Assembly (NCBI GenBank): GCA_012520405.1
Contig: JAAYOJ010000026.1
Span: 1 to 33,075, forward strand
Length of the DNA: 33,075 nucleotides
Direction of reading: 5' to 3'
Source of the DNA: Peptococcaceae bacterium
Lineage (GTDB): Bacteria; Bacillota; Desulfitobacteriia; Desulfitobacteriales; Syntrophobotulaceae
Of this stretch, positions 1-33,075 are shown in pieces (within the stretch, counting starts at the first letter, position 1; every line of letters begins with the position of its first letter). The notes under the pieces were generated by a model. It was not told where the DNA came from and did no database searches. It saw only the letters and a program-made list of their open reading frames with translations. The translations under genes and the position numbers were made by a program.

Positions 1-23
1 ATATGGGCCGGATATAATATTTA

Positions 24-51
24 AGCCAGCAAACTTAATAGTTCGCTGGCT
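24..51 (-). terminator. Probable terminator of the first dehydrogenase gene
   Basis: A hairpin lies just downstream of the stop of the minus-strand dehydrogenase. Arms 24-30 and 45-51 pair over 7 bp (AGCCAGC with GCTGGCT). After one mismatch, four more pairs follow around a TAAT loop. Read on the minus strand it is followed by an A/T stretch with only a weak T run, so termination may be modest. Confidence 0.55.
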
Positions 52-77
52 CAATTTGCAAGAGTGTAATAAGGAAA

Positions 78-893
78 TTATTCTTTTCTCATACTTCCCA
101 GCAGGAAAGATTGGCCATGAGAATAGACATATCCCATACCGCCGGCCACATACATGCATAGGCCGGTTACGTATGAAGAAAGTTCGGAGGCGAAAAACAA
201 AGCAACTCCAGCCACATCTTCAGGGTTACCGACTCGCCCCATGGGTATTTCAATTTTACCGATATTTTCCATCATCTTGGTGCGCTCATCTCCGGCTTCC
301 ATTAATTCATCCCAGAAAGGTGTAACAATGGGTCCGGGTTTGATACAGTTGACGCGGATACCCAAAGGAGCAACATCCATGGCCAGGTTGACAGTCAGGG
401 ATTCGCAGGCCCCCTTTGCCATGTGATAAGCATAGGCCGGAGTGGTGGGATTAAAAGCACCGTTGGAGGAACATATTATGATTTTCCCGGACTTCCGTTC
501 TTTCATATGAGGAACTACTGCAAAAACAGTGTTATAAGTACCGGTCAGGTTGACGTCCAGGGTCTTATCTAAAAGCTCTTCTTCCGGCATATCCTCGCCG
601 TCAAAGGTTTTGCCGGCATAGGTTGCTAAAATATCTATCTTACCGAATTCATTCAGCGTGGCCTCAACCACAGCCTGTATTTGTTCCTTCTTGGAAACAT
701 CCATGGGACCGTAAACTCGGGCCGTGCCACCGGCTGCAGTTATCTCCTCCGCCACTTTTTGAGCCTTGTTAACCTGTACATCTCCAATAACGACTACTGC
801 GCCTTCACTGGCATAGAGCTTGGCAGTAGCTTCCCCCATGCCGCTGGAACCGCCGGTAACAATAGCGACTTGTCCTTTCAACATATCTTTCAT
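78..893 (-). CDS. Short-chain dehydrogenase/reductase (SDR)
   Basis: This is a 271-residue classical SDR, presumably a cytoplasmic NAD(P)-dependent oxidoreductase of unknown substrate. The Rossmann motif TGGSSGMG is at residues 13-20. The catalytic set is present: a serine in the ICSSNG segment lies 13 residues before the tyrosine of YHMAK. The usual NNAG motif is replaced by TYAG, and the C-terminus runs about 20 residues past the usual end (VAGG...). The start at 893 is supported by GGAG about 9 nt upstream; the second Met, three codons later, is less well placed. It diverges from the phosphofructokinase gene and may share its promoter region. The family call is firm; the substrate cannot be told. 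Confidence 0.9.
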   Translation of the reverse strand: MKDMLKGQVAIVTGGSSGMGEATAKLYASEGAVVVIGDVQVNKAQKVAEEITAAGGTARVYGPMDVSKKEQIQAVVEATLNEFGKIDILATYAGKTFDGEDMPEEELLDKTLDVNLTGTYNTVFAVVPHMKERKSGKIIICSSNGAFNPTTPAYAYHMAKGACESLTVNLAMDVAPLGIRVNCIKPGPIVTPFWDELMEAGDERTKMMENIGKIEIPMGRVGNPEDVAGVALFFASELSSYVTGLCMYVAGGMGYVYSHGQSFLLGSMRKE

Positions 894-963
894 GATCTAA
901 TTCTCCTCTACTTTCTTTATCTACGGAAAAATTCATAATATCATACTTTTTATCTTATATGGT

Positions 964-979
964 TTGACACATTTGTCAA
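964..979. promoter_or_regulatory. Palindromic operator candidate in the divergent promoter
   Basis: TTGACA, four bases, then TGTCAA form a perfect 6-4-6 inverted repeat. The left arm is the -35 box of the rightward promoter. Read on the minus strand, the right arm is also TTGACA and is followed 16 nt later by TAAGAT (957-952), a weak -10 for the dehydrogenase. A dimeric regulator here could control both directions. The palindrome is seen; regulator binding is inferred. Confidence 0.5.
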
Positions 980-992
980 TACATGGTGTAAT
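964..992 (+). promoter_or_regulatory. Sigma-A-type promoter with extended -10
   Basis: TTGACA at 964-969, a 17-nt spacer and TGTAAT at 987-992 (5 of 6 matches), with TG one base upstream of the -10, make an extended -10 promoter. Transcription would start near 999 and give a leader of about 210 nt before the phosphofructokinase start codon. Confidence 0.65.
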
Positions 993-1075
993 ATTGAGTT
1001 CCTCCTTTTAACAATGTATAGATATCAATTATCTGGAAAAGATGCATATAACAAGTATATAAAAAGCATATAACA

Positions 1076-1134
1076 AACAGTGGGTTCCCGAAAGGTCTGA
1101 ATTAACAGGCATTTTGGGAACCCACTGTTGTTTT
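1076..1134 (+). terminator. Hairpin with T-rich tail in the pfk leader (possible attenuator)
   Basis: Arms 1078-1089 and 1116-1127 pair perfectly over 12 bp (CAGTGGGTTCCC with GGGAACCCACTG), extended by two A-T pairs, around a 26-nt loop. TTGTTTT follows. It lies between the promoter at 964-992 and the start codon at 1213, so it would end transcription after roughly 130 nt unless relieved. A second GGGAAC...ACTG copy at 1169-1178 could compete for the left arm. The hairpin is seen; attenuation is inferred. Confidence 0.6.
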
Positions 1135-1212
1135 AGATCAGTACATTAGATTTATTTATACCTTAGTTGGGAACACTGTGATTTAAAAGAAAGAATAAAT
1201 GGGGGAATTAGT

Positions 1213-2433
1213 ATGATTGTCAGCGGTAAAATTTTGGTGGCCCAAAGCGGGGGACCGACTGCAGTTATCAATCAGACTTTAGCCGGAATAGTGTTGGAAG
1301 CCCGAAGATTTACCCAGATATCCAAAGTATATGGAGCTTTAAGAGGGGTAGAAGGTATCGTTAATGAAGATTTTCTAGACTTGACCCAAGAAACCAGTCA
1401 TAACCTGGAACAAGTAGCTTTAACTCCATCTTCAGCTTTATTGTCATCCAGGGTAAAACCAGACAGTAAATACTGTCACGAAATTTTTAAAGTTTTAAAG
1501 GCTCATGATATTCGGTATTTCTTCTATATTGGAGGCAATGATTCTGCGGACACTGCGCGTATTGTTAATGAAGAAGCCAAAGCAGCTAAATATAACTTAA
1601 GGGTAATTCATGTACCCAAAACTATAGATAACGACTTAATGTTAAACGACCATACGCCTGGCTATGGTTCGGCAGCAAGATTTGTGACTCAGGCCTTTAT
1701 GGGTGTAAATCTTGATGTCCGGGCTTTGCCCGGGGTATATATCGGGGTGGTTATGGGCCGTCATGCAGGTTTTTTAACTGCATCTTCAGCCATTGCCAGG
1801 AAATATGATGCAGATGGCCCTCATCTGATTTATCTGCCGGAAAGGGTTTTTAACCTTGATCAATTCCTCCAAGACGTGAAAGAAGTTTATGATAAATACG
1901 GTTTTTGTATTATCGCCGTATCCGAAGGAATTGCAGATGCTTCAGGAAGGCCAATTGTCACTTCTGTAACTAAAGAAGTGGAGAGAGACGCTCATGGCAA
2001 TGTCAGCCTTTCCGGCAATTGCGCTTTGGGCGAATTACTTACGGATCAAATTAAAGAAAAACTTAATATTACCCGGGTACGCAGCGATACTTTTGGTTAT
2101 TTGCAGCGTTCCTTTTTTAATTGCGTTTCTGACATTGACCAGCATGAAGCACGGGAAGTGGGGGAACGGGCAGTGCAGATGGCCATGTGGAATGATTCGG
2201 ATGGTTCGGTAACTATTAAACGCACCGGCAACTATTCTGTGGATTATGTGCTGGAAGATTTTAAGGATATTGCTGCGCAGACCAGGTATATGCCCGACGA
2301 ATTTATTAACGAGACAGGAAATAATGTCACGGATGCCTTTAAGTTGTATGTCCGGCCCTTGTTAGGCTCGGGCCTGCAGCAGCCTTCCTGGCTAAGAGCT
2401 CCTCGCGTGCCCAAATTAATTAAGAATAGTTAA
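1213..2433 (+). CDS. Phosphofructokinase, PPi-dependent type
   Basis: This 406-residue PfkA-family enzyme phosphorylates fructose 6-phosphate to the 1,6-bisphosphate, very likely using pyrophosphate. GGPTAVIN at residues 13-20 and MGRHAGF from 181 are family motifs. The donor-site signature is GGNDS at 107-111 with PKTIDND at 135-141. In the family, Asp at the fourth position of the first motif and Lys in PKT mark PPi enzymes, while ATP enzymes have GGDGS and PGT. The third position is Asn109 rather than the common Asp. A G-rich ribosome binding site precedes the ATG. PPi use would make the step reversible, which suits an energy-limited anaerobe. Confidence 0.9.
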   Translation: MIVSGKILVAQSGGPTAVINQTLAGIVLEARRFTQISKVYGALRGVEGIVNEDFLDLTQETSHNLEQVALTPSSALLSSRVKPDSKYCHEIFKVLKAHDIRYFFYIGGNDSADTARIVNEEAKAAKYNLRVIHVPKTIDNDLMLNDHTPGYGSAARFVTQAFMGVNLDVRALPGVYIGVVMGRHAGFLTASSAIARKYDADGPHLIYLPERVFNLDQFLQDVKEVYDKYGFCIIAVSEGIADASGRPIVTSVTKEVERDAHGNVSLSGNCALGELLTDQIKEKLNITRVRSDTFGYLQRSFFNCVSDIDQHEAREVGERAVQMAMWNDSDGSVTIKRTGNYSVDYVLEDFKDIAAQTRYMPDEFINETGNNVTDAFKLYVRPLLGSGLQQPSWLRAPRVPKLIKNS

Positions 2434-2481
2434 ATAATAACGTATAAAAAAAGAGCATAGCTGAAAGAATAAATTAATCTT

Positions 2482-2512
2482 ACCGTGGACAGAGTTTCAC
2501 GGTTCTTTGTCT
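2482..2512 (+). terminator. Weak terminator after the phosphofructokinase gene
   Basis: ACCGTG at 2482-2487 pairs with CACGGT at 2498-2503 around a 10-nt loop, followed by TCTTTGTCTATTATTTTT. The 6-bp stem is short, so readthrough into the ABC cassette is possible. Confidence 0.35.
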
Positions 2513-2589
2513 ATTATTTTTCAGGAAATTTTAAGTTTTTATCCCTATACTACGCTTGGTTAAAATATGTAAACAAAGGGGGAAAAACA

Positions 2590-3585
2590 TTGATCGAGGT
2601 TCGAAATTTAGTAAAACGTTATGGTGACCGTCTGGCTGTAGACAACCTTAGTTTTACTGCTGAAAAAGGTCGGATTTATGGTTTTCTTGGACCTAACGGA
2701 GCAGGAAAGACCACAACAATGAATATAATGACCGGCTATCTGGGACCAACCTCAGGAGATGTTATTGTTGATGGCCGCAGTATGCTGGAGGAGCCCGAGG
2801 AAGTCAAGCGCTACATCGGTTATCTGCCCGAAAACCCGCCTCTCTATATAGACATGACGGTATCTGAGTATTTGACTTTTGCTGCTGAACTGAAAAAAAT
2901 TCCTAAGAGCCGGCAAAAGAGTGAGATTCAGAAGGCTGTGGAGTATACTTTTTTGCAGGATGTTAACGGGCGTCTTATCCGCAATCTATCTAAAGGTTAT
3001 CGTCAACGAGTTGGCTTGGCTCAAGCTATTTTGGGCTTTCCGGAGATTATTATCCTGGATGAGCCTACGGTAGGCCTCGATCCCAAGCAGATTATGGAAA
3101 TTAGGGATCTTATACGCAATTTAGGCCGAGAACATACGGTAATCTTCAGTTCCCATATTCTCTCTGAAGTGCAAGAAGTGTGTGATCATGTACTGATAAT
3201 CCATCATGGTAAGTTATTGGCTAATGGAACACCGGAAGAATTAGAAAGACAAATGAAAAACACCACTTTGGAGCTTACTGTTAGAAGCTCTTCACCCGAG
3301 CAGGTCAAGAATATGCTGGTGGCCATACCCGGTATAGTATCCGTGGCCGAGGATAAAAACGATCAACCGGGACAGGTTTCCCTCAAAATAGAAACGGAAC
3401 CGGATACTGATCCCAGAGATGACATCTTCTATGCCTGCGCTGAAAACCGGAATCCAATCCTAACCCTGCGGGGACTGGATATGTCTTTAGAACAAATTTT
3501 CTTATCTCTTACTACCGACAATGTCCAGCCGGCAAGCAGTTCTGTGCTCAAGCAATTCGGTAAACAGGAGGTAGAAGAATCATGA
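2590..3585 (+). CDS. ABC transporter ATPase, GldA-like
   Basis: This ATP-binding subunit of an ABC-2-type transporter has 331 residues from a TTG at 2590. That start is chosen because GGGGG at 2578-2582 sits 7 nt upstream and the conserved IEVRNLVKRYG begins right after it. The frame is open upstream to 2485 but has no ribosome binding site or family sequence there. Walker A GPNGAGKT starts at residue 34, the signature LSKGY at 133-137, Walker B ends at Asp157-Glu158, and the H-loop SSHILSEV follows. The C-terminal 110 or so residues are the usual accessory domain. Its stop overlaps the permease start, so it is the first gene of the cassette. The transported substrate is unknown. Confidence 0.88.
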   Translation: MIEVRNLVKRYGDRLAVDNLSFTAEKGRIYGFLGPNGAGKTTTMNIMTGYLGPTSGDVIVDGRSMLEEPEEVKRYIGYLPENPPLYIDMTVSEYLTFAAELKKIPKSRQKSEIQKAVEYTFLQDVNGRLIRNLSKGYRQRVGLAQAILGFPEIIILDEPTVGLDPKQIMEIRDLIRNLGREHTVIFSSHILSEVQEVCDHVLIIHHGKLLANGTPEELERQMKNTTLELTVRSSSPEQVKNMLVAIPGIVSVAEDKNDQPGQVSLKIETEPDTDPRDDIFYACAENRNPILTLRGLDMSLEQIFLSLTTDNVQPASSSVLKQFGKQEVEES

Positions 3586-4448
3586 TGGCTGTCTATAAAC
3601 GAGAGCTACGCTCTTACTTTAATTCTATGATCGGTTATGTGTTTATCGCCCTTGTCGTTGCCATTATCGGTATTTACTTTATGGCCAATAACTTAGTTGG
3701 CGGTTATCCGCGCTTTTCTCACACTTTAGGAAGCATTGTGTTTATTTTTTTGATTGCTATTCCTATCCTGACTATGAAGTCCATGGCTGAGGAATTAAGG
3801 TTTAAAACAGACCAAATGTTGTTAACTTATCCTGTTTCCGTGACCAAGGTAGTATTAGGTAAATTTCTGGCTATGGTCACTGTCTTTGCTGTTCCTATGC
3901 TGCTTGCCGCTCTCTGTCCTTTGATTATCGCTTTTAACGGCACTTCCTACTTGGCTACGGATTACGCTACTATTTTGGCTTTCTTTTTACTAGGCTGCTT
4001 GTTTATTTCTGTGGGTCTGTTTGTCTCGGCGCTAACTGAAAGTCAGATTATTGCGGCTTTCGGTACTTTTGGTTTGTTGCTTCTCCTCTTTCTCTGGCCC
4101 CAACTGGTAAGTTATCTGCCTACTTCGGCCTGGGGGACGGCAGTAGCGCTACTGGTAATCGTTACCTGTATTGTGTTTTTGCTGTACAGCATGACAAGAA
4201 ACAAACTGCTGTCGCTGATAGTTGAAGCAGCCGGATTGGTAGCAATTGTTGTTGCCTACCTGCTGGCCGCAAGTTCCTTTGACCGTTTGCTGCCCAGAGT
4301 TCTCAGTTCTCTATCCTGTACCAAAGTTCTGGATAATTTTGCTGCCTATAACGTTTTTGACCTTGGGGGGCTATTTTTCTATCTCTCCTGTACAGCACTT
4401 TTCGTGTACCTGACGGTACAGGCCGTTCAAAGACGGCGCTGGAATTGA
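3582..4448 (+). CDS. ABC-2 permease, GldF-like
   Basis: This 288-residue integral membrane protein has about eight hydrophobic segments (near residues 18-38, 50-66, 92-115, 127-150, 156-178, 183-203, 209-228 and 261-281). The N-terminal ELRSYFNSMIGYVF stretch before the first membrane span is typical of GldF-type permeases. The ATG overlaps the ATPase stop in an ATGA arrangement, with GGAGG about 10 nt upstream, so the two genes are translationally coupled. It should form the membrane channel partner of the upstream ATPase. Whether the complex exports something or has a regulatory or envelope role cannot be told. Confidence 0.85.
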   Translation: MMAVYKRELRSYFNSMIGYVFIALVVAIIGIYFMANNLVGGYPRFSHTLGSIVFIFLIAIPILTMKSMAEELRFKTDQMLLTYPVSVTKVVLGKFLAMVTVFAVPMLLAALCPLIIAFNGTSYLATDYATILAFFLLGCLFISVGLFVSALTESQIIAAFGTFGLLLLLFLWPQLVSYLPTSAWGTAVALLVIVTCIVFLLYSMTRNKLLSLIVEAAGLVAIVVAYLLAASSFDRLLPRVLSSLSCTKVLDNFAAYNVFDLGGLFFYLSCTALFVYLTVQAVQRRRWN

Positions 4449-4460
4449 GGAGGTATTGAT

Positions 4461-5858
4461 ATGAATCAGAAATTTAAACAGCTATTAACGGAAGGCGCGT
4501 CCCGCCAGGGAACTTATGCTGCAGGAATAACTGCAATTGTAATCGCTATTGTTATTGTTCTTAATTTAATCGTCGGTCAGCTGCCTTCTCATTTTGTGCA
4601 ATTGGATATTACGGACAACAAACTCTATACTATTACCGAAACTTCGAAGAATTATCTTGCCAACTTGGACAAGGAAGTAGAAATAATGGTTGTGGCTGAA
4701 CAAGGCCGGGCTGACGAGCGGATTACTAAGTTTTTAGATAAATATGCCGCTCTTTCTCCCAAGATTATTGTCACTGAAATTGATCCGGTTTTGAATCCCT
4801 CAGTTCTCGCTACTTATGATATTAAAGGCGATAGTTTGGTGGTGAACTGTAAAGATACCGGTAAACATACCATTGTTCCTTTTACCCAAATTATTGTTTA
4901 TGATATGTATTCCTACTATACTACCGGAAGATATACAGAAACCGAGTTTGATGCTGAAGGACAGCTTACCAGTGCGGTGGATTATGTAGTTAGGGATTCT
5001 ACTACTAAAGTGTACACCTTGGAAGGGCATGGGGAATCTACTCTTCCGGTTGCAGCTTTGAATCTTATTGATAAGGCCAATATCAATACCGATACTGTAA
5101 ATCTGCTAACTGCCGGTGGGATCCCTAAGGATTGTGATCTGCTTATCTCTCATGCTCCGGAGAAGGATTTGGCCAATGATGAGCTTAGCATGATTAAATC
5201 TTACCTGGCAGAAGGGGGCAAATTACTGCTTTTGATTGACTCCGACAGCCTGGCTAATTTTAACATACTTATGGGAGAATATGGTATGAATATAGCCAAA
5301 GGGTATATTGCAGACCCTGGCAGAAGCTATCAATCACCTTATTACCTCCTGCCCCACATTTCTACGGATAGTGTAATTACATCCGATCTGGATGCTGATG
5401 CCATGACCTTGATTATTAATGCCAGGGGAATGACTTTAAGGGATCCGGCCAGGGACAGCATTACTACGGAGTCGTTTTTGACCAGCTCGGAAGATGCTTA
5501 CGCTGTTACTGAAAACAATCAAGTCCAGGGCACATATTCCCTTGGAGCCACCGCAGTGGAAACCATAGACAGTGAGGAGGGAAAAGTAGCCCGCTTAACT
5601 GTAATCACCTCATCCTCATTGATAGCTCCTGCCATTACCGACAATTTCGCTAATGTTTCTAATCTGGATATTTTTATGAAGGCCGTTTCCGCGGATTTTA
5701 AAGATGCCGGCAATATTTCTATTAAACCTAAGAGCTTGGAGGTTTCTTATAATACCATTAAAAACGCTAAGCTTTGGAGTGTTCTGTTTATATTTATTAT
5801 CCCGCTTGTTCTAGTGGTTGGTGGATTTATGTTCTGGCTGAAGAGGAGGAAACTGTAA
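4461..5858 (+). CDS. GldG-like ABC auxiliary protein
   Basis: This 465-residue protein has a cytoplasmic N-terminal tail, one membrane span at about 22-42 (an Ala/Ile/Val-rich run), a long extracytoplasmic domain and a second span near the C-terminus ending in LKRRKL. It matches the layout of the uncharacterised ABC-auxiliary family that includes GldG: the segment DITDNKLYTITE after the first span and the GHGE motif mid-protein are typical. GAGGAGG lies just before the ATG and only 12 nt separate it from the permease stop. It probably binds the permease and presents a large domain outside the membrane. Confidence 0.82.
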   Translation: MNQKFKQLLTEGASRQGTYAAGITAIVIAIVIVLNLIVGQLPSHFVQLDITDNKLYTITETSKNYLANLDKEVEIMVVAEQGRADERITKFLDKYAALSPKIIVTEIDPVLNPSVLATYDIKGDSLVVNCKDTGKHTIVPFTQIIVYDMYSYYTTGRYTETEFDAEGQLTSAVDYVVRDSTTKVYTLEGHGESTLPVAALNLIDKANINTDTVNLLTAGGIPKDCDLLISHAPEKDLANDELSMIKSYLAEGGKLLLLIDSDSLANFNILMGEYGMNIAKGYIADPGRSYQSPYYLLPHISTDSVITSDLDADAMTLIINARGMTLRDPARDSITTESFLTSSEDAYAVTENNQVQGTYSLGATAVETIDSEEGKVARLTVITSSSLIAPAITDNFANVSNLDIFMKAVSADFKDAGNISIKPKSLEVSYNTIKNAKLWSVLFIFIIPLVLVVGGFMFWLKRRKL

Positions 5859-6961
5859 TGCCAAGGAAAAAGAAACAAATAATAGTGCTGGCTGCCCTGC
5901 TGATGGTTTGTTTTGCTGCCTATCTTGGTATTAAGGCCTATAATGAGTCTGGATCAGAACAAAAGGGAATTGCTCAGGAGGCAGATAGAGTTCGTTTATG
6001 TAATTTAGGAACAATTACGGACCTCGCATGGTACATCCACAAAGATAATTTTTCTTTTAAACTCGAAGATGACCTTTGGCGTTATTTGCCGGACAAGGAT
6101 TTTCCTCTTGATCAAAACAAGTTTAAATCTATAGTGAGTACGCTGGGTTACCTCACAGCCGTTCGTTCTTTTGAACCCAGCGAAAGCCTGGCTTCCTATG
6201 GCTTGGATCAACCCTCTTGGACGGTAACTGCCACTGATACGGAGGGTAAGAGTATTACCTTGCTGATAGGCGGGCGTACGGAGAGCGGAGATGCAGATAA
6301 TTATTACCTGATGGAGCAAAGCGGCAAACTTGTGCATACTATTTCCTCGAACCTTATTAGCTATCTAGATAGTCCCTTGCTCGATCTGGTAGAACTGGAG
6401 ACCTGTCCTACTTTAAGTGAAGAATATATTGAATCCATTCAAATAGAGTCCCCTGATAAAACCTTATTATTTGAGAAAGAAGTCAAGGCCCCGAGCTCGG
6501 CAGGTATGGATAAGGACGATGAGACTAAGGAAGAAGACGATGATGGGACTGACAATTATAGCTGGTACCTTGTCCAAAACGGTACCCGCACAGCACTCGC
6601 TGATCTTTCACCCGTTTCTGCAGCCGACAGGGATGCAGCGGAAAAAAGTGCCCAAGAATTATTGAACAATTTGCTGAGCCAATTATCTTTGCTGGCCTTT
6701 GAAGGCTGTGCGGATTATCGTGCCGACAAGCAAGCCCGGACTGAATATGGTGTAGACAATCCGGCCATATCCCTTAAAGTCACTTTTTCCGATCCGGAAG
6801 GCGTTGAACAGGCAAGCTCTACCTTTACGTTGGCCGTGGGCTCCCTAAACCAAGAGGGCAATGCTTATTATGCAGTTAAAGACAACTCTGTAATGGTCAA
6901 TTTAATCAACTCCCAGGCCGTAGCAACTTTTGAGGAAATGCTTAGAACTACAATCTTTTAA
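5858..6961 (+). CDS. DUF4340 protein, membrane-anchored
   Basis: This protein has 367 residues from the ATG at 5858, whose A is the last base of the preceding stop codon. GAGGAGG at about 5842-5850 supports this start; the frame runs upstream to 5774 but lies inside the previous gene. A basic start (MPRKKK) and a single span near residues 7-25 suggest an N-terminal anchor with the rest outside the membrane. The repeated SLASYGLDQPSWTV and EYGVDNPAISLKV segments are typical DUF4340 repeats. A very acidic stretch rich in Asp and Glu near residue 215 separates the two halves. DUF4340 genes commonly follow GldG-like genes; their biochemical role is unknown. Confidence 0.8.
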   Translation: MPRKKKQIIVLAALLMVCFAAYLGIKAYNESGSEQKGIAQEADRVRLCNLGTITDLAWYIHKDNFSFKLEDDLWRYLPDKDFPLDQNKFKSIVSTLGYLTAVRSFEPSESLASYGLDQPSWTVTATDTEGKSITLLIGGRTESGDADNYYLMEQSGKLVHTISSNLISYLDSPLLDLVELETCPTLSEEYIESIQIESPDKTLLFEKEVKAPSSAGMDKDDETKEEDDDGTDNYSWYLVQNGTRTALADLSPVSAADRDAAEKSAQELLNNLLSQLSLLAFEGCADYRADKQARTEYGVDNPAISLKVTFSDPEGVEQASSTFTLAVGSLNQEGNAYYAVKDNSVMVNLINSQAVATFEEMLRTTIF

Positions 6962-6967
6962 AATTGA

Positions 6968-6996
6968 TTGCTAAGATAATAAATTTTATTTATAAT
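6968..6996 (+). promoter_or_regulatory. Promoter for the polyamine genes
   Basis: TTGCTA (6968-6973), 17 nt, then a perfect TATAAT (6991-6996) lie 39 nt before the next start codon. This would give the dehydrogenase/decarboxylase pair its own promoter, separate from the ABC cassette. Confidence 0.6.
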
Positions 6997-7034
6997 CATC
7001 CTTATGGATTTAATAAGAAACAGGGGGTAGTAAA

Positions 7035-8237
7035 ATGGGAAAAGCCTTGATTATCGGAGCCGGTGGGGTAGCGAACGTAGTGGCACATAAATGCTGCCAG
7101 GTTCCGGAGGTTTTTGAGGAAATCTGCCTGGCTAGTCGCACTTTGAAAAAATGCCAGGATATCAAAGATAAATTGCAGGGCAGCAAGACCAAGATTGAAG
7201 TTGCCCAGGTTGATGCGGATATTACTGATGAGGTAATTAACCTAATTGAAGCTTTTAAACCGGACATTGTTATTAATGTGGCGCTGCCTTATCAGGACTT
7301 AAGCATTATGGATGCTTGCCTGGCGACTGGTGTACATTATCTGGATACAGCGAACTACGAACCCCCTGATGAAGCTAAATTTGAGTATAAGTGGCAGTGG
7401 GCTTACAGGGAAAAGTTTGCTAAGGCCGGTATTACGGCCCTTTTAGGAAGTGGTTTTGATCCTGGGGTTACCGGAGTTTTCTGCGCTTACGCCCAAAAAC
7501 ATTATTTTGATGAAATTCACTATATTGATATTGTTGATGCCAATGACGGGGATCATGGTTATCCCTTTGCCACTAACTTTAATCCGGAAATCAATATTCG
7601 GGAGGTTACAGCAAAAGGCCGCTATTATAAAGACGGCCAATGGATTGAAACAGATCCTCTGGCCATAAAAAAGGTATACAATTTGGATGAGATCGGTCCC
7701 AGAAATATTTACCTCATGTATCATGAAGAACTGGAATCCTTGGCTATTAACATTAAAGGGGTAAAACAGATTAGATTTTGGATGACTTTTTCCGATAATT
7801 ACTTAAATCATTTGCAAGTCCTGCAAAATGTCGGCATGACTTCCATTGAACCTATCCAGTATGAAGGTCACCAAATAATTCCGCTTCAGTTTCTGAAGGC
7901 AGTTTTACCGGATCCTGCTTCCCTGGGCCCAAGAACAAAAGGCAAAACCAATATAGGCTGTATTTTCCAAGGGATTAAAGACGGAAAGCCAAGAAAATAC
8001 TATGTATATAACATTTGTGATCATCAGGAATGCTATGCCGAGGTAGGTTCTCAGGCAGTTTCTTATACTACCGGAGTACCGGCTATGATTGGTGCCATGC
8101 TGATTATGAAGGGCATTTGGAAAAAACCTGGAGTTTATAATATTGAAGAATTCGATCCGGATCCATTTATGGAAGCCCTGAATAAGTACGGCTTACCCTG
8201 GCGAGAGAATTTTTCACCGGTTTTACTTAATGAGTAA
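7035..8237 (+). CDS. Carboxynorspermidine/carboxyspermidine dehydrogenase
   Basis: This 400-residue member of the saccharopine dehydrogenase family starts with the nucleotide-binding motif IIGAGGVANVVAHKC. Enzymes of this type condense aspartate semialdehyde with putrescine or diaminopropane using NADPH, giving carboxyspermidine or carboxynorspermidine. The assignment rests on its family sequence (for example LGSGFDPGVTGVFCAYAQ) and on the decarboxylase gene immediately downstream. GGGGG precedes the ATG. True saccharopine dehydrogenase is less likely because the partner gene acts on carboxy-polyamines. The preferred diamine cannot be read from the sequence. The name Lys1/CASDH is used for homologues. 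Confidence 0.85.
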   Translation: MGKALIIGAGGVANVVAHKCCQVPEVFEEICLASRTLKKCQDIKDKLQGSKTKIEVAQVDADITDEVINLIEAFKPDIVINVALPYQDLSIMDACLATGVHYLDTANYEPPDEAKFEYKWQWAYREKFAKAGITALLGSGFDPGVTGVFCAYAQKHYFDEIHYIDIVDANDGDHGYPFATNFNPEINIREVTAKGRYYKDGQWIETDPLAIKKVYNLDEIGPRNIYLMYHEELESLAINIKGVKQIRFWMTFSDNYLNHLQVLQNVGMTSIEPIQYEGHQIIPLQFLKAVLPDPASLGPRTKGKTNIGCIFQGIKDGKPRKYYVYNICDHQECYAEVGSQAVSYTTGVPAMIGAMLIMKGIWKKPGVYNIEEFDPDPFMEALNKYGLPWRENFSPVLLNE

Positions 8238-8299
8238 TAATCTAAGAGTATCTCAAGATTTAAGTTGTTTGATAAATCAGGGATAAAGAGGAATAAAAA

Positions 8300-9436
8300 T
8301 TGGATGAAAATTTGGTAAAAGGGTTAAGAACCCCTTGCTATGTAATTGATGAAGATCTTCTTCTGGACAACCTAAAAGTCCTTGATACGGTTCAAAAACG
8401 GACCGGATGCAAAATCCTGCTCGCCTTGAAAGGGTTTGCTCTGCATGCTGTTTTTCCTCTAGTTGGGCAATACCTGCAGGGTGTTGCTGCCAGTTCCCTA
8501 TTTGAAGCCAGACTCGGCTTTGAAAAAATGGGCAAAGAAGTTCATGTCTATGCTCCGGCTTATATTGACGAGGAGATAGATGAACTTCTAGAGTATTGCG
8601 ATCATATAGTGTTTAACTCCTTTGCCCAATGGCAAAGATTCAAGAATAAGGTCAAGCATAACTCTTTCATTAAGTGCGGAATACGCATAAATCCTGAGTA
8701 TTCGGAGATCGAAACTCCTGTTTATAACCCTTGTTCTAAACATTCCAGACTGGGAGTTACTTTAGCCAATTTTAAACCTGAGGAGCTTGATGGTCTTGAC
8801 GGTCTTCATTTCCATACACTTTGCGAACAAAATTCCGATACTCTGGAACGGACTCTCAAAGTGGTTGAGAGCAAATTTGGAGAAATTATTAAGTCCATGA
8901 ACTGGCTCAACTTTGGCGGCGGACACCACATAACCAGGCCGGATTATGATTTAGAAACCCTAGTACGGTGTATTGGGTATTTCCAAGATAAATATAATGT
9001 TGAAATTTATCTGGAACCGGGGGAAGCAGTGGCCTTAAATACAGGATTCTTAGTATCTAAAGTGCTTGATGTTGTTGACAATGGCCTAAAAATAGCAATT
9101 ATGGATGCTTCAGCCGCCTGTCACATGCCCGATGTTCTGGAAATGCCTTATCGGCCTGATATTATTAATGCCGGCATGCCTAATGAGTACCCTTTTACTT
9201 ATAAGCTTGCCGGCAATACCTGCCTGGCCGGAGATGTTATTGGCGATTATTCTTTTAAGGAGCCATTAAAAGCTGGGGATAAACTGGTATTTTGCGATAT
9301 GGCTCATTACACCATGGTTAAAAACAACATGTTTAACGGTCTAAACCTACCGGATATTGTCTTATACAACCAACGAGAAGGGCCTAGAATAATACGGCGT
9401 TTTAACTATGACGATTTTGAAAATCGTTTATCTTAA
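8300..9436 (+). CDS. nspC: Carboxynorspermidine decarboxylase
   Basis: This 378-residue PLP enzyme of the alanine racemase/ornithine decarboxylase fold removes the carboxyl group to yield norspermidine or spermidine. Lys44 in LALKGFALH should hold PLP. NFGGGHHIT binds the cofactor phosphate, and LEPGEAVALN, MDASAACHMPDVLEMP, CLAGDVIGDY and the C-terminal NMFNG are NspC signatures. The start is TTG at 8300, with AGAGGA 7 nt upstream; the ATG at 8304 is out of frame. It lies 62 nt after the dehydrogenase and is probably co-transcribed. With its partner it gives a route to triamines that needs no S-adenosylmethionine decarboxylase. Confidence 0.92.
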   Translation: MDENLVKGLRTPCYVIDEDLLLDNLKVLDTVQKRTGCKILLALKGFALHAVFPLVGQYLQGVAASSLFEARLGFEKMGKEVHVYAPAYIDEEIDELLEYCDHIVFNSFAQWQRFKNKVKHNSFIKCGIRINPEYSEIETPVYNPCSKHSRLGVTLANFKPEELDGLDGLHFHTLCEQNSDTLERTLKVVESKFGEIIKSMNWLNFGGGHHITRPDYDLETLVRCIGYFQDKYNVEIYLEPGEAVALNTGFLVSKVLDVVDNGLKIAIMDASAACHMPDVLEMPYRPDIINAGMPNEYPFTYKLAGNTCLAGDVIGDYSFKEPLKAGDKLVFCDMAHYTMVKNNMFNGLNLPDIVLYNQREGPRIIRRFNYDDFENRLS

Positions 9437-9480
9437 ACAATAAATAAACTATAATTTTATAAGTAGTATGTGAGGGTTTT

Positions 9481-9738
9481 ATGGAACCGCCTAAACAAAA
9501 AAGAACCGGGGTAAGTACCAATGAGAGGAATACTTACCCGCAGTATATTCTAGATATTATTAAGTCCGACTATCCCAAAAGATACGCCGAATTAACGAAT
9601 AATTCCGCCATAAATTTAGAATCTCAATTTACAAGGGAAGAATGGATAAGAATCCTGACTAAGTCGAGAGAATCGTATGGCCAATGGTTGAAACATACCG
9701 AAAATCGAAACCATAGACTTTTTAGGATTGATAACTAA
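9481..9738 (+). CDS. Small unknown protein
   Basis: This 85-residue basic, hydrophilic protein has no membrane span or signal peptide and belongs to no family I recognise. GAGGG lies just upstream of the ATG. The region around residues 20-75 (YPQYILDIIKSDYPKRYAEL, then REEWIRILTKSRESYGQWL) looks helical. It follows nspC by 44 nt on the same strand and its stop is only 3 nt from the stop of the convergent dehydrogenase. A 9-bp inverted repeat lies near the start of the coding region. It may be a real small gene of the polyamine operon, but expression is unproven. Confidence 0.6.
   Translation: MEPPKQKRTGVSTNERNTYPQYILDIIKSDYPKRYAELTNNSAINLESQFTREEWIRILTKSRESYGQWLKHTENRNHRLFRIDN
9509..9539 (+). 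repeat. Inverted repeat inside the small ORF
   Basis: GGGTAAGTA (9509-9517) and TACTTACCC (9531-9539) are perfectly complementary over 9 bp with a 13-nt loop. The hairpin begins 28 nt inside the coding region, so it could affect translation or transcript stability, or be chance. Confidence 0.45.
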
Positions 9739-9741
9739 TCC

Positions 9742-10500
9742 TTACCCTGCTACGCATGCTCCGCCGTCAATTACCAGAGCAGTACCTGTTACAAATGTAG
9801 ATTCATCGGAAGCAAGATAAACCGCCCCATAGGCTATGTCATCCGGATAACCGGCTCTGCCTACCAGGCAGACTTCATCAATCACTTTTTGCAGAGCAGC
9901 TGGGTTTTCCCGGATTTCTTTTGGGGTCAAATTAGTTTGAATTGGGCCGGGCAAGATGAGGTTTAAACGTATTCCTTGAGGTGAAAACTCCCTGGCCATA
10001 TCCTTGGTTAGTTTGTACATACCGGCTTTGAAAGCCCCATAGTAGTAAGCATTGGTTTCCGGTTTAACAGCAGAAATCGAGGCCACATTAATAATTGAGC
10101 CTTTGCCTTGTTTGATCATAATCGGAATAATGGCTTGCATTGTCCATATGTAAGCCCGGAAGTTAGTTTCATAAATAGTTGCTAAGTCATCATCGTTGTG
10201 CTCAAGGAAAGGTTTATGCACCAGAACACCGGCATTATTAACTAAAATATCGATACGCCCGTATTTTTCCATGGCGAACTTAACCAGAGCTTCGATCTCA
10301 TCTTTATTTCTGACATTACATATAAAGTGATGAGCGTCTCCGCCTGCTTCACGAATCATTTTTTCTGTTTCTTCACAATTCTTGCTTCTGGAAGTAACAA
10401 TTACTTTTGCACCTTCTTTAGCAAACATCAAGGCGGTACCCCGGCCAATACCGGAACCAGCACCAGTTATTAAGGCAACTTTACCTTCTAGTCTGTTCAT
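9742..10500 (-). CDS. Short-chain dehydrogenase/reductase, second copy
   Basis: This 252-residue classical SDR carries every canonical motif: TGAGSGIG (residues 13-20), NNAG, a catalytic serine in NVASISA, tyrosine and lysine in YGAFK, and the C-terminal TGTALVIDGG. It resembles the FabG/glucose dehydrogenase type; the substrate is unknown. AGGAGGAG precedes the ATG at 10500. Its arginine in VTSRS after the second strand suggests NADP preference, by family rule only. It is convergent with the small ORF and not in an operon with the other SDR, from which it clearly differs in sequence. Confidence 0.92.
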   Translation of the reverse strand: MNRLEGKVALITGAGSGIGRGTALMFAKEGAKVIVTSRSKNCEETEKMIREAGGDAHHFICNVRNKDEIEALVKFAMEKYGRIDILVNNAGVLVHKPFLEHNDDDLATIYETNFRAYIWTMQAIIPIMIKQGKGSIINVASISAVKPETNAYYYGAFKAGMYKLTKDMAREFSPQGIRLNLILPGPIQTNLTPKEIRENPAALQKVIDEVCLVGRAGYPDDIAYGAVYLASDESTFVTGTALVIDGGACVAG

Positions 10501-10636
10501 AGTACTACTCCTCCTAGTAATATTATTGTATTATTTTAAGTAAACGTTAATAATAAGCAGGTATGATTAGGAAAAGAAGTTGTTTCCTAAAATTGCCTCC
10601 TATTAAAATTAGTATATAATGAAGCTCGAGAAAAAG

Positions 10637-10674
10637 AAAGTCCCACTTTTGGATAACATTTCCTCCAGTAGGAG
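10637..10674 (-). terminator. Weak hairpins after the ferritin-like gene
   Basis: Downstream of the ferritin-like stop, a CTCC/GGAG stem (10663-10674) is followed on the minus strand by AAAGT-GGG-ACTTT (10649-10637) and then CTTTTTC. The stems are only 4-5 bp, so this is a tentative terminator. Confidence 0.3.
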
Positions 10675-10702
10675 TAATAAACATTATTTGATGTATTGTC
10701 TT

Positions 10703-11149
10703 TTAATTCGGGTGTTTATTCATATAATCAACAAGCCAAAAAGTATGAAATTCTTCGTCCAGCAGATAATCTATAAGGGTGTCTTTTAGATCCTTAAGGT
10801 TCTTTTTATTAGCATTTCTGATAAATTCCCGGTACATTTTAATTGCTTTACTTTCAAGGGCCGCACCTAGCTTACAGGTGTGATGACGACCTAAGAATTC
10901 TACGCTCTCCCCTAGCAATTCACCGGTTAAATCAAAAACCGAGCCCACAATTTGAGGAACTTTTTCGTTAGCTTGTTTTAGCATTGTTGCAAAATAGTCT
11001 GCATGTCCTTGCTCGATTGCTACCATTTTGCTGAAAGCTTTTTTATAATATTCATCTGTAGCCGAGTCAGCCTGAGATTGATAGAATGCTACTTGGAATT
11101 TTTCTAAAATATAAAATTCCTTTAGGGAAAAAATAATTTTATCGTCCAT
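10703..11149 (-). CDS. Ferritin-like diiron protein
   Basis: This 148-residue four-helix protein has a complete set of diiron ligands in the expected order: Glu16, Glu46-x2-His49, Glu99 and Glu132-x2-His135. That spacing fits the COQ7/rubrerythrin-like ferritin superfamily. There is no rubredoxin domain, signal peptide or membrane segment. Its role is probably iron handling or peroxide/oxygen reduction in the cytoplasm, which is an inference. AGAGGG lies 8 nt before the ATG at 11149. It is divergent from citrate synthase across a 145-nt gap. Which ferritin-like subfamily it belongs to cannot be decided by eye. Confidence 0.75.
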   Translation of the reverse strand: MDDKIIFSLKEFYILEKFQVAFYQSQADSATDEYYKKAFSKMVAIEQGHADYFATMLKQANEKVPQIVGSVFDLTGELLGESVEFLGRHHTCKLGAALESKAIKMYREFIRNANKKNLKDLKDTLIDYLLDEEFHTFWLVDYMNKHPN

Positions 11150-11243
11150 GGCTTTGCCCTCTTTTTGAATACTTGATTTTTATTTATTCTCTCTCTAATT
11201 ACAATAAATATTAACTGATCCCAAACATATATTCGTCTGAACA

Positions 11244-11259
11244 TCACTTCATAAAGTGA
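11244..11259. promoter_or_regulatory. Palindrome upstream of citrate synthase
   Basis: TCACTT and AAGTGA form a perfect 6-4-6 inverted repeat 36 nt before the citrate synthase start, within the divergent gap. It could be an operator or a 5' UTR hairpin. No strong promoter was recognised around it. Confidence 0.4.
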
Positions 11260-11294
11260 AATTAAAATAGAAAGAACTTAAAAGGAGGAATCCA

Positions 11295-12677
11295 ATGAAA
11301 CATTTCAGGGAGATTTTGGCTAATAAAAAAGAAATGGTCGAAAGTTTTGCAAATAGATACAGCGAAATATGCCAGGAAAGTTGCAAAATTGATCCGGGTC
11401 TTTATGATACTCATGGAGTAAAACGAGGATTAAGGGATAAAAAGGGGAGGGGAGTATTAACAGGACTCACCAATATTTCATTAATACAATCCCAGAAAGA
11501 AGTAAACGGACAACTAGTGCCTTGCGAAGGCAAACTTCTTTATCGCGGTTACAATATTGTTGATTTAGTTAACGGTTTTACAAGCAGCAAACGATATGGT
11601 TTTGAAGAAATAACCTATTTACTTTTATTTGGTTCACTTCCAAATGAGGAAGATTTGGCAGAATTTAAAGCGGTATTAGCTGAAAGCAGAAAGCTGCCTA
11701 GAAATTTTGTGCGTGATGTTATTATGAAAGCGCCGAGTAAGGATATTATGAACTCTTTGACCAAAAGCATTCTTACCCTGGCCTCTTATGATAGACGGGT
11801 GGAGGATATATCTATAAATAATGTCCTAAGACAATGTCTGATGCTTATCAGTACATTTCCCATGCTCTGTATTTATGGTTACCATGCTTATAATCATTAC
11901 GAATGCGATGAAAGCTTTTTTATCCACAGACCTGATGAACAGCTTTCTACTGCCGAGAATATTCTGCGTATGTTAAGACCGGATAAACAGTTCTCAGAGT
12001 TGGAGGCCAGAGTGCTGGATATTGCCTTAGTGTTGCATATGGAGCATGGCGGTGGAAATAATTCTACCTTCACTACTCGTGTGGTTTCATCTTCAGGTTC
12101 CGATACCTATTCAGTGGTGGCTGCAGCCTTATCGTCCTTAAAAGGGCCGAAACACGGTGGCGCCAATATTAAAGTTGCCGAGATGGTGGCAGATATCAAA
12201 GCCCATGTTACCGATCCCACGGATGAAAGTGAAGTGAAAGATTATTTATTAAAGATTTTAAAGAAAGAGGCTTTTGACCGTCGAGGTTTAATTTACGGTA
12301 TGGGCCATGCCGTCTATTCCATCTCTGATCCCAGAGCCCAAATATTTAAAGGTTTTGTGGAAAAACTGGCTAGTGATCAAGGAAGAAAAGAAGATTTTGA
12401 ATTATATACAATGATAGAGAGAATTGCCCCGCAAGTTATCGCCGGAGAGAGGAGAATCTATAAAGGGGTAAGCGCTAACGTGGATTTTTACAGCGGTTTT
12501 GTCTATAGTATGTTGGATATCCCCTTGGAACTTTACACACCCTTATTTGCTATGGCTAGAATTGTGGGCTGGAGCGCTCACCGTTTAGAAGAATTGATTA
12601 ATGCTGATAAAATTATTAGGCCTGCTTATTTAAGCCTTTTAGAAGACAAGAATTATTTAAAAATGGAAGAAAGGTAA
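11295..12677 (+). CDS. Citrate synthase (Si type)
   Basis: This 460-residue citrate synthase condenses acetyl-CoA and oxaloacetate. The catalytic triad is visible: His287 in GPKHGGAN, His338 in GMGHAVY and Asp397 in NVDFYSG, with the DPR arginine soon after His338. GHAV rather than the common bacterial GHRV, and the long N-terminal part (about 80 residues before the core), resemble the eukaryotic-like branch found in some anaerobes. AAAGGAGG sits 8 nt before the ATG. The gene is monocistronic, bounded by a divergent gene and a convergent one. In an anaerobe it probably makes 2-oxoglutarate for glutamate. A 2-methylcitrate synthase role cannot be excluded. Confidence 0.9.
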   Translation: MKHFREILANKKEMVESFANRYSEICQESCKIDPGLYDTHGVKRGLRDKKGRGVLTGLTNISLIQSQKEVNGQLVPCEGKLLYRGYNIVDLVNGFTSSKRYGFEEITYLLLFGSLPNEEDLAEFKAVLAESRKLPRNFVRDVIMKAPSKDIMNSLTKSILTLASYDRRVEDISINNVLRQCLMLISTFPMLCIYGYHAYNHYECDESFFIHRPDEQLSTAENILRMLRPDKQFSELEARVLDIALVLHMEHGGGNNSTFTTRVVSSSGSDTYSVVAAALSSLKGPKHGGANIKVAEMVADIKAHVTDPTDESEVKDYLLKILKKEAFDRRGLIYGMGHAVYSISDPRAQIFKGFVEKLASDQGRKEDFELYTMIERIAPQVIAGERRIYKGVSANVDFYSGFVYSMLDIPLELYTPLFAMARIVGWSAHRLEELINADKIIRPAYLSLLEDKNYLKMEER

Positions 12678-12696
12678 TTTCTTATTACTTTTTTCC

Positions 12697-12735
12697 AAAA
12701 AATAAAGGGCCTGCTTTTTTGATTAAGCAGGCCCT
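12697..12735 (-). terminator. Strong terminator of the IscA-like gene
   Basis: AGGGCCTGCTT (12706-12716) and AAGCAGGCCCT (12725-12735) pair perfectly over 11 bp with an 8-nt loop. On the minus strand TTATTTTTT follows, making it a textbook terminator for the minus-strand gene. On the plus strand there is no T run after it, so it serves citrate synthase less well. Confidence 0.85.
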
Positions 12736-12763
12736 AATTATGCCATGGTTATCCGCAAACGAA

Positions 12764-13087
12764 TTATCCGCGACAACCGGAACTGCATGAACCGCAGCCA
12801 GATTCAAAGGATGTTCTGATTTCAAATCCGCTGCCTTCTTCAGATTCAATATAGTCAATAACCGCATCTTCTAAATAAGGGGTAAACTTTTGGTCTGCTA
12901 CAATTGTAATGCCATGTTCTTCAATGATATCATCATCGTCTGTCTTGGACTCATCCAGAGCCATACCAAAGTTTGGGCCACTACAGCCAACACCGGCTAC
13001 GTAAACTCTTAAAAAAGAATTTTCTTTATTTTGGCTAGCCATAATTTCTTTAACTTTATTAGCAGCCAATTCAGTAATATTTAACAT
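12764..13087 (-). CDS. IscA/HesB-like iron-sulfur carrier
   Basis: This 107-residue A-type iron-sulfur biogenesis protein starts at 13087, where AAGGAGG lies 7 nt upstream; the frame is open for 20 more codons without a ribosome binding site. Cys35 in GVGCSGP is the first conserved cysteine. The C-terminal pair, normally C-x-C, appears as C98-x2-C101 with an extra Cys105 in a Gly/Ser/Cys-rich tail. It likely holds or transfers Fe-S clusters in the cytoplasm; its partners are not in this window. The altered cysteine spacing is the unusual point and may make it a HesB-like variant rather than true IscA. Confidence 0.8.
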   Translation of the reverse strand: MLNITELAANKVKEIMASQNKENSFLRVYVAGVGCSGPNFGMALDESKTDDDDIIEEHGITIVADQKFTPYLEDAVIDYIESEEGSGFEIRTSFESGCGSCSSGCRG

Positions 13088-13217
13088 AGTAGTCCTCCTT
13101 CTCCACCAAAATTTGTTATAATGTGATATTACATGATTATAGTTCACAAAGCAACGTTTAATTATGCGTTAATAAGAATTTCGAATAATTGATTGATTTT
13201 CTGAGCCAAAATATCAA

Positions 13218-13853
13218 TTACCCTTGTTGTTTTTGGATAACAGATTTTATTTTTTCATTGGCTTCTTCCAGGGAGTTGAAACCATAGCTTTTAACAGTCT
13301 CTTCCAGAATAATTTTAGACATATTTTTATTTTCGCTGGAGTACCGTAAAAGGTCTTCCAGATAGAGTTTTAAAGTTCTTAAAGAAAAGGTTGCTAGTTC
13401 TCCTCGGAGATAGGTTTCCAGGGAAGTAACAAATTCCTTGTCTTCAGAACTATGTATAGGTCTGCCTCTTTGGCAAACATAGGGATACTGTCTAACCAGT
13501 TCCTCTTCCCAAATCAGAATAATTTTAATTATTTTTTCGATCAGGGCAGGAACTTCGGGGTCCAAAGGCGGAAGATGATGCATTATTTTTATGTATTCTT
13601 CAGGAAAAGTAGAGGCCATCATTCTGGCGTATTTTTCCGTCATTAAATTCCGTTTCTGATTTTCAGCTTCCACTAGATCCTGCCAGTAACTGGTCAAAGT
13701 CTTTTCCGACCAACTCAATGCTTGACTGCGTCTCATAATTTCAAAGGTTTTGGGATTGTTTTGACATGCAGCCTGGCCGCCTACATTGGGTACTTCATGA
13801 AACATTTTCCATTCTAGAGCAATAATTTTAGTGATTAAATCCTGTTTGGTCAT
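13218..13853 (-). CDS. DUF4125 protein
   Basis: This 211-residue cytoplasmic protein of unknown function resembles the DUF4125 family. The N-terminal block WKMFHEVPNVGGQAACQ and the following TFEIMRRSQALSW are the conserved parts. The rest is helical and charged, with no signal peptide or membrane span. GAGGATG precedes the ATG. It lies alone between the IscA-like gene (130 nt away) and the sporulation peptide genes. Homologues are common in anaerobic Firmicutes, but no function is known to me. Confidence 0.7.
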   Translation of the reverse strand: MTKQDLITKIIALEWKMFHEVPNVGGQAACQNNPKTFEIMRRSQALSWSEKTLTSYWQDLVEAENQKRNLMTEKYARMMASTFPEEYIKIMHHLPPLDPEVPALIEKIIKIILIWEEELVRQYPYVCQRGRPIHSSEDKEFVTSLETYLRGELATFSLRTLKLYLEDLLRYSSENKNMSKIILEETVKSYGFNSLEEANEKIKSVIQKQQG

Positions 13854-14013
13854 TCGCTTACATCCTCGCTATTTGCTTAAAATAATGAAAATAATTTATG
13901 CTCTCATAAATGTTGTGTACTATTCTATTCTATAGTTAAATCTACTAAAAGGAAATACCTACCATGGTAATTATTAGTTAAACATGGAAATTGATCGTGA
14001 AACATGCAAAAAA

Positions 14014-14043
14014 TAAAGAGGATATTTCATTTTGAAGATATCC
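14014..14043 (-). terminator. Terminator after the small sporulation genes
   Basis: GGATATTTCA (14020-14029) pairs with TGAAGATATCC (14033-14043) over ten pairs with one bulged G and a TTT loop. On the minus strand a run rich in T follows. It would end transcripts of the two small genes to its right. Confidence 0.6.
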
Positions 14044-14087
14044 CCCTTAAAAATCATCATGAGTTAATGGTCTTAATTATTTATTTC

Positions 14088-14107
14088 AATTCTTATAAAT
14101 AAGAATT
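14088..14107. repeat. Hairpin overlapping the end of the first YjcZ-like gene
   Basis: AATTCTTA and TAAGAATT pair perfectly over 8 bp with a TAAA loop, overlapping the stop codon region of the small gene at 14106. There is no good T run, so it may protect the transcript end rather than terminate it. Confidence 0.4.
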
Positions 14108-14225
14108 AGAATATTACCCCCAGGGCGATCAGGATTAATACCGCAATAGCGATAATGCCTGCACCTACCCCATGACCACCGGCATATCCGTAATTACCGC
14201 CATAGCCGCCGCAAGATCCGTACAT
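14106..14225 (-). CDS. YjcZ-like sporulation peptide 1
   Basis: This 39-residue peptide has a Gly/Tyr-rich N-terminal half (MYGSCGGYGGNYGYAGG...) and a single C-terminal hydrophobic segment ending in ALGVIF. This matches the YjcZ-type tiny membrane peptides found in spore formers. AAAGGAG lies about 7 nt before the ATG. It was found by direct translation. It sits next to a second gene of the same type on the same strand. Function is unknown; in Bacillus related peptides are made during sporulation. Confidence 0.8.
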   Translation of the reverse strand: MYGSCGGYGGNYGYAGGHGVGAGIIAIAVLILIALGVIF

Positions 14226-14274
14226 ATAGTTCACTCCTTTCAGAAAGATTAAATACCAAGAATATTAAATTTGC

Positions 14275-14391
14275 TTAAAAAAGAATCCCCATTGCGATTA
14301 AGAGAAGAATGATGACCACAACAATTGCAATACCACAACCGCAACTCCAACCTCCGAAGCCGCCTGCTGCACCTGCACCTTCATAAGCCAT
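14275..14391 (-). CDS. YjcZ-like sporulation peptide 2
   Basis: This 38-residue peptide has a Gly/Ala-rich head with two cysteines (WSCGCG) and a hydrophobic tail ending in AMGILF, the same design as its neighbour 49 nt downstream. AAGGAGG precedes the ATG. A sigma-K-like promoter lies 32-59 nt upstream, in keeping with late mother-cell expression. The pair is probably a local duplication that diverged. Its presence supports a spore-forming host. Confidence 0.82.
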   Translation of the reverse strand: MAYEGAGAAGGFGGWSCGCGIAIVVVIILLLIAMGILF

Positions 14392-14422
14392 TGAACAGAC
14401 CTCCTTATTCGTTTTTCTTTAA

Positions 14423-14450
14423 CACTATATGATTGCCTTTCAATATTGGT
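14423..14450 (-). promoter_or_regulatory. Sigma-K-like promoter of the sporulation peptides
   Basis: On the minus strand AC (14450-14449) is followed after 17 nt by CATATAGTG (14431-14423). The Bacillus sigma-K consensus is AC, about 17 nt, CATANNNTA, so only the last base differs. It lies just upstream of the second YjcZ-like gene. Confidence 0.45.
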
Positions 14451-14674
14451 GAATTATGGAAAATAACTAGTTATACAATTCCCATTGATTTAGCAAAAAC
14501 TTCATGTAATAATTATTTTAGAAATCAAAAACTTTTTAAGACCGGAAGGGATTATAAGAGTAATTTATTGACTGATAATTTTAAATGTGATATTTTGGGC
14601 TAAAAGGTATTTTTTATTGAATAATAAAGTAAATTACTTCCAATATAAAAAATTTAAAAAACATATTTTCGAAA

Positions 14675-14703
14675 TTGATTGACTAAGCTGTTATACATAT
14701 ATT
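14675..14703 (+). promoter_or_regulatory. Promoter candidate for the sugar ABC operon
   Basis: TTGATT (14675-14680), 17 nt, then TATATT (14698-14703). Transcription from here would give a leader of about 400 nt that includes the palindromes and repeats before the first permease gene. Confidence 0.4.
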
Positions 14704-14714
14704 TTTATTGCGAT

Positions 14715-14746
14715 ACCAGCTGGTCAATTAATGTGTAATTTACACA
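14715..14746. promoter_or_regulatory. Two adjacent palindromes, operator candidates
   Basis: ACCAGCTGGT (14715-14724) is a perfect 10-bp palindrome. TGTGTAA-T-TTACACA (14732-14746) is a perfect 7-1-7 inverted repeat eight bases further on. They lie just downstream of the promoter candidate at 14675-14703, a place where a repressor would block transcription. No regulator gene for the transporter is in the window. Confidence 0.45.
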
Positions 14747-14758
14747 AATATATAAACA

Positions 14759-14854
14759 GAAAGTAGGGAAAGTGTAAGAAAAGAAACAAAAAGAAAGTAG
14801 GGAAAGTGTAGAGAAAGAAACAAAAGGAAAGTAGAGAAAAAGAAAAACAAAAAG
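14759..14854. repeat. 34-nt tandem repeat in a purine-rich tract
   Basis: Unit 1 (14759-14792) and unit 2 (14793-14826) both begin GAAAGTAGGGAAAGTGTA and end in GAAACAAAA plus one base. A third, degenerate unit starts at 14827 with GAAAGTAGAG. The strand stays almost entirely purine to about 14930. Likely slippage-generated; effects on DNA structure or RNA are unknown. Confidence 0.7.
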
Positions 14855-15056
14855 AAAAACAAAAAAACAAAAAGTAGAAAGAAAGGAGAATAAAGAGAGT
14901 AGGGAATAAAGGTAGAAATAACAAAATAGAGAAATGAATCGAAGAATTAATTAGAAAATGAGTTGTTATGCTTAAGAAACTAAGCACAAGGTGCGAAATA
15001 TGTTCTGAAAGTTTAAGCAAGTGCACTGGGATGTATACCTTTGTCGTCCCTATCCG

Positions 15057-15098
15057 GCGGAGTGTAAGCTCCAAATAGCGGAGTGCAAGCTCCAACTA
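15057..15098 (+). repeat. Two 21-nt direct repeats before the permease gene
   Basis: Units 15057-15077 and 15078-15098 share 19 of 21 bases and both contain GCGGAGTG and AAGCTCCAA. Each carries a Shine-Dalgarno-like GGAG and its complement CTCC, so each can fold on itself. They end 3 nt before the real ribosome binding site region. Confidence 0.7.
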
Positions 15099-15106
15099 AA
15101 TGGAGG
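15090..15106 (+). promoter_or_regulatory. Hairpin that could hide the permease ribosome binding site
   Basis: CTCCA (15090-15094) of the second repeat can pair with TGGAG (15101-15105) around a 6-nt loop. The latter contains most of the Shine-Dalgarno sequence GGAGG (15102-15106) of the gene starting at 15117. GGAG at 15080-15083 competes for the same CTCC. This suggests translational control but is unproven. Confidence 0.4.
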
Positions 15107-15116
15107 TTAATGAAAT

Positions 15117-16100
15117 ATGAGCAGTAGAAATGTTAGAAAGCTTATATCAGTAGGACTTCTCGTTATTTTGGCAATAATATTCGCAGCTACAACAGAATCT
15201 TTCTTTAATTCGAGAAATATTATTCTGTTGCTTCGAGAATCATCGTATGTTGGACTTATTGCCTTGGGTATGGCCTTTGTCATTATCGGCGGCGGTATTG
15301 ATCTTTCCGCAGGCGGTATTGTTTGTTTGTCTGCTGTTGTCTGTTCAAGATTAGCTGCTACTAATGATGTTCCGGCCATATTTGTTATACTTGCCGGTAT
15401 CTTAACCGGTATGGTATGCGGTGCCATAAACGCCTTAATTAATAACAAATTGCATCTAACCGAATTTGTTGCAACCCTTGCTAGTGGTTTTGTGTATACT
15501 GGCCTGGCCCTTATAGTAGCGTATAGGGAAAACGGGCGGCTGGTAACTCAAGCTGTAAAGAACAAGGGTTTTTTACTTTTGGGGGATAAAATTTTTGGCA
15601 TCCATATTATGACCTTAACTTGGATTGTTTTAATGATTGTATTGATGATAATTCTTTATAAGACAAGATTCGGGCTTCATACCTATGCCCAAGGATCTAA
15701 CGCTAAATCCGCTCAGATGTCGGGTGTGAACAATGCCATGATAAAAGCTAGCGGGTTCATTATTTGCGGCTTTTTCTGCGGCCTGGCCGCCACCTTTACC
15801 CTGGCTTATCAAGGGGCTGTATCGCTTGCTACCGGTACCGGAATGGAATTCCAGGCAATTGCTGCTTGTGTAGTTGGTGGTGTGGTATTAGGAGGCGGGC
15901 AAGGAGATGCCTTGGGGGCTTTTGTCGGTGCTCTTTTCCTAACTCTTATAATGAACGGACTTTATAAATATGGGATTCCGACGGCATATCAGTATATCCT
16001 GCAAGGCGGGATTATCTTGTTAGCCACTTCATTCGATGCCCAGTTCAACAAGTTTACTGAAAGACGTTTAAGCGCTGCTTCCACTGGTTCGAGTACTTAA
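15117..16100 (+). CDS. Sugar ABC transporter permease, RbsC-like (first)
   Basis: This 327-residue integral membrane protein belongs to the ribose/galactose-type permease family (BPD_transp_2). Features include the membrane-rich start, FVIIGGGIDLSAGGIV near residue 58 (the conserved GGIDLS motif), FVATLASGFVYTGLAL, and a GGVVLGGGQGDALGAFVGAL segment near the C-terminus. The ATG at 15117 has GGAGG 10 nt upstream; the ATG at 15110 is out of frame. It is followed closely by the ATPase gene. Together with the second permease it should form a heterodimeric channel. The substrate (sugar, nucleoside or autoinducer-like) cannot be told. Confidence 0.9.
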   Translation: MSSRNVRKLISVGLLVILAIIFAATTESFFNSRNIILLLRESSYVGLIALGMAFVIIGGGIDLSAGGIVCLSAVVCSRLAATNDVPAIFVILAGILTGMVCGAINALINNKLHLTEFVATLASGFVYTGLALIVAYRENGRLVTQAVKNKGFLLLGDKIFGIHIMTLTWIVLMIVLMIILYKTRFGLHTYAQGSNAKSAQMSGVNNAMIKASGFIICGFFCGLAATFTLAYQGAVSLATGTGMEFQAIAACVVGGVVLGGGQGDALGAFVGALFLTLIMNGLYKYGIPTAYQYILQGGIILLATSFDAQFNKFTERRLSAASTGSST

Positions 16101-16118
16101 AGAAGGGAGGGCTTGTTT

Positions 16119-17630
16119 GTGGAAAACAATCTTTTATTACAAGCAATCGGTATTAACAAACAATTTTCTGGTGTCCCTGTCCTAAAAGATGTTGGTTTAA
16201 GTATTAACAAAGGCGAAGTACATGCCCTCATGGGTGAAAATGGGGCAGGCAAATCCACTTTAATTAAAATCATTACGGGAGTATATACCAAAGACAGTGG
16301 TGAAATTTTTATAGAAGGTAAACCTGTGGAAATCAATTCCCGCCAGGATGCGCGCAATTTCGGTATCTCCGTTATCTACCAGGAACTAAGCCTTATCCCG
16401 GCTCTCACGGTAGTTGATAATATTTTTCTCGGACAGGAAATTAGACATCGTGGAATTCTGGACAAAAAAGAAATGCGTCGCAGGGTTAAGGAACTCATTG
16501 AAAAATATGAATTTGATATTAACCCTGACGCAATTGTGCAATCTTTTGGGATGGCGAAACGCCAGTTAGTAGAGATCCTCAAAGCCCTATCCATGGAAGC
16601 CAAGCTTATTATTATGGACGAACCAACTTCGGCTTTGTCTGCGGCGGAATCAGAAAAGCTTTTTGAGACAATTAGCGGCCTCCGTGATAAGGGAACAAGT
16701 ATTCTCTACATTTCTCACAGGCTGGAAGAAGTATACAGATTGTCTGACCGTCTAACCGTAATGCGTGACGGAGAAAACGTCGGTGTTTTGACTAAAGAGG
16801 AGATAACCCCGGCTAAGGTTATGCGGATGATGATCGGCAGAGAAGTAAAACAGATTAAAGACACCTCAGGTAAGAAAATATTTAACGACAATGTCTTAGA
16901 AGTGAAAAATCTCGCTTATAAAAATATCTTAAAAGATGTCAGTTTCAAGGCTTACGGCGGTGAAATTTTAGGAATCGGAGGTCTTGTCGGTTCTGGCAGG
17001 ACAGAACTTATCCGCTGTATTTACGGTGCTGAAAAGCAAAGCAAAGGCACAATTACCTTGAACGGAAAACCGGTAAAGAAATCAATCTCTAAAAATATTC
17101 GCAATGGCTTTAGTCTTGTACCGGAAGACAGGCGTAGTCAAGGTTTCTTTCCTGTACTCTCTATAGAGAAAAATGTTACAATTGCCAGTTACGACAAACT
17201 GGCTAAATTCGGGGTAGTAAGCAGGAAAAAGGAGATTGAGCTGACTAAAAAGGCCATAAAAGATTACGATATTCGTCCGCCCCTCAGAAACATGCCTGTT
17301 GGTAACCTTTCCGGTGGTAACCAGCAAAAAGTTATTTTAGGCAGATGGTTGACCCGTGATCTAAAGGTGCTGCTCCTTGATGAGCCGACAGCCGGTATTG
17401 ATGTCGGAGTCAAAGGAGAATTATATCAGTTCTTAGAGGAACTTTCCAAAAAAGGGACAATAATTATCATGGTCTCCTCTGATCTGGGAGAATTGACCCA
17501 TGTAGCTGACCGTATTCTAGTCATGCACGACGGCAGATTTTTTGAAGAGTTTACCCATGAAAATGTTACTCAGACTGCTGTCCTGCTTGCCGCTTCAGGA
17601 GTACACACGGAGGAGGGAAAAGCACTGTGA
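16119..17630 (+). CDS. Sugar ABC transporter ATPase, RbsA-like
   Basis: This double-domain ATPase has 503 residues from the GTG at 16119, chosen because AGGGAGG (16104-16110) sits 8 nt upstream; a TTG two codons earlier is too close. The first nucleotide-binding domain has Walker A GENGAGKST (residues 39-47), a degenerate signature (SFGMAKRQLVEI) and Walker B LIIMDEPTSAL. The second has the usual degenerate Walker A (GLVGSGRTEL), a full signature LSGGNQQKV from 397, and LLLDEPTAGID. This asymmetric layout is normal for RbsA/MglA. The stop overlaps the start of the next permease. Confidence 0.92.
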   Translation: MENNLLLQAIGINKQFSGVPVLKDVGLSINKGEVHALMGENGAGKSTLIKIITGVYTKDSGEIFIEGKPVEINSRQDARNFGISVIYQELSLIPALTVVDNIFLGQEIRHRGILDKKEMRRRVKELIEKYEFDINPDAIVQSFGMAKRQLVEILKALSMEAKLIIMDEPTSALSAAESEKLFETISGLRDKGTSILYISHRLEEVYRLSDRLTVMRDGENVGVLTKEEITPAKVMRMMIGREVKQIKDTSGKKIFNDNVLEVKNLAYKNILKDVSFKAYGGEILGIGGLVGSGRTELIRCIYGAEKQSKGTITLNGKPVKKSISKNIRNGFSLVPEDRRSQGFFPVLSIEKNVTIASYDKLAKFGVVSRKKEIELTKKAIKDYDIRPPLRNMPVGNLSGGNQQKVILGRWLTRDLKVLLLDEPTAGIDVGVKGELYQFLEELSKKGTIIIMVSSDLGELTHVADRILVMHDGRFFEEFTHENVTQTAVLLAASGVHTEEGKAL

Positions 17631-18652
17631 GTAACAAAGTAACTAAGTTTTTTGGTAGTCCATGGGGACAAAGAGTGAGCCTTCTGATTATAGTTATCTT
17701 AGTTATGATTTTGTTCCAACCAAAGTTTTTTAGCCTAGACAATGTATCTAGTATCTTGTTGGCTATAGCCATCTACGGAATCATGGTTTGTGGCATGTTA
17801 TTTGTGGTTATTATTGGCGGTATCGACCTCTCCATTGCTTCTGCGGCGGCCCTGGGCGGCAGTATTTTGTCCATATTTGCCAAAGGGAGCGGCTATACCG
17901 TAGAAGGCTTTATCACAGGCTTTGTAGTTGCTATTGTCGTAGCTATACTAGTCGGGCTGATACATGGGGTAATGTGTACGATATTTGGCTTGCCTGCGTT
18001 TGTGGTTACCCTGGCAACTCAATATGTTCTGTTGGGCGCTGTACTGGTAGTTACCAACGGAGCTTATATATACCATTCGGACTTTGGGGTATTCTATATG
18101 TTAGGTAATGCCAGGCCTTTAGGTATTCCCTTACCCATTATTATTTTCTTGATTTACACGGCCATAAGCGCCTTTGTTTTAGGTTGCACTACCTATGGCC
18201 GAAGTCTCTATTGCATTGGCGGGAATCCCGTTGCTTCCGGGCTTGTTGGTATTAAAACTAAAATTAACACTATTATAGCCTATATATTCTGCAGCGTTTC
18301 CGCCTTTTTCGGAGGCATGATTCTTGTCTCTATGAATATGATGGCCGGGGCAGCCACTGCTTCCAATGCTATCGGTAGTGTTTTAACGGCTATTATTGTT
18401 GGCGGTATCAATTTGGCAGGCGGTGAAGGCGGGATACCGGGAGCTATCTTCGGTGCCTTGCTGGTTGGGATTATCAATAATGCCCTGATTTTGCTTGGTG
18501 TCCCTTCGGATTACCAAAAGTTTGTCCAGGGCGTGATTATCATCGGTGCCATAGCGCTCAATGTCTATACTAGCCGCAGGAGCGAGAATATGAAGACTCC
18601 GCTCAAACCTTCCAAAAAAACCCTGGATAGTGCCCAGAGCGCAAAACTATAA
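17627..18652 (+). CDS. Sugar ABC transporter permease, RbsC-like (second)
   Basis: This 341-residue membrane protein is of the same family as the first permease, with FVVIIGGIDLSIASAAALGG near residue 63 and GGINLAGGEGGIPGAIFGAL near the C-terminus. The GTG start overlaps the ATPase stop by 3 nt and has GGAGGAGG upstream, so it is translationally coupled. Two different permeases flanking one double ATPase suggests a heterodimer, as in Lsr-type or nucleoside (BmpA-associated) systems. No substrate-binding protein gene lies on either side: upstream is the gene-free repeat region and downstream is cysK. The binding protein may be encoded elsewhere. Confidence 0.9.
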   Translation: MSNKVTKFFGSPWGQRVSLLIIVILVMILFQPKFFSLDNVSSILLAIAIYGIMVCGMLFVVIIGGIDLSIASAAALGGSILSIFAKGSGYTVEGFITGFVVAIVVAILVGLIHGVMCTIFGLPAFVVTLATQYVLLGAVLVVTNGAYIYHSDFGVFYMLGNARPLGIPLPIIIFLIYTAISAFVLGCTTYGRSLYCIGGNPVASGLVGIKTKINTIIAYIFCSVSAFFGGMILVSMNMMAGAATASNAIGSVLTAIIVGGINLAGGEGGIPGAIFGALLVGIINNALILLGVPSDYQKFVQGVIIIGAIALNVYTSRRSENMKTPLKPSKKTLDSAQSAKL

Positions 18653-18706
18653 GAACAACAGAATATTAAAACAATAAAAATTTAAACATCAATATATTTA
18701 ATCATT

Positions 18707-18755
18707 AAGGACTGTTACTAACAAATAATCACTTTGTTTGGTAACAGTCTCTTTT
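18707..18755 (+). terminator. Terminator of the sugar ABC operon
   Basis: GACTGTTAC (18710-18718) pairs with GTAACAGTC (18741-18749) over 9 bp. An inner AACAAA/TTTGTT stem (18720-18725 with 18733-18738) lengthens the hairpin. TCTTTT follows. Confidence 0.85.
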
Positions 18756-18807
18756 ATCGACAATTTTCCCGAAGGATATAACATATTCAACGTCAAAGTA
18801 TTATTAC

Positions 18808-18837
18808 TTGACTCAAACTTTGTATTACTATTATTAT
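18808..18837 (+). promoter_or_regulatory. Promoter of cysK
   Basis: TTGACT (18808-18813), 18 nt, then TATTAT (18832-18837), about 97 nt before the start codon. The 5' UTR contains the hairpin at 18855-18896. Confidence 0.5.
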
Positions 18838-18854
18838 AAATTTATATGGGAATA

Positions 18855-18896
18855 TGTTAAAAATAAATAATAAAATATTATGTAATATTTTTAACA
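18855..18896 (+). repeat. AT-rich inverted repeat in the cysK leader
   Basis: TGTTAAAAATA (18855-18865) and TATTTTTAACA (18886-18896) are perfectly complementary over 11 bp with a 20-nt loop. It may be a regulatory stem-loop or an operator. It shows no T-box or S-box features. Confidence 0.5.
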
Positions 18897-18933
18897 AATT
18901 AATATTAAATAATGAAGAAACGGGAGCGATAGA

Positions 18934-19836
18934 ATGATTACTGAAAATGTATTGGATATGATTGGTAATACGCCTATGGTTAGTCTGAAGAAACTTACTG
19001 GGATGAATATTTTCGCTAAAGCGGAGTATTTAAATCCAGGGGGCAGTATCAAGGACAGAGTAGCTAAATATATGCTGGAACAAGCCGAAAAAAAAGGTGT
19101 TTTAAAACCGGGTATGACCATTATGGAACCCACTTCCGGAAATACCGGTATTGGTTTAGCCTTGGCCGGAGTGCAAAAGGGATACCGGGTAGTTATTGTT
19201 ATGCCGGAAAATATGAGCGAAGAAAGAAAAAAGATAATAGCCGCTCTGGGCGCGGAACTGATCTTAACTAAAGCGGAAGATAGCATAGGCGGTGCTGTGC
19301 AGGAAGTGGAAAGGCAACAGGCGAAGGATCCTAATATTTTTGTTCCTCAGCAATTTGAAAATCCGGATAATCCCCAGATTCATTATTTAACAACTGCCGT
19401 AGAGATTTGGGAACAAATGCAGGGTAAAGTAGATATTTTTGTCTCCGGACTTGGTAGCGGAGGAACGCTGGGTGGGATTGGCAAATATTTAAAGGAACGC
19501 AACCCTAACTGTAAGGTCATTGCTGTGGAACCTAAGAATGTATCTGCTCTTTTAGGACATGAGCCCGGTTTACATAAAATCCAGGGCATAGGAGACGGGT
19601 TTATTCCCAAAGTGTTAGATGTTTCTCTGGTGGATGAAGTGGTGGAGGTAACCGATGATGACGCCATTACAACAGCGAGGAAACTTGCCAAAGTGCAGGG
19701 TATTTTGGTAGGAACTTCATCCGGGGCCAACGTGTGGGCTTCTCTACAAATGGCTAAAAAATATGGGGAAGACCATAATATTGCCACCATTTTGGCGGAC
19801 AGAGTAGAAAGATATTTCAGTACATCCCTTATATAG
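18934..19836 (+). CDS. cysK: Cysteine synthase (O-acetylserine sulfhydrylase)
   Basis: This 300-residue PLP enzyme makes cysteine from O-acetylserine and sulfide. Lys40 in NPGGSIKDR forms the Schiff base, TSGNTGIGLA binds substrate, and GLGSGGTLGG and GTSSGAN are canonical. Near the C-terminus the usual PDSGERYLST reads ADRVERYFST, so the serine that normally contacts the PLP ring nitrogen is Arg and the next Gly is Val. The protein ends soon after, slightly shorter than typical CysK (about 305-310). GGGAG precedes the ATG. It is probably monocistronic. The altered site could change activity or substrate, so a related beta-replacement enzyme cannot be excluded. Confidence 0.85.
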   Translation: MITENVLDMIGNTPMVSLKKLTGMNIFAKAEYLNPGGSIKDRVAKYMLEQAEKKGVLKPGMTIMEPTSGNTGIGLALAGVQKGYRVVIVMPENMSEERKKIIAALGAELILTKAEDSIGGAVQEVERQQAKDPNIFVPQQFENPDNPQIHYLTTAVEIWEQMQGKVDIFVSGLGSGGTLGGIGKYLKERNPNCKVIAVEPKNVSALLGHEPGLHKIQGIGDGFIPKVLDVSLVDEVVEVTDDDAITTARKLAKVQGILVGTSSGANVWASLQMAKKYGEDHNIATILADRVERYFSTSLI

Positions 19837-19837
19837 T

Positions 19838-19853
19838 GTTATATAACGTTATA
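19838..19853. promoter_or_regulatory. Overlapping palindromes before the oxidoreductase operon
   Basis: GTTATATAAC (19838-19847) and TATAACGTTATA (19842-19853) are perfect 10- and 12-bp palindromes sharing six bases. A further TATATAACC lies about 8 nt downstream. The site sits just after cysK and 77 nt before the oxidoreductase start, so it may be an operator. AT-richness makes chance possible. Confidence 0.4.
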
Positions 19854-19929
19854 AAACTATATATAACCATATAAGAATTGTCATAGGGGTAGTTATTGAG
19901 GAAATTATAGTTGTTTGGGGCGAAAGATA

Positions 19930-22170
19930 ATGAATAATGGGGACTTGCTCAAAAACGGGAATCTCGGTCTAAGCCGGGAGCAAGCATTGGCTTTAGCCTC
20001 CCAAAAAGGCGAAAAGGTTATAGCTTCTATCTGTGCTATGTGTGGACCTACACCCCGGGGGTGTGGTATTTATGCCTTTGTTCAAGAAGGAAGGCTGACT
20101 AGAGTTGCCGGTATGCGGGAATGTCCGGTGAATCGAGGAGCGATTTGTGCCAAAGGCCAAGCTGCACCTCAGTGGGTTTATTCTCCTGACAGGTTGAAAT
20201 ATCCCTTGCGAAGAATTGGAGCCAAGGGCGAGGGGAAATTTAAGAGGATATCCTGGGAGGAAGCTGTCCATACCATTGCCGAGACCTTAAGGAGTCAAAA
20301 AGAACAATATGGTCCTGAGTCCTTAGCTATTTTGGCCCCGGCGATGAGAACCTATAATGCTTATTTAAAACGCTTTCTTACCGTTCATGGCAGTCCCAAC
20401 TATGGGCATAGCGGGATTTGTGCTCTGCAGAGAGCTTTTTCCTTTATGTACACTCTGGGCGATAAGCCCGAAGCCCAGATAGACCAAAGCGATCTTATTA
20501 TTTACTGGGCAAGGCAGCCTGTTTTTTCCGGACCGGCTATGCGGGCTCCTAAAGCTTTACTCCAGGCTAAAAGCAGAGGAGCTAAAATTATAGCTATTAA
20601 ACCATCGGTTGAACCCGATGTGGCGAAAGCAGATATCTGGGTTCCCATAAGACCCGGGACGGACGCTGCTTTGGCCTTGGCTATGCTTTATGTTGTTGTC
20701 ACGGAGAATTTAATAGATCATGAATTCGTCGCCAAATGGTGTTATGGTTATGAGCAATTGCAAGAACACATCCAAAAGTATTCTCCGCAATGGGCTCAAG
20801 AAATAACCGGTGTTCCTGCCGAACTGATCTGCCAAATAGCCCGTCTCTACGCTACAACCAGACGGGCTTGCATTGACTTAGGGAACGGAGTGGAACATGC
20901 TCCATCGGCCAATGACGCTATCCGGGCCATCGCTATTCTCATCGCTATAACCGGGCATCTGGATCGTCCAGGCGGGAATATTTTTAATGTCGCCAGCCCT
21001 GGCCAGCCTCAACCCAAAGACATTACCCTGCGGGAGCGTTTGACTCCGGAATTAGGTAAAAAGCTGCTTGGACCTGAGTTTCCACTGGAGTTTCAACCTT
21101 TTATTGAGGGCTATAATTCTGCTTATTACCGAGTTTTGGAGAGTGTGCTTACCGAATCTCCGTATGCCCCAAGAACCATAATTGCTCCGGGAACTCAGCC
21201 GGCAGTAAGTACCCGGGGTTCGTCAAAGGTTATTGAAGCCCTGAAAAAGCTTGATTTTTATGTTGTAATTGATGTTACCAGAACTGCTGATATGAACTAT
21301 GCCGATATTGTTCTTCCTGTTACCACTCCTTATGAATCAGACCATCCCTTTGAAGCCTTTGGCGGTCTGATTAGGGCGCGTCACAAAGTAATTGAACCTC
21401 TGGGAGATTATAAGTCCATTTACGAGTTTTTCCTGGAGCTGGCCGTAAAAATGGGATACGGCGCTGATTTCTGGAACGGGAGTATAAAACAATGTTTAGA
21501 TGATCAGCTACAGCCTTTAAATCTAACCTATGAGGAACTAAAAACATATGCTTTTGGTTTGAACTATGAGAAACCACTGCCCAGAACCTACGAGAATTAT
21601 AGCCAAGTCTTCGCCCGCAAAAGTCCAAGGCTTAATCAAGCACCCTATTTAGCTCACGGCAAGGTTGAAATATATAATACCTCCTTTAAAGAAGCGGGAT
21701 TTACTCCGCTGCCCGAATGGCGCGAACCGCCTGAAAGTTTAACCGGTACTCCTCATCTGGCTAAAGAGTATCCTCTTATCTTATCTGATTATCACACTTC
21801 CAAAAATTTTACAGCGTCTTGGCAGCGCAATATTCCTTACCTCAGGGAACTTCAGCCTTACCCCGTTATTCATATTCATCCTCAAACTGCAGCGTCCCGA
21901 GAAATTAAAGACGGGGACTGGGTTATAGTTAAGTCTCCTCATGGCTATATGAAAGTAAAAGCAGAACTCTATCCGGGAATTAGGCCGGATACAGTTATGA
22001 TTCTCCATGGTTGGTGGCAAGGGTGCCAGGAATTGGGACTGCCGGATTTCCCTCTGCTTCAAGGAGGGGCCAATGTGAACAATATGTACAGCGTGGATCC
22101 CCAGAAAGCTTATGATCCGCTAATTACGGCCATGAGTAGCCAAACTCTGGTGGAAGTAAAAAAACTTTAA
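19930..22170 (+). CDS. Molybdopterin (Mo/W-bisMGD) oxidoreductase
   Basis: This is a catalytic subunit of the DMSO reductase superfamily, 746 residues from the ATG at 19930 (a TTG at 19915 with a distant GAGGA is possible). The N-terminal cluster motif is C35-x2-C38-x6-C45-x27-C73; the x6 gap is longer than the usual x3. Cys164 in HSGICALQ lies where the metal ligand is expected. Molybdopterin-binding stretches include SDLIIYWARQP, VPIRPGTDAALALAM and MNYADIVLPVTT, with a C-terminal MGD-binding domain (HIHPQTAASREIKDGDWV). No Tat signal is present, so it is probably cytoplasmic. The ferredoxin gene follows. The substrate is unknown; acetylene hydratase-like, thiosulfate/polysulfide reductase-like or other roles are all possible. 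Confidence 0.88.
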   Translation: MNNGDLLKNGNLGLSREQALALASQKGEKVIASICAMCGPTPRGCGIYAFVQEGRLTRVAGMRECPVNRGAICAKGQAAPQWVYSPDRLKYPLRRIGAKGEGKFKRISWEEAVHTIAETLRSQKEQYGPESLAILAPAMRTYNAYLKRFLTVHGSPNYGHSGICALQRAFSFMYTLGDKPEAQIDQSDLIIYWARQPVFSGPAMRAPKALLQAKSRGAKIIAIKPSVEPDVAKADIWVPIRPGTDAALALAMLYVVVTENLIDHEFVAKWCYGYEQLQEHIQKYSPQWAQEITGVPAELICQIARLYATTRRACIDLGNGVEHAPSANDAIRAIAILIAITGHLDRPGGNIFNVASPGQPQPKDITLRERLTPELGKKLLGPEFPLEFQPFIEGYNSAYYRVLESVLTESPYAPRTIIAPGTQPAVSTRGSSKVIEALKKLDFYVVIDVTRTADMNYADIVLPVTTPYESDHPFEAFGGLIRARHKVIEPLGDYKSIYEFFLELAVKMGYGADFWNGSIKQCLDDQLQPLNLTYEELKTYAFGLNYEKPLPRTYENYSQVFARKSPRLNQAPYLAHGKVEIYNTSFKEAGFTPLPEWREPPESLTGTPHLAKEYPLILSDYHTSKNFTASWQRNIPYLRELQPYPVIHIHPQTAASREIKDGDWVIVKSPHGYMKVKAELYPGIRPDTVMILHGWWQGCQELGLPDFPLLQGGANVNNMYSVDPQKAYDPLITAMSSQTLVEVKKL

Positions 22171-22219
22171 AAGCCATGAATTGACTAATGAAATATATAC
22201 TTTTGAAAGTGGGATGTGA

Positions 22220-22717
22220 ATGGCCGGACTTTGTATTTTATTTAAACCTGAAGCTTGCATCGGCTGCCATGGATGTGAGGTAGCATGTAAAAGCTGGCGC
22301 CAGGTGGAGTTGGGCCTTAAATGGAGAAAAGTAGATACCGGCTGGCAGGGAATTTATCCTGATGTTAAAAGCATTTTCAGTTCCACAGCCTGTAAGCATT
22401 GCGAAGAGCCGGAGTGTATGCTAGCCTGTCCAACAGAGGCAATTACAAAAGAAGAGTTAACCGGCGCAGTGGTAGTTAACCGAGATAACTGTATAGGTTG
22501 CCGGCTGTGCTTGCAGGCCTGTCCTTATGGAATTCCGCAATTCGGGTCGGATCAGAAAATGCAAAAATGCGACCTTTGCCATAATGATTTGGTTGGCTAT
22601 CAACAAGAAAAGGATAAATATTGTTATGTCCCCCCGTGTGTCGCTACTTGCCCCACGCATGCTTTGCGTTTAATTCCGGTCAACATGGACCATATCCTAC
22701 CATCCGGGGATGATTAG
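22220..22717 (+). CDS. Four-cluster ferredoxin subunit (NrfC/DmsB-like)
   Basis: This 165-residue electron-transfer protein has sixteen cysteines in four groups: C13/16/19/23, C58/61/66/70, C91/94/97/101 and C117/120/140/144. That is the arrangement of DmsB/NrfC/PsrB-type subunits, which carry four [4Fe-4S] clusters. It should pass electrons to or from the molybdopterin subunit 49 nt upstream. No membrane subunit of the NrfD/DmsC type follows, so the complex may be soluble and linked to ferredoxin or another carrier. The ribosome binding site before the ATG is poor. Confidence 0.9.
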   Translation: MAGLCILFKPEACIGCHGCEVACKSWRQVELGLKWRKVDTGWQGIYPDVKSIFSSTACKHCEEPECMLACPTEAITKEELTGAVVVNRDNCIGCRLCLQACPYGIPQFGSDQKMQKCDLCHNDLVGYQQEKDKYCYVPPCVATCPTHALRLIPVNMDHILPSGDD

Positions 22718-22760
22718 GCGCACCGGTATCGCTAATAATTTCTATGTTTTTGGAGGACTA

Positions 22761-24911
22761 ATGAATAACCATACTGCAAATGTATTGCGAATAACCGAAA
22801 GTGTATGTCCAAAATGCCTAAAAAAAATACCGGCGGAGCATGTGCTTGTTGACGGTAATGTTTACATGCATAAAACATGTGCAGACCATGGAAAATTTTC
22901 CACTATTATCTGGCGCGGCAGCGGGCAACTTGCTTATAGCTCCTGGAAAAAAGAAAAAGCATTCTCTCACCCCGAAATCTGTCTGACAGAGGTGGAAAAA
23001 GGCTGTCCTTATGATTGCGGTTTGTGTGCAGAACACAGACAGCAAACCTGTTGTGTGCTTTTGGAAGTAACCGAACGCTGTAATCTTAATTGCCACTACT
23101 GTTTTGCCAGCAGCGGTGAAAAGTATAATGATCCCTCATTGGAGCAAATAAAAGAGTGGCTGGAACTTCTGGCCGACCTTGGAAAACCCTTTATTCATTT
23201 ATCCGGCGGAGAACCCACAGTGCGTAATGATTTACCGGAAATTATCAGCCTAGCAAAACAAATGGGCTTTTCATATATTCAATTAAATACCAACGGAATT
23301 AAACTCGGGGAGGATCCGCAATATGGGCGTGAGCTTAAAGATGCCGGTCTATCCTCGGTTTTTATGCAGTTTGACGGCACTAAGGACGAGATCTATCAGC
23401 GGCTCAGAGGTCGCAATCTTTTAGCCGTTAAAGAAAAGGCTATCCGCAACTGCGGTGACAACCGATTGGGTGTTGTTTTGGTGCCGACAATTGTACCCGG
23501 AGTTAACGACGATAATATTGGCGAGATTGTAAGCTATGGCCTGTCTAGGATTCCCGACGTCAGAGGTATACATTTTCAGCCGGTGAGTTATTTTGGGAGG
23601 TATCCAGCAGCCCCTTTGGATGAGCAAAGAATTACCCTGCCGGAAATAATAAGAGGCATTGTCGAACAGACAAAGGGGATTTTTAAAGTAGAAGATTTTG
23701 CACCTTCGGGCTGTGATCATGCTCGTTGCGGTTTTCACGGCGATTTTATTTTGCTCTCGGACGGCAGTATTCAGGCTCTAACCCCTAATAGTGACCCTGA
23801 AAGCTGCTGTTGCCAACCGAATCTAACTCCGTCTTTTTCCACAGCGGTGAAAAAGAATAGGAATTTTGTTGCTCGTCGCTGGGTGAGAACAGACAGCGGT
23901 GTGGAATGTTGTGAAAAAAACAGACCATCCGATGATCTGGATTATTTTTTAAATCGTATTAAATCTCACGGCTTTTCCCTTACCGGGATGGCTTTTCAGG
24001 ATTGTTGGAACATAGATCTGGAGAGGCTTAAAGAGTGTAGCTTGCATGTCTTAAGTCCCGCAGGTAAGATAATTCCTTTTTGTGCCTACAACCTAAGCAG
24101 TACAGAAGGGCAGACCCTTTACCGACAGCTGGGACAGGCCGGTTCAACTGATTTAAGCAGTACTAAGCAATATGTAAAAAATAAAATTAAGCAAATTGCC
24201 GGCAAGCCCTCAGCGGCTGGAAATGTTCCTAAAACAGAAGGATGTCTGATTTGTGGACGTGAACTTGTTTATTTCACTGACCGTTCGGAATATACCTGCC
24301 TTATTTGCGGTAAGCAATTTACTGCTAATGTAAGCTGCAGTGCCGGTCATTATATTTGCGACCTATGTCACGGCGCAGATATATTTCAAAAATTAGAGAG
24401 TTTCCTAATGGCCAGTAAAGAAAAAAATCCCCTCCGGCTCATCTCACAGGTTTTTGAACTCCCCGGTTTGAATATGCATGGCCCGGAATATCATAGTATT
24501 GTACCTGCTGTGCTGGTAGCTGCTTATCAGAATTTAACAGGACAAAAGGACTGCAATAAAATTATAGAAAGCATTGCTCGGGGTACCTATATTAAAGGCG
24601 GCGGCTGTGGTTATTATGGAACATGCGGAGCCTGTGTCGGAACCGGAATTGCTCTATCGATATTGGAAGGAGTAACGCCAATGGGGGTTGAGAAGCGGGC
24701 TTCAGCCAACATGATCACCGGGCTTGCCCTGTTGGCTATTAGTAAGCATGGAGGACCTAGATGCTGTAAGAGAGAAGCTGTTACCTCGATTAAAACCTTT
24801 ATGAGCAATACCGAGTATTTTGCTAATGTGCCTGACATTGACTATCAATGCAGCCAATATAATCGGAACAAGGATTGCATCCATGAAAAATGCCCTTATT
24901 TTCCGCAATAA
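22761..24911 (+). CDS. Radical SAM protein fused to a DUF5714-like domain
   Basis: This protein has 716 residues from the ATG at 22761, where GGAGG lies 5 nt upstream; the frame is open to 22710 but overlaps the ferredoxin gene. The radical SAM motif is C107-x3-C111-x2-C114. Just before it is an additional CPYDCGLC motif (C82, C86, C89), as in the archaeal tetraether lipid synthase (Tes) and TrsS-like families. GCDHARCGFHGD is also typical of that group. From about residue 495 the protein changes to a cysteine-rich C-terminal domain (CLICGRELVYF, GCGYYGTCGACVGTG, GPRCCKRE, CIHEKCPYF) resembling DUF5714. The reaction is unknown; remote C-H chemistry or maturation of the neighbouring oxidoreductase are both conceivable. 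Confidence 0.8.
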   Translation: MNNHTANVLRITESVCPKCLKKIPAEHVLVDGNVYMHKTCADHGKFSTIIWRGSGQLAYSSWKKEKAFSHPEICLTEVEKGCPYDCGLCAEHRQQTCCVLLEVTERCNLNCHYCFASSGEKYNDPSLEQIKEWLELLADLGKPFIHLSGGEPTVRNDLPEIISLAKQMGFSYIQLNTNGIKLGEDPQYGRELKDAGLSSVFMQFDGTKDEIYQRLRGRNLLAVKEKAIRNCGDNRLGVVLVPTIVPGVNDDNIGEIVSYGLSRIPDVRGIHFQPVSYFGRYPAAPLDEQRITLPEIIRGIVEQTKGIFKVEDFAPSGCDHARCGFHGDFILLSDGSIQALTPNSDPESCCCQPNLTPSFSTAVKKNRNFVARRWVRTDSGVECCEKNRPSDDLDYFLNRIKSHGFSLTGMAFQDCWNIDLERLKECSLHVLSPAGKIIPFCAYNLSSTEGQTLYRQLGQAGSTDLSSTKQYVKNKIKQIAGKPSAAGNVPKTEGCLICGRELVYFTDRSEYTCLICGKQFTANVSCSAGHYICDLCHGADIFQKLESFLMASKEKNPLRLISQVFELPGLNMHGPEYHSIVPAVLVAAYQNLTGQKDCNKIIESIARGTYIKGGGCGYYGTCGACVGTGIALSILEGVTPMGVEKRASANMITGLALLAISKHGGPRCCKREAVTSIKTFMSNTEYFANVPDIDYQCSQYNRNKDCIHEKCPYFPQ

Positions 24912-24964
24912 ATAATTTTTATAGTATCATAATATTGGAGAATAATTATAAAGGAGGGATGGAA

Positions 24965-25486
24965 ATGGCATTTATTGAAATAGCAAGGAAAAGATATTCT
25001 GTTAGAAAGTATAAAGATCTGGATATTGAAAAAGAAAAAATTCTCCAAATATTAGAGGCGGCAAGAATTGCACCTTCTGCTGTTAATTATCAACCCTGGC
25101 ATTTTATCGTGCTAACGGAGAAAAAGTTGATAGAACAGATTGCGGAGGTCTATCCGGCAAAATGGCTTGCCAAGGCACCGGTAATTATTGTTGCTTGCGG
25201 TGATCATTCCAAGTCTTGGAAGAGAAAAGACGGCAAAGACCATTGTGATATCGATCTGGCCATCGCTATTGACCATATCACACTTGCTGCAGCGGATCTA
25301 GGTATTGGCAGTTGTTGGGTATGTGCTTTTGAGGCAGCTAAATGTCATGAAATTCTAAGTTTGCCGGAACATTTGGAGCCGGTAGCCTTGCTTCCTATGG
25401 GCTATCCGCTGGAGGAAACCCCACCGGCAAAGAATCGGAAAAATATTGACGAGATTGTTAGTTGGGAAGGTTACTCCCAAAATTAG
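24965..25486 (+). CDS. Nitroreductase family protein
   Basis: This 174-residue FMN-dependent oxidoreductase has the family start RKRYSVRKYKD (FMN phosphate contacts), ARIAPSAVNYQPWHFIV, and the C-terminal LLPMGYP. The start is the ATG at 24965, 7 nt after AAGGAGGG; an ATG two codons earlier is too close. It lies 53 nt after the radical SAM gene on the same strand and may belong to that operon. Proteins of this size act on quinones, nitro compounds, flavins or unsaturated carbonyls; the substrate here is unknown. Confidence 0.88.
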   Translation: MAFIEIARKRYSVRKYKDLDIEKEKILQILEAARIAPSAVNYQPWHFIVLTEKKLIEQIAEVYPAKWLAKAPVIIVACGDHSKSWKRKDGKDHCDIDLAIAIDHITLAAADLGIGSCWVCAFEAAKCHEILSLPEHLEPVALLPMGYPLEETPPAKNRKNIDEIVSWEGYSQN

Positions 25487-25489
25487 GGT

Positions 25490-26041
25490 TTAGATAAGAC
25501 GGAAAGCTTCAGCTTTTGCCGTCTTAAATTTTTCTTTTGCTGCTGGTTCAGCCAGTTCTAAACCTCGGGATTGCAAAGTAAAATAATCGGCTAATACCTT
25601 ACCAATTCCATAACAAGTAACAAAAATCAAGGAAGCGGATCCAGGTCCTTGATTATTGACGAATTCAATCTTGGTCAATCCTTCTAAACCATATTTAGCG
25701 GTAAGAACGGATCCGACTGTTTTGGCAATATTTCTAAATAGTAATTCCGCTTCTCCGGGGTCTATTGAATAACGCAGCTCTTCGGCTAATCGTAGGGTTA
25801 AATAAACTTCCACGATTTTAAGCATTGTAAAGTCTTTATGCTCGGCGGCTTCGGCGGCTATTCCGGAAGTCAATAGAATCAATCTATCCACTCTTTCCCG
25901 GGTTCTTTTTTGGGGAATTTTTTTGACAGCTTGTTCAATTTTATCCAGATATTCTTCCGGGCTAATTCTATGGCCGTGATGGCCATTACACTTATGGTCT
26001 GTACTACTGCAATGGTGACAGAGATGCTTTTGATTAGACAT
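25490..26041 (-). CDS. Unknown protein with a Cys/His-rich N-terminus
   Basis: This 183-residue protein belongs to no family I recognise. The first 25 residues contain CHHC, then a further Cys and several His (HKCNGHHGH), which could bind a metal. The remainder is helical, with a Gly-rich stretch near 135-150. The ATG at 26041 is chosen because AAAGGA lies 9 nt upstream; an in-frame TTG three codons earlier touches it. It is convergent with the nitroreductase gene (3-nt gap) and diverges from the penicillin-binding protein gene. Confidence 0.7.
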   Translation of the reverse strand: MSNQKHLCHHCSSTDHKCNGHHGHRISPEEYLDKIEQAVKKIPQKRTRERVDRLILLTSGIAAEAAEHKDFTMLKIVEVYLTLRLAEELRYSIDPGEAELLFRNIAKTVGSVLTAKYGLEGLTKIEFVNNQGPGSASLIFVTCYGIGKVLADYFTLQSRGLELAEPAAKEKFKTAKAEAFRLI

Positions 26042-26202
26042 ATCTTCCAATCCTTTCTGGCAATTATTTCTTCTAGGTTAATTTCCTAGTCGAGTGTTTT
26101 TCCAATAGATTATTTTCAAGAGGGTGTTTAAGGAATTATACTATTATTTCCAAATTTTTAAAATATTAAATAATAGTGCAATATGTGCAACTTGATATTG
26201 GT

Positions 26203-26208
26203 TATAAT
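26203..26208 (+). promoter_or_regulatory. Possible -10 box before the PBP leader
   Basis: TATAAT matches the consensus fully, but no convincing -35 lies 16-18 nt upstream. The two GTGCAA copies just upstream could be an activator site. A start near 26215 would give a short RNA ending at the terminator at 26343. Confidence 0.35.
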
Positions 26209-26319
26209 TACCAGGTAAGCAAAGCAGGGAATTTCAATAATCAGAACGAATAATAAAGTAAATTATTATTAGACCCTAATTTATTTTGTGGTATTGGCAT
26301 ATTTATGTTCTAGGGCTAT

Positions 26320-26343
26320 CCGTCTAAGCTAGACGGTTTTTTT
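26320..26343 (+). terminator. Perfect intrinsic terminator upstream of the PBP gene
   Basis: CCGTCTA (26320-26326) and TAGACGG (26330-26336) form a perfect 7-bp stem with an AGC loop, followed by seven T. It lies 28 nt before the penicillin-binding protein start, on the same strand, where it would block readthrough or act as an attenuator. Confidence 0.85.
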
Positions 26344-26371
26344 AATTTGCACGGTGTAGATGGAGGTAGCT

Positions 26372-28414
26372 ATGTTTTATAAAAGACCAAAATTTTGGGT
26401 TGCTTTGGCGCTATTTATCTTAATCAGTTTTTTATTACTAGCTTTAGCAGCTGGTTTATGGATTGCTTCCTTGGACGTAAGTGAACTGGAAAATCCGCTT
26501 GTCCAACCAACCGTCATTTATGATAAAGACGGAAACAAAGTATCCCAACTTTCTTCTTCTAAAATAGAACCTATATCAATCAATGAAGTACCGCTTCATA
26601 CTCGCCAGGCAATCATTGCTGTAGAAGATCGTCGTTTCTATGAACATCGGGGTGTGGATGTTTGGTCTATTCTGCGTGCTTTAGTTCGAGACTTAAAATC
26701 CGGTGATTTTTCAGAAGGAGGAAGTACCATAACCCAACAACTGGCTAAAAATATGTTTTTGTATGCCGATAAAACCTTGGAGCGCAAACTAAAAGAAGCC
26801 GGTTATGCCTTGAAGATTGAATTAACTTTAAGTAAAGACGAAATACTTGAAGCTTATCTGAACCATATATACTTCGGAGAAGGACGTTGGGGAATCCAGA
26901 ATGCTGCTAGGTTTTATTTCGGCAAAAATGTTCAAGATCTAAGCTTGGATGAATCAGCAATCCTAGCCGGCCTTCTGAAAGCTCCCAGCATATACTCACC
27001 GTTGAATAGTCAAGAAAAAGCTATAGCACGGCGGGATACAGTGCTCTCTTTAATGAGAGAACAGGAATATATCAGCGAAGAGGAATACCTAAATGCCAAG
27101 GCTAAGCCACTTACCCTAGGCAAAGGGCCGGAGGAGGAACTTTCCGGTAAGTATGCTCCTTATGTGGATTATGTTATTGAAGAAGCCATTGCTCGCTATG
27201 GTTATACCCAAGATCAAATTCTAAGTAGTGGGTTGCAAATCTATACCCAAATGGATCAAAGTGTACAGCAGGCAGCTGAAGATGTATATAAGGACGATAG
27301 CTTTTTTCCACCCAGTGTAAGTGACCAGATGGTGCAAAGCGGTATTGCAATTATTGACCAGCATACCGGTGGAATTCGAGGGCTTGTAGGCTATCGGGGA
27401 AAAAGTTTATTTCGGCAATTCAACCACGCTACTCAATTAAAACGCCAACCCGGTTCGGTACTTAAACCCTTATCTGTTTATGGACCTGCTTTGGAACAAG
27501 GATATAATCCTTATTCAACACTTTATGACGGAGAACTTAACATAGATGGTTATCAGCCAAGAAATTGGGATTATCAAACTCGGGGTTATGTAACCTTACA
27601 AGAAGCCATTCGGAACTCCTGGAACATTCCTGCAGTCTGGCTATTAAATGAAATCGGCATAGATTCCGGTGTGAATTTTGTACAGAGGGCAGGGATTCCA
27701 CTGACGAAAGATGATTATAATTTAAGCTTGGCTCTTGGTGCTCTTACGGAAGGGGTATCGCCGCTGCAAATGGCACAGGCTTATAGCAGTTTTGCCAATC
27801 TTGGCCTAATGCATGAAGCCCATGCTATAAGTAAGATTACTACTGCAAATGGCCAAAAAGTTGCTCTGGCGGAACCCCAAACAGTGACAGTCACCGATCC
27901 CCATTCCGCCTATACTATGACTTTATTATTAAAAAATGCCGTTGAGAATGGAACCGGCAAGAATGCCTATGTTGGACGCCCTACAGCAGGAAAAACAGGT
28001 TCGGTTGAGCTTCCTCCTCTGGAGGAATTTGCCGGCATTAACAAAGGAGTAAAGGATGTATGGTTCGCCGGTTATACCCCTGAATTAACTGCCGCGGTTT
28101 GGATGGGATACGATAAAACGGATAGGGATCATTATCTGACGATTTCCGGAGGATCAGGACCTGCTGTGGTATTCAGAGAAATCCTATCAAGGGCTTTAGC
28201 CAATACCCCGGTAACTACATTTGACGTTCCTTCTGGATATAAATATTTCACCGATCCTTCAATCTGGGAGGAAGATGATGACAAAAATAACAGGAATAAA
28301 GACAAGAGGGACAAAAAAGATAGGAAAGATAGGAAGGATAAAAGAAAAGACAGGGGCAGGTTCGATAGATTTGATGATTTCTGGGATGATTTCTTTAATG
28401 GATGGTCTCCCTAA
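26372..28414 (+). CDS. Class A penicillin-binding protein (PBP1A type)
   Basis: This bifunctional cell-wall synthase has 680 residues from the ATG at 26372 (GGAGG 5 nt upstream; an ATG four codons earlier overlaps it). A membrane anchor spans about residues 10-30. The glycosyltransferase domain shows VEDRRFYEHRG with catalytic Glu85, GGSTITQQLAKN and the RKLKEA motif. The transpeptidase domain has S362-x2-K365, S416-W-N418 and K541-T-G543. The tail after about residue 625 is extremely rich in Lys, Asp and Arg and ends in an acidic/aromatic stretch. It is the only gene of its transcript before the DUF134 promoter. Confidence 0.93.
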   Translation: MFYKRPKFWVALALFILISFLLLALAAGLWIASLDVSELENPLVQPTVIYDKDGNKVSQLSSSKIEPISINEVPLHTRQAIIAVEDRRFYEHRGVDVWSILRALVRDLKSGDFSEGGSTITQQLAKNMFLYADKTLERKLKEAGYALKIELTLSKDEILEAYLNHIYFGEGRWGIQNAARFYFGKNVQDLSLDESAILAGLLKAPSIYSPLNSQEKAIARRDTVLSLMREQEYISEEEYLNAKAKPLTLGKGPEEELSGKYAPYVDYVIEEAIARYGYTQDQILSSGLQIYTQMDQSVQQAAEDVYKDDSFFPPSVSDQMVQSGIAIIDQHTGGIRGLVGYRGKSLFRQFNHATQLKRQPGSVLKPLSVYGPALEQGYNPYSTLYDGELNIDGYQPRNWDYQTRGYVTLQEAIRNSWNIPAVWLLNEIGIDSGVNFVQRAGIPLTKDDYNLSLALGALTEGVSPLQMAQAYSSFANLGLMHEAHAISKITTANGQKVALAEPQTVTVTDPHSAYTMTLLLKNAVENGTGKNAYVGRPTAGKTGSVELPPLEEFAGINKGVKDVWFAGYTPELTAAVWMGYDKTDRDHYLTISGGSGPAVVFREILSRALANTPVTTFDVPSGYKYFTDPSIWEEDDDKNNRNKDKRDKKDRKDRKDKRKDRGRFDRFDDFWDDFFNGWSP

Positions 28415-28441
28415 GGGTCAAGCTATCTCTCTTCGCTTTTA

Positions 28442-28469
28442 TTGACATATGTCATAAACAGGGTATAAT
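28442..28469 (+). promoter_or_regulatory. Consensus promoter with overlapping palindrome
   Basis: TTGACA (28442-28447), 16 nt, TATAAT (28464-28469): both boxes fully match the consensus. TGACATATGTCA (28443-28454) is a perfect 12-bp palindrome covering the -35 box. The downstream DUF134 protein has a helix-turn-helix, so autorepression is plausible. Confidence 0.8.
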
Positions 28470-28511
28470 CAAATTGATAATATAAGCATTTCAAAAGAGG
28501 GTAGATATTTT

Positions 28512-28901
28512 ATGTCCAGGCCAAGAAAAAGAAGAAGAGTGTGCTGTTTGCCAAAAAACAATGTTTACGGGCCCCTTAACTCTTCTGCCGGCCAAAGTGA
28601 GATTGTTATTATGTCGGTTGATGAGTACGAAACTATACGCCTTATTGACTTGCAAGGTTTTACCCAGGAGGAATGTGCGGAACAAATGAATATAGCCCGT
28701 ACGACGGTGCAGCGTATCTACACTGATGCTCGCCGAAAATTGGCCGAGTTTCTGGTTCATGGAAGGCTCATAAGAATTGAGGGCGGTAGTTACAAACTTT
28801 GTGATGGGTTGGAAAAAACCTGTCGCTGCGGAGGCTGTCGCCGGCATAGGTGGGGAATAAATCCGGAGGAGAATTATGATGATCGTAAAAACCCTAGCTG
28901 A
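28512..28901 (+). CDS. DUF134 helix-turn-helix protein
   Basis: This 129-residue probable DNA-binding protein has the family start MSRPRKRRRVCCLP, followed by a sigma-70 region 4-like helix-turn-helix (TQEECAEQMNIARTTVQRIY, about residues 55-75). The C-terminus is cysteine-rich (CRCGGCRRH), which could bind a metal or an iron-sulfur cluster. AGAGGG lies upstream of the ATG. The coding region overlaps the next gene by 26 nt, which suggests coupled expression. It may control its own operon through the palindrome in the promoter, but this is inferred. Confidence 0.85.
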   Translation: MSRPRKRRRVCCLPKNNVYGPLNSSAGQSEIVIMSVDEYETIRLIDLQGFTQEECAEQMNIARTTVQRIYTDARRKLAEFLVHGRLIRIEGGSYKLCDGLEKTCRCGGCRRHRWGINPEENYDDRKNPS

Positions 28902-29721
28902 AAACACGGCAGTATCCGGGGAGTTTCAGGCTGAACATGGCTTGAGCCTTTATATCGAAACCCGTAAACATAAGATCTTGTTTGATATGGGGGCTAGTCC
29001 GCTGTTTGTAGAAAATGCCAAGAAATTGAATGTTGATCTTACGGAGGTAGATTTAGCGATAATTTCGCATGGTCATTACGACCACGGGGGCGGACTTAAG
29101 GCTTTTTTAAATATTAATACTAAGGCTAAGATTTATGTCCACCGGCAGGCCTTTGCCAAACATTATGCTTTTGAAAATGGCAAAAAGAAAGATATAGGAC
29201 TTGAGGCCACAATCCTCCCTAACAACCGTTTTATATTTGTGGGGGACCAAATGAATATAGACGAACAACTTTGCCTGTTCTCCAACGTCACCGATAGCGG
29301 GCAGGGCTTATCAGCTAATAAGCAACTTTTTAAAGCAGTCGGCACAGATTTTATTGCCGATGATTTTGCCCATGAACAAAACCTATTAATCAAAGAAGAC
29401 AACAAGCTATTGCTGGTAGCCGGTTGTGCTCATAAGGGAATTGTTAATATCGTAGATCATGTGAACATGAATCTGACTAAGCATATCAATGGAGAACAAG
29501 CCTCACTAACCCATGTTATCGGTGGTTTTCACTTGTACAGCATTTCTACTCGCTTAGCTGAGGATCCCCTGCTGGTGAACAGAATTGGCCTGCGCCTACA
29601 GGAAACTAAAGCTCAGTATTATACCTGCCATTGTACCGGAATTGAATCTTATAATGTTTTGAGAAGAGTTATGGGTAACCAAATTCAATATTTGGCGACC
29701 GGCAGCCAAATTACAATTTAG
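28876..29721 (+). CDS. Metallo-beta-lactamase fold hydrolase
   Basis: This 281-residue protein has the zinc motif H65-x-H67-x-D69-H70 (HGHYDHGGG), a later VAGCAHKG histidine and GGFHLY, the order found in the COG1237-type group related to RFAP (dihydropterin) synthase. It is cytoplasmic, with no signal peptide. GGAGGAG precedes ATGATG; the first ATG is used here. It overlaps the DUF134 gene. The substrate is unknown; hydrolysis or transfer on a phosphorylated pterin-like compound is a family hint only. Confidence 0.85.
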   Translation: MMIVKTLAENTAVSGEFQAEHGLSLYIETRKHKILFDMGASPLFVENAKKLNVDLTEVDLAIISHGHYDHGGGLKAFLNINTKAKIYVHRQAFAKHYAFENGKKKDIGLEATILPNNRFIFVGDQMNIDEQLCLFSNVTDSGQGLSANKQLFKAVGTDFIADDFAHEQNLLIKEDNKLLLVAGCAHKGIVNIVDHVNMNLTKHINGEQASLTHVIGGFHLYSISTRLAEDPLLVNRIGLRLQETKAQYYTCHCTGIESYNVLRRVMGNQIQYLATGSQITI

Positions 29722-29856
29722 GTTCATACTGAAGTCAACTGGAGCAGTTTGTCATGAACACAGGGATTTGATCAATGTGAAGGATTTTAAACTAAGTAAT
29801 TAGAAATGTAATTAGATTTTCAGGATTTGTAGTTAATAATATGGAGGAATCAGAGA

Positions 29857-30942
29857 ATGGCCAGCGACAATACAGCTAATAAAGTCCAAACTGAAAGGGC
29901 CAGAATTAAAGACGAATGCAGCCAATGCGGCTTGTGTTCCAACGGGTGCGCATTTTTAGCAGAATACACTTCTCCTGCTGAGATGGCCGCCAGAGGAATT
30001 AGCAAGGAGGATGCTTACTCCTGTTCGTTATGTGCCAAATGCCAAGCCCTATGTCCGCTCGGTTTAAATCCCATGGGCATGTTTCAGGAAAGAAGAGTAG
30101 AAACTATGCAAAAGCAGGAGCTCGAGCCGGAAGAGTTTAATTATTTTATGCCGGATTGTGAAGATAATGTTATGAATTATTACCGTCAATACTATGGCAT
30201 TGACTACAGTAATTTAGAAAGTGATAAAGGTTCAACTAGCTACTTTTTCCCGGGTTGTACCTTAATGACTTATTCTCCGGCCATAACTAGAGAGATTTAT
30301 AACCGTCTACGCCTTAAGCAGGGTTGTGGCGGAATATTAACCGATTGTTGCGGGCTGCCCTTATATCAAATGGGTTTAAACGATAGGGCGGGTAAATTTA
30401 CAAATTCTCTGGTTGAAAAAATTACCGATAGGGGAATCAAAAGCCTAATTGCTGCTTGCCCCAATTGCTATTATGAGCTCAAAGCCAGGCTTCAGCCTTT
30501 GGGTGTTAAGATACTTACTGTGTATGAGGCTTTAGATTTTTCTTTAGGTTCGCAAACTGATTTGCCTCCCTGCACAGTCCACGATTCCTGCCCTGATAGA
30601 ATGGAAGGGAAGTTTGCTCGTCAGACCCGCAACGCTCTTCAGAATAGGGGTTATAAAATAGTAGAAATGTCTAATATTCTTCAGCATTCTCCTTGTTGTG
30701 GCAGCGGCGGCCAGCTTTCTCATTTTCGGCCGGATTTGGCGGATAAACTGGTAAGGGACAGATTGACGGAAGCTGAGAACAGTGGGGCGCAAATTCTAGC
30801 GAGTTATTGTATGAGTTGTGTGTTGAATTTCGCTCGTCTTGAATCAGGACTTAAAGTAAGGCATGTCCTGAACCTTCTTCTCGGGATAGACGAGGATTAT
30901 ACCGAGGTCAAAAAACGGGCAGCCGAAATTTTTGTTTCCTGA
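29857..30942 (+). CDS. Two-cluster CCG-domain protein (HdrD/GlpC-like)
   Basis: This 361-residue redox protein has two [4Fe-4S] motifs, C21/24/27/31 and C56/59/62/66, then two cysteine-rich CCG domains: FFPGCTL...CCGLP and HDSCPD...SPCCGSGGQ. This is the layout of heterodisulfide reductase subunit D and GlpC-like proteins. No flavoprotein or membrane partner lies next to it, so its electron donor and acceptor are unknown. GGAGG lies about 11 nt before the ATG. The gap to the previous gene is 135 nt with no clear terminator. Confidence 0.9.
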   Translation: MASDNTANKVQTERARIKDECSQCGLCSNGCAFLAEYTSPAEMAARGISKEDAYSCSLCAKCQALCPLGLNPMGMFQERRVETMQKQELEPEEFNYFMPDCEDNVMNYYRQYYGIDYSNLESDKGSTSYFFPGCTLMTYSPAITREIYNRLRLKQGCGGILTDCCGLPLYQMGLNDRAGKFTNSLVEKITDRGIKSLIAACPNCYYELKARLQPLGVKILTVYEALDFSLGSQTDLPPCTVHDSCPDRMEGKFARQTRNALQNRGYKIVEMSNILQHSPCCGSGGQLSHFRPDLADKLVRDRLTEAENSGAQILASYCMSCVLNFARLESGLKVRHVLNLLLGIDEDYTEVKKRAAEIFVS

Positions 30943-30965
30943 GAAACTTTTATCTTCTGAAATGA

Positions 30966-31010
30966 AGAGGGAGTATTGCTAATACTAAAATAATTAGCGA
31001 TACTCCCTTT
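30966..31010. terminator. Bidirectional terminator
   Basis: Arms 30969-30983 and 30993-31007 (GGGAGTATTGCTAAT with ATTAGCGATACTCCC) pair over 15 bp with one G-T pair and a 9-nt loop. T-rich flanks on both sides let it serve the CCG-domain gene and the convergent GlsB-like gene. Confidence 0.88.
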
Positions 31011-31066
31011 AATTTTAAAAACTTTAATCAATTTCTATTAAAAATATTTTCTGAATTCTAGATTGT

Positions 31067-31339
31067 TTAGGTATTTGGGCCATATCTTTTTCTGCCGGCA
31101 AAGGCATTAACAATGAGAAGTAGAATTATGGAACCTACTAAGGCCACTACAAAACTCCAAATATTAAAACCACTGATACCTGTACCGCCAAAGAGACTTA
31201 CCACCCATCCACCAAGGAAAGCACCGATTATTCCTACAACAATATTCATACCTACACCCATTCTGGCATCATTACCAGTTATCATGCTTGCCACCCATCC
31301 GGCAAGACCTCCTAATATAATCCAGCCGATAATGCTCAA
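31067..31339 (-). CDS. GlsB/YeaQ/YmgE family membrane protein
   Basis: This 90-residue Gly-rich protein has three membrane segments (about 3-20, 29-51 and 59-81). IIGWIILGGLAGWVAS at the start and NIVVGIIGAFLGGWV are the family signatures. These proteins are often called transglycosylase-associated and respond to stress, but their molecular role is unknown. The start is a TTG at 31339 with AAGGAGG 8 nt upstream. It is transcribed alone. Confidence 0.9.
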   Translation of the reverse strand: MSIIGWIILGGLAGWVASMITGNDARMGVGMNIVVGIIGAFLGGWVVSLFGGTGISGFNIWSFVVALVGSIILLLIVNAFAGRKRYGPNT

Positions 31340-31410
31340 GTTTATTTCCTCCTTTATTCAAGAAAAAGTGGTTCAATAATATAATCTTCTTAAAACGGAG
31401 AAATATTCAT

Positions 31411-31438
31411 ATTTTATGACTTTTATTAAAATATTCAA
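31411..31438 (-). promoter_or_regulatory. Promoter of the GlsB-like gene
   Basis: On the minus strand TTGAAT (31438-31433), 16 nt, then TAAAAT (31416-31411). It lies about 70 nt before the TTG start. Confidence 0.5.
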
Positions 31439-31460
31439 TATGCACTTGAGCAAGGACAAA

Positions 31461-32657
31461 CTAATTTAGCGGTATTATTTGTATCCCGGTTCCGTTTGGG
31501 CGCTTTGTCAGCTTGATAAGCGCCGCTCCGTCGGGAGATAAAAAGTTATTATCTCCTTCGATAGTTTTCGTTTTTAAACCATCTTCCGTAATTATATAGG
31601 CCCGGTTTGCTTCGTAGATCACTATTTTTCCTTGAGAATCTATTCCCACTTGCCCTTCTGTAAAAGGAATTTCACCTTGCCAAAAGGAAGAAAGTTTGTA
31701 TTTGTCATCCTTATCAAGCTTAGGACTGTCATTGCAGACAAAGATTTGGGTTAATCGGTTATGGATTACTTCTCCAATATATAGATTGTTGGAACTGCTG
31801 CCTAAGATTATATAATTATTGTTTGCAGCTATAGGTGAGCGATTCTCACCTTCAACGGCCAAGATATACTTATCTCCGGCTTTTTGATTTTGAACAAAAA
31901 GTGTGCCCAGATGGTCGGAAGCGGTAAAATCCAGAATAGTTTCCTCCGCTTGCTGTAAAAAACGCACATTGTACATAACATCAATTTCCATTAAAGTTGG
32001 GGCAGAATTACTTTCAATCAGCGCGTAGACTAAATTGGTATAGGTTGAAGTAGCTATTTGCTCGACTTTTCCTCCTGCGGGGAAGTTGGAAATAGTAATG
32101 TTTTCACGATCAATAGGGGAGATATCTTCGTTACTGTTGGGAAGTTCCAAAGTACAAAGGTAAGTTAGTTGGGGGGTGTAAATCGTAACTCTTTCCAATT
32201 CTTCCGGGGAGGATTCGGAACGGGGAACAAGCACAATTGAATAGGGACTGGAATTTTTTTTGGCAAAGAAATATATAAGACTATTACGATCGGGGAGCCA
32301 TTGATAGTTTAGAACTCCCAGACCTTTTTCATCAGTGGAGACAGGACCTTTAGAAAATACCAGCTTATTCTGCCTCAAGTTAAACACTTTGAAGACACCG
32401 TCATCCATATAGGCCAGGTAGTCTTTTGTATAGGAAATTTGGATATTTTCCGGGTTACTATCCGGCAAATCGGCTTCCAAATAGTAGACAGGCGGTTGAC
32501 TGGCGGGAAATTGGGGAACTTTCATAATTTTGGCTACAGCATTATTAAGAAAAAAGTACAAGCCGAACTGCAGAATCAATGAAATAAGGGTCCAGACGGC
32601 AATTGTACGCAATAATAAAATTCTTTTTTTAAGCTTAGGGTTTGTATGATTTTGCAC
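31461..32657 (-). CDS. Membrane-anchored unknown protein
   Basis: This 398-residue protein belongs to no family I recognise. A basic N-terminus (KLKKR) and one membrane span at about 15-37 suggest a signal anchor with a long extracytoplasmic part. That part has repeated beta-type segments such as KDYLAYMDDGVFKVFNL and DRNSLIYFFAKK, as in beta-propeller-like proteins, which is only an impression. The start is GTG at 32657 with GAGGAG about 7 nt upstream. It follows the glycosidase gene by 23 nt, so both probably share a transcript. Confidence 0.65.
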   Translation of the reverse strand: MQNHTNPKLKKRILLLRTIAVWTLISLILQFGLYFFLNNAVAKIMKVPQFPASQPPVYYLEADLPDSNPENIQISYTKDYLAYMDDGVFKVFNLRQNKLVFSKGPVSTDEKGLGVLNYQWLPDRNSLIYFFAKKNSSPYSIVLVPRSESSPEELERVTIYTPQLTYLCTLELPNSNEDISPIDRENITISNFPAGGKVEQIATSTYTNLVYALIESNSAPTLMEIDVMYNVRFLQQAEETILDFTASDHLGTLFVQNQKAGDKYILAVEGENRSPIAANNNYIILGSSSNNLYIGEVIHNRLTQIFVCNDSPKLDKDDKYKLSSFWQGEIPFTEGQVGIDSQGKIVIYEANRAYIITEDGLKTKTIEGDNNFLSPDGAALIKLTKRPNGTGIQIIPLN

Positions 32658-32680
32658 TATGCTCTCCTCTTGCCCTTTGT

Positions 32681-33075
32681 CTATTCTTTAGGCATCACGA
32701 CAAAAGCCGTGGGTATATATCGCTCTCCAAAAAAACCGCAAACTTTATTGATTATTTTTCCGCGAAAAACCATAGTTGTAGAAGAACCGCCATCGAGATT
32801 GACAGCTATTACAGCATGGTATTTCATAAACACGTCCATTAAATCACTCAATTTTGCTCCAATGCTCCAGGTTGGCTGGCGGCCGTCGATCACGACCATG
32901 ATAATTGTACCATCAGCTCTTTGGCCGATTCCAGTGCGTGGGCCGATTCCCCATCCACCGTCTCCTTTGATGAGTGGTTTACCGTCCCGTATAAGAACCG
33001 GATAAAAGGTTACTGCTTCCATAATTTGTTTTTCCAGAACCTGCTTGGCCGTCATATCTTCTGCAATGAACTTTC
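32681..33075 (-). CDS. Phosphodiester glycosidase family protein, partial
   Basis: This is the C-terminal part of a NAGPA-type (phosphodiester glycosidase, formerly exopolysaccharide biosynthesis) domain; the gene continues beyond the window's right end. The in-frame reading extends past the first Met to 33075. The motifs RTGIGQRADGTIIMVVIDGRQ and NLDGGSSTTMV are diagnostic. Homologues are usually exported and act on cell-surface glycans. Signal peptide and start lie outside the window. The anchored unknown protein follows in the same direction. Confidence 0.88.
   Translation of the reverse strand, partial: KFIAEDMTAKQVLEKQIMEAVTFYPVLIRDGKPLIKGDGGWGIGPRTGIGQRADGTIIMVVIDGRQPTWSIGAKLSDLMDVFMKYHAVIAVNLDGGSSTTMVFRGKIINKVCGFFGERYIPTAFVVMPKE

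Follow-up and report, generated by a model that had tools for sequence, protein, structure and literature searches.

GDGT-MAS (Tes), the tetraether lipid synthase of archaea, couples the phytanyl chains of archaeal lipids. It carries a rubredoxin-like site (C9X2C12X20C33X2H36), an N-terminal cluster held by C73/C77/C80 and a histidine, and a C-terminal cluster at which Met439 is the labile residue and on whose sulfur a substrate carbon is held; the M439A variant retains activity (PMC9433317). The authors of its structure pointed to bacterial homologues in organisms not known for such lipids, the reactions of which are wanted (PMC9433317). TrsS, one bacterial branch related to GDGT-MAS, is defined by the profile NF045646 and was named in Haft and Tolstoy 2025, as cited in PMC13188914. 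The island in which TrsS usually lies encodes a molybdenum aldehyde oxidoreductase (AOR, NF045668), a pyridine-nucleotide oxidoreductase/dicluster (PNDR) protein and the DVU_1556 methyltransferase, together with the DVU_1555 C-GCAxxG-C-C protein, the DVU_1553 CoA ligase, an XdhC factor and the DVU_1551 NTP transferase.

Here we describe a TrsS enzyme joined to a DUF5714 tail, encoded in a stretch of 33,075 nucleotides that was analysed as a whole (the window). We propose that the fusion is probably the TrsS of its genome, a Tes-like AOR accessory enzyme that would act in trans from outside the island with DUF5714 as a metal or thiol helper. The single parts of the fusion are known as profiles; in the literature searched, the fusion arrangement, the in-trans relation to AOR and the sharing of the tail are undescribed, and part of this may be in the primary TrsS/MbdU paper.

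A single reading frame encodes the fusion

The gene and its start are as follows.
22761..24911, plus strand: TrsS-DUF5714 fusion protein of 716 amino acids, a stop-free open reading frame matching NF045646 (630 bits) and PF18978 (175 bits)
22752..22756, plus strand: GGAGG ribosome-binding site, read from the sequence, supporting the ATG at 22761

A start at the alternative in-frame ATG, at 22710, would make the gene overlap its upstream neighbour. Since the same single fusion frame is present in six other assemblies (L008, L009, L010, L012, L014 and L194), the fusion is no assembly artefact; one carrier is a complete chromosome, NZ_CP017634.1, and another a single-contig genome, G454. The gene has no in-frame TGA, hence no selenocysteine (Sec) codon. 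The two cysteine clusters that the original prediction had read from the translation, C82/C86/C89 and C107/C111/C114, lie exactly where it placed them, and its count of at least a dozen cysteines in the last 220 or so residues is exceeded, with 16 in residues 490-716, where 2.4 would be expected from the window background of 1.07% (binomial P = 5e-9). A Pfam scan of the protein returned an HMPTM-type zinc ribbon (residues 9-52), a radical SAM domain (102-257) and DUF5714 (546-714), and found no match to a SPASM-type C-terminal cluster domain; SPASM-type maturase models reach only the radical SAM core.

The TrsS part keeps the metal-site motifs of GDGT-MAS

The TrsS part comprises a rubredoxin-like part, an N-auxiliary part, the radical SAM core and a C-auxiliary part, with the following features.
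22794..24125, plus strand: TrsS region, residues 12-455 (NF045646 match; 7tol fold match)
22806..22889, plus strand: C16-x2-C19-x20-C40-x2-H43, predicted rubredoxin-like iron site (GDGT-MAS spacing; conserved in 40/40)
23004..23036, plus strand: C82/C86/C89/H92, predicted N-terminal auxiliary [4Fe-4S] site (GDGT-MAS match; conserved in 40/40)
23079..23102, plus strand: C107-x3-C111-x2-C114, radical SAM [4Fe-4S] site (PF04055, 97.6 bits; conserved in 40/40)
23727..24083, plus strand: C323, C426 and C441 with M410, predicted C-terminal auxiliary [4Fe-4S] site (alignment of M410; conservation)

The 'Tes/TrsS-like' label given earlier to this part holds: NF045646 is matched at 630.5 bits against a cut-off of 490 (residues 12-455 on model positions 3-441 of 441), and the best fold match of the full-length AlphaFold model is GDGT-MAS, structure 7tol (E 1.4e-38, TM 0.76 on the target). 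GDGT-MAS (7tol/7tom) is the only close solved relative of the TrsS part. All site residues of the GDGT-MAS type, together with C323, C426 and C441, are invariant in 40 of 40 TrsS sequences, M410 being kept in 39. From their position, C323, C426 and C441 are putative ligands of the C-terminal cluster; this set with M410, like the rubredoxin-like site, goes beyond what the original prediction had listed. Because GDGT-MAS M439A is still active, a methionine of the M410 type need not be essential. A further pair, C349/C351, is specific to TrsS (conserved in 39/40).

The tail is a conserved cysteine-rich domain of the DUF5714 family

The tail consists of two parts.
24243..24371, plus strand: zinc-ribbon-like part with C495, C498, C513, C516, C526, H530, C533, C536 and H537, conserved in 39-40 of 42
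24396..24902, plus strand: DUF5714 helical core, residues 546-714 (PF18978; AlphaFold model)

Residues 546-714 match PF18978 at 175 bits, far above its gathering score of 26.2, which turns the earlier 'DUF5714-like' into a firm assignment. In a conservation set of 42 DUF5714 sequences drawn from many genomes, seven cysteines of the core (C616, C622, C668, C669, C697, C706 and C711) are invariant, H573 and H578, the other core residues of metal type, are nearly so, and most of the 16 tail cysteines are kept in at least 39. The zinc-ribbon-like part was matched by Zn_ribbon_6 or Prok-RING_4 in 10-12 of 38 relatives, always weakly. A further cluster bound by the tail, as suggested at the outset, fits this invariant set of cysteines and histidines. 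Nothing directly supports the companion suggestion of a methyl or sulfur source, and the tail is absent from most TrsS proteins.

Structure prediction and profile searches, proposed earlier for the C-terminus, thus lead to a known Pfam family without a relative in the PDB: the AlphaFold model of the tail is confident (pLDDT 91.7, pTM 0.88), a Foldseek search of it against the PDB found no relative (best E 1.3), and a sequence-profile search against the PDB gave zinc-finger-type noise only. In the literature searched we found no mention of 'DUF5714'. PF09719 (C-GCAxxG-C-C) reaches the fusion at 17.4 bits, under its gathering score of 27, and C_GCAxxG_C_C is matched weakly by 9 of 38 DUF5714 relatives (best E 6e-5). 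Despite these weak matches, kinship between the two families is not established, because hhalign of DUF5714 with the DVU_1555 C-GCAxxG-C-C proteins gives a probability of 0.2%.

Two selenoprotein candidates were rejected. A Sec at the position of the C668-C669 pair had been prompted by the 'CU' motif given for MbdU in a review, but the Sec residues of the true MbdU genes (L182-L184) fall in the linker and a further domain, outside the DUF5714 core. The other was a DUF5714 match in genome G060 with two TGA codons (L181:8230-8726); these stand at G and R positions, and the gene has a frameshift and looks damaged.

DUF5714 accompanies two kinds of radical SAM enzyme

Outside the fusions, a separate DUF5714 gene lies directly before TrsS in L022 (overlapping by 4 bases) and, at a short distance, in L099 and L100, and shares a cluster with TrsS in L101, while in L019 DUF5714 is fused to a DVU_1551-type NTP transferase adjoining TrsS. 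In L025, L032, L114, L118 and L192 it either forms part of a radical SAM/SPASM enzyme or lies between the genes of such a cluster, together with a methyltransferase and a thioredoxin-thioredoxin reductase. Other contexts are the MbdU selenoproteins, and often DUF5714 stands alone. The tail is thus common to the TrsS fusion and a radical SAM/SPASM family unrelated to it. Genomes with TrsS are enriched in DUF5714 (10/24, compared with 51/399 overall; P 2.4e-4), but of the 51 genomes that have DUF5714, 41 lack a TrsS over the cut-off, for which reason we regard it as a general partner.

Two of these neighbourhoods deserve separate mention. A methyltransferase/radical SAM/SPASM/DUF5714/thioredoxin-thioredoxin reductase fusion cluster recurs at L025:5406-10030, L114:7145-11460, L118:10268-13808 and L192:5294-9486; its radical SAM/SPASM enzyme resembles RiPP maturases, and its DUF5714 is either fused or separate. 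At L101:1717-4285, genome G357 has tandem TrsS-type genes (436 and 422 amino acids) with a CoA ligase and DUF5714; no full-length AOR match was found in that genome.

The fusion is rare and probably of single origin

The early impression that the fusion looks unusual is supported by its frequency: it occurs in one of the 24 TrsS-bearing genomes of a 399-genome phylum sample, that of the window, and in seven genomes over all searches (the window, L008, L009, L010 from Desulfosporosinus BRH_c37, L012 from the complete Candidatus Formimonas warabiya, L014 and L194). Nor is the C-terminus a common, characterised tail of its radical SAM family, as DUF5714 is uncharacterised and uncommon on TrsS. 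In trees, the fusions group by their TrsS parts into one clade (98/86) that includes the tail-less L011 and L031; the position of both inside this clade suggests that they lost the tail. The fusion tails likewise form one clade (99/96), nested among radical SAM/SPASM tails. The simplest reading of these trees is one fusion event with the tail taken from the SPASM lineage; because support is lower at the nodes that immediately enclose the tail clade (92/78 and 89/60), a SPASM donor is probable rather than certain.

The AOR island of this genome has no TrsS of its own

Among the 399 genomes, TrsS over the cut-off occurs in 24, AOR in 28 and both in 23 (Fisher P 1.7e-31), and TrsS lies within about 10 kb at 24 of 32 AOR places. 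An AOR island of the kind usual for TrsS was not found in the window around the fusion. The genome has its island on contig C190 (4776-16089), complete but for TrsS, with AOR, PNDR/dicluster, NTP transferase, XdhC, DVU_1556 methyltransferase, C-GCAxxG-C-C protein and CoA ligase genes, and the near relative G399 (L172) has an AOR island likewise without TrsS. The fusion is the only TrsS over the cut-off in six of the seven fusion genomes (G000, G399, G400, G401, G402 and G403). Formimonas (G402, complete) has six AORs over the cut-off and one TrsS, the fusion, which is beside none of them. In Desulfosporosinus BRH_c37 (G401), the TrsS slots of two AOR islands hold remnants:
L169:12046-12132 and L170:9841-10178: TrsS remnants in island slots

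In L014 the fusion gene still adjoins AOR and PNDR. We infer from this distribution that the fusion supplies the TrsS function of AOR islands in trans, an arrangement that allowed the loss of local TrsS copies. The assembly is a MAG of 95.8% completeness in which C189 and C190 are unconnected contigs, and it may therefore lack a further TrsS; the genome of L008 and the complete G402 agree with the absence of a second one. The exception is G454, where the fusion is accompanied by an ordinary TrsS in an island; the fusion may therefore have a separate function.

Apart from these cases, Clostridium ragsdalei has a TrsS remnant in an AOR island (L176:6776-6880) and two intact TrsS genes elsewhere. 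The window itself encodes, 5 kb downstream of the fusion (29857-30942), a 361-residue iron-sulfur protein that resembles only the C-terminal half of the PNDR/dicluster protein NF045663 (148 bits against a cut-off of 530).

Neighbouring genes and competing explanations

Three genes adjoin the fusion in the window.
19915..22170, plus strand: PhsA/DmsA-like molybdopterin oxidoreductase (PF00384, 152.6 bits; PhsA NCBIfam 336, cut-off 694)
22220..22717, plus strand: DmsB-like iron-sulfur protein, 43 bases before the fusion (PF13247; TIGR02951, 119 bits, cut-off 214)
24890..25486, plus strand: nitroreductase-family protein, just downstream (PF00881, 108 bits); the coordinates are those of the listed open reading frame, and the gene probably starts only after the stop codon of the fusion

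That the fusion in this genus lies directly behind a PhsA/DmsB-type operon, which belongs to a different class of molybdenum enzyme, was counted against a role in AOR. The fusion could have left the AOR system and been recruited to this operon, as the TrsS/Tes-like paralog on contig C49 seems to have been. The place of the fusion immediately behind the PhsA-like and DmsB-like genes (43-base gap), shared by L008 and L009, speaks for recruitment, as does the paralog's place in a conserved PhsA-DmsB-NrfD-(rSAM)-PhsA cassette in the same genome and in G125, G347 and G399, partly also in G083 and G042. However, no PhsA/DmsB genes adjoin the fusions of L010, L012, L014 and L194, and that of L014 has AOR and PNDR as neighbours; in the tree, the fusions belong to true TrsS, while the cassette paralog has a separate clade; and had the fusion been recruited, the AOR island would have no TrsS at all. 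We consider recruitment unlikely, and regard the PhsA/DmsA-like gene as a neighbour in this genus that does not belong to the fusion.

Competing views of the tail differ in plausibility. Least probable, and largely refuted, is that DUF5714, fused to TrsS, replaces the separate C-GCAxxG-C-C protein (DVU_1555 family) of the island: L014, L099, L101 and L022 have DUF5714 without a nearby C-GCAxxG-C-C gene, and the weak PF09719 matches bring a similar motif, CGYYGTCGACVGTG, but both proteins are present in the genome of the window (L146:13866-14318), in L019 and, at a distance, in L100, and profile-profile comparison finds no relationship. Only slightly less improbable is a passive accretion of the domain with no gain of function, with which the absence of the tail from most TrsS and from two members of the fusion clade (L011 and L031) would agree, but not the conservation of all its metal-type residues in the fusions or the repeated joining or neighbourhood of DUF5714 with two radical SAM families. 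A thiol-disulfide redox partner, in which conserved cysteines, chiefly C668-C669, would supply the radical SAM part or its methyltransferase partner with electrons as thioredoxin does, is a variant of the preferred explanation that differs in tail chemistry; it is possible, if rather doubtful. The C668-C669 pair is kept in 42 of 42 DUF5714 sequences, in the SPASM clusters DUF5714 lies with a methyltransferase and a thioredoxin-thioredoxin reductase fusion, and the family weakly matched by 9 of 38 relatives is annotated 'putative redox-active'. Against these points, Sec in MbdU lies in the linker and another domain and not at the CC pair, no thioredoxin-thioredoxin reductase gene was found in the TrsS islands, and hhalign set DUF5714 apart from the islands' C-GCAxxG-C-C protein.

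Separately, the TrsS/Tes-like paralog on contig C49 (L038:3114-10431, 448 amino acids, under the TrsS cut-off, in a clade of its own) constitutes a second link between a Tes-like enzyme and a molybdenum oxidoreductase, here of the DMSO reductase family; its cassette occurs also at L197, L198 and L201, partly at L199 and L200. Elsewhere in the window, about 175 bases (14757-14932) upstream of a sugar ABC permease gene are nearly pure purine and partly repeated (AAGAAAGTAGGGAAAGTGTA); an Rfam search of the window gave no match.

Proposed role of the fusion

As the AOR accessory enzyme that we favour, the TrsS part would use its CX3CX2C cluster to cleave SAM reductively to a 5'-deoxyadenosyl radical, which would abstract hydrogen from the substrate, whereupon the substrate carbon would be held on a sulfur of the C-terminal [4Fe-4S] cluster. 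By homology to GDGT-MAS we lean towards such a radical mechanism. What the reaction yields would probably be a small molecule or part of a cofactor and would be needed for AOR maturation or action, and the co-occurrence of the two proteins makes such a need likely. The tail would help the radical SAM enzyme through hand-over of metal, sulfide or electrons or through partner docking and would not do the radical step itself. Its probable descent from SPASM tails and the DUF5714 genes beside both enzyme types point to an accessory metal- or thiol-bearing partner; an accessory role is very likely, and the chances that the tail bears a metal or cluster are about even. A bolder possibility, which we hold only tentatively, is that TrsS makes a novel AOR cofactor or small-molecule modification by Tes-type carbon capture, with DUF5714 a metal-binding partner of new fold passed between two radical SAM families.

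These results link TrsS to one molybdenum enzyme through a co-occurrence that is nearly obligate, and a clean genetic test is open in those genomes whose single TrsS lies outside the AOR island. The fusion also draws attention to DUF5714, a family with no relative in the PDB, as a partner of radical SAM enzymes.

Comparison with known systems

With GDGT-MAS/Tes the fusion shares the fold (TM 0.76) and all four metal-site motifs in identical layout, Met439 corresponding to M410. It differs in scoring only 361.9 bits on NF045702, under the Tes cut-off of 450, in its diverged middle and C-terminal TrsS part with the TrsS-specific C349/C351, in being bacterial and linked to molybdenum AOR and not to lipid genes, and in its added tail. 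Compared with TrsS, it covers the whole 441-position model with all metal-type residues conserved, but has an extra linker, zinc-ribbon-like part and DUF5714 tail (260 residues), and its gene, without a Sec codon, lies away from the AOR island. MbdU (NF045648) has the zinc-ribbon-like part and DUF5714 in common with the fusion (residues 477-715), which nevertheless scores 127.6 bits, far under the cut-off of 600; MbdU has two Sec and another C-terminal domain, and its MLGCENAW and GPCCCK correspond to MHGPEYHS and GPRCCK of the fusion. The radical SAM/SPASM-DUF5714 proteins (L025, L026, L027, L032, L035-L037 and L192) likewise have DUF5714 at the C-terminus, and their tails are the nearest relatives of that of the fusion, whereas their N-terminal part is SPASM peptide-maturase-like and they come with methyltransferase and thioredoxin-thioredoxin reductase genes of their own.
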